NCBI GenBank assembly: GCA_902614835.1
Contig: CACMMU010000010.1
Span: forward strand, 1-37,321
DNA length: 37,321 nt
Source of the DNA: an uncultured Pelagibacteraceae bacterium
GTDB taxonomy: Bacteria > Pseudomonadota > Alphaproteobacteria > Pelagibacterales > Pelagibacteraceae
Direction of reading: 5' to 3'
Made by a program: the position numbers and the translations under genes. The stretch's first letter is position 1, and every line of letters begins with the position of its first letter. This document shows positions 1 to 37,321 of this stretch, piece after piece. The notes under the pieces were generated by a model. That model was not told where the DNA came from. It made no database searches and saw nothing but the letters and a program-made list of their open reading frames with translations.

Positions 1-784
1 GTTCGTGTAAATTATAAAAAAATTTATAGTTCTTGAATAATAAACTAAATCCTTTTTTCCAATTTTTGTTAAGTAAATATGGGTCAAATTCGACAACAAT
101 TGGTATTTTTTTTCTTATTGTTTTTTTAGATCCTAAAAAAATATTTGGCTCATGTCCTTGGGCATCCATAAAAATTAGTGAATTTTTTTTATTTAGACCA
201 CCGGTGTAGTTGTCGAGTATATCGCACTTTACAATTTCAGAATTTTTATTTTTTTGAGATACTACCCTGTAATCGCCTGTATGGGTATATTGCTTAATTC
301 TTAAATGATTTTTTTTATTACTTAAAGCTAAATTATATAAATTAGATATATCTTCAATATTATTTAAAAATATATTTGCCGACAAAAGTCTAAAATTTTT
401 TTTTGCCGGTTCAAAGGCTATCAGCTTTTTAAAATATTTTTTTTTTACTGCCGGTATGCATGTTGATCCTATATGTGCACCAATATTGATTAAAGTACAT
501 TTCGACTTTTTTATCTTTAAAATTTTTGTAGCTTTAAATAATATTTTGTCGTTAAACTCTCCATCAATAAATAGTTTCTTTGGTATCCAGTCTGAAGCAA
601 ATAATACATAATTAATTCCATTTATTGTCGAGAAAATTAATTTATTAGTAGCCATAGAAGTGTAATATATTGCACTTCTGATCGCTGTTTTAAAATTTTC
701 ATTTTTGGAATTATCCTTAAACCTGATTATTTTTTTAGCTACCGACTCAATAATTCTATAATATTTTTTTTTTAATTTATTCAT
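1..784 (-). CDS. FkbM-family SAM-dependent methyltransferase, C-terminus cut off by the window edge
   Basis: I translated this frame by hand; it is open from an ATG at 784 to base 1 (261 codons) with no stop. Residues 98-107 (TLINIGAHIG) are a SAM-binding glycine loop, followed by IAFEPAKKNF at about 122-131 (the acidic residue that binds the ribose) and LALSNK at 152-157. FMDAQGHEPNIFLGS at about 205-219 matches the FkbM signature (acidic-x-x-G-x-E then a glycine). The family usually O-methylates sugars or lipids and is common in surface glycan clusters, which fits the right-hand part of the window. The specific substrate is unknown. The gene is divergent from gph with a 100-bp gap. Codons 5-7 lie in a run of ten A/T bases at 764-773. 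Confidence 0.85.
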   Translation of the reverse strand, partial: MNKLKKKYYRIIESVAKKIIRFKDNSKNENFKTAIRSAIYYTSMATNKLIFSTINGINYVLFASDWIPKKLFIDGEFNDKILFKATKILKIKKSKCTLINIGAHIGSTCIPAVKKKYFKKLIAFEPAKKNFRLLSANIFLNNIEDISNLYNLALSNKKNHLRIKQYTHTGDYRVVSQKNKNSEIVKCDILDNYTGGLNKKNSLIFMDAQGHEPNIFLGSKKTIRKKIPIVVEFDPYLLNKNWKKGFSLLFKNYKFFYNLHE

Positions 785-884
785 TAAAAAGATTGTCAAT
801 TAAAAATTATATTTTATTAAATCTTTTTACTTGTGTTTTGATCTCGTGTATACAGAAAATATCTGTTTCTAAAATTATATATTA

Positions 885-1547
885 ATGAGTCAGAAATTAA
901 CAATTTTGTTCGATTTAGATGGAACCTTAGTTGATACTGCCCCAGATCTGATGGGTGCACATAATCATGTTATGAAAAAATTTGGTTTCCATCAGAAAAA
1001 TCTTGTTGATATAAAACATCTGGCTGGGCGTGGTGCGTGGATAATGATGCAAAGATCTTTCAAAGAAGAAATTACAGATCAAAAAGTTAAAAAGGAAATG
1101 GTAAATGAATTCATAGATCATTATGCAAAAAATATTGATAAAGGAAGTAGACCGATAAAAGGTGTTGTTAATTTTTTGAAATGGGCACAATCAAAAAAAA
1201 TCCCAATGGCAGTATGTACAAATAAACAAGAAAGACTTGCTGTAGACTTGCTTAAAAAAATTAAACTTTCAGAGTATTTTCATTTTATTGCAGGTTGCGA
1301 TACTTTCGATTTTAACAAACCTGATCCAAGACATCTTACAAATGTTATTGAGATAATTGGTGGAGATATAAATAAAACTATAATGGTTGGTGATAGTGAA
1401 GTAGATTCTCAGTCTGCTTATAACGCTAAAGTTCCATTTATTTTAGTAGAAGACGGATATACCGAAAAGAAAACAAATCAGATTCCACATGATATTTCTA
1501 TAAAAGATTTTTCAAATTTTGAAAAAACTATTGAAAAATATTTATGA
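885..1547 (+). CDS. gph: HAD-superfamily phosphatase, probable phosphoglycolate phosphatase
   Basis: A 220-residue HAD hydrolase. Motif I is FDLDGTLVDTAPDL with nucleophile D10 and acid/base D12. Motif II is T112 in AVCTNK, motif III is K145 in FNKPDP, and motif IV is VGDSEVD with D170 and D174. A helical cap lies between motifs I and II. These features and the length fit Gph, which dephosphorylates 2-phosphoglycolate formed during DNA repair or photorespiration-like damage metabolism. Other small phosphosugar substrates cannot be excluded, because HAD specificity is set by the cap. The gene's last 4 bases overlap the start of the LysE-type exporter (ATGA), so the two are probably translationally coupled. 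No clear Shine-Dalgarno sequence precedes the ATG. Confidence 0.82.
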   Translation: MSQKLTILFDLDGTLVDTAPDLMGAHNHVMKKFGFHQKNLVDIKHLAGRGAWIMMQRSFKEEITDQKVKKEMVNEFIDHYAKNIDKGSRPIKGVVNFLKWAQSKKIPMAVCTNKQERLAVDLLKKIKLSEYFHFIAGCDTFDFNKPDPRHLTNVIEIIGGDINKTIMVGDSEVDSQSAYNAKVPFILVEDGYTEKKTNQIPHDISIKDFSNFEKTIEKYL

Positions 1548-2146
1548 TAGATTTTCAGCTTTTTTCTGCTCTTGTTACATATTACTTTATAATGTTTGCA
1601 ACACCGGGACCTAATAATGCAATGTTGACTGCTTCTGGATTAAAATTTGGTTTTGTAAGAACTCTCCCTCATTTAATTGGAATCCCTCTCGGTCACATTT
1701 TTCAAATCGGGTTAGTTTGTTATGGTTTGGGAAACTTATTCCTAATTTTTCCTCAATTGCAGTTTTATATGAAAATTTTGTGTTTTGTTTATTTGTTATA
1801 CCTTGGATGGAAAATTATTGGTTCTTTTAGTTTGGTAGAAAAAGACTCTGGTGGAAGGCCTTTAAAATTTTATGAAGCTTCTTTGTTTCAGTTTATTAAT
1901 CCAAAAGCCTGGACGGTAGCAATTACTGTAGCATCTGGTTTTTTTCCAACAGAGGAAAATTTCATAATTGCTACAATGTTCCTAGTCATCACTGCTGCAA
2001 TTGTTTGTTTTCCTTCCATATGCATTTGGGCTATTTTTGGAAATAGCTTAAGATTATTTATTAAAAACACCAAAGCTAAAAAAATTACTGAGTATATTTT
2101 GGCAATTTTGTTAGTTTTAACTGCAATAGTCGTTTTAATAAAATAA
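1544..2146 (+). CDS. LysE/RhtB-family amino acid exporter
   Basis: A 200-residue, strongly hydrophobic protein with about six membrane segments, the usual size for the LysE/RhtB family. The family signature FATPGPNNAML lies at about residues 18-28, at the end of the first helix, and a glycine-rich second helix (LIGIPLGHIFQIG) follows. INPKAWT near residue 118 is also typical of the family. Members export amino acids or their analogues (lysine, homoserine, threonine) across the inner membrane by proton antiport. The substrate cannot be read from sequence. It overlaps gph by 4 bases and probably shares its transcript. A separate promoter appears to serve the following prp genes. Confidence 0.85.
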   Translation: MIDFQLFSALVTYYFIMFATPGPNNAMLTASGLKFGFVRTLPHLIGIPLGHIFQIGLVCYGLGNLFLIFPQLQFYMKILCFVYLLYLGWKIIGSFSLVEKDSGGRPLKFYEASLFQFINPKAWTVAITVASGFFPTEENFIIATMFLVITAAIVCFPSICIWAIFGNSLRLFIKNTKAKKITEYILAILLVLTAIVVLIK

Positions 2147-2149
2147 TCT

Positions 2150-2178
2150 TTGATTTTGTATTTCTGGTTTAATATAAA
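2150..2178 (+). promoter_or_regulatory. Candidate sigma70 promoter for prpBC
   Basis: TTGATT at 2150-2155 and TATAAA at 2173-2178 are separated by exactly 17 bases. Transcription starting about 7 bases after the -10 would begin at or beside the prpB ATG at 2185, so the mRNA could be leaderless. The call rests on visual consensus matching in AT-rich DNA, where chance -10 matches are frequent; the 17-bp spacing and the fit to the -35 raise it above background. Confidence 0.45.
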
Positions 2179-2184
2179 AACTTG

Positions 2185-3081
2185 ATGCATTTTACAAAAA
2201 AAAATGTTGGAGAAAAAAGAAACAATTTTATTAATAATCTTAAGGAAAGAAAATTACTAAGATTTCCTGGTGCGTATAATCCTTTGTGTGCAAAATTAAT
2301 CGCAGAAATTGGTTTTGATGGTGTTTATATCTCTGGAGGAGTCATGTCTAATGACTTAGGAATTCCAGATATAGGATTAACTACTCTTAAACATGTCAGC
2401 TACAGAGCAAATCAAATTGCTCAAGTTACTGACTTACCTTCAATAGTTGATGCTGACACTGGTTTCTCTGATTGTAAAAAAACTATAGAAACATTTGAAA
2501 GTATAGGTCTTGCTGGATGTCATATAGAGGACCAAGTAGCTGAGAAAAGATGCGGACACTTAGAAAATAAAGAGCTTATTTCTACAGATGTCATGGTTAA
2601 TAAAATAAAAGTTGCTGTTGCTGCAAGGAAAGATAAAAATTTTTCTATAATAGTAAGGACAGATGCAAATCTTGTAGAAGGTCTTGAAAAAACTTTAGAA
2701 AGAATTAAAGCATATGAATCTGCTGGAGCAGATATCATATTCCCAGAATCAATGAAAAATGAAAAAGAGTTCGAAAGTGTAAGAAAAAACTCAAAAGTTT
2801 ATTTGCTTGCCAATATGACCGAGTTTGGAAAATCAAAGCTTTTATCTTGTAAAGAATTAGAGAATTTAGGTTACAATATAGTGATTTATCCAGTTACAAC
2901 CCAAAGATTAGCGATGAAAAGTGTAGAAGATGGTCTTAGGTCTATTTTTAAGGATGGACATCAAAATAATATTATAGATAAAATGCAAACGCGAAAAAGA
3001 TTATATGAACTAGTTGAATATGAAAAATATAATACTCCTGATAAAAAAATTACTGATTTTAAAACCGATGGGCATGAATAG
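2185..3081 (+). CDS. prpB: Methylisocitrate lyase (isocitrate lyase/PEP mutase superfamily)
   Basis: A 298-residue protein that would cleave 2-methylisocitrate to pyruvate and succinate in the methylcitrate cycle of propionate catabolism. It is a TIM-barrel lyase with metal-binding DADTGFSD (about 89-96), HIEDQ (113-117) and the catalytic loop KRCGH with C123. The KRCGH form separates lyases from phosphonomutases and oxaloacetate hydrolases. A TTG at 2182 lies just before the ATG at 2185; I prefer the ATG. The stop is 3 bases before prpC, so the two are an operon. Isocitrate lyase itself is much longer, so a glyoxylate-shunt role is unlikely. Residues after about 280 vary in the family. Confidence 0.85.
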   Translation: MHFTKKNVGEKRNNFINNLKERKLLRFPGAYNPLCAKLIAEIGFDGVYISGGVMSNDLGIPDIGLTTLKHVSYRANQIAQVTDLPSIVDADTGFSDCKKTIETFESIGLAGCHIEDQVAEKRCGHLENKELISTDVMVNKIKVAVAARKDKNFSIIVRTDANLVEGLEKTLERIKAYESAGADIIFPESMKNEKEFESVRKNSKVYLLANMTEFGKSKLLSCKELENLGYNIVIYPVTTQRLAMKSVEDGLRSIFKDGHQNNIIDKMQTRKRLYELVEYEKYNTPDKKITDFKTDGHE

Positions 3082-3084
3082 AAT

Positions 3085-4209
3085 ATGAGTGATGAAATTA
3101 AAAAAGGATTAATGGGTATTGTAGTTGATGAAACTACTATCTCCCAAGTTATGCCAGAAATAAATTCTCTTACTTATAGAGGATATAAAGTTCAAGACCT
3201 CTGCGAAAAATGTGTTTTTGAGGAAGTTGCCTATCTTGTTTTAAATGGTGAACTCCCAAGATCAAAAGAATTAAATAAATTTATAAATGAGGAAAGAAAT
3301 AACCGAAAATTATCTAAACAAATTTTAAATGATATAAAAAACATGCCAAAAAAAGCACATCCGATGGATGCTATAAGAACAGCGGTAAGTTTAATGGGAC
3401 TGGAAGATAAAGATGCGAGGGATAATTCACCAAAAGCAAATATGAGAAAAGCAATGAGAATTTTTGCACAAACACCAACTGCTGTTGCTGCTTATTTTAG
3501 AGCAAGAAAAGGTAAAAAATTTATACCTCCGAACAAGAAACTATCTTACTCAGAAAATTTCTTTCACATGATGTTTAATAAAGTACCAAAAAAAGAGATT
3601 GTAGACGCTTTTGACATTTCAATGATACTTTATGCCGAACATAGTTTTAATGTTTCAACTTTTACAGCAAGAACAATAACAAGCAGTTTGTCAGATATGC
3701 ACGGTGCTATAACAGGAGCTATAGCTAGTCTTAAGGGACCTTTGCATGGAGGTGCGAACGAAGCTGTCATGGACATGTTCAAGGAAATTAAGAGTCCAGA
3801 AAAAGCAGAATCTTGGATTAATAATGCTTTAGATAAAAAAAAGGTTGTTATGGGTTTTGGTCACAGGGTTTACAGAAGTGGTGACTCTAGGGTGCCGACA
3901 ATGAAAAAATACTTCTTTAAAGTTGCCGAGTTGATGAAAAATACTAAATACCCAAAAATATACAAAACTTTGGAGAAAGTAATGCTTGAAAGAAAAAATA
4001 TTCATCCGAATGTCGATTATCCGTGTGGTCCAACTTATCACTTAATGGGTATAGACACTGATTTTTTCACACCGATCTTTGTAATGGCTAGAATTACAGG
4101 TTGGTCTGCTCACATTATGGAGCAACACGCTGCAAATAAATTAATAAGACCTTTATCCAAATACAAAGGTAGCGAACATAGAGAAGTTTTGGCACTAAAT
4201 ATAAGATAA
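3085..4209 (+). CDS. prpC: 2-methylcitrate synthase (citrate synthase family)
   Basis: A 374-residue citrate-synthase-fold enzyme that condenses propionyl-CoA with oxaloacetate. It begins with GLMGIVVDETTISQV, close to the GLAGV-type N-terminus of PrpC and lacking the extra N-terminal domain of type II citrate synthases. Active-site residues are H221 (PLHGGANEAV), H260 (GFGHRVYRSGDSR) and D311 (NVDYPCG). HSFNVSTFTART at about 186-197 is the usual region before the first catalytic histidine. Pairing with prpB 3 bases upstream supports the methylcitrate assignment over plain citrate synthase, though PrpC enzymes often accept acetyl-CoA too. No prpD or acnD dehydratase lies here. The stop codon abuts that of the convergent methyltransferase inside a 22-base palindrome. 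Confidence 0.85.
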   Translation: MSDEIKKGLMGIVVDETTISQVMPEINSLTYRGYKVQDLCEKCVFEEVAYLVLNGELPRSKELNKFINEERNNRKLSKQILNDIKNMPKKAHPMDAIRTAVSLMGLEDKDARDNSPKANMRKAMRIFAQTPTAVAAYFRARKGKKFIPPNKKLSYSENFFHMMFNKVPKKEIVDAFDISMILYAEHSFNVSTFTARTITSSLSDMHGAITGAIASLKGPLHGGANEAVMDMFKEIKSPEKAESWINNALDKKKVVMGFGHRVYRSGDSRVPTMKKYFFKVAELMKNTKYPKIYKTLEKVMLERKNIHPNVDYPCGPTYHLMGIDTDFFTPIFVMARITGWSAHIMEQHAANKLIRPLSKYKGSEHREVLALNIR

Positions 4210-4224
4210 TTATATAATTATCTT
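4203..4224. terminator. 22-base perfect palindrome spanning two convergent stop codons
   Basis: Bases 4203-4224 form a perfect dyad centred between 4213 and 4214. The prpC TAA (4207-4209) and the methyltransferase TAA (4210-4212 on the minus strand) both lie inside it and touch each other. It could act as a bidirectional terminator for the two convergent transcripts. The stem is almost all A-T and lacks a strong T tract on either side, so termination is plausible but not clear. Confidence 0.3.
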
Positions 4225-4854
4225 TGCAAATCTTTTTTCCACTAACTCAAGCTTTAGTTTTTTTTCTTCTACAAATTTATCAACTGCTTTCTTTACTCCC
4301 TTTATATAATCTGCATCCTCATAGTCATCACACAAAATAATTGCTCCTTTATTTAACGAAATTTTATCGTAAAGTAAATTTAGATCATTAAAAACAGTAT
4401 CAAAACTATGTCCTCCATCTAAAAAAACAAAATCAATATCTTTTACCTCTAAATTTACTAAAATATGATTCGAGTTTCCTTTAATCAAGGTAACATTTCT
4501 TGAAAATTTTTTTAAAAAATTTTGAACACTTTCATACGAATTTAAATTTTCTCTAAGAATTAAATTATATATTAAAGTCTTAAAAGGATTAGAAAAGTTT
4601 TGCTTTTTCAAATAATTGGGAACTTTTTCATCCGATGATGCTTTATTACCGAACAGATCAATTCCTATATATTTGAAATTTCCTGAGTGGATTTTGTTTA
4701 ATAGTTCACAAACATTTCTTGCGGTAACTCCGCAAAATACGCCAATCTCTAAAAAAACTTTCGGTTTATGCTGATTTATAATTTTTAGAAAAATATTGCC
4801 CCAGTTTTTTTTAAGTCCTGATTTTCTCCAAAAAGTTTTATAATCAGTATTCAA
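4210..4854 (-). CDS. Class I SAM-dependent methyltransferase (Methyltransf_24 type)
   Basis: A 214-residue Rossmann-fold methyltransferase. KVFLEIGVFCGVTARN at about 32-47 is the SAM loop, YIGIDLFG the acidic motif II, and IDFVFLDGGHSFDTV followed by AIILCDDY the later strands. This arrangement (DGGHSF, DDY) is typical of small methyltransferases found with glycan and cephalosporin-hydroxylase-like families. The substrate is unknown. The only start giving a full-length protein is a TTG at 4854, placed 3 bases after the nrdB stop, and no Shine-Dalgarno is visible. It is therefore probably translated from the nrdAB transcript although nothing ties it functionally to nucleotide reduction. The exact start is uncertain. 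Confidence 0.75.
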   Translation of the reverse strand: MNTDYKTFWRKSGLKKNWGNIFLKIINQHKPKVFLEIGVFCGVTARNVCELLNKIHSGNFKYIGIDLFGNKASSDEKVPNYLKKQNFSNPFKTLIYNLILRENLNSYESVQNFLKKFSRNVTLIKGNSNHILVNLEVKDIDFVFLDGGHSFDTVFNDLNLLYDKISLNKGAIILCDDYEDADYIKGVKKAVDKFVEEKKLKLELVEKRFAKIII

Positions 4855-4857
4855 TTA

Positions 4858-5859
4858 TTAAGAAAAAGCTTCCGCCCAGGAACCTTTTGTGGATGCTTTT
4901 GAATATTCTGTTGCTCTTCCTTCGAAGAAGTTCATGTGTTCAACAGCATTGAGCATCGTATCAAGCCATGTAAGTGGGTTTTCTTTAACTTTGTAAATTG
5001 GATTTAATCCAAGCTGAATTAATCTTCTGTCGCCAATCCATCTAATATACTGTTTTACTTCATTAGCCTTCAAACCTTGTATAGGACCCATTTTAAATGC
5101 TAAATCTATAAAAGCGTCTTCATGATCCACAATAGTTCTACAAGCATCATAAATTTCTTTCTGTAATTTTTCATTCCAGATTTCAGGGTTTTCTTTTATA
5201 AATGCTCTAAAAAGTCTAATCATAGAGTTGCAATGAAGCGTCTCATCTCTTACTGACCAAGTTACTATTTGACCCATACCTTTCATTTTATTGTGTCTTG
5301 GAAAATTTAAAAGAATTGCAAAACTAGCAAAAAGCTGAAGTCCTTCTGTAAAAGCACTAAACACGGCAACTGTTTTAGCAATATCAGCCTTTGAGTTCAT
5401 ATTGAAACCTTGCATGTAGTCGTATTTATCTTTCATTTCTTTATATTTCATGAAAGCTGAGTATTCAGACTCTGGCATTCCAATCGTGTCTAGCAAGTGC
5501 GAGTAAGCGGCTATATGAACTGTTTCCATCGCTGCAAAAGCAGTCATCATCATTAAAACCTCAGTTGGCTTAAAAACAGTTGTGTAGTGTCTTAAATAAC
5601 AATTATTAACCTCAACATCGGCTTGTGTGAAAAATCTAAAAATTTGAGTTAATAGATTTTTTTCTTCCTGAGATAAATTCTTTTGCCAGTCTCTAACATC
5701 ATCTCCGAGAGGTACTTCCTCTGGTAACCAATGTATTCTTTGTTGCGTTAACCAAGCATCATAACACCATGGATATCTAAATGGTTTGTAAACAGGGTTT
5801 TCTACTAATAAACCACCTTTAAAATTTTCTTTATTATTTTTTAATTTAATTACTGACAT
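4858..5859 (-). CDS. nrdB: Ribonucleoside-diphosphate reductase, beta (radical) subunit
   Basis: A 333-residue class I RNR small subunit that houses the di-iron/tyrosyl radical cofactor. From the ATG at 5859, the iron ligands are D81 (QADVEV), E112 and H115 (METVH), E172 (FTEGLQL), E206 and H209 (RDETLH). The radical tyrosine is Y119 (AAYSHLL), so this is not an Mn/Fe NrdB variant lacking the Tyr. I chose the ATG at 5859 over a GTG at 5868 because AGGAG at 5868-5872 sits 8 bases upstream of the ATG. The start overlaps the last codons of nrdA. No ATP-cone domain precedes the catalytic fold. Forms an alpha2beta2-type complex with the neighbouring NrdA. Confidence 0.93.
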   Translation of the reverse strand: MSVIKLKNNKENFKGGLLVENPVYKPFRYPWCYDAWLTQQRIHWLPEEVPLGDDVRDWQKNLSQEEKNLLTQIFRFFTQADVEVNNCYLRHYTTVFKPTEVLMMMTAFAAMETVHIAAYSHLLDTIGMPESEYSAFMKYKEMKDKYDYMQGFNMNSKADIAKTVAVFSAFTEGLQLFASFAILLNFPRHNKMKGMGQIVTWSVRDETLHCNSMIRLFRAFIKENPEIWNEKLQKEIYDACRTIVDHEDAFIDLAFKMGPIQGLKANEVKQYIRWIGDRRLIQLGLNPIYKVKENPLTWLDTMLNAVEHMNFFEGRATEYSKASTKGSWAEAFS

Positions 5860-7799
5860 GATAAACACTCCTCATATTTATTATCCTCATTACTTGATCC
5901 CTCTTTATTTGAATAAACATTCTTTGTCACATCTGTTGATGAGCCTGCATTAATATTTTCGGCTCTTTGTATAGATTTAGATCTACAATAATAAAGGCTT
6001 TTTAATCCCTTCTTCCATGCTTGGAAGTGAAGCGTATGAAGTTCCTTTTTGTGCACATCTGCTGGAATAAAAACATTAACGGATTGAGCTTGTGAGATAT
6101 GTGGTGTTCTATCTGCACCTAATTCAACAACCCATCTTTGATCTATTTCAAAAGCTGTTTTAAATGTTTCTTTTTCTTCATTTGTTAAAAAATCAAGGTG
6201 TGAAACAGATCCTTGGTTAGTTGTAATACTTGACCATACTTCATCGGTATTTTTTTTATATTTATCTAAAAGTTTGGCAAGATATTTGTTTCTTACATTG
6301 TAGGATCCTGACAAGGTTTTGTGGGTGTAACTATTTGCTGCTATTGGCTCTATACCTGGTGATGCACCTCCACATATAATTGATATAGAAGCAGTGGGAG
6401 CTATTGCTGTTTTATTTGAAAATCTTTCTTTTATACCAAATTCTTCTGCGTCTGGGCACGCTCCTCTTTCCTCGGCTAAATCTTTTGAAGCTTGATCCAC
6501 TTTTTCTTGAATGTTTTTAAATATTTTTTTATTCCACACTTTGCTCATAACAGAACCAAATGGGATACCTTTTTGTTGGAAATATGAATGTAAGCCCATT
6601 ACACCAAGACCAACGCTTCTTTCTCTTGCTGCTGCATATTTAGCATTAGCGAAACTTTCTGGGGCTTTATTAATAAAATCTTCAAGAACATTGTCTAAAA
6701 ATCTCATCACGTCCTCTACAAAGTTTTCATCATCTTTCCATTCGTCATATTTTTCGATATTAACTGAAGATAGACAACAAACTGCTGTTCTTTCATTCCC
6801 GTCTCTATCTTTGCCTGTGGGAAGAGTAATTTCGCTACAAAGATTTGAAGTTTTCACAGTCAAACCTGCTAATTTGTGGTGTTGAGGAATCTGACGATTA
6901 ACCGTATCAATATAAATTATGTATGGTTCACCCGTTTCAACTCTGGCTGTTAAAAGTCTTATCCATAAATTCCTAGCTGAGAGAGTTGATTGTATTGATC
7001 TGTCTTTTGGACTTCTTAATGCCCATTGACCATCTGTCTCAACAGCTCGCATAAAAGCATCTGATACTAAAACGCCGTGGTGTAAATTTAATGATCTTCT
7101 ATTAGTATCTCCACCGGTTGGTCTTCTCATTTCAATAAACTCTTCTATTTCGGGATGATCAATAGGAAGATAACATGCTGCTGAACCCCTTCTTAAAGAT
7201 CCTTGACTTATTGCCAATGTTAGAGAATCCATAACTTTTATAAAAGGTATTATTCCAGAAGTCTTTCCAACTTTTCCAATTTTTTCTCCTATAGATCTTA
7301 AATTGCCCCAATAACTTCCTATACCACCACCTCTGGCAGCTAACCAAACATTTTCGCTCCATAAACCTAGGATTCCCTCTAAACTATCCCCTGCTTCATT
7401 TAAGAAACAGGATATTGGCAAACCTCTTTCAGTGCCGCCATTAGAAAGCACAGGTGTGGCAGGCATGAACCAAAGATTACTAATATAATTATAAATTCTT
7501 TGTGCGTGAAGATTATTGTCTGCATAAGTACTTGCAACTCTTGCAAATAAATCCTGGTATGACTCGTTCTGACCCAAATATCTATCACTTAAAGTTGCTC
7601 TACCGAAATCGGTAAGGTTCTTATCCCTAGATCTGTCTATCTTTATGGTTATGCCTTTGTCGTTTTGAAATAATTCGTTTTGTTGATTAAGAGAAAATAA
7701 GTCTAGTTTTTTATTTTTAAAAGCATCAAGATCTTTATTCTCTATTCTATCTAAATTTGAGACAGCTTTTTTTATTGCCAAAGATACGTTTTTATTCAT
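5850..7799 (-). CDS. nrdA: Ribonucleoside-diphosphate reductase, alpha (catalytic) subunit, without ATP-cone
   Basis: A 649-residue class I RNR large subunit that reduces ribonucleotides for DNA synthesis. Active-site residues are C131 in LPISCFLN (first redox cysteine), N319-C321-E323 in NLCSEI (radical cysteine and partners) and C341 or C342 in AVCCLSS (second redox cysteine). The C-terminal tail ends ECLSCQ, the CxxC pair that re-reduces the active site. E. coli NrdA is about 760 residues with an N-terminal ATP-cone; here the catalytic fold starts near residue 65 and the short N-terminus cannot hold a cone, so allosteric activity control by dATP should be absent. AAGG sits about 6 bases before the ATG. 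Operon order is nrdA-nrdB-methyltransferase. Confidence 0.94.
   Translation of the reverse strand: MNKNVSLAIKKAVSNLDRIENKDLDAFKNKKLDLFSLNQQNELFQNDKGITIKIDRSRDKNLTDFGRATLSDRYLGQNESYQDLFARVASTYADNNLHAQRIYNYISNLWFMPATPVLSNGGTERGLPISCFLNEAGDSLEGILGLWSENVWLAARGGGIGSYWGNLRSIGEKIGKVGKTSGIIPFIKVMDSLTLAISQGSLRRGSAACYLPIDHPEIEEFIEMRRPTGGDTNRRSLNLHHGVLVSDAFMRAVETDGQWALRSPKDRSIQSTLSARNLWIRLLTARVETGEPYIIYIDTVNRQIPQHHKLAGLTVKTSNLCSEITLPTGKDRDGNERTAVCCLSSVNIEKYDEWKDDENFVEDVMRFLDNVLEDFINKAPESFANAKYAAARERSVGLGVMGLHSYFQQKGIPFGSVMSKVWNKKIFKNIQEKVDQASKDLAEERGACPDAEEFGIKERFSNKTAIAPTASISIICGGASPGIEPIAANSYTHKTLSGSYNVRNKYLAKLLDKYKKNTDEVWSSITTNQGSVSHLDFLTNEEKETFKTAFEIDQRWVVELGADRTPHISQAQSVNVFIPADVHKKELHTLHFQAWKKGLKSLYYCRSKSIQRAENINAGSSTDVTKNVYSNKEGSSNEDNKYEECLSCQ
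5868..5872 (-). promoter_or_regulatory. nrdB Shine-Dalgarno sequence inside nrdA
   Basis: AGGAG on the minus strand lies 8 bases upstream of the nrdB ATG (5859). It is formed by the two GAG codons near the NrdA C-terminus, just before the Cys-Leu-Ser-Cys tail. It decides the nrdB start against the in-frame GTG at 5868. Confidence 0.65.
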
Positions 7800-7832
7800 A
7801 ATTACCTTATTTTACCTGAATTTAAGAGTAAA

Positions 7833-7847
7833 ACAACTACATGTTGT
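7833..7847. promoter_or_regulatory. Inverted repeat upstream of nrdA, possible regulator site
   Basis: ACAAC and GTTGT flank TACAT, 33-47 bases upstream of the nrdA ATG in the 168-bp divergent gap with the phosphomutase gene. Size and core resemble an NrdR box (ACAC-N-rich-GTGT dyad near RNR promoters), but the match is loose and I see no second box at the usual one-helix-turn-multiple spacing. A second dyad, CTTATT/AATAAG (7856-7876), lies nearby. Confidence 0.25.
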
Positions 7848-7967
7848 GTTACAAACTTATTAATATACTAAATAAGATCTATTTCAAGAGAACATTACTA
7901 GAACATAATTGTTTTTTCAAGTTTAAAATAATTCTGTTAAATCTTCTGTTAGTAACCCAATAAAATA

Positions 7968-9410
7968 ATGAAAATCAAACAGAGTGGTTTTAGAGAATAC
8001 GATGCCAGATGGCTTTATCCTGATGATATAGATTTGGAGGGAATCGAAGAGTTGGGGAAAGGTTTAGGTACTCAGGTAATAATAAAGACAAAAAAAGAGA
8101 ACCCAAAAATTATTGTTGGTCAAGATTATAGATCTTACAGTGAGGAAGTAAAAAAAGCATTAAAAAAAGGATTGGTTTCTACTGGGTGTGTAATTGAGGA
8201 TATTGGTCTTTCATTAACACCGACGGTTTATTTTGCACAATTTAAGTTAAATTCTGATGCAATAGCCATGATAACAGCTAGTCATAATGAAAATGGTTGG
8301 ACGGGTGTTAAAATGGGAATCGAAAAAGGTCTAACTCATGCCCCAGAAGAAATGAATGAATTAAAGGAGATAACATTAAATAAAAAATTTATAAATGGAA
8401 AAGGTAAAACAAAAGATATAACTGGATTTCAAAAAATTTATATAAAAGACTTAATAGAAAAAAATAAATTAAATAAAAAAATTAAGGTAGTAGTCGCTTG
8501 TGGTAACGGTACTGCAGGTATGTTTGCTCCGGAAGTTTTAAAAGGAATAGGTTGTGATGTAATTGAATTAGATTGTGAATTAGATTTCTCTTTCCCCAAA
8601 TATAATCCAAATCCAGAAGACTTGAAAATGCTTCATGCAATTTCAAAATGTGTCAAAGAAAATAATGCTGATATAGGTTTTGGTTTTGATGGAGATGGAG
8701 ATCGAGTTGGTGTTATAGATGAAAAAGGAAGTGAAATTTTTGCAGACAAGATTGGTCTTCTAATAGCAAGGAATCTTTCTGGTAGACATAGAAAATCTAA
8801 ATTTATAGTTGATGTCAAATCCACGGGTTTATATTTAAAAGATGAAATTCTTTTGAAAAATGATTGCAAAACAATATACTGGAAGACAGGACACTCCCAT
8901 ATAAAAAGAAAAGTAAATAAAGAAAAAGCTTTGGCAGGTTTTGAAAAAAGCGGACATTTCTTTTTTAACAAGCCCATTGGTTATGGATATGATGATGGTA
9001 TTAATTCTGCAATACAAATCTGTCATTTATTAAATAATCAAAATAAAAATATGAGTTTTATCATCAATGATCTTCCAAAAACTTTTCAATCACCGACTAT
9101 GGCTCCTCATTGCAAAGATGAAGAAAAATATAAAGTCGTAGAGAATTTAGTAAATCAAGTTAAAGAGATGAAAAACAACAAAATTAAAATTGATAACATG
9201 CTTATTAAAGAGATTATCACGGTTAATGGTGTAAGATTTATTCTTGAGGATGGATCATGGGGATTAATCAGAGCATCCTCTAACAAACCATCTTTGGTTA
9301 TTGTGACGGAGAGCACTTCTTCGGATTTGGGGAAAAAAGAAATATTTAATTTTATTGATAATTTGCTTATAAAAACTGGTAAAATTGGTAAGTATGATCA
9401 AAAGATTTAA
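7968..9410 (+). CDS. Phosphomannomutase/phosphoglucomutase (alpha-D-phosphohexomutase family)
   Basis: A 480-residue phosphohexomutase. The phosphoserine loop is TASHNENG with S105, and the Mg-binding loop is DGDGDR at 241-246. GFEKSGHFFF near residue 324 lies in the sugar-recognition region, which in PMM/PGM enzymes reads GE(M)SGH. The C-terminal domain has the phosphate-binding RASSNKP. The enzyme interconverts hexose-6-phosphate and hexose-1-phosphate and so feeds GDP- or dTDP-sugar synthesis for the surface polysaccharide genes further along. Whether glucose, mannose or both are used cannot be told. The FEKSGH variant lacks the usual glycine-glutamate order, which may affect specificity. 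Its stop overlaps the convergent TauE stop by 4 bases. Confidence 0.85.
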   Translation: MKIKQSGFREYDARWLYPDDIDLEGIEELGKGLGTQVIIKTKKENPKIIVGQDYRSYSEEVKKALKKGLVSTGCVIEDIGLSLTPTVYFAQFKLNSDAIAMITASHNENGWTGVKMGIEKGLTHAPEEMNELKEITLNKKFINGKGKTKDITGFQKIYIKDLIEKNKLNKKIKVVVACGNGTAGMFAPEVLKGIGCDVIELDCELDFSFPKYNPNPEDLKMLHAISKCVKENNADIGFGFDGDGDRVGVIDEKGSEIFADKIGLLIARNLSGRHRKSKFIVDVKSTGLYLKDEILLKNDCKTIYWKTGHSHIKRKVNKEKALAGFEKSGHFFFNKPIGYGYDDGINSAIQICHLLNNQNKNMSFIINDLPKTFQSPTMAPHCKDEEKYKVVENLVNQVKEMKNNKIKIDNMLIKEIITVNGVRFILEDGSWGLIRASSNKPSLVIVTESTSSDLGKKEIFNFIDNLLIKTGKIGKYDQKI

Positions 9411-10237
9411 AAATTAAAATAGTCATACAAGAATCTACTCGCGACAATAATCAAAAAACTACCGAAGAGTTTAGTTATTATTTTTCTATTCATTTTATGA
9501 ACCGTGTTTGCCCCTACTTTAGCCATATACATCGTTAATGGTATAAAAATTATAAATGCGGGAATATTTATGAATCCTATACTTAAAGGTAAATTAGTTT
9601 TAATAAATAACCCTGTAAAAAAAAACCCTATGCATCCGGATATAGAAATTAAAAACCCAATTGAAGCGGCTGTTCCAATTGATCTATTGATAGTATATCC
9701 AACAAATTTTAATATAGGCACATTCATAATTGCGCCTCCAATACCCATTAATGACGATACAAAACCAACTACAAAACCTAATGTTGTCCTTTGAAATAAA
9801 TTAAAGCTTAGTTTTAATTTCGTTTTGTCTTTTAAAAAAAACAAGTTAATTGCTAATAAGTATAATGCTAAACTAAAAAAAAGAACTAGAGATTGTGTAT
9901 TTAGGTATGCAGCGATTAATGATCCTGTAACAACACCAGTAACTACAAATATTCCATAGGACTTCAATATATTGAGATCAACCGCCCCATGTTTGTAATG
10001 TGTGTATACCGACATTATCACGGTAGGAATCATAATTGCAAAGGAAGTTCCGACCGCTAAATGCATAATAAAAGATTTATCAATACCAGTGGATCCAAAA
10101 ATATAAAAAAGACAAGGAACGGTAATTATTCCCCCTCCAATTCCAAAAAAACCTGCGAAAAAACCTGCAACTACAGCTGTTAATGCCATAATAAACAAAA
10201 AAAATATAATTTGATTTGTAGCGAAAGTTTCAATCAT
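9407..10237 (-). CDS. TauE/SafE-family sulfite/anion exporter
   Basis: A 276-residue membrane protein with about eight hydrophobic segments. The two repeats typical of the family are visible: GFFGIGGGIITVP at about 30-42 and SLMGIGGAIMNVP at about 163-175. Family members (TauE, SafE, TSUP) move sulfite, sulfoacetate or related anions through the inner membrane, often exporting sulfite produced from organosulfur breakdown. No sulfur gene adjoins it, so the substrate is open. The stop codon shares bases with that of the convergent phosphomutase. A 44-bp gap separates it from dusA, which runs the same way. Confidence 0.82.
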   Translation of the reverse strand: MIETFATNQIIFFLFIMALTAVVAGFFAGFFGIGGGIITVPCLFYIFGSTGIDKSFIMHLAVGTSFAIMIPTVIMSVYTHYKHGAVDLNILKSYGIFVVTGVVTGSLIAAYLNTQSLVLFFSLALYLLAINLFFLKDKTKLKLSFNLFQRTTLGFVVGFVSSLMGIGGAIMNVPILKFVGYTINRSIGTAASIGFLISISGCIGFFFTGLFIKTNLPLSIGFINIPAFIIFIPLTMYMAKVGANTVHKMNRKIITKLFGSFLIIVASRFLYDYFNF

Positions 10238-10281
10238 GAATAAGTAATATTTTTTCCTTCATATTTTAATATTTATAGTTA

Positions 10282-11271
10282 CTAACTTACTTGTTTGGCT
10301 TTTTCATTGTTCTGGGCAATTGTCATTATATGATTAATTTTTTGAAAATCTGAATCTCTGGCCATCATATTATCGCTCAAATATCTTTTCCATTTGTAAG
10401 CACCATTTTGTCCATGGTATAAACCAATAGTATGACGCATTATTTGATTTACCCTTGTTCCTCTTTTTACCTCGTGTTTAACATATTCAACTAATTTTTC
10501 TGCAATCTCTGATCTTGAAGGAACATTTGTGTTATTAAAAATCTTATTTTCTATCTCAGCTAAAAAATACGGATTTTGATAAATGGCTCTACCTATCATA
10601 ACTCCATCGCAATTATTTAGATGTTCTTTAATTTGTTCTATATTAGTAATCCCGCCATTTATTATAATCTCTAAATCTTTATTTTTATTTTTTATTTTAT
10701 AAACCATTGGATAGTTTAATTTGGGTATTTTCAAATTTTCTTTTGGGGTAAGTCCTTTCAAAATAGCTTTCCTTGCATGTAAAATAATAGTTTTACATCC
10801 GGCATTTTGGATTTTGTTAACAAAAGAGTTTAGATAATCATAATTTTCCACATCATCGAAACCTATCCTGGTTTTTGCGGTGACTGGAATTTTGCAAGAA
10901 TTTACCATTTTATTTATACATTCAGCGACTAGGTCGGGTTCTTTTATTAAACAAGCACCAAATTTATTTTTTTGAACTTTCTTGCTAGGACAACCAAGAT
11001 TAATATTTATTTCATCGTAACCCATATCTTCAGCTATTTTAGAAACTTCTGATAGTTCCTCTTTATCAGACCCCCCTACTTGAAGTGCAAGTGGCTTTTC
11101 TACATTGTTAAATCCTAAAATTTTTTTTCTATCACCATGAATTGCCGACTTAGTAGCTACCATCTCTGTATAAAGCATTACATTTTTACTTAATAAACGT
11201 AAAAAATACCTCTCGTGTCGATCCGTACAATCCATCATAGGAGCAACACAAATTTTTCTATTAATTTTCAA
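10282..11271 (-). CDS. dusA: tRNA-dihydrouridine synthase A
   Basis: A 329-residue flavoenzyme that reduces uridines in the tRNA D-loop. The FMN-binding TIM barrel starts KICVAPMMDCTDRHER, the DusA form of the Dus N-terminus. NINLGCPSKKVQKN leads to FGACL, whose C107 is the catalytic acid. INGGI and GVMIGRAIYQNP are the C-terminal phosphate-binding strands. A-type rather than B or C is suggested by the D-C/W-TDRH motif. The start must be close to residue 1 to keep the barrel; the codon there is TTG at 11271, directly abutting the rpoZ stop. No ATG gives a plausible alternative. Probably translated by coupling to rpoZ. Confidence 0.88.
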   Translation of the reverse strand: MKINRKICVAPMMDCTDRHERYFLRLLSKNVMLYTEMVATKSAIHGDRKKILGFNNVEKPLALQVGGSDKEELSEVSKIAEDMGYDEININLGCPSKKVQKNKFGACLIKEPDLVAECINKMVNSCKIPVTAKTRIGFDDVENYDYLNSFVNKIQNAGCKTIILHARKAILKGLTPKENLKIPKLNYPMVYKIKNKNKDLEIIINGGITNIEQIKEHLNNCDGVMIGRAIYQNPYFLAEIENKIFNNTNVPSRSEIAEKLVEYVKHEVKRGTRVNQIMRHTIGLYHGQNGAYKWKRYLSDNMMARDSDFQKINHIMTIAQNNEKAKQVS

Positions 11272-11721
11272 TTATTTTTCTTCTGGAACTTCTTCAGTTA
11301 GCTCTAATGGTTTGTCTATAGTTGGTTCTTGTTCCGCTGGTTCTTTTTCTTCTGATTTACTAGTATTAATGGGTATCTTTCTCGCTCTTTTCGAGGGTAG
11401 AATTGCTACTCCACTTTTTGATACTTCGCCCTTATATTCAGTTTCAAAGTCATCGTTGGTTATTTCTTCTTTCTCTTCTTCCTCAGCACTTTCGTCTGGT
11501 TCTTTTCTCAACCTGAGAATTGCATTAGTTTTTAATTCTTTAACATCAACTTTGTTCTCTGCTATCTCTCTAAGTGAAACTACTGTATTTTTATCATTAT
11601 CTTTCTCAACAAGCATTTCAGAACCTGAATTAAGTTGAGAAGTTCTCTCTTTTGCCAAAAGAACTAAATCATACTGATTGTCAACTTTATCTAAACAATC
11701 TTCTACTGTGATACGAGCCAT
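11272..11721 (-). CDS. rpoZ: RNA polymerase omega subunit with long acidic tail
   Basis: A 149-residue protein. [30 protein letters not shown] is split here as [13 protein letters not shown] and [14 protein letters not shown], the conserved omega N-terminus that clamps the beta-prime C-terminus. [12 protein letters not shown] corresponds to the second conserved helix. From about residue 72 onward the chain is low-complexity and very acidic (runs of Glu), then mixed Lys/Pro/Glu. E. coli omega is about 90 residues and alphaproteobacterial ones are often longer with acidic tails, so the extension is typical in kind and somewhat long. Its stop abuts the dusA start. The MFS gene upstream is on the same strand, 39 bases away. 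Confidence 0.9.
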
Positions 11722-11760
11722 AATAAGATCAGCAATAATTAATGAAAAGCTATGATAAAA

Positions 11761-12987
11761 TCAAGTTTTTTTTCTTAAATTCATTGGTTTTACTGATCCT
11801 TTTATTACCAATAAAAAGAACAAGGACAAGCTTATATAGAGAATACTTATTAGAGCTATGTGTTCAATAGTATAACCTTTGTCTATTAATAAACCGAATA
11901 AAGCTGTGCCGAAAGCAGTAGAGAAAACCATGAATGCGGTTGTTAAGGCTTTTATAGATCCCAAATATCTTACACCGTATATTTCCGCCCAGGTTGAGGA
12001 CCCTAATACATTGGCTAAACCGTTTGAAACACCCATAAGACCAAAAAATAAATAGGCCGAATATGACTGATCAAGAAAATATAATACTATTAGTCCAAAT
12101 AATAATGGTAAATTCATAAGTGGTATCAGTTTTCTGCTTGTAAACTTATCAACTAAAAAACCGGATGCAATCAAAGTAAAGATAGATGTTGCAGAGTAGA
12201 TCATAAAAGATTGTGGAATAATATATGATCCCCAAAGTTTAGACTCGGTTATAAAAGATTGATATATAAAAACACCTGTTACAATCCACGGCATCGCTAA
12301 CATGTTTAGCGAAATTATATAAAATTTAAAATCTTTTAAAACTTCTGATCTTCTCCAACTTCTTATATCTCTAAATTTGTTTTTATTATCAAAAATATTT
12401 TTTTCTCTCGATTCAATATCAAGATTTTTAATTGTATAGAAAACAACTATTGGTAATATAGTAATTATAATTATTGAGATAAATTGCCAAATTATTCTCC
12501 AAGAAAAAATTGAAAGTAAAAAAATTATTAGAATTGGCAAAAAGAATTCAGCGAAAGATAAACCAAACCAAATTCCGCTTAATGCTTTTCCTCTTCTTCT
12601 ATTAAAGTATCGTGAAATTGTTGTTGATGAAGTATGAGACATTAGTCCCTGTCCAGAGAACCTCATTAAAAATATTGCTACAACAAGAAAATAAATGCTG
12701 TTAATAAATGAAAAAAATAAAGAAGAAAAAAATAAAAATCCTATTACAATTAATGAATAGTTAAAAATTCTCATCTCGTCGATTTTCTTTCCAAACCAAA
12801 CAAGAACTAAGCTTGAGCATATAGTTGCTCCGGCATAAATTGTGCCAAATTGTCCGTGTGTAATATTTAATTCATCTCTAATACTCGGGTTAAACAATCC
12901 TAAAAAAAAACTCTGTCCAAAACTTGAAAAAAATGTAAATATAATTCCAAATAATAAAATTTTTTTATTTAAATTAAGGTTTATCAT
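11761..12987 (-). CDS. Major facilitator superfamily transporter
   Basis: A 408-residue protein with about twelve membrane helices and the cytosolic loop between helices 6 and 7 (about 195-220, charged: KNKFRDIRSWRRSEV). The loop between helices 2 and 3 contains WFGKKIDEMRIF, a form of the MFS motif A (G-x-x-x-D-x-x-x-R). SRYFNRRRGKALSG follows helix 4 and is common in monocarboxylate/oxalate-type MFS carriers. The substrate is unknown. Its ATG at 12987-12985 directly abuts the ATG of the divergent dehydrogenase, giving CATATG. Every promoter element for this gene must therefore lie inside that neighbour's coding region. Later start codons would remove helix 1. Confidence 0.82.
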   Translation of the reverse strand: MINLNLNKKILLFGIIFTFFSSFGQSFFLGLFNPSIRDELNITHGQFGTIYAGATICSSLVLVWFGKKIDEMRIFNYSLIVIGFLFFSSLFFSFINSIYFLVVAIFLMRFSGQGLMSHTSSTTISRYFNRRRGKALSGIWFGLSFAEFFLPILIIFLLSIFSWRIIWQFISIIIITILPIVVFYTIKNLDIESREKNIFDNKNKFRDIRSWRRSEVLKDFKFYIISLNMLAMPWIVTGVFIYQSFITESKLWGSYIIPQSFMIYSATSIFTLIASGFLVDKFTSRKLIPLMNLPLLFGLIVLYFLDQSYSAYLFFGLMGVSNGLANVLGSSTWAEIYGVRYLGSIKALTTAFMVFSTAFGTALFGLLIDKGYTIEHIALISILYISLSLFFLLVIKGSVKPMNLRKKT

Positions 12988-13854
12988 ATGTCAAAAGTAT
13001 CTTTCATAGGTTTAGGTGTAATGGGTTACCCCATGGCAGGACATATATCAAAAGCTGGGCATGATGTAACTGTTTTTAATAGAACAATATCAAAAGCTGA
13101 AAAATGGACAAAGGAACACAAAGGTAAATTAGCTAAAACACCTTTAGATGCAGCTAAAGACTCAGATTTCATATTTACTTGCGTAGGTAATGATAACGAT
13201 CTTAAAGAGGTAACTCTTGGTGAAAATGGTTTATTTAAATCAGTAAAAAAGAATTGTGTTTATATTGATAATACTACTGCTTCAGCTGAAATAGCTAGAG
13301 AACTTTATAAAAAAGCAAAAAGCTCTGGATTTCAATTTTTAGATGCGCCAGTTTCTGGTGGTCAAGCAGGAGCTGAGAATGGAGCATTAACTGTAATGAT
13401 TGGTGGAGATGATCAAGCTTACAAAAAAGCAGCTCCAATAATTGATTGCTACAGTAAAAAAATGAAATTGTTGGGTCCTGCTGGTAATGGACAACTGGCT
13501 AAAATGGTTAATCAGATATGTATAGCTGGCGTAGTTCAGGGGTTATCTGAAGCAATTAATTTTGGTCTCAATGCTAAATTAAAAATGGAAGATGTAATAG
13601 AAACTATATCCAAAGGGGCAGCACAATCTTGGCAGATGGAAAATAGATTTAAAACAATGATTAATGATAAGTTCGATTATGGTTTTGCTGTAGATTGGAT
13701 GAGAAAAGATTTAAAAATTGCAATGGAAGAAGCAAAAAGAAATAATTCTTCACTACCTATAACAAAAATAATTGATGAATATTATGCAGAAGTACAAAAA
13801 ATGGGTGGTAATAGATGGGATACTTCAAGTTTAATTAAAAGATTTAGAAAATAA
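12988..13854 (+). CDS. Beta-hydroxyacid dehydrogenase (3-hydroxyisobutyrate dehydrogenase/tartronate semialdehyde reductase family)
   Basis: A 288-residue NAD(P)-dependent enzyme. GLGVMG (8-13) is the nucleotide-binding loop, DAPVSGGQAGAENGALTVM (119-137) the substrate-binding signature, and K172 in KMVNQ the catalytic lysine with N175. N31-R32 after the second strand (FNRT) favours NADP over NAD. Family members reduce or oxidise 3-hydroxyisobutyrate, tartronate semialdehyde or succinic semialdehyde; the sequence alone does not say which. AAGG lies about 9 bases upstream of the ATG, inside the first codons of the divergent MFS gene. The PNPOx-like gene follows after 3 bases and is probably co-transcribed. 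Confidence 0.85.
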   Translation: MSKVSFIGLGVMGYPMAGHISKAGHDVTVFNRTISKAEKWTKEHKGKLAKTPLDAAKDSDFIFTCVGNDNDLKEVTLGENGLFKSVKKNCVYIDNTTASAEIARELYKKAKSSGFQFLDAPVSGGQAGAENGALTVMIGGDDQAYKKAAPIIDCYSKKMKLLGPAGNGQLAKMVNQICIAGVVQGLSEAINFGLNAKLKMEDVIETISKGAAQSWQMENRFKTMINDKFDYGFAVDWMRKDLKIAMEEAKRNNSSLPITKIIDEYYAEVQKMGGNRWDTSSLIKRFRK

Positions 13855-13857
13855 ATT

Positions 13858-14466
13858 GTGTCAGAACCAATAAGTTATTACGAAAACTCAGAAGAAATAG
13901 AAAAAAAAATTTGGAGTCTTTTAACTACCGCAGTTAAAGATAGATCTTCAGAATTCAGAACCCCAGTTTTTATTTGTGGAGATGATCAAGATCTCGATGG
14001 AAGAGTAGTTGTTTTAAGAAAAGCAGATCAACAAAATAATTTTATTCAATATCATAGTGATATTAGATCCTCTAAAATTGAAAAAATAAAAAAAAATCCA
14101 AAATGTTCAATATTGTTTTACGGAAAAGAGGAAAAAATACAATTAAGAGTAAAAGCTGAGTGTGAGGTTAATTATAAGAATGATATTACAAAAGAGTCTT
14201 GGGAAAAAACTGGTCATATTAGTCGAAAGTGTTATCTAGTTACTAGTGGCCCTGGAACAAAGTCAGACAAACCAACATCAGGCCTAGATAACAAATTTGA
14301 AAATTTTGATTTTACTAAAGAAGAAAGTGAAGCTGGATATAAAAACTTTTGTGTAATCAAATGTAAAATTCAAAGTATTGAATGGCTTTATTTAGCAGCA
14401 AAAGGTCACCGGAGAGCACTAATTGATTTAAATGGATCAAAAAACTTTACCTGGTTAGTTCCGTAA
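13858..14466 (+). CDS. Pyridoxamine 5'-phosphate oxidase-like FMN-binding protein
   Basis: A 202-residue split-barrel flavoprotein of the PNPOx-related type. GRVVVLRKAD (about 49-58) corresponds to the FMN-phosphate contact strand (usually R-x-V-L-L), FIQYHSDIRSSKIEKIKKNP (63-82) matches the family's strand-turn-helix region, and KGHRRALID near the end is the PNPOx-type C-terminus. It is shorter than PdxH and lacks a clear copy of the full PdxH C-terminal signature, so it may be a general flavin oxidoreductase rather than a vitamin B6 enzyme. The start is GTG at 13858, 3 bases after the dehydrogenase stop, with no Shine-Dalgarno. Confidence 0.78.
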   Translation: MSEPISYYENSEEIEKKIWSLLTTAVKDRSSEFRTPVFICGDDQDLDGRVVVLRKADQQNNFIQYHSDIRSSKIEKIKKNPKCSILFYGKEEKIQLRVKAECEVNYKNDITKESWEKTGHISRKCYLVTSGPGTKSDKPTSGLDNKFENFDFTKEESEAGYKNFCVIKCKIQSIEWLYLAAKGHRRALIDLNGSKNFTWLVP

Positions 14467-14492
14467 ATACTAAATATTAGAATTTATAAAAA

Positions 14493-14996
14493 TTATTTTT
14501 TATATTTTTTATAATTTTCCACGTAATGCTGAGCGTTTTCTTTTATGTGTTTAATTTCCTCATCAGTTACTTGCCTTACAATTTTACCAGGACTTCCAAG
14601 AACTAACGATCTCTCGGGTATAACTTTATTTTCTGTTACCAAAGCATTTGCTCCAATAATTGAGTATCTGCCAATTTTAGCTTTATTTAAAATGGTGCTT
14701 CCTATTCCGATTAAACAATCGTCTTCGATGATACAGCCGTGAAGCATTACCAGATGTCCTACGGTAACATTTTTTCCTATGGTTGCAGGGCAACCTGGAT
14801 CTGTGTGAACAACGCTTCCATCCTGTATGTTAGAACCTTCGCCTATTACTATGGGCTCAACGTCTCCTCTTAAAGTTGCATTAAACCAAATATTGGCGTC
14901 TTTTTTTAAAGTCACATTGCCAATTAAAACAGAATTTGGAGCAAACCAACTATCTTTGTCCAACTTTGGACTTATATTGTTGAAATCATAAATCAT
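14493..14996 (-). CDS. Gamma-carbonic anhydrase-like hexapeptide-repeat protein
   Basis: A 167-residue left-handed beta-helix protein (YrdA/PaaY family). Hexapeptide repeats run from about residue 20 to 130 (VLIGNV, ANIWFN, VVIGEG-like, SNIQDG, VTVGHL, CLIGIG, SIIGAN). The zinc-site histidines are visible in SVVHTDPG and TVGHLVMLHGC. An in-frame start 14 residues earlier exists at 15038 but would place a non-homologous isoleucine-rich leader and run over the divergent neighbour's start; the ATG at 14996 gives the family's normal N-terminus. Many members bind Zn and hydrate CO2 weakly, others are acyl-CoA thioesterase or transferase accessories. The 3' end faces the PNPOx gene with a 26-bp gap, the widest convergent gap here. 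Confidence 0.85.
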   Translation of the reverse strand: MIYDFNNISPKLDKDSWFAPNSVLIGNVTLKKDANIWFNATLRGDVEPIVIGEGSNIQDGSVVHTDPGCPATIGKNVTVGHLVMLHGCIIEDDCLIGIGSTILNKAKIGRYSIIGANALVTENKVIPERSLVLGSPGKIVRQVTDEEIKHIKENAQHYVENYKKYKK

Positions 14997-15016
14997 TATT
15001 ATAATTATAATATAAT
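14997..15016. promoter_or_regulatory. 20-bp all-A/T divergent promoter region
   Basis: The whole gap between two divergent ATGs is 20 bases of A and T. It contains TATAAT on the plus strand at 15000-15005, 15006-15011 and 15011-15016, and on the minus strand at 14998-15003 and 15004-15009. Bases 14998-15011 are a perfect palindrome. A -10 at 15000-15005 would start transcription about 5 bases before the plus-strand ATG at 15017, and the mirror arrangement holds for the minus gene. The -35 regions would lie in the opposite coding sequences. Confidence 0.5.
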
Positions 15017-15571
15017 ATGGTTCTAACAAAAACTCCAATTTGTAATTTCGGTGAGAAGCCTCATTCTTTTACCTTAAAAGGTGTTGATAATAAATTATAT
15101 AAATTTGAAGACCTAATTGGAAAAAATGGTACGTTGATAATGTTTATATGCAATCACTGTCCCTACGTTAAGGCTGTTATCAAAGATATAGTAAATGATA
15201 CAAGTGTTTTAAAAAAAATGGGTGTTGAAACAATGGCTATAATGTCAAACGATACAAAAAATTACCCAGATGACTCTTTTGATAAAATGCTTGAATTTTC
15301 AAAAAAAAATAATTTTCAATTCCCCTACTTATTTGACGAAACACAAAAGGTGGCAAAAAAGTTTGGTGCTGTATGTACTCCAGATTTTTTTTTCTATAAT
15401 AACCAACTTGAACTTCAATACAGAGGTAGATTGAAAGAATTAAAAGATCTAAAGCCAGTGAACACAGGTGAGAGCGATTTGTTAAAAGCAATTAAAATTA
15501 TTATAAAAACTGGAAAAGGTCCTGAAAATCAAATCCCAAGTATGGGTTGTAATATCAAATGGATTAAATAA
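15017..15571 (+). CDS. Thioredoxin-fold peroxiredoxin-like protein (PRX-like, CNHCP motif)
   Basis: A 184-residue AhpC/TSA-thioredoxin-fold protein. The N-terminal FTLKGVDNKLYKFEDL strand pair precedes FICNHCPYVKAV at about 43-54, where the two cysteines of CNHC form the likely redox site. GAVCTPDFFFY (about 116-126) carries the cis-proline loop typical of the fold, with an extra cysteine. The family is widespread in bacteria and usually annotated thioredoxin family or redoxin. It is cytoplasmic here (no signal peptide), unlike TlpA or ResA. Substrate and partner are not known. The stop TAA overlaps the glycosyltransferase ATG by one base (TAATG), suggesting co-translation. Confidence 0.82.
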   Translation: MVLTKTPICNFGEKPHSFTLKGVDNKLYKFEDLIGKNGTLIMFICNHCPYVKAVIKDIVNDTSVLKKMGVETMAIMSNDTKNYPDDSFDKMLEFSKKNNFQFPYLFDETQKVAKKFGAVCTPDFFFYNNQLELQYRGRLKELKDLKPVNTGESDLLKAIKIIIKTGKGPENQIPSMGCNIKWIK

Positions 15572-16665
15572 TGTTTGTCATCTCAACTAGAAACTTTCCG
15601 CCTGAAGTTGGTGGTATGCAAAATTTGATGGGTGGTTTAGCAAATGCGCTGGTCAATCATGGTCCAGTAAAAGTTTTTGCTGATAAAACAGAAAATTTTG
15701 AATTGTTTGATAAACATTCAAAAGCAGAAATAGAAAGATTTGGTGGAATTAAGTTGCTAAGAAAATATCGAAAAGCAAATAGAATTGTTGAATTTATTAA
15801 AGAAAACAAAAATATAAGATCCATTTTTTTTGATCATTGGAAAAGCGCAGAAAAAATAAATACGGAAATGATTAGTAGCTTTCCATCATTTTGCCTTATA
15901 CATTCAAAAGAGATAAACCATCCTAAAGATACTTTGCTTAATAAAAGAGTATTAAATTCCATAAAAAAAATAAAATATGTAATTGCTAATTCAAATTTTA
16001 CAAAAAATTTGGGAGTATCAATTGGTATTCCCAAAGAAAAAATACATATAATTAATCCTGGTTGTGATAAACCAGTCAATATAGAAAAGGAACATCAAGA
16101 TGAGGCTGAAAGTATTTTTAAAGATTCATTCCCAAGGATATTGACTGTATCGCGTTTAGATAGAAGAAAAAATCATCAAAATGTTTTGATGTGTATAAGA
16201 AATCTAAAAGAAAAATTTCCAAACATTAAGTATGTTAGCGTTGGTGATGGTGAAGAGAAAAAAAAATTAATGGTGCTTATAAAGGAACTCAAGATACAAA
16301 ATGAAGTTGTTATTCTTGATAAAATTCATCAAAAACTAAAGGTGGCATTAATTAAAAAATCAGACTTATTTTTAATGCCATCGATAGTTTTTAAAAAATC
16401 AGTAGAGGGTTTTGGTATCTCTTTTATTGAAGCGGCGAGCTACGGTGTTGGATCAATAGGAGGAAAAGATGGCGGGGCAAGTGACGCTATTGATCACAAA
16501 AAAACAGGTCTTATTTGTGATGGGCAAGATATAAATTCGATTTATGAAAGTATTTTAAAATTTTTTGAAAATGAAAATTATAAAACATACGGAAAGAATG
16601 CTTTGATTTTCTCACAAAATTTTAGCTGGAGTAAAATTGTAAAAAAATATCTAAATCTAATTTAA
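15571..16665 (+). CDS. Glycosyltransferase family 4 (GT-B fold)
   Basis: A 364-residue GT-B glycosyltransferase. The N-terminal acceptor domain starts RNFPPEVGGMQNLMGGLANAL, here read as PPEVGGMQ plus LANAL, the common GT4 opening. The donor domain begins near residue 180 with ILTVSRLDRRKNHQNVL, and EGFGISFIEAASYG at about 272-285 holds the E-x7-E motif that contacts the sugar nucleotide. It probably adds a hexose to a lipid- or polysaccharide-linked acceptor at the inner face of the membrane. It overlaps the thioredoxin-like gene by 1 base and the convergent GT9 gene by 9 bases. Confidence 0.86.
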   Translation: MFVISTRNFPPEVGGMQNLMGGLANALVNHGPVKVFADKTENFELFDKHSKAEIERFGGIKLLRKYRKANRIVEFIKENKNIRSIFFDHWKSAEKINTEMISSFPSFCLIHSKEINHPKDTLLNKRVLNSIKKIKYVIANSNFTKNLGVSIGIPKEKIHIINPGCDKPVNIEKEHQDEAESIFKDSFPRILTVSRLDRRKNHQNVLMCIRNLKEKFPNIKYVSVGDGEEKKKLMVLIKELKIQNEVVILDKIHQKLKVALIKKSDLFLMPSIVFKKSVEGFGISFIEAASYGVGSIGGKDGGASDAIDHKKTGLICDGQDINSIYESILKFFENENYKTYGKNALIFSQNFSWSKIVKKYLNLI

Positions 16666-17592
16666 ATTTTCTCTAATTTTTTCATAAACTTCGGACACAT
16701 TTAAATTTTTTAGATTATCAACTTTGATTGATTTAAAATTTTCAGATTCTATACTGACCTTTTCTGGACTCGTATGACTACCAAACAAGACTAGGCCTTT
16801 AACATTCAAGTGTGAGCTTATATGTGCAGGACCAGTATCGTTAGCAATTACAAAGCTAGATCCTTTTATTAGACTAATTAATTCTAAAATATTAACCGGT
16901 TGTGAATTGTTTAATATGATGTTTGTATTAAATTTTTTTGCATCATTAATTTCGTTAGGGCCCGGAACTAACGCTATATTGTATTTGTTTCCATAATCTC
17001 TTTTCAACAATTCTATTAAGTCATTATAGTAAGGCCATTTTTTTTTAATCAATTTAGGTGAGCAAAAAGGAAAAATCAAAATATATTTGCCTTCAAAATT
17101 TTGATTAATTAAATTTTGTATATTTTTAAACGCCCAACTTAAGTCAGGTTTTTTTGTAAATAAAAGATCTTTTAAACCTGCTCGATTTAATTGTTTGAGT
17201 ATTCTTTCCAAAACTGGAAGTCCCTCTTCCTCATTAACTTCATTTTTGTTTGTAAAAGAAAATTTGTTTGACCAAAAAATATTCTTTTTTGATAAAAATT
17301 TTTTATAAAACATTGACCTAGATGAATTTTGTAAATCAAAAACTTTAGTGAAAGAAAATCTTTCTAACATTTTTTTTAAATTCATAAGATAGATTAAATT
17401 CCACCTTGGAAGTCTTTTGTCTATTAAAACACCGTCTAAATAAGGACATGTGGACATGAATTCAGTGTAAGGTGGTGTGGTTAATAAAAAAACTTTATCA
17501 TCGGGAAAGTTGTTTTTAATATCCTTAATCGCACCATTTGCTTGGATTAAATCTCCAAGTGAACCATGTTTAATAATCAATATATTTGACAT
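16657..17592 (-). CDS. Glycosyltransferase family 9 (heptosyltransferase-like)
   Basis: A 311-residue GT-B enzyme. ILIIKHGSLGDLIQANGAI (residues 4-22) is the GT9 N-terminal signature, in which the G-D-x-I aspartate region acts in catalysis. ILIFPFCSPKLIKKKWPYYN aligns with the nucleotide-binding linker, and FVIANDTGPAHISSHL at about 252-267 is the conserved GT9 C-terminal motif. WaaC/WaaF-type members transfer heptose to the LPS core, but SAR11-like organisms may not make classical heptose core, so the donor sugar is open. A DUF6165-like gene starts divergently 63 bases away, consistent with LPS or glycan context. Confidence 0.85.
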   Translation of the reverse strand: MSNILIIKHGSLGDLIQANGAIKDIKNNFPDDKVFLLTTPPYTEFMSTCPYLDGVLIDKRLPRWNLIYLMNLKKMLERFSFTKVFDLQNSSRSMFYKKFLSKKNIFWSNKFSFTNKNEVNEEEGLPVLERILKQLNRAGLKDLLFTKKPDLSWAFKNIQNLINQNFEGKYILIFPFCSPKLIKKKWPYYNDLIELLKRDYGNKYNIALVPGPNEINDAKKFNTNIILNNSQPVNILELISLIKGSSFVIANDTGPAHISSHLNVKGLVLFGSHTSPEKVSIESENFKSIKVDNLKNLNVSEVYEKIRENLN

Positions 17593-17654
17593 TGATTTAA
17601 TTTAACTGCATATATTTTTTAAATAGTAAAGTGATTTGTTAAAAAAAAGGCAAA

Positions 17655-18050
17655 ATGAGTAAAATTTATATCGAAGTTTCTGCTGGTGAACTATTTGACA
17701 AGATAAGTATTTTAGAAATTAAAAAGAGAAGAATTAAAGATAAAGAAAAACTTATTTATGTCGAAACAGAGCTTAAGTCTTTAAACGAAACCTTAAAAAA
17801 AAATAAATTAGATAAGGTTGATGAGTTTTTAAAAGAGTGTCTTAAAAATTTGATGAATATAAATATTGATCTTTGGGAAGCCGAAGATTTAAAAAGAAAG
17901 TTTGAAAAAGATAAAAATTTTGGAGAAGAATTTATAAAAATTTCTAGGACAATACACTTTAAGAACGACGAAAGATCCAATGTTAAACGTCAAATAAATG
18001 TTCATACAAACTCTATAATTCGAGAAGTTAAAGATTACGTTAGTTATTAA
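17655..18050 (+). CDS. DUF6165-like protein
   Basis: A 131-residue, charged, largely helical protein. The opening IYIEVSAGELFDKISILEIK matches my recollection of the DUF6165 family (I-E-V-S-x-G-E-x-x-D-K-x-x-I-L-E). The rest is coiled-coil-like helices rich in Lys and Glu, with no membrane segment or signal peptide. Function is unknown; homologues are often encoded near glycosyltransferases, and here it is divergent from a GT9 gene. AAGG sits a few bases upstream of the ATG. Its last 11 bases overlap the convergent permease gene. Confidence 0.65.
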   Translation: MSKIYIEVSAGELFDKISILEIKKRRIKDKEKLIYVETELKSLNETLKKNKLDKVDEFLKECLKNLMNINIDLWEAEDLKRKFEKDKNFGEEFIKISRTIHFKNDERSNVKRQINVHTNSIIREVKDYVSY

Positions 18051-18717
18051 AACTATACTTTTTTTCTAAAAACTTAATAAGACTATGGATTAAGAATGTA
18101 ATTAGCAAATATATGCTACCTGCAACAATAAAGATTTCTACTGGTTTGTAGGTTGTAGATATAATAAATTTAGCAACACCAGTTAAGTCCATCAGTGTTA
18201 CCGTGCTTGCTAACGAAGTACCCTTCAACATAAGTATCATCTCATTTCCGTAAGCCGGTAAAGACTGTCTTAATGCAATAGGAAGTTTAATTTTATAAAA
18301 AATTTTACTATTTGATATGCCTAAGCTTTCACCTGCCTCGATAGTACCTTTGTCTATTGTCTCAAAAGCTGATCTAATAATCTCAGATGTGTAAGCACCA
18401 GTATTTAGAGCAAAAGCAATTATAGCACACCAATAAGGTTCTTTTAAAATAACCCAGAGAAAACTAGATCTTAAATATTCAATTTGCGCGAGTCCAAAGT
18501 AAATTATAAAAAGTTGAACCAGCATAGGTGTTCCTCTAAAAATATATGAATAATAATAAGAAAAAGCTTTTAGAAACTTATTTTTCCCTGTTCTTAAAAT
18601 TGCAAATAAAGTTCCTAAAAAAATACCAAATAAAAGTGAAGCTGAAACTAATTTAAGTGTAATCAAAGTTGCACTTAGTAACTTTGGAAAACTGGAAATC
18701 ATTAAATTAAAATCCAC
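18040..18717 (-). CDS. Polar amino acid ABC transporter permease (HisM/ArtM type)
   Basis: A 225-residue inner-membrane permease with about five helices. The cytoplasmic EAA loop reads EAGESLGISNSKIFYKIKLP at about 141-160, where it docks to the ATPase. The HisMQ-type RGTPMLVQLFIIYFG motif is at about 60-74, and ALNTGAYTSEIIRSAFE is also typical. The start is GTG, overlapping the TAG of the upstream permease by one base (TAGTG). No ATP-binding subunit follows; the next gene is on the opposite strand. The pair of permeases and the binding protein would import a polar or basic amino acid. Confidence 0.88.
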   Translation of the reverse strand: MDFNLMISSFPKLLSATLITLKLVSASLLFGIFLGTLFAILRTGKNKFLKAFSYYYSYIFRGTPMLVQLFIIYFGLAQIEYLRSSFLWVILKEPYWCAIIAFALNTGAYTSEIIRSAFETIDKGTIEAGESLGISNSKIFYKIKLPIALRQSLPAYGNEMILMLKGTSLASTVTLMDLTGVAKFIISTTYKPVEIFIVAGSIYLLITFLIHSLIKFLEKKYSFNN

Positions 18718-19409
18718 TAATACCCCCTTCGATAGTGAACTTCTAATTTGTTTAAAATCTTCATGCTAAAAAAAGTTAAAAATAAATACAAAACAGCTGC
18801 AACCGAATAAAATAGCAAAGGATCTCTTGTTGAGCCTGCTGCAATGTAAGATTGTCTCATTATCTCAACTAACCCTGTTACAGAAATTAAAGCCGTGTCC
18901 TTCAGTGTTATTTGCCAAACATTTGTTATATTGGGTATCGCTAATCTCAACATTTGAGGAAGGATTACTTTAAAAAAAGATGTATTTGTTTTTAAACCTA
19001 AAACTTTACTGGCTTCAAACTGACCTCGTTTAATAGATAAGTAGGCACCTCTAAAAACTTCTGTTGAATATGCTCCAGATATTATTCCAATTGAAAAAGC
19101 CCCGGTAATAAAAGCATTTATTTCAATATAACCTTCATATCCAAAAATCTTAGCGACATACATTACGGCAGCCGTACCACCAAAGAAAAAAAGGTAAATA
19201 ACTAATAACTCAGGTACACCTCTTACAACTGTTGTGTAAAAATTAGCTATGAAGTTTAAAGTTTTATTTTTTGAAATTTTAAGCGGTGTAAATATAAGCG
19301 CGAAAAAAAAACCGATTAGCATTGCTGTTACCGCAACAGCTAAGGTCATTAAGGTTGCAAAAAATAGCTCATCACCCCAGCCATTATCACCAAATTGAAG
19401 AAGTTCCAT
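18717..19409 (-). CDS. Polar amino acid ABC transporter permease (HisQ/ArtQ type)
   Basis: A 230-residue permease with about five membrane helices. VVRGVPELLVIYLFFFGG at about 63-80 and the EAA loop FEASKVLGLKTNTSFFKVIL at about 131-150 are HisQ-type. It forms a heterodimer with the next permease. A 9-bp GC-rich hairpin ends only 6 bases upstream of its ATG, and no Shine-Dalgarno is visible between. This arrangement suggests the permeases are translated or transcribed at a lower level than the binding protein. Confidence 0.88.
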   Translation of the reverse strand: MELLQFGDNGWGDELFFATLMTLAVAVTAMLIGFFFALIFTPLKISKNKTLNFIANFYTTVVRGVPELLVIYLFFFGGTAAVMYVAKIFGYEGYIEINAFITGAFSIGIISGAYSTEVFRGAYLSIKRGQFEASKVLGLKTNTSFFKVILPQMLRLAIPNITNVWQITLKDTALISVTGLVEIMRQSYIAAGSTRDPLLFYSVAAVLYLFLTFFSMKILNKLEVHYRRGY

Positions 19410-19415
19410 ATTAAA

Positions 19416-19438
19416 AGGCGGTTGTTTTCCAACCGCCT
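19416..19438 (-). terminator. Hairpin between binding-protein and permease genes (partial terminator or mRNA stabiliser)
   Basis: AGGCGGTTG (19416-19424) and CAACCGCCT (19430-19438) pair perfectly over 9 bp with a 5-base loop. In the minus direction the stem is followed by TTT and then AAT ATG of the permease. Its GC content stands out in this AT-rich DNA. It starts 13 bases after the binding-protein stop. The short T run suggests partial termination or protection of the upstream mRNA 3' end. Confidence 0.7.
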
Positions 19439-19451
19439 AAATAATTAATTA

Positions 19452-20279
19452 TTACATAGAAGCGTCAAAGCCAAACCAAAGTGTAGCAAGTTCTCTGAGT
19501 TTTCCAGATCTTCTTGCTTTATTTATTGCTTTATTAAAATCTTTAACAAGTTTGGTGTCTTCCTGTCTTATACCAACTCCTACTCCATTTCCAAATTCTC
19601 CGCCAGAGAAAGTTGGTCCAACCAGAACTACATTCTTACCAGATTTTTTTGCATAATCTGTAAAGGCAACTGCAGCTGCTAATGCAGCATCTATTCTCCC
19701 GGCAGCTAAATCAAGATTAACTTCATCCTGAGTTTTGTAAGTCCTTACTGTAACTTTTCCAACTTTGCCTGACTCTAAAAAATTTTGGTGAATTGTAGCT
19801 GTTTGTACCCCAATAGTTTTTCCTGCAAGAGCCTTTTTAAGAGTATTCAGAGTACCGCTATTACTTCCTTTTGAAAGATTTATAGCAGCAGGAGTTTTTA
19901 TACCTGCTAAAGTTGATCCTGACATTACAGCTAATGAAGCTACTTCATCGGCGTAACCTTGAGAAAAAGTTATAACTTTTTTTCTTTCATCAGTGATGGA
20001 CATGCCTGCCATTATGGCATCATATTTTTTTGCTTTTAAAGCTGGAATCATACCGTCCCAATCTTGCTCAACAATTGTGCATGTATGTTTTTTCATATAT
20101 CCGCACAAAACGTTTGCTAGATCAACTTCAAAACCAACTAATTTTCCATCTGATGTTTTTGAATTCCACGGAGGATACGCTCCCTCTGTGGCAATTTTAA
20201 TATTATCTGCATATGTGTTTGATGAAATCAAAAACAAAGATGCAAATATTGATAGAATTAATTTTTTAATTCCCTTCAT
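19452..20279 (-). CDS. Periplasmic amino-acid-binding protein (HisJ/ArgT family)
   Basis: A 275-residue type II periplasmic binding protein. The signal peptide has KGIKK, a hydrophobic core, and a likely cleavage after NTYA at residue 24. IKIATEGAYPPWNSKTSDGK opens the mature domain, followed by GFEVDLANVLC, the solute-binding family 3 signature. DWDGMIPALKAKKYDAIMAGM and ITDERKKVITFSQGY are also typical, and WFGFDASM ends it. The cysteine pair C59/C67 (LCGYMKKHTC) corresponds to the HisJ disulfide. Basic amino acids (Arg, Lys, His, ornithine) or octopine-type ligands are likely. It has the strongest Shine-Dalgarno seen in the window. Confidence 0.9.
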   Translation of the reverse strand: MKGIKKLILSIFASLFLISSNTYADNIKIATEGAYPPWNSKTSDGKLVGFEVDLANVLCGYMKKHTCTIVEQDWDGMIPALKAKKYDAIMAGMSITDERKKVITFSQGYADEVASLAVMSGSTLAGIKTPAAINLSKGSNSGTLNTLKKALAGKTIGVQTATIHQNFLESGKVGKVTVRTYKTQDEVNLDLAAGRIDAALAAAVAFTDYAKKSGKNVVLVGPTFSGGEFGNGVGVGIRQEDTKLVKDFNKAINKARRSGKLRELATLWFGFDASM

Positions 20280-20283
20280 ATCC

Positions 20284-20289
20284 CCTCCT
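20284..20289 (-). promoter_or_regulatory. Strong Shine-Dalgarno for the binding-protein gene
   Basis: AGGAGG, continued as GGG, lies 4 bases before the ATG at 20279. Most genes in this window have a weak site or none, so this one suggests very high expression, as expected for a periplasmic binding protein. Confidence 0.75.
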
Positions 20290-20320
20290 AATTGTGAAGA
20301 TATTATTCCATATTTTTTTG

Positions 20321-20326
20321 ATTATA
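20321..20326 (-). promoter_or_regulatory. Candidate -10 element for the ABC importer genes
   Basis: A perfect TATAAT on the minus strand lies in the 67-bp gap after the SpeD-SpeE gene, about 32 bases before the Shine-Dalgarno. I find no good -35 at 16-18 bp, so the call depends on the -10 alone. It would let the importer be transcribed separately from the polyamine/MTA operon. Confidence 0.35.
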
Positions 20327-20346
20327 AAAAGCTTAATTAAATGAGA

Positions 20347-21387
20347 CTATTTGTGAGATGAAGAAGCAAAATTCCATCTGCAATCGAAACTAGGGATAAA
20401 TACTTCTGACAACTCTACGTTTCCGAAATTAGTTTGAAGCAAATCTAGCCAATTTTTTACTTGCTTAGGTTTTTTTGACATACAGCCGACTTGAGCTGTA
20501 ATAGTTCCTCCTGATTTAAGTATTCTTTTTAAACCTTTCATATTTTTTGCTGCTAAGTTTATACAAAAGTCGTCATCATTAAGATCAACAAAAATCTTAT
20601 CATATTTTGAATCTTTAACTTTCTTGATGCTTTCAAAAGCATCTCCCCAGTAAGTTTTTACTTTATTATTTGCTTTTACATCACCAAAAACTTTTGATAA
20701 ATGTTTTTGACAAACTTTTACTACCTCAGGATCTAATTCGTACCAATCGATCAAATCAAATCCTTTTGAAGAAAGTTCTCTCGCCACACCGCCATCTCCA
20801 CCGCCAATTATTGCTGCACTGGAATTGTCCTTGGATAAATTAAGAGCTGAATTTACAAATTGACTGCTATATTTTTTCTCATCTTTTTCTGCAACCTGTA
20901 ATTCGCTGTCTATAAAAAGAGAATTACCAAATTCCTCTAATTTTACGATTTCTATATGCTGACCCACTTTTGATACAAAATTTTCCAGTACGTCATCTAC
21001 AACATAATATTTTTTGTGACCTGGTGTGCTGTATATGTCTTCATACATACCCTTGTTGCTTCTATCAAAACTTCTTACTACTGCTCTTTCGTGTTTAATC
21101 TCATCTTTAAGAACGTCTAAAGCTTTTGTTGGTGAAATTTTTCCACAGGTAAAAAAGTCAAAACTGATTATACCTCTCTCTGGAAAGGTGTGAAAACTCA
21201 TATGGCTTTCAGCTAAAAGAGCTAAGCAAGTGTATCCTTGTGGTTTAAATACCTTTTCTGAGATATTAAGAACTTCTATTTTTGCTTTTTTTGCAATCTT
21301 ATATATTACCTTGTTGTAAAATTCAGGAGAATACTCCTTCTTCACACCCAGAAAATCTATTGTTACGTGTTCTCCAACTTTTTTCAT
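20347..21387 (-). CDS. speDE: Fused S-adenosylmethionine decarboxylase-aminopropyltransferase (SpeD-SpeE)
   Basis: A 346-residue bifunctional protein. Residues 1 to about 115 are a class 1B AdoMet decarboxylase: LAESHMSFHTFPE has the E60/S61 autocleavage site (S61 becomes the pyruvoyl group), with H66 and C81 (FTCG) as processing and proton-donor residues. Residues 118-346 are an aminopropyltransferase with GGGDGG (195-200) and YELDP. The active-site loop reads VDLNDDD instead of the usual D-S-T-D-P, and the E-x-x-Y-H-E region reads EKKYSSQ. The fusion would turn AdoMet plus a diamine into a triamine and MTA. Such fusions have been described, including from Pelagibacter. AAGGA overlaps the preceding aldolase stop. 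Confidence 0.88.
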   Translation of the reverse strand: MKKVGEHVTIDFLGVKKEYSPEFYNKVIYKIAKKAKIEVLNISEKVFKPQGYTCLALLAESHMSFHTFPERGIISFDFFTCGKISPTKALDVLKDEIKHERAVVRSFDRSNKGMYEDIYSTPGHKKYYVVDDVLENFVSKVGQHIEIVKLEEFGNSLFIDSELQVAEKDEKKYSSQFVNSALNLSKDNSSAAIIGGGDGGVARELSSKGFDLIDWYELDPEVVKVCQKHLSKVFGDVKANNKVKTYWGDAFESIKKVKDSKYDKIFVDLNDDDFCINLAAKNMKGLKRILKSGGTITAQVGCMSKKPKQVKNWLDLLQTNFGNVELSEVFIPSFDCRWNFASSSHK

Positions 21388-21393
21388 AAAAAA

Positions 21394-22038
21394 TTATCCT
21401 TTTTTATAATTTTTCATTTTTTCTAAGACAATTTTCATTTCTTTTTTTGATAAAGTCTTAGGTTTTCCGATTCTTAGCGCATTTATATATTGATGGCAAA
21501 TATTTTCTACTTCCTGCGCGAGCTCAAAAGCGTTGTCTAAATTTTTTCCAAAAGCTATCTGACCGTGATTTGAAATTAAACATGCTGATCTATTTTTCAG
21601 TGCGGACAAAATATTTTTAGATAAATTTCTTGTCCCAAAAGTAGCATATTTTGCGCATTTTATGTCATATCCTCCAGCCACCCCAACCATATAATGAAAA
21701 GCTGGAATAGTTTTACTATGAGTGGATACAGCTGTAGCACACGTAGAATGTGCATGAACAATAGCTTTTGCATCTTTTTTATTCACATAAATATCTTGAT
21801 GGAAACGCCATTCTGATGATGGCTTTCCTTTTTTTTTATCGAATCGTCCATTAAGAGAAACAAAAATAATATCTTTTGGTTTTAATGATGAATATTTAGT
21901 TCCTGAGGGTGTAATATAAAACCCGTTAATATTTTTTTCTTTTGCTCTTAGAGAAACATTTCCTGATCTCAAAGTTGATAGATTGGTGATATTAAGTTTC
22001 TTGGCGTATTTTATAACCTGAGCTCTCAATTTTTTCAT
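21394..22038 (-). CDS. Class II aldolase (FucA-like), probable methylthioribulose-1-phosphate aldolase of the DHAP shunt
   Basis: A 214-residue zinc aldolase. From the ATG at 22038, the Zn ligands are H95 and H97 (IVHAHS) and H158 (SNHGQ), and catalytic E76 lies in PSSEWRFH, a string I recall from fuculose-1-phosphate aldolase. SGNVSLR (25-31) and TPSGTKYSSL (43-52) bind the phosphate. The ATG overlaps the mtnA stop (ATGA), and an upstream in-frame start at 22077 would lie deep in mtnA. Its place between mtnA and speDE points to cleavage of 5-methylthioribulose-1-phosphate into DHAP and methylthioacetaldehyde (Ald2). MtnB dehydratase has the same fold and is the main alternative. Confidence 0.82.
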   Translation of the reverse strand: MKKLRAQVIKYAKKLNITNLSTLRSGNVSLRAKEKNINGFYITPSGTKYSSLKPKDIIFVSLNGRFDKKKGKPSSEWRFHQDIYVNKKDAKAIVHAHSTCATAVSTHSKTIPAFHYMVGVAGGYDIKCAKYATFGTRNLSKNILSALKNRSACLISNHGQIAFGKNLDNAFELAQEVENICHQYINALRIGKPKTLSKKEMKIVLEKMKNYKKG

Positions 22039-23105
22039 TTGAATAAACTCTTTAGTCCTTCGGTTGATGCCTCGCAAACTCCCTTTTCAGTTATTAAACC
22101 TGTAACATATTTTGCTGGTGTAATATCAAACGCTAAATTCATAGCTTTGCTTTTTTTTGGATAAATCAAAACTTTTGTTACTTTGTTATTTTTATCTAAT
22201 CCTTCTACATGAGATAATTCTTCTGAATTTCTTTCTTCTATAGGAATATCTTTAAAGTTTTTTAAATCCCAATCGATTGTTGAACTTGGTAAAGCAACAT
22301 AAAAAGGGACTTTATTATCGTAGGCAGCTAAAGCCTTGAGATAAGTTCCAATTTTGTTTGCAACATCTCCTGTCGATAAAGTTCTATCTGTTCCTGTAAT
22401 GCACATATCTACCTCGCCTCTTTGCATTAAAATTCCTCCGGTATTATCAGCGATTATTGTATTAGATATACCTTCTTCGTTAAGTTCATATGATGTTAAA
22501 TTAGCTCCCTGGTTTCTAGGTCTGGTTTCATCCACCCAAACATGGATTTTAATTCCTTTTTGACGAGCATGGTAAATTGGAGAAGTAGCGGTACCCCAAT
22601 CAATAGTCGCGAGCCATCCTGCATTACAGTGTGTTAAAATATTCACTGTATCTTTTTTCTTTCGATAAATTTCCTCAATTATTTTCAATCCATTCAAGCC
22701 AATATTTTTACAGAAACTTATATCTTCTTCACAAATATCATTTGCTTCATTGATTGCTATTTTCAAAATTTCTTTACTGTTTACTCCTGATAATTTTTTC
22801 ATCATTCTATCCACTGCCCATTTCAAATTAATAGCAGTTGGTCTTGATTTTATTAAATCCTCGCTAGCTTTTTTAATAAAAGACTGATCATTATTTTCAA
22901 TTATAGATAAGACCAATCCATAGGCAGCGGTAGCCCCTATTAATGGTGCGCCCCTTACTTCCATTGTTTTAATTGCATTAATTGAGTCTTTGATGGTTTT
23001 TAAATCTTTAATTATAAATTGATGAGGAAGTTTTGTTTGGTCTATTATTTTAACAATATTATTCTCAAACCAAATTGTTCTAAATTCTTTTCCATTAATA
23101 TGCAT
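22035..23105 (-). CDS. mtnA: S-methyl-5-thioribose-1-phosphate isomerase
   Basis: A 356-residue enzyme of the eIF2B-like isomerase fold, converting methylthioribose-1-phosphate to methylthioribulose-1-phosphate. RGAPLIGATAAYG at 51-63 binds the substrate; catalytic C160 is in THCNAG and D240 in TGTDR, the same numbering as I recall for the B. subtilis enzyme. VDETRPRNQG and DNTGGILM are also conserved. The frame is open 32 codons further upstream, but the ATG at 23105 gives the standard N-terminus and overlaps the mtnP stop by one base (TAATG). It overlaps the aldolase start by 4 bases. Cytoplasmic. Confidence 0.93.
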   Translation of the reverse strand: MHINGKEFRTIWFENNIVKIIDQTKLPHQFIIKDLKTIKDSINAIKTMEVRGAPLIGATAAYGLVLSIIENNDQSFIKKASEDLIKSRPTAINLKWAVDRMMKKLSGVNSKEILKIAINEANDICEEDISFCKNIGLNGLKIIEEIYRKKKDTVNILTHCNAGWLATIDWGTATSPIYHARQKGIKIHVWVDETRPRNQGANLTSYELNEEGISNTIIADNTGGILMQRGEVDMCITGTDRTLSTGDVANKIGTYLKALAAYDNKVPFYVALPSSTIDWDLKNFKDIPIEERNSEELSHVEGLDKNNKVTKVLIYPKKSKAMNLAFDITPAKYVTGLITEKGVCEASTEGLKSLFK

Positions 23106-23977
23106 TATTTTTTCAAAACTCTTCCTGCAATATGTTGTAATTTTTTTATTGTTTTTTTGGTTCTTAGTTTTGGATCGGTAATAATAGCTGTATCTAAGCA
23201 ATTGTTTGCGGGATCTTTATCAACTGAAAAATTTGTAAAAGTTTTAATGACTTCTTTAACCATATTCTGTGCATTCGCAGCATTTTTTTGTAAAGTTTTG
23301 ATAACCATGGCAACATCAACCTCATCATGCTCAGAGTGCCAACAATCATAGTCGGTAACCATTGCGACTGTACAATATCTTATTTCAGCCTCTCTAGCTA
23401 ATTTAGCCTCAGGCATATTTGTCATGCCTATTACATCTGCTTTCCATGATCTATATAAATTTGACTCGGCTAAAGTTGAGAACTGCGGTCCTTCCATCAC
23501 TACATAAGTTCCACCCATTTGATAATTTATATTTAATTTTTTTAAAGCAGCCTCACAACATCGCCCCAAGCCTTTACTTGTAGGTTTTGCCATTGAAACA
23601 TGGGCTACTATCTCATCATTAAAAAATGTTTTTACTCTGGAGAAAGTTCTATCAATAAACTGATCAACTATTACAAAAGTTCCAGGACTAAGATTTTCTT
23701 TTAAAGAACCAACTGCTGAGACTGATATAATATCTGTAACGCCTTGTTGTTTCATTGCATCAATATTTGCTCTAAAATTTATATTGGTTGGGTTTATTTT
23801 ATGTCCTCTAGAATGTCTTGGAACAAAACTTATATCAATACCATCAAATTTTGCTGTCATAACATCGTCTGAGGGTTGTCCCCAAGAAGTTTTAACTTTT
23901 TTCCACTTAGTTTTTTCAAAACCTTCTATTTTATAAAGCCCGCTTCCACCAATTATCCCAAGCTTTCTATTTTTCAT
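23105..23977 (-). CDS. mtnP: S-methyl-5'-thioadenosine phosphorylase
   Basis: A 290-residue nucleoside phosphorylase of the PNP/MTAP family, splitting MTA with phosphate into adenine and methylthioribose-1-phosphate. IIGGSGLY (8-15) is the phosphate loop, VPRHSRGHKINP contacts phosphate, and MEGPQFSTLAESNLYRSW is the purine/ribose region, here given in two parts MEGPQFSTLAE and NLYRSW. MTDYDCWH (VTDYDCW) carries the adenine-specifying aspartates expected for MTAP rather than guanosine-type PNP. First gene of a tight four-gene minus-strand run (mtnP-mtnA-aldolase-speDE); apt is divergent, 43 bp away, so a shared control region is likely. Confidence 0.93.
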   Translation of the reverse strand: MKNRKLGIIGGSGLYKIEGFEKTKWKKVKTSWGQPSDDVMTAKFDGIDISFVPRHSRGHKINPTNINFRANIDAMKQQGVTDIISVSAVGSLKENLSPGTFVIVDQFIDRTFSRVKTFFNDEIVAHVSMAKPTSKGLGRCCEAALKKLNINYQMGGTYVVMEGPQFSTLAESNLYRSWKADVIGMTNMPEAKLAREAEIRYCTVAMVTDYDCWHSEHDEVDVAMVIKTLQKNAANAQNMVKEVIKTFTNFSVDKDPANNCLDTAIITDPKLRTKKTIKKLQHIAGRVLKK

Positions 23978-24020
23978 TATTTAATTATTAATCTTTTTTT
24001 GTTAGATAATGAAGTAAAAT

Positions 24021-24548
24021 ATGGATTTAAAAAAATATATTAGATCAATACCTGACTACCCAAAAAAAGGCATTTTATTTAGAGATATAACAACATTAAT
24101 AAAAAACCCCGAGGCTTTTAATTTTAGTGTTGATAAGATCCTAGAAATATCAAAAAAAATAAAATTTGATAAAGTTGCAGCAATAGAGTCTAGAGGTTTT
24201 GTTTTTGCCTCGGTTATATCTTACAAGTTGAAAAAACCATTAATAATGATGAGAAAAAAAAACAAATTGCCTGCAGAGAGACATTCTGTAGATTTTGAGC
24301 TTGAGTATGGAAAAGCGACAATTGAAGTTCACAAAGATTCTATAAAAAAAGGTGAGAATGTATTAATTATTGATGATCTTATTGCAACTGGGGGAACTGC
24401 TGAAGCAGGTGCAAAATTAGTTGAAATTTCTGGAGGAAAAGTTGCTGGTTTTATTTTTATCATTAATCTTTTTGATCTTGGTGGGAATCAAAAATTAAAA
24501 GATAAATCTTATTTTACTGAAAGCTTGATAGATTTTCCTGGTCACTAA
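24021..24548 (+). CDS. apt: Adenine phosphoribosyltransferase
   Basis: A 175-residue purine salvage enzyme that makes AMP from adenine and PRPP. It opens with the typical IRSIPDYPKKGILFRDIT and has AIESRGFVF (about 54-62), the flexible-loop MRKKNKLPAE, and the PRPP motif VLIIDDLIATGGTAEA at about 114-129. Length matches the family. It starts 43 bases from the divergent mtnP, so it probably recovers the adenine that MtnP releases. The TAA stop abuts the stop of the convergent sugar epimerase (TAATTA). Confidence 0.94.
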   Translation: MDLKKYIRSIPDYPKKGILFRDITTLIKNPEAFNFSVDKILEISKKIKFDKVAAIESRGFVFASVISYKLKKPLIMMRKKNKLPAERHSVDFELEYGKATIEVHKDSIKKGENVLIIDDLIATGGTAEAGAKLVEISGGKVAGFIFIINLFDLGGNQKLKDKSYFTESLIDFPGH

Positions 24549-25565
24549 TTAAATTTCTTTTTTTATCCAAGTCGATGGTGTTAGTTCATTTTGAATTTCA
24601 ACATTTATATAATAATCAAAAGGTTTTACTCCCCTTTTTTTAATATAATCAAATGTTTTTGTTATACCTGTTTTGAGATCAACGGTTGTTTTGTAATTAA
24701 GAAGTTTTCTTGCTTTATCAGCTGAACAAGTAGCATGTTTAACCTCTTGTGGTCTATCTGGTTTGTAAATTGGTTTTAAATTACTTCCGGAAATATTTGA
24801 ACATATTTCAGCTACTTTATTTATTGTAACAAACTCCTCATCAGGACCAATATTGATTACTTGTTTATTTAAGTTTTTTTGGTCTTTCATTGGAACTAAA
24901 CAGCTTAAACAGTCGTCAATGTAAGAAAAGCATCTTTTCTGCTCCCCATCTCCATAAATAATTGGTGCTTTATTTTGTAACATTCTATTTAACATTATAG
25001 ATACAACGTTTCTAAAAGGGTCATCATACTTCTGTTTTGGTCCTATAATATTATGTGGAACAGCAATCACCCACTCTATTTTGTTTAGCTCACACAAGTT
25101 TATTAAAGTTTCCTCAGCAGCAACTTTTGAAATTGCATATGGATCTGTCGGACTTGGCCTCATATCTTCTTTGAAAGGATATTTTTGAGAACCATACCTT
25201 GCCATCGAAGAACAAAAAATTATCCTCTTAACTTTATTTGATATGGCAGCAGAAAAAACTGCAACTGAAGCTAAATAATTATTTTTCCCTATTTCGTATG
25301 GAGAAAAAACAGACAAGCCCTCATGTGCAGTTGCAGCACAATGGTATACTACGTCTGTGCCTTTCATAACTTCTTTAACTTTGTTTAGGTCACAACAATC
25401 TATTTTATGAAATTTAATATTTTTTGGAACATTGTCTTCATAACCACCCATCATATTGTCAATACCAACAACCTCGTCTCCCATTTTTGATAATTTTTCT
25501 GCTAAATGGGATCCTAAAAAACCTGCTACTCCAGTGATAAATACTTTGTTTCTTTTCATCGACAT
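24549..25565 (-). CDS. NAD-dependent nucleotide-sugar epimerase/dehydratase (extended SDR)
   Basis: A 338-residue extended SDR. GVAGFLG near residue 12 binds NAD, and D38 in GIDNMMGG suits NAD. The catalytic triad is visible as S-S-M in FCSSMARYG and Y-x-x-x-K in YAISKVAAE. RCFSYIDDC and NIGPDEE are C-terminal substrate-binding motifs seen in UDP-glucose/UDP-glucuronate epimerases. The precise sugar is unknown. Start candidates are ATG at 25565 and 25559 (and TTG at 25568); both ATGs leave the NAD motif intact. Stop codons abut those of apt. Marks the start of the glycan region. Confidence 0.82.
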   Translation of the reverse strand: MSMKRNKVFITGVAGFLGSHLAEKLSKMGDEVVGIDNMMGGYEDNVPKNIKFHKIDCCDLNKVKEVMKGTDVVYHCAATAHEGLSVFSPYEIGKNNYLASVAVFSAAISNKVKRIIFCSSMARYGSQKYPFKEDMRPSPTDPYAISKVAAEETLINLCELNKIEWVIAVPHNIIGPKQKYDDPFRNVVSIMLNRMLQNKAPIIYGDGEQKRCFSYIDDCLSCLVPMKDQKNLNKQVINIGPDEEFVTINKVAEICSNISGSNLKPIYKPDRPQEVKHATCSADKARKLLNYKTTVDLKTGITKTFDYIKKRGVKPFDYYINVEIQNELTPSTWIKKEI

Positions 25566-25604
25566 CAACTTTTATATTTAAAAATGTATCAAATCAATAA
25601 ATAA

Positions 25605-26435
25605 TCAAACTTTAGGTCTATACCATGATGTTTTGCCAACAATTGAGTTGGCCAAACCTGAATACCTTTGGAAATAAATTTCTTTTTTTTCCTTATTTCT
25701 TAATAATAAAAAAAGTAAAAACTTTAAAATTGATGAGATCAGTTTGGGACTTACTAATAAAAGTGAAAATATAAATCCTCTATATTTTTTGTTATAATAA
25801 AAGGTGGACCACATCCAATGCCAATTTCTAGATAATTCCATTTCATAATTAAAAGAGCTATCATGAGAATGTCCGCCCTCGTGAAAAACAGGTATATCTG
25901 GACAATAGTAAATCTTTTTATTTTTTTTAATCACTCTCATGCACAAATCGATTTCTTCTAAAAAGAAAAAAAAGTTTTCGTCAAAATATCCGATATTTTT
26001 AAATTCTCCTAAGTTCAAAAACATAGCAAATCCCTTTACTGATTTTACTTGTTTTGTATTTCCATCTATTAAATTTCTTTTATCCTCAACTATGCCTGGG
26101 CCAATTATGGCAAAATCTTCTTTTTCTTCTGCTACTTTTAAAAATTGTTCTAAAGTTTTAGGAAATAATTCAGCATCAGGATTGAGTATTAAAGCATATT
26201 TAGTTTTAACTTCATTAAGCCCAATATTATTTCCTTTTCCATATCCAAGATTACTTCCAGATAAAATGCACTTAACGTTTTTATACTCACTTTCAATATT
26301 TCTTTTGTGTTCTGAATTATTTGAGTTTTCTACATTAATAACGCTGCATTCATCATCAATTGAATTTAAACACCTTCTGATTTTTTTTTCGCTTTTAAAT
26401 GAGGTTATTACTATAGTTATATCTTTTATTGACAT
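25605..26435 (-). CDS. Glycosyltransferase family 2 (rhamnosyltransferase-like)
   Basis: A 276-residue GT-A enzyme. ITIVITSFKSEKKIRRCLNSI is the N-terminal strand-helix (shown as IVITSFKSE). SNLGYGKGNNIGL (about 59-71) and LILNPDAELFP (about 82-92), with D in place of the DxD metal motif, are typical of the WbbL-like GT2 subgroup. FFFFLEEIDLCMRV holds the catalytic E-D pair. The C-terminus has a hydrophobic segment (FIFSLLLVSPKLISS) likely to touch the membrane. It probably adds a deoxyhexose to a lipid-linked glycan, consistent with the rfb genes that begin 80 bases away on the other strand. Confidence 0.84.
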   Translation of the reverse strand: MSIKDITIVITSFKSEKKIRRCLNSIDDECSVINVENSNNSEHKRNIESEYKNVKCILSGSNLGYGKGNNIGLNEVKTKYALILNPDAELFPKTLEQFLKVAEEKEDFAIIGPGIVEDKRNLIDGNTKQVKSVKGFAMFLNLGEFKNIGYFDENFFFFLEEIDLCMRVIKKNKKIYYCPDIPVFHEGGHSHDSSFNYEMELSRNWHWMWSTFYYNKKYRGFIFSLLLVSPKLISSILKFLLFLLLRNKEKKEIYFQRYSGLANSIVGKTSWYRPKV

Positions 26436-26514
26436 TATTTAAACATAATTGATTTTATACTCTATTTATTTTAATAGTTAACTTAATAGATCATTTCTTA
26501 TTTGTAAAATTAAT

Positions 26515-27546
26515 ATGAAAAAAATTATCGTAACTGGAGGTTTGGGGTTTATAGGCAGTAATTTAATAAATCTTTTGTTAAAAAAGAAATTTTTTGTAAT
26601 TAACATAGATAAATTTAGCTATTCTGCAAATCCCTATAATGTCCACGATTTTAAGAAAAATAAAAATTATGCTTTTTTTAAACTAGATATTAATAAGACA
26701 AGCAAAATATTAAGTATATTAAATAAATATAAACCTATAGGAATTTTTAACTTAGCTGCTGAAACACATGTCGATAGATCGATAGATAAGGCACATCATT
26801 TTATTAGATCAAATATAACTGGAGTTTATAGTTTGCTAGAGGCTATAAGAAAATACGAAAAAAAAACAAGAAGAGGTTTAAAACTTTTACAAGTTTCAAC
26901 TGATGAAGTTTACGGCGATATTCCTAGAGGCAAACTGGCTAATGAAAATCATAATTATAATCCTAGTTCGCCTTATTCTGCATCTAAAGCTGGAGCAGAT
27001 CAATTTATCAAATCTTATGGAAGAACATACGGATTGAAAATTTTAATTGCCCATCCATGTAATAATTATGGACCAAATCAACATCCTGAAAAATTTATTC
27101 CGAAGATGATTTTTAATTTACTTAACAATAAGTCTCTTCCTCTTTACGGAAGTGGTAATAATATAAGAGAGTGGATATACGTTAAAGATAACTGTGAAGC
27201 CTTATTAAAAATCTTTTTGAAAGGCAGAATTGGCAGAAGTTATAATATTGGAACAGGTATAAAATTAAAAAATTTAGATATTGCAAAAAAACTTTTAGCT
27301 GTGGCTAAAAAAAATAAGATCATAATTTCTAAAAAAAATAAAATTCAATTTGTTCAGGATAGACCGGGCCATGATGAGAGATATGCTTTAAATTCAAGTA
27401 GAATAAAAAGGGAAATTAAGTGGAAGCACAAAATATCATTTTCTAAGGGACTGGAAAATACACTAAATTGGTATAAAAACAATCTTGGTTATTTTAAAAA
27501 AATATCTAGAAAAAATATTGTTGCTAGACTTGGGTTAAAATTATGA
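26515..27546 (+). CDS. rfbB: dTDP-glucose 4,6-dehydratase
   Basis: A 343-residue extended SDR converting dTDP-glucose to dTDP-4-keto-6-deoxyglucose. GGLGFIG (8-14) binds NAD; NLAAETHVDRSI (79-90) is an RmlB hallmark. Catalytic residues are T129-D130-E131 in STDEVYG, and Y154 with K158 in YSASK. NNYGPNQHPEKFIP and NIREWIYVKDNC are diagnostic of RmlB over UDP-glucose epimerase. It ends in a basic tail. The rfbC start overlaps its stop (ATGA). No rfbA thymidylyltransferase is present in the window, so dTDP-glucose must come from elsewhere. Confidence 0.92.
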   Translation: MKKIIVTGGLGFIGSNLINLLLKKKFFVINIDKFSYSANPYNVHDFKKNKNYAFFKLDINKTSKILSILNKYKPIGIFNLAAETHVDRSIDKAHHFIRSNITGVYSLLEAIRKYEKKTRRGLKLLQVSTDEVYGDIPRGKLANENHNYNPSSPYSASKAGADQFIKSYGRTYGLKILIAHPCNNYGPNQHPEKFIPKMIFNLLNNKSLPLYGSGNNIREWIYVKDNCEALLKIFLKGRIGRSYNIGTGIKLKNLDIAKKLLAVAKKNKIIISKKNKIQFVQDRPGHDERYALNSSRIKREIKWKHKISFSKGLENTLNWYKNNLGYFKKISRKNIVARLGLKL

Positions 27547-28079
27547 AAATAAAATTAACTAGATTTAAAGGATTGAAGGTTTTCCAAGGGAAGACTTACT
27601 TGGACAGCAGAGGTGCTTTTAGAGAATTGTTTCTTAAAAATAAAACACAAAGTTTCCAAAGTATTTTTTGGTGCATGTCAAAATCAAAGAAGAACGTGAT
27701 AAGAGGTCTACATATTCAGAAAATGGTTAATCAGGCAAAATTTGTTTCTGTTGTAAAAGGGAGAATTTTTGATGTCGCGTTAGATTTAAGAAAAAATTCT
27801 AAAACTTTTGGTAAGCATTTTGCAGTTATTCTAAGTGCAAAGAATTCAAAATCTATTTACATACCCAAAGGTTTTGCTCATGGTTTTATGGGTATGGATC
27901 AAGAAAATTGTGTAGTCTATGGAAATTCTAATTATAGATCGAAGAAAAATGAGATGGGTATTATTTGGAATGACTCTGATTTAAAAATTAAGTGGCCTAC
28001 TAATAAGCCAATAATTTCAAAAAAAGATAGAAATAATTTTAGTTTTAAGAATTTTTGCAAAATTTATTACAAAAGTTAA
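27543..28079 (+). CDS. rfbC: dTDP-4-dehydrorhamnose 3,5-epimerase family
   Basis: A 178-residue cupin. The catalytic base H57 is in VIRGLHIQ; VVKGRIFDVALDLRK (71-84) and IPKGFAHGFM (107-116) are the conserved barrel strands, and Y126 in VVYGNSNY corresponds to the catalytic tyrosine. It epimerises C3 and/or C5 of dTDP-4-keto-6-deoxyglucose. Some members act only at C3 or only at C5, which cannot be told here. Translationally coupled to rfbB by a 4-base overlap, with the RmlD-like gene 6 bases downstream. Confidence 0.9.
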   Translation: MKIKLTRFKGLKVFQGKTYLDSRGAFRELFLKNKTQSFQSIFWCMSKSKKNVIRGLHIQKMVNQAKFVSVVKGRIFDVALDLRKNSKTFGKHFAVILSAKNSKSIYIPKGFAHGFMGMDQENCVVYGNSNYRSKKNEMGIIWNDSDLKIKWPTNKPIISKKDRNNFSFKNFCKIYYKS

Positions 28080-28085
28080 TTTTAT

Positions 28086-28799
28086 ATGAAAAAAAAAAGG
28101 AAGATTGTTGTTACGGGGGGAACTGGAAGATTTGGTTCAGTTTTAAAAAAAAGTAAGTTTAATTACCCTTTAATTTTTCCAAAAAAAAATAACTTAAATA
28201 TTACAAAATTTGAGTCAGTAAAAAAATATCTTAGAAAAACAAGACCTTTCTGTCTTATACATTTGGCTGGACTTTCAAGGCCAATGGTAGTTCATGAAAA
28301 AAATATTTCTAAAAGTATTGAACTAAATATTATGGGTACCTCAAATATTGTAAGAGTATGCGAATTGTACAATATTAAGCTTATTTATTTTTCAACTAGC
28401 TATGTTTATCCTGGCAAAAAAGGAAACTATAAAGAAACCGATCCTCTGCTCCCTTCAAGCAATTATGCATGGTCAAAACTAGGAGGTGAGTCAGCAGTTC
28501 AAATGTACAAAAATAGTTTAATAATTAGAGCAAGTATGACTGAGAAACCTTTTGTACATAAACAAGCTTATGCAAATGTAATTACTAATTTTATTTATCA
28601 TGAAGATTTTATCAAAATTTTTAAAAAGTTGATTCATAAAAAAGGAGTTTTTAATGTAGGTGGGCCGACTAATTCAGTTTATAATTTTGCAAAAAGTAAT
28701 AACCCAAAAATTAAGAAAATCTTTTTAAAAAATAAAAAAAGAAGCTTGATGCCGATTAATTCCTCAATGAATTTTTCAAAATTAAAAAAATTTATTTAA
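28086..28799 (+). CDS. Short RmlD-like NAD(P)-dependent sugar-nucleotide reductase/SDR
   Basis: A 237-residue SDR. TGGTGRFG (10-17) is the cofactor loop. HLAGLSRP (59-66), FSTSYVYPG (102-110) and Y127-x-x-x-K131 in NYAWSKLGGE follow the RmlD/epimerase pattern. RmlD is normally about 290 residues, so this protein is short, mainly after residue 180. It could reduce the C4 ketone made by RfbB and RfbC, giving a 6-deoxyhexose such as rhamnose or a relative. The ATG is followed at once by ten A bases (28089-28098, codons 2-5), a possible slippage site. Stop lies 1 base from the convergent DUF4422 gene stop. Confidence 0.75.
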   Translation: MKKKRKIVVTGGTGRFGSVLKKSKFNYPLIFPKKNNLNITKFESVKKYLRKTRPFCLIHLAGLSRPMVVHEKNISKSIELNIMGTSNIVRVCELYNIKLIYFSTSYVYPGKKGNYKETDPLLPSSNYAWSKLGGESAVQMYKNSLIIRASMTEKPFVHKQAYANVITNFIYHEDFIKIFKKLIHKKGVFNVGGPTNSVYNFAKSNNPKIKKIFLKNKKRSLMPINSSMNFSKLKKFI

Positions 28800-28800
28800 A

Positions 28801-29628
28801 TTAAGTATTTTTTATATCGTTGTTAATATCATAAAAAGTAATATTCATGGTTTTATACTTGGCATTTTTTGTAAACCAATATGATAAGAACCTCTCGGCC
28901 AAGAAACCGTATATTCTGGTTAAATCATAACCTCTTAAGTTTTTGAAACCAAATATGCTTTCACAACGATTCAACCATGGAAAAATTGTTTCGTAGTATT
29001 CAAAAAGCAGTTCTTTTGATTTACATATAAACATATTATGAGGATGAAAATAAAAATTTTTTTCCATGTATTCAGCAAAGAATTTTTTATTTTGGCTATC
29101 CAATAAGTTTATGGCTTTCCTTAGGTTTCCTTCTCCATGCATTAAATCAAAATGAAATTTTAAATTTCTTTGATTTTTGTTAAAAAGTACTCCTGGTTTT
29201 TTTAAGATCAATTTGAAGCCCTTTTTTACAAATTTTGATATTCTTCTTTGATTAACATAAAAAGGGTGGCCAAGAATAACCTCGCAATCATCAAAGTTTT
29301 CCGGTATCTCTTTAATGGCTAAAGAGTTCATCTTGCTCATATCTAATTTAGCATTGTCATAATTTTTAATAGTCCAAAATTTTCGATATTGCCCGAAACC
29401 AATCCAATTTGTATTAATTTTTTTTATATGGTTTTTCCATAGCCAATAGTGAAAGGTATATTCTCCATAATTTTTATTTTTTTCAGATATATTTTCTCCA
29501 TCCTTGTCTGTGAGCCACTCATTGGAAAATTTTTTCTCTCCAAGTCCAACAGGTATATAATTCAATTTTTTTATAAAATCTAAATGGGATGGTTCAAGAG
29601 TAAGGCAAAACATAGTTAAATTATTCAT
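28801..29628 (-). CDS. DUF4422-type putative glycosyltransferase
   Basis: A 275-residue protein with the DUF4422 hallmark GENISEKNKNYGEYTFHYWLWKN at about 44-66, given here in two parts (GENISEKNKNYGE, HYWLWKN), then WIGFGQYRKFW at 75-85. C-terminal HPHNMFICKSKELLFEYYE and GFLAERFLSYWF also fit. The family is found in capsule and O-antigen clusters and is thought to be a glycosyltransferase; biochemistry is limited. Its start overlaps the GT61 stop (ATGA), so the two are made together. No signal peptide or membrane helix is seen. Confidence 0.78.
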   Translation of the reverse strand: MNNLTMFCLTLEPSHLDFIKKLNYIPVGLGEKKFSNEWLTDKDGENISEKNKNYGEYTFHYWLWKNHIKKINTNWIGFGQYRKFWTIKNYDNAKLDMSKMNSLAIKEIPENFDDCEVILGHPFYVNQRRISKFVKKGFKLILKKPGVLFNKNQRNLKFHFDLMHGEGNLRKAINLLDSQNKKFFAEYMEKNFYFHPHNMFICKSKELLFEYYETIFPWLNRCESIFGFKNLRGYDLTRIYGFLAERFLSYWFTKNAKYKTMNITFYDINNDIKNT

Positions 29629-30752
29629 ATTTTTGATCCCAAAATATTTTTCAATTTTTCAATTGGTACATTAATATGTCCAAATTGATTGTCGCTTTTA
29701 ATTTCCTCAGGTTTGCAGCTGATTGACTCGTATGTTAAATTATTTTTATTAGCCAAGCTTTTTATTACTATATCATTTGGATTTGCTTTTATTTCAACTA
29801 TTTTTGTACTAGGTGTGCAGAATACAAGATTTGCAAAACCTGCTCCATGAAGACCAACAATTGTGTCTGCATTTCTAAAAGTCATAACTTGCTCTTCAAA
29901 GGAAAGTTCTGATAATTTTACTATTTTAAAACCATTATTTTTCATGAAATCTTGGACATCTTTCTCATTAATAATAGACCTTAAATTTCTAGCATTTGAT
30001 TTTGAGTCTGATCTATCGAGATAAACTTTTTTTGAAAAAGTTTTAAAGTTTTTATCCTGATTTTTAACAAACTTTGATTTTAACCATTCTAGTATCCATT
30101 CAGGAATGTTTTGAATATCTTTTGTTGCATTATCTGTTAAAACTACTGGATGGGAAGTAACATACAGCTCATCAGTTAAAATATGTCTAAATTTAGTGCT
30201 TGATATTTGTTTATTTTGAGGAATTTTCAAAGTTTCCAAAGTTTCTGCTTGAAATTTTTTTTTATTATCTGGTAATAAAAAAAAATCGATATTATTCAAA
30301 TTAATTTTTTCTTCGCATATACCAATTCTTGGCAGAACGTCGAACATCCAATGCCAGTAATTTTCATTTCCACCCCCACCTGTTAAAAGTGATAAAACCT
30401 TTCCTGATATTTTTCTTTTTGTTCTTGGTGTTCCATTTAACATTACAAGATTAGTATGTGGATCAGCGTTTATTACCTCATTTTTAATATTTCTAAATTG
30501 AAAAGATGGTCCTGATAAAAGTTTATTATTTTTTATTACTGCTGTATCGCTCACTCTATCTGTATAGAGTCGGGCATTTTTAATACTATATATTTTATAT
30601 GAAAATTTTTTGGCTTTTTTAATTGAATGTATCTCAATTTCATTTGAATTTTCTGTATTTATAACTTCATTTATTTTTCCGTATAAAATTTTAAATAAAA
30701 AATACCCTAAAGATTTAAAATATTTTTGAAGATTTTTTTTTATAGCTAACAT
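29625..30752 (-). CDS. Glycosyltransferase family 61 (DUF563)
   Basis: A 375-residue protein. LTGGGGNENYWHWMFDVLPR at about 122-141 is the GT61/DUF563 entry motif. KVYLDRSDSKSNARNLRSI at about 242-260 and IVGLHGAGFANLVFCTPSTK at about 302-321 are the conserved nucleotide- and acceptor-binding regions. Bacterial members act in capsule and O-antigen assembly; the donor sugar is unknown. The ATG lies just 5 bases after the CCA end of a tRNA-Met gene on the same strand, so its 5' leader may be made by tRNA processing. The stop overlaps the DUF4422 start. Confidence 0.82.
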   Translation of the reverse strand: MLAIKKNLQKYFKSLGYFLFKILYGKINEVINTENSNEIEIHSIKKAKKFSYKIYSIKNARLYTDRVSDTAVIKNNKLLSGPSFQFRNIKNEVINADPHTNLVMLNGTPRTKRKISGKVLSLLTGGGGNENYWHWMFDVLPRIGICEEKINLNNIDFFLLPDNKKKFQAETLETLKIPQNKQISSTKFRHILTDELYVTSHPVVLTDNATKDIQNIPEWILEWLKSKFVKNQDKNFKTFSKKVYLDRSDSKSNARNLRSIINEKDVQDFMKNNGFKIVKLSELSFEEQVMTFRNADTIVGLHGAGFANLVFCTPSTKIVEIKANPNDIVIKSLANKNNLTYESISCKPEEIKSDNQFGHINVPIEKLKNILGSKI

Positions 30753-30757
30753 TTTTT

Positions 30758-30834
30758 TGGTAGCGGGGAGTGGATTCGAACCACCGACCCCAGGCTTATG
30801 AGTCCTGTGCTCTAACCAACTGAGCTACCCCGCC
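30758..30834 (-). tRNA. tRNA-Met (CAT), elongator type
   Basis: A full cloverleaf of 77 bases with the CCA encoded. Acceptor arm GGCGGGG pairs with CCCCGCT (first pair G-U), D-stem GCTC/GAGC, anticodon loop CTCATAA with CAT, variable loop GGGTC, and T arm GGTGG-TTCGAAT-CCACT. It lacks the initiator's mismatched first pair and three G-C pairs in the anticodon stem. The fifth anticodon-stem pair is an A-G mismatch. A tRNA-Ile with lysidine-modified CAT is an alternative but the D- and T-arm sequence looks like alphaproteobacterial elongator Met. It lies between the PhyH and GT61 genes on the same strand. Confidence 0.95.
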
Positions 30835-30866
30835 ATGCTTCTGTTATAGTATTTCAAAATTTTATT

Positions 30867-31808
30867 TCAATGGGCTTTTCTATATCCAATGGCATTTCTT
30901 ACTCTTTTTCTTAGAAAACCAGGTAATTTATTAGCTAGTCGTCCTATTAGCCATTTAGAAATCTCTGAAAAAATTTTTTTATTGATTGGTAATGTTTCCA
31001 AGCTTGAGTCTGGATACATGTCTATGCCAGTTTTCTTTCCGAAACCAAGATATTCTTTTATTCTATCGTCCATTTTGTCTACGTATTCTGTTTTTAATAA
31101 AATTGGTTCAGAATGTTCAGTATCTGCATCAATTCTTAATAAAATACTTTTTCTAACAAAATTTTTATCATTTGTTGGTTTGGCTCTATGAACGCCACGA
31201 GTATTGTAAATTATTATAGATCCCTTCGGTTTCTTAAAGCCCACAATATCTGAACTATGATTTTTGCTAATGTAGTCATGGTTATAATCGTTAAACTTGT
31301 TTTCGCTGGACCAATTATGGGACCCTTTTAAATATTGAAATTCACCGTCTTTTACATCTGCTATATAAGCGAGCATAATAATGCCCTCATTTTTAATATT
31401 TGTTCCGCTTGTTTCTTTCCCGGTATAATTTCTATTATCAGTGTGCCATTGCATGTTCTGTCCACCTAAATTTTCATAATACCTAAGACATTTAAGTCTA
31501 TATTTTTCCTTAAAATAATCTGAGCAAATATCTAAAAGCTTATCACTTGTACAATAATTGAAAAAACTTTTTGAAACAGCGAGGAGATGTGAAAAGAAGA
31601 ATTGATTTCCGTGAGTATAATATACTCCACCCACATTATTATTATTTAAACTTAAACCGGCCGAGTCAACATCGTTCTTAATTTGATTTACAAAATTATC
31701 AGTTAGAGCATTGTCAAAACTAAAATAACCTTTTTCATTAAGTTCTTTAGTTACAGCCTTATAGTCTAAATTAAGAAAATCTTTACTAAAAATTTGTTCT
31801 TGTTTCAT
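30867..31808 (-). CDS. Phytanoyl-CoA dioxygenase (PhyH)-family Fe(II)/2-oxoglutarate enzyme
   Basis: A 313-residue non-heme iron dioxygenase. Iron ligands are H122 and D124 in QWHTDNRNY, and H207 in TRGVHRAKP. R218 in NFVRKSIL is near the position of the 2-oxoglutarate-binding arginine. FQYLKGSHNWS is the usual PhyH strand before the distal histidine. The last 25 residues are basic and hydrophobic (WLIGRLANKLPGFLRKRV), which may bind membrane. PhyH enzymes hydroxylate many small molecules; in a glycan cluster it may modify a sugar, lipid or acyl group. The tRNA-Met follows 32 bases downstream on the same strand. Confidence 0.82.
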   Translation of the reverse strand: MKQEQIFSKDFLNLDYKAVTKELNEKGYFSFDNALTDNFVNQIKNDVDSAGLSLNNNNVGGVYYTHGNQFFFSHLLAVSKSFFNYCTSDKLLDICSDYFKEKYRLKCLRYYENLGGQNMQWHTDNRNYTGKETSGTNIKNEGIIMLAYIADVKDGEFQYLKGSHNWSSENKFNDYNHDYISKNHSSDIVGFKKPKGSIIIYNTRGVHRAKPTNDKNFVRKSILLRIDADTEHSEPILLKTEYVDKMDDRIKEYLGFGKKTGIDMYPDSSLETLPINKKIFSEISKWLIGRLANKLPGFLRKRVRNAIGYRKAH

Positions 31809-31849
31809 AAGCTTTTAAATACTATACAATAATACTCCTATTAATTTAA

Positions 31850-32959
31850 ATGAAAAGTATTTTTTCTGTCGCAAAAATATTAATTATCACGATTTTTACA
31901 TTCATATTATTAGATTTCGTATTTGGCAAATATTTATATAAAAAATTCATCAGAAAGAATTTTAAAGATGTGGACACATCCTTTGCAATAAAAGACAAAG
32001 TTTATGATCACAAATTCGCCTCAAATTTTAAAGGTTTGGCGGGATGGGGCAATATAAGATTTGAATTTTGTACAGACTCAAATGGTTTTAGGAGTAGCTG
32101 CGAAGATCAATTTAGAAATACAAAAAACTTTGATATTGGTTTTATCGGAGATTCTTTTACCGAAGCGGTTGGTGTTGATTACAAAGACTCATTTGTAGGC
32201 GTAATAGAGAAAAATCTTAAAAATCAAAAAATAGCAAATTTAGCAGTAGCTTCGTATGGAACTGCAATTTATTTTTCTAAAATAAATTATCTGTTAGATC
32301 AAGGATATAATTTTAAAGAAATTTTTGTGTTCATTGATCTCTCAGATATCGTTGATGATACACTTTGCTATAAATTAGATAATGGGAGTGTAAAAAGAAG
32401 AAGCACTTTTAAAAAATGTTTTGAGGGTGATCTTGAATTTCAAGACTCACTAAATGAATTTTTAAAAAAAAGACTTAGACTAACATACGAAACTAAAAAT
32501 TTATTAAAGAACAAATTAGTTGAAAAAAAAATTATTAGTTTAAAGCCATCCTTATTACAAACTGAACATGAAAGATCAAAATGGACTTACAAATATGAAT
32601 CTGTAAAGTATAATAACTATTCTTTAGAAGAGGCAACAAATATTCAATTAGAAAATATGAATAAATTATCATCATTATTAAAAAGTAAAAATATAGATTT
32701 GACAATAGCTGTATATCCTTGGCCAGGTACACTGAAAAATGACGTAGAGAATAATAAACAAACTATTTTATGGAGAGAATTTTGTAAAAATAATTGTAAA
32801 AACTTTTATAATTTCATGAAGCCTTTTTTTGAAATTTCAAAAAATAAAGAATTTTACGAAGTTTATAAAATGTTTTACATAGAAAATGATCACCATTTTA
32901 ATGAGTTGGGCAATAAAATCATAGCGGATAATTTTTTAAAATTGTACAATCAAAAATAA
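31850..32959 (+). CDS. SGNH/GDSL-type hydrolase or acyltransferase with membrane anchor
   Basis: A 369-residue protein. One membrane helix lies at about residues 8-26. GFIGDSFTEAVGV (about 97-109) is block I with nucleophile S102, and the C-terminal NDHHFNELGN (346-355) supplies D347 and H349. Glycan-associated proteins of this sort either remove or add O-acetyl groups in the periplasm, often with a membrane acyltransferase partner. It is divergent from the PhyH gene with a 41-bp gap containing TATACA-type -10 candidates, and leads a plus-strand run with the next three genes. Confidence 0.78.
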   Translation: MKSIFSVAKILIITIFTFILLDFVFGKYLYKKFIRKNFKDVDTSFAIKDKVYDHKFASNFKGLAGWGNIRFEFCTDSNGFRSSCEDQFRNTKNFDIGFIGDSFTEAVGVDYKDSFVGVIEKNLKNQKIANLAVASYGTAIYFSKINYLLDQGYNFKEIFVFIDLSDIVDDTLCYKLDNGSVKRRSTFKKCFEGDLEFQDSLNEFLKKRLRLTYETKNLLKNKLVEKKIISLKPSLLQTEHERSKWTYKYESVKYNNYSLEEATNIQLENMNKLSSLLKSKNIDLTIAVYPWPGTLKNDVENNKQTILWREFCKNNCKNFYNFMKPFFEISKNKEFYEVYKMFYIENDHHFNELGNKIIADNFLKLYNQK

Positions 32960-32976
32960 TATATTAAAGTAAAAAA

Positions 32977-33276
32977 ATGGATAAAAATACAAATCCAAAA
33001 AATCTAAAAATTTTTTTTATAAAATTAATCTCAATTTGTATAGCTATAATAATAACAATTAATGCACTTTTTAATATTTTAATATCTGGAAGATTTTCGC
33101 AAATTGAACAAATTCTTTCGCTTTCGGAATTAGAAAATAGAAGAGAGTACGGAAGCAAGTTAAGAGAAGAATTAAATGATGCGCTAGAAAAAGACAATCT
33201 TATTAAAAAAGAAGATAGAGTTTTAATTTATAAATTGTATCAAAAATTAAAAGCTGAATTTAAGGATATAAATTAG
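32977..33276 (+). CDS. Small single-pass membrane protein, unrecognised
   Basis: A 99-residue protein that I do not recognise. Residues 10-37 form one hydrophobic helix (KIFFIKLISICIAIIITIN and following). The rest, about 40-99, is highly charged and predicted helical (alternating Glu/Lys, with heptad-like Leu: LSLSELENRREYG, LREELNDALEKDN). The topology is probably N-in with a soluble coiled-coil tail. It sits 17 bases after the SGNH gene and 16 bases before the GT39-like gene, all in one direction, so it may be a small accessory of surface-glycan assembly. Codon use looks like its neighbours; it is unlikely to be spurious. Confidence 0.6.
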   Translation: MDKNTNPKNLKIFFIKLISICIAIIITINALFNILISGRFSQIEQILSLSELENRREYGSKLREELNDALEKDNLIKKEDRVLIYKLYQKLKAEFKDIN

Positions 33277-33292
33277 TTTTCCTTAATTTTCT

Positions 33293-34888
33293 ATGAATAA
33301 AAATATAAGTAATATTTTCATTGTATCATTATTGTTGTTTGCCTTTTATTGTACCTTGCAAATGGGTATGACTTCTGACGTCTTATTCCACTATGGATTG
33401 GGAAAAGAAAGATTAGATTATCTTCTGTCTTTTGGATCCCAAGAAATAAGCGATAATATTACTGTAAAAAAATTTTACCCAGGTGCCTATAGCACGATCT
33501 CAGCTTTTATTGTTCAATTTTTTCCTAAAAATTATTTAATAGAAGCTATATATTCTACCAATCTTATATTCTCTTTTTTTTCTATTATTGGTATTTACAA
33601 AGTTACAAAAGAACTTTTTAATGAAATTGTTGGCAAAATAACATTTTTATTGTGTTTTTTTAATCCTATATTTTTTGGTCACATGGGGATTAATGGTATT
33701 GATACCATAATTTCTTTTGCAAATATTTGGTTTTTATATTTTATGTTGAGATACTTAAGATATCAAAATATTAACCAAAAAAGAAATGCTTATATAATTT
33801 TAGGTGGATTGTGTTTGGGGCTAGGACTTGGCGTTAGATATACATTCTTTGCAACATTATTACCTTTTGCTTTATTTGCTTTTATAGCACTAGTTTCAAA
33901 AAGTAATATAAGAGGTAAAAATTTTTCAATAAAAAAATTATTTAACGATTTTTTGAAGTTAACAGTAATTTCTTATTTCTTTGTTGTTTTATTCTGGCCT
34001 AATACGCATGAGAATATTTTTACTATGCCGTTTAAGCTTATTATTGAGAGTTTTTCTTTTGGGTTTGGAGTTCCTCTCTTATTATTTAATGGTGAAACAT
34101 TCTTAGCAAATACATTCCCAAAAAATTATTTATTGTTGAGTTTATTTTATAAAATGCCGGAGTATATAATATTAAGCATTTTAATTTTTGTATTTTTTAT
34201 TTTAAAGAAAAATAGTTTAATGAAAAAAGAATTTAAAAATTTATATCTTAAAATTTCATTAATCTTATTTATTATTCTTTTTCCAAATATTATTTTATTA
34301 GCAAGCCCCTATGGTGTTTATGATGGTATTAGGCTTTTTTTATACTTGATACCTTTTATATGTATAATACCAGCTTTATTACTATATTGCCTTTTAAAAG
34401 AAATTAAATTTATTATAAACAAATTAATTCTATCTATTTTAGTATTGCTTAAAATTGTTTTTCTTTATAGTTTTTTTATTTTAACCCCTTATCAATATGT
34501 TTATTCAAACATTTTTACCGGAAATTTTTCTGAAAATCATAAAAAATTTGAAAATGATTATTGGGGTGTTTCAACAAGAAAGCTAATCGCAATGATAGAA
34601 CAAAGTGACGATATACCCAAAAATAAAAAAATTATAATATCGACTTGTGGGGTAGAAAAGAATGCTCAGGTTAATTATTTAAAAAAGATTAAAAATCTTA
34701 ATTTTAAAATGGTAAATAATTACGAAAATTTTGATTATATTATTATGAACAATAGACTAATTTATGATGAAAAAAATTTAAAAAACTATAAAAACGCTGA
34801 AACGTGTTTTCAAAGATTTATTGGAAATGATCTTGTTGTTATAAAAAGAAACGGCTTGATTATATCAAAAATTACAAAGGTCAAATGA
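33293..34888 (+). CDS. Multi-pass membrane glycosyltransferase, GT39/PMT-like (GT-C)
   Basis: A 531-residue membrane protein with about 10-12 hydrophobic segments. MTSDVLFHYGLGKERLDYLL (26-45, given in short as MTSDVLFHYG) places an aspartate in the first periplasmic loop as in GT-C enzymes. GINGIDTIISFANIWFLYFM and LGGLCLGLGLGVRYTFF at about 170-186 resemble the PMT/ArnT helices. The C-terminal ~100 residues form a soluble domain. It would use a polyprenyl-phosphate sugar on the periplasmic side. Assignment to GT39 is by pattern and topology only. The next gene starts within its stop (ATGA). Confidence 0.7.
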   Translation: MNKNISNIFIVSLLLFAFYCTLQMGMTSDVLFHYGLGKERLDYLLSFGSQEISDNITVKKFYPGAYSTISAFIVQFFPKNYLIEAIYSTNLIFSFFSIIGIYKVTKELFNEIVGKITFLLCFFNPIFFGHMGINGIDTIISFANIWFLYFMLRYLRYQNINQKRNAYIILGGLCLGLGLGVRYTFFATLLPFALFAFIALVSKSNIRGKNFSIKKLFNDFLKLTVISYFFVVLFWPNTHENIFTMPFKLIIESFSFGFGVPLLLFNGETFLANTFPKNYLLLSLFYKMPEYIILSILIFVFFILKKNSLMKKEFKNLYLKISLILFIILFPNIILLASPYGVYDGIRLFLYLIPFICIIPALLLYCLLKEIKFIINKLILSILVLLKIVFLYSFFILTPYQYVYSNIFTGNFSENHKKFENDYWGVSTRKLIAMIEQSDDIPKNKKIIISTCGVEKNAQVNYLKKIKNLNFKMVNNYENFDYIIMNNRLIYDEKNLKNYKNAETCFQRFIGNDLVVIKRNGLIISKITKVK

Positions 34889-36117
34889 AGATAAAAAGTT
34901 GTAGAAATTGTAAAAGTTCAAATTTAAAAAAACTTTTTTCATTGGGCAATATATCCTTTACTGGAAAATTTGCTAAAAACAAAAAAGTTAATATTAAAAA
35001 AACACCAATAAAATTAATAATATGCGACAAATGCAAATTGGTTCAACTGAGACACAATTATAATCTCAAATATCTTTACGGTCCTGATTATGGTTATAGA
35101 ACTGGAATAAATTTGACCATGAGAAAACATGTCCATAAAATTACAAAGATCTTAGAAAAAAAAGCAAAATTAAAAAACGGTGATCATGTTTTAGATATTG
35201 CAAGCAATGATGGAACGCTTTTAAATTATTATAAAAAAAAATATAAAACTTTCGGTGTTGATCCTTTAATACAAAAATATTCAAGATATTATAAATCTAT
35301 TGACTACAAAGTTTCCTCTTTTTTTTCAAAGGATAGGATATTAAAAAAAACTAAAAAAAAATTTAAGGCAATTTCGGCATTAGCAGTATTTTATGATCTT
35401 GAAAATCCAAATAAATTTTTAAATGATCTTGAAAAAATTATGCATAATGATGGAATTGCACTGATTGAGTTTGCGGATATGTTATCGATGATTAAATTTA
35501 ATATGTTTGATGCGATTTGTCATGAACATTTAATGTATCTTTCCTCGAAGGTATTTTTTGAAATGGCAAAAAAAAATAACTTAAGAGTATTTGACATAAA
35601 ATATAATGATATTAATGGTGGGAGTGCTCAGTATTTTATTTGTAAAAATAACTCAAAATTTAGAGATAATAATAAAAATTTACATACTGCGTTAAAAAAA
35701 GAAAAAGAATTTGGATTAGTGAAAATGAAAACCTATAGAGACTTTTTTATAAAGATAAGAAGTATTAAATATAATTTAAATAAAATTTTAAATAAAATTA
35801 AGAGAAAGAGTCAATCAATACATGCATATGGGGCTTCAACTAAAGGTAATGTATTATTGCAGTACTTTAATATTGGAAATAAACAAATTGATTATGTTGC
35901 TGACAGAAATCCTTCAAAATTCAATAATTATACACCAGGAACAAAAATAAAAATAATATCTGAAAAAATGTCTAGGAAAATATCACCTAATTTTTATTTG
36001 GTACTTCCTTGGCACTTTAAAAAAGAAATTTTAAATAGAGAAAAAGAAACTATGAAAAAAGGTTCTCAATTTATATTTCCACTTCCAAACATTAAAATAT
36101 ATAAAAAAAATTCCTAA
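34885..36117 (+). CDS. Zinc-finger class I C-methyltransferase for a nucleotide sugar
   Basis: A 410-residue three-domain enzyme: an N-terminal zinc-binding domain with C6, C9, C47 and C50 (CRNC, CDKC), a SAM domain with HVLDIASNDGTLL at 101-113, and a C-terminal domain with HAYGASTKGNVLLQY. This is the order of Methyltransf_13/11/14 in sugar C-methyltransferases such as NovU, TylCIII and TcaB9. ICHEHLMYLS (211-220) carries the catalytic H-E-H region. It should add a methyl to C3 or C5 of a dTDP-4-keto-6-deoxy sugar made by RfbB/RfbC. Coupled to the GT39-like gene by a 4-base overlap. Stop overlaps that of the convergent GT9-like gene. Confidence 0.85.
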   Translation: MKIKSCRNCKSSNLKKLFSLGNISFTGKFAKNKKVNIKKTPIKLIICDKCKLVQLRHNYNLKYLYGPDYGYRTGINLTMRKHVHKITKILEKKAKLKNGDHVLDIASNDGTLLNYYKKKYKTFGVDPLIQKYSRYYKSIDYKVSSFFSKDRILKKTKKKFKAISALAVFYDLENPNKFLNDLEKIMHNDGIALIEFADMLSMIKFNMFDAICHEHLMYLSSKVFFEMAKKNNLRVFDIKYNDINGGSAQYFICKNNSKFRDNNKNLHTALKKEKEFGLVKMKTYRDFFIKIRSIKYNLNKILNKIKRKSQSIHAYGASTKGNVLLQYFNIGNKQIDYVADRNPSKFNNYTPGTKIKIISEKMSRKISPNFYLVLPWHFKKEILNREKETMKKGSQFIFPLPNIKIYKKNS

Positions 36118-37028
36118 TTATTTAAATAGAGCTTTTTAAACATCTTTTCAAAATGATTTTGATAATAAAAATCATATCCTTTTCCACCATTTGGATAAAC
36201 CAAAGGAAATTCAGGATTTGACTCTAAAAGTCTTGGAATCTTTAAACCTTCAGCTAGTGTATATCCGAAAGATAAATTTCCTATAAAAATTTTTGAATTT
36301 TTTATGATTTCAGTCATTTCAAGGAAATTTTTACAATCGTGGAATTTTAAATTTGACATATCTTTTTTCAAATCTAGAAATTCTTTTTTTAAACCAAGAA
36401 ATAAAATATCTTTATGATCACTCAAAAATTTATAATTTATTAAATAGTTTTGTCTTCTCAAACTTCTCATTATAACAATCTTATCTTTAATTAATTTGTT
36501 ATCATCAGCTTCAATGTAAGATTTGCTTAAGTCAGGATGTACTCCAGTTAAATGAGAATACCATCTAATAGAATCTATGTTAAAATTTATAGGAAGATCT
36601 CTAAATAAATTCAAATTTATATCAATATTCTGGTTTTTAAATTCATCGGCGATGTTTAAATATGATTGTCTTTTTAACAAAGGCAAAACCATTTTTACTG
36701 AAGCATCACTTAAATATACATTACCGAAAGGGTGATTTTCAGACTTAATATGTTCAGGAATTTTTTTATTTGCTTCAATAAAGTAATTACATCTTTTAGT
36801 TTTTGATATCTCTTTTATAACTGGCAAAGCATTTATAAGATCACCGAGATGTCCTGAGTGCAAAAAAGATATTTCTTCTTTTGTCTTAATTTTTTTTTCT
36901 ATAATTTCTAAAAGATTTTTAATTTTATTTTTAAATAAAGCTTCTTTGTTTTTTCTCAAGCCTTCATACTTATATTTATAGTATTTATTTTTGTCTGTGA
37001 TTTTTAGCCAGATTTTTTTTAAACTCAC
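36114..37028 (-). CDS. GT9-like glycosyltransferase (heptosyltransferase fold), divergent
   Basis: A 304-residue protein. FLHSGHLGDLINALPVIKEI at about 55-74 matches the GT9 N-terminal G-D-x-I loop. The C-terminal FIGNLSFGYTLAEGLKIPRLLE region stands in the place of the D-T-G-P-x-H GT9 motif, and LVYPNGGKGYDFYYQ follows; these depart from true heptosyltransferases. The N-terminal 50 residues are basic helices absent from typical GT9. The start is GTG at 37028, backed by a good Shine-Dalgarno (GAGAGG, 4-5 bases before it). The substrate is unknown. It is convergent with the C-methyltransferase by a 4-base overlap. Confidence 0.7.
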   Translation of the reverse strand: MSLKKIWLKITDKNKYYKYKYEGLRKNKEALFKNKIKNLLEIIEKKIKTKEEISFLHSGHLGDLINALPVIKEISKTKRCNYFIEANKKIPEHIKSENHPFGNVYLSDASVKMVLPLLKRQSYLNIADEFKNQNIDINLNLFRDLPINFNIDSIRWYSHLTGVHPDLSKSYIEADDNKLIKDKIVIMRSLRRQNYLINYKFLSDHKDILFLGLKKEFLDLKKDMSNLKFHDCKNFLEMTEIIKNSKIFIGNLSFGYTLAEGLKIPRLLESNPEFPLVYPNGGKGYDFYYQNHFEKMFKKLYLNN

Positions 37029-37077
37029 TTGACCTCTCTTTTTAATTATTTATAGAAAATATTCTTGATTTTCAATG

Positions 37078-37106
37078 TTGACTTTGTGTCACAAAATTGT
37101 TCTAAT
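37078..37106 (+). promoter_or_regulatory. Sigma70 promoter for the last gene
   Basis: TTGACT at 37078-37083 and TCTAAT at 37101-37106 are spaced by 17 bases, matching the sigma70 consensus in 5 of 6 and 5 of 6 positions. Transcription would start near 37113, giving a leader of about 26 bases before the ATG at 37139. It is the best promoter match in the window. Confidence 0.6.
37083..37095. promoter_or_regulatory. 13-bp dyad between -35 and -10, candidate operator
   Basis: TTTGTG and CACAAA flank a single T, forming a perfect 6-bp-arm dyad inside the promoter spacer. A repressor bound here would block RNA polymerase. The half-site resembles CRP/FNR-type TGTG-type arms, but the spacing (1 base) is much shorter than a CRP site. 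Confidence 0.4.
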
Positions 37107-37138
37107 TGACCCAGATTGAACAAATTTAATTCTGACGC

Positions 37139-37321
37139 ATGGAAAAAGATAAAAAATTAGACGTACAGAACATAGAAAAAGTTTTAACAGAAAACTTTAT
37201 AAAATTGATGCCAACCTTTTATGAAATGCAAAGCACCTTTCTGTCGGGTATTTACAAAAGATACGGAGACTTAGAAGGTGGTAATATAGTGATATTTTTT
37301 GCCAGAGATCTGCATTTAGAA
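37139..37321 (+). CDS. Unidentified protein, first 61 codons
   Basis: An open frame from ATG 37139 to the window edge. The visible part is mainly charged and helical (MEKDKKLDVQNIEKVL, then TENFIKLMPTFYEMQSTF), then YKRYGDLEGGNIVIFFARDL. No signal peptide, membrane helix or motif I can name firmly. I have a weak recollection of helix-turn-helix-type proteins of this kind in SAR11 genomes, and a promoter with an internal dyad precedes it, so a transcription factor is one possibility. The rest of the gene is needed to decide. Confidence 0.7.
   Translation, partial: MEKDKKLDVQNIEKVLTENFIKLMPTFYEMQSTFLSGIYKRYGDLEGGNIVIFFARDLHLE

Follow-up and report, generated by a model that had tools for sequence, protein, structure and literature searches.

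The window, by which we mean the whole stretch of 37,321 nucleotides analyzed here, is contig 10 of a Pelagibacteraceae (SAR11) genome of 858,459 bases in 38 contigs (79% complete) and holds the single match to a SpeD-SpeE fusion found in that genome. The fusion reading frame, at 20347-21387 on the minus strand, has no internal stop, while frame 1 of the opposite (plus) strand is full of stops. Its features are as follows.

20347..21387 (-), SpeD-SpeE fusion gene (class 1b AdoMet decarboxylase plus aminopropyltransferase), 346 aa, ATG start, TAG stop; Pfam/NCBIfam
21034..21387 (-), AdoMet decarboxylase domain, residues 1-118 (approximate border); Pfam AdoMet_dc, TIGR03330
20350..21033 (-), aminopropyltransferase domain, residues 119-346 (approximate border); Pfam Spermine_synth and fold match
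21205..21210 (-), E60/S61, predicted self-cleavage site yielding the pyruvoyl group; ungapped alignment to 1tlu and 2iii
20860..20880 (-), EKKYSSQ (170-176), counterpart of E-x-x-Y-H-E; alignments
20788..20805 (-), GGGDGG (195-200), aminopropyl-donor binding motif; alignments, with the meaning of the motif as given in the available text of PMC11107197
20572..20586 (-), DLNDD (268-272), counterpart of D-S-x-D-P, both D-x-x-D acids retained; alignments
20374..20388 (-), FDCRW (334-338), counterpart of the spermidine synthase Y-P-S-G loop; alignments

Both halves of the protein are recognized by family profiles. Pfam AdoMet_dc (PF02675) covers residues 7-109 with 87.1 bits against a cut-off of 25, and the AdoMet decarboxylase equivalog of NCBIfam, TIGR03330, is passed with 91.8 bits (cut-off 75.65). 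The Pfam spermidine synthase tetramerisation domain (residues 119-167, 23.3 bits, cut-off 22.1) and Spermine_synth (PF01564; residues 170-340, 84.5 bits, cut-off 22.9) follow. The N-terminal half is assigned to class 1b by its above-cut-off profile and by S61, H66 and C81, which stand at class 1b spacing and within an ungapped stretch of the alignment to the AdoMet decarboxylase 1tlu. We take these residues to be, as in class 1b enzymes, the cleavage serine after a Glu, the processing His and the catalytic Cys. A preliminary description of this DNA as encoding a 346-residue fusion with E60/S61, H66 and C81 is thus borne out by the reading frame, the Pfam matches and the ungapped alignment; if S61 self-cleaves as class 1b enzymes presumably do, the mature protein would consist of two chains, 1-60 and 61-346. 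The C-terminal half belongs to the SpeE superfamily by its profile, its fold, its GGGDG donor motif and the acids D268 and D271, which we presume to act on the acceptor side. It departs from canonical SpeE in its Y-H-E and D-S-x-D-P-like motifs and in its equivalog scores, since both NCBIfam spermidine synthase equivalogs are missed (TIGR00417, 96.7 against 249.55; NF002010, 116 against 260).

An AlphaFold2 model computed from an alignment of 19 sequences (A1) reached a mean pLDDT of 85.8 and a pTM of 0.65. The best Foldseek match of this predicted structure in the PDB over the full length was human spermine synthase (3c6m, E 7.2e-24, TM 0.62), and the top six matches were all human spermine synthase chains, likewise over the full length, at 18-21% identity. 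With VIA-align, residues 110-346 of the model superimposed on solved aminopropyltransferases with Z 28-30 and rmsd 1.6-2.2 (top 26 rows), the highest Z, 29.8, being obtained against 7xif. Alignment of the model to human spermine synthase extended over 323 residues (Z 27.4) with an rmsd of 7.4, which suggests that the two domains may be placed differently in the monomer model. The human enzyme (3c6k/3c6m) shares the two-domain plan, an AdoMet decarboxylase-like domain followed by an aminopropyltransferase. According to the available text of PMC12803844 (Li et al. 2025), animal spermine synthase can be traced to a bacterial fusion of the AdoMet decarboxylase-aminopropyltransferase kind, and its lineage lost the decarboxylase function, whereas the decarboxylase residues S61, H66 and C81 are intact in the window fusion; the name Pelagibacter does not occur in that text.

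The two acceptor-side motifs were compared with those of characterized spermidine synthases. Relative to the B. subtilis and P. falciparum enzymes, KDE-F-x-Y-H-E has become KDE-K-K-Y-S-S (EKKYSSQ being residues 170-176 of the fusion protein), and DLNDD (268-272) stands in place of D-S-T-E-P (B. subtilis) or D-S-S-D-P (P. falciparum). Human spermine synthase carries a Leu after its catalytic Asp. Both loops align with the B. subtilis and P. falciparum enzymes without internal gaps, and a one-residue gap comes after the acceptor loop, so that the DLNDD and EKKYSSQ readings of the preliminary description hold; that the unusual loops might be gap artefacts was rejected, no gap being present within either motif in two alignments. 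The claim of an altered active site stands in part: the H and E of YHE are replaced, as are the acceptor-loop S and P and the Y of the C-terminal loop, but the core residues Y173, D268, D271 and Q299 are retained. Structures of human spermidine synthase reportedly show substrates bound by the YHE Tyr and by the D-x-x-D acids; as these are kept, the acceptor site appears to have been modified around an intact core, in a change now fixed in the clade. The unfused SpeE proteins of B. subtilis (1iy9) and E. coli (3o4f) share with the window fusion the fold, the sequence family, the GGGDG and AQ motifs and an acceptor loop with an acidic residue at either end; they differ from it in carrying YHE, DSTEP (B. 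subtilis) or DCTDP (E. coli), and IPTY, against YSS, DLNDD and IPSF.

Throughout alignment A1, Y173, D268, D271 and Q299 are invariant, including in four remote fusions from outside Pelagibacter (24-26% identity), all of which have YHE, with DSTDP in three and DLPDE in one. A remote alphaproteobacterial fusion (locus L121:1141-2544, minus strand) has GSSEG instead of GGGDG, and its acceptor loop reads D-L-P-D. Closer to the window, we compared 96 distinct SAR11 sequences (window included), made up of the best 80 of at least 573 confirmed matches and of loci from a second genome set, a sample in which near relatives are therefore over-represented. E60, S61, H66 and C81 are identical in 96/96, as are S174, all of D268-D272 (DLNDD), and F334, D335, C336 and W338. 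Judged by these alignments, the YS and DLNDD motifs are a signature of the SAR11 clade and no private change of the window. Since the unusual active-site letters are fixed throughout the group, there is little out of the ordinary about the gene; with H, E, S, P and the C-terminal-loop Y all replaced, the product ratios are unreadable from the sequence.

Both fusion domains are under purifying selection. Between the window and locus L031, dN is 0.034 and dS 0.90 (dN/dS about 0.04), with low dN in both halves; dS is saturated against locus L033, hence no ratio is given there. These values bear on the idea of a degenerate aminopropyltransferase half, with the decarboxylase alone at work. Such decay might be read into the replaced motif residues, but dN is 0.029 against a dS of 0.81 in this half (L031), and the replaced positions themselves, S174, L269, N270 and D272, are invariant in the 96 sequences. 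We reject it on dN/dS and invariance, and give it practically no likelihood.

Fusions of this kind are known. The Pelagibacter pattern described in the available text of PMC11107197 (Li et al. 2024), a class 1b AdoMet decarboxylase fused ahead of one divergent aminopropyltransferase, is found here. The spermine synthase pattern of the same text is present as well, with the motif 2 Asp and Gly at D198 and G200 and the motif 3 Glu at E217, the latter position being our own reading of what is available of that paper combined with an E. coli alignment. As reported there, the fusions of HTCC1062 (WP_011282223) and HTCC7211 (WP_008544956) were expressed in E. coli. In a speD deletion strain both gave spermidine, showing active AdoMet decarboxylase; in a speE deletion strain they gave spermine and thermospermine, the two isomers being of a similar order of amount by LC-MS/MS; and when 1,3-diaminopropane was fed they gave norspermidine. 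The window fusion shares organism family and domain order with these Ca. Pelagibacter ubique HTCC1062 and Ca. Pelagibacter sp. HTCC7211 enzymes, to which it is probably about 65% identical, and the tested enzymes would be expected to carry the YS and DLNDD motifs.

From the altered loops, the preliminary description had suggested that several acceptors may be used or that the acceptor may not be putrescine. The first suggestion agrees with the products obtained from the two orthologues (spermidine, spermine, thermospermine and norspermidine) and, for these relatives, had in effect already been published in PMC11107197, as far as its available text goes. The second finds no support, as spermine and thermospermine were made in a strain without spermidine, which implies that the orthologues used putrescine, and as YS and DLNDD occur in 96/96 SAR11 sequences. 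By analogy, the window protein probably behaves like its tested relatives.

The fusion is the last gene of a head-to-tail operon, mtnP-mtnA-aldolase-fusion, upstream of which lies a divergent gene for adenine salvage.

21394..22038 (-), class II aldolase, 214 aa; Pfam Aldolase_II
22035..23105 (-), MtnA, methylthioribose-1-phosphate isomerase, 356 aa; TIGR00512, 410 bits, cut-off 279
23105..23977 (-), MtnP, methylthioadenosine phosphorylase, 290 aa; NF006492, 442.8 bits, cut-off 437
24021..24548 (+), adenine phosphoribosyltransferase, for adenine salvage, transcribed away from the operon; TIGR01090, 206 bits, cut-off 185.85

The mtnP gene overlaps mtnA by 1 base, the overlap between mtnA and the aldolase gene is 4 bases long, and 6 bases separate the aldolase gene from the fusion. 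Together, mtnP, mtnA and the aldolase gene, with the adenine phosphoribosyltransferase, would convert methylthioadenosine (MTA) into adenine and AMP and leave a cleaved sugar phosphate. The best NCBIfam match of the aldolase is L-fuculose-phosphate aldolase (201, cut-off 264), and it likely cleaves methylthioribulose-1-phosphate; its identification as a canonical MtnB dehydratase was rejected (66.8 against a cut-off of 137). Usual methionine salvage requires acireductone dioxygenase. This enzyme was not found in any of the 12 genomes searched (five of them at least 90% complete), by a search that in a control on 14 well-known genomes gave a match in five, above the cut-off in two. A DHAP-shunt ending of the MTA route is likely. 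With the DHAP shunt (MtnP or Pfs/MtnK, MtnA and Ald2) described in the available texts of PMC10986504 and PMC6302742, the window shares MtnP, MtnA and a class II aldolase, here in one operon; the window operon differs in being joined to a polyamine enzyme that produces methylthioadenosine, and in that its aldolase activity is a putative one. Literature searches for SAR11 with methylthioadenosine, aldolase and methylthioribulose, and for SAR11 with methylthioethanol, found no report.

We consider it highly probable that the window gene encodes a bacterial AdoMet decarboxylase-aminopropyltransferase fusion of the known kind, in its SAR11 version, making spermidine and then spermine and thermospermine, in an operon that clears MTA. 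In the proposed mechanism, the N-terminal half would self-cleave at E60-S61, form its pyruvoyl group and decarboxylate AdoMet; the C-terminal half would transfer the aminopropyl group of decarboxylated AdoMet to putrescine, giving spermidine, and would yield spermine and thermospermine by adding a second one at one end of spermidine or the other; it could also use other short amines, if present, as acceptors. MtnP would split the by-product methylthioadenosine into adenine and methylthioribose-1-phosphate, which MtnA would isomerize, and the class II aldolase would cut the MtnA product into DHAP and methylthioacetaldehyde. The opposite direction has been considered for SAR11: in the available text of PMC8437039 (2021), putrescine is reported to have risen in HTCC7211 fed with spermidine, and a reversible SpeE is proposed, so that the aminopropyltransferase half might run mainly in reverse in the cell and degrade imported spermidine and norspermidine. 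However, the same text describes SpeE as irreversible in other cell types and gives no clear result for HTCC1062, and the attached AdoMet decarboxylase and the MTA-clearing genes would in our opinion favor synthesis. We hold mainly reversed operation to be very improbable, and retain the biosynthetic reading.

The enzyme class has thus been described, and products are known for tested relatives. Our main claim is an ordinary one: the gene encodes a real, conserved and correctly read enzyme of a characterized group. What we add is modest, namely that the unusual motifs are fixed across the clade, that one form of the enzyme can be singled out, and that the neighboring by-product pathway comes in two versions; this form and the aldolase replacement are the notable parts. 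We call form A the sequences at least 80% identical to the window, which amount to 26 of the 96 rows (window included), leaving 70 rows of others; the two forms are about 66% identical. The fusion labeled Ca. Pelagibacter ubique (L078) is 68% identical to that of the window, and those of the single-contig family genomes G032, G158, G357 and G376 are at 59-66%, from which the tested HTCC1062 and HTCC7211 enzymes probably belong to the other form. Form A is probably a subfamily outside the characterized enzymes.

Form A may have drifted to another main acceptor, such as agmatine or homospermidine, both of which the window's genome seems able to produce, and make spermine and thermospermine only as minor products. 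Its differences lie beside the two loops: among the 96 rows, residue 176 is Q in 26/26 form-A sequences and N or T in 66/70 others; residue 274 is F in 24/26 and Y in 69/70, respectively; and at residue 273 the window and four other form-A rows have D, against Q in 70/70 others. Against drift, the core motif residues are the same in both forms, and residue 175, which is G in 22/26 form-A rows, is S in the window, as in 68/70 of the others. The supply of acceptors bears on the same question. On contig 2 of the window's own genome (L141:2973-7119), four adjoining genes encode homologues of a PLP decarboxylase, DHS, N-carbamoylputrescine amidase and agmatine deiminase. The decarboxylase (392 residues, ornithine/arginine/diaminopimelate fold) exceeds the cut-off of Pfam PF02784; its best NCBIfam match, lysA, is below the cut-off, and no ornithine or arginine decarboxylase model is above it. 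The amidase scores 300.5 against an NCBIfam cut-off of 410 and the deiminase 227 against 382. The names of three of the putrescine-route genes are putative. In the available text of PMC9992855, counterparts of the decarboxylase from Pelagibacter and Fonsibacter act on arginine and on neither ornithine nor lysine, in clusters with arginase/agmatinase (Pelagibacter) or with agmatine deiminase and the amidase (Fonsibacter). Gene order and length suggest that the decarboxylase on contig 2 likewise acts on arginine, and the cluster is likely an arginine-to-putrescine route, which makes putrescine, agmatine and homospermidine plausible acceptors in the cell.

That the DHS homologue exceeds the cut-off of the agmatine-coupling family NF002699 speaks for a shift of acceptor, and in the available text of PMC11107197 the Pelagibacter enzymes are not named in connection with any result on agmatine or homospermidine. 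On the other hand, putrescine would be the product of the agmatine deiminase and N-carbamoylputrescine amidase homologues, and the same text states that agmatine was used by no thermospermine synthase other than that of Thermus and by only four spermine synthases. If drift had occurred, form A would mainly make aminopropylagmatine or N1-aminopropylhomospermidine; a literature search for Pelagibacter with aminopropylagmatine returned only PMC11107197. We regard such a shift as unlikely, and prefer putrescine and then spermidine as acceptors.

The second version of the by-product pathway involves a different aldolase gene. Each of 80 listed loci has either the small aldolase gene (59) or a gene for a 677-residue aldolase/short-chain dehydrogenase (21), none having both and none neither.

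L033:3870-5903 (-), 677-residue aldolase/short-chain dehydrogenase; NF006192; at the corresponding position in 20 further form-A loci

At the 21 loci the large gene is divergent from the fusion gene. All 57 listed loci below 80% identity have the small aldolase; among the 23 listed form-A loci, 21 have the large and two the small one, and the window, which lies outside the 80, has the small one. In a search of 12 genomes, the large protein was matched at 90-100% in five, and only its dehydrogenase half in the other seven, all of which have the small aldolase at the locus. The large protein may cleave methylthioribulose-1-phosphate and then oxidize or reduce the aldehyde. Trees of the fusion and of MtnA were built with 26 rows from the window and 38 loci; 13 loci were dropped as less than 80% of the fusion or mtnA query was matched, in most cases through truncation of mtnA by the end of the locus, and these include L018-L021 and L024-L027, with mosaic loci among them. 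In the fusion tree, the window and L031 fall inside the large-aldolase group, so that at least two aldolase changes are needed; the MtnA tree (26 rows) needs three.

Two of the dropped loci, L018 and L024, are 86-93% identical to the window in DNA over 21600-22800 (mtnA and aldolase) and then 64-71% in the fusion gene, the drop sitting about at the aldolase/fusion gene border. This pattern suggests that the fusion gene may have been exchanged between SAR11 lineages. A scan of viral contigs with six peptide patterns gave no match to the fusion. Among genomes, the fusion query matched in 29 of 61, that is, in 29/37 of the window's family and 0/24 of the other family of the order. Within the family, 263 of the 298 genomes at least 80% complete had a match (E at most 0.001), a few of them partial or weak (for example, 3.6e-5 in G426). 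Some absences may be assembly gaps, but the five listed genomes of genus g5, among them a single-contig genome at 99%, were all without a match. Among the matches listed, the 23 named loci with a protein identity of 83-94% are labeled Pelagibacteraceae (single cells or MAGs), bar one labeled Alpha proteobacterium.

The surroundings of these genes vary. Downstream of mtnA, some form-A loci have an enoyl-CoA hydratase gene and a gene for a 161-residue protein with weak CoA-ligase alpha subunit matches (L033:2608-3863); L041 has a malate/sulfolactate-type dehydrogenase gene in the same region instead (2860-3864). In L054, a 376-residue protein with no NCBIfam match at E 0.001 is encoded between mtnA and the aldolase gene (4220-5350, plus strand). 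Directly downstream of the window fusion, at 18040-20279, lie amino-acid-type ABC transporter genes (a binding protein, whose best NCBIfam match is a lysine/arginine/ornithine binding protein below cut-off, and two permeases), which adjoin the fusion in some relatives and not in others.
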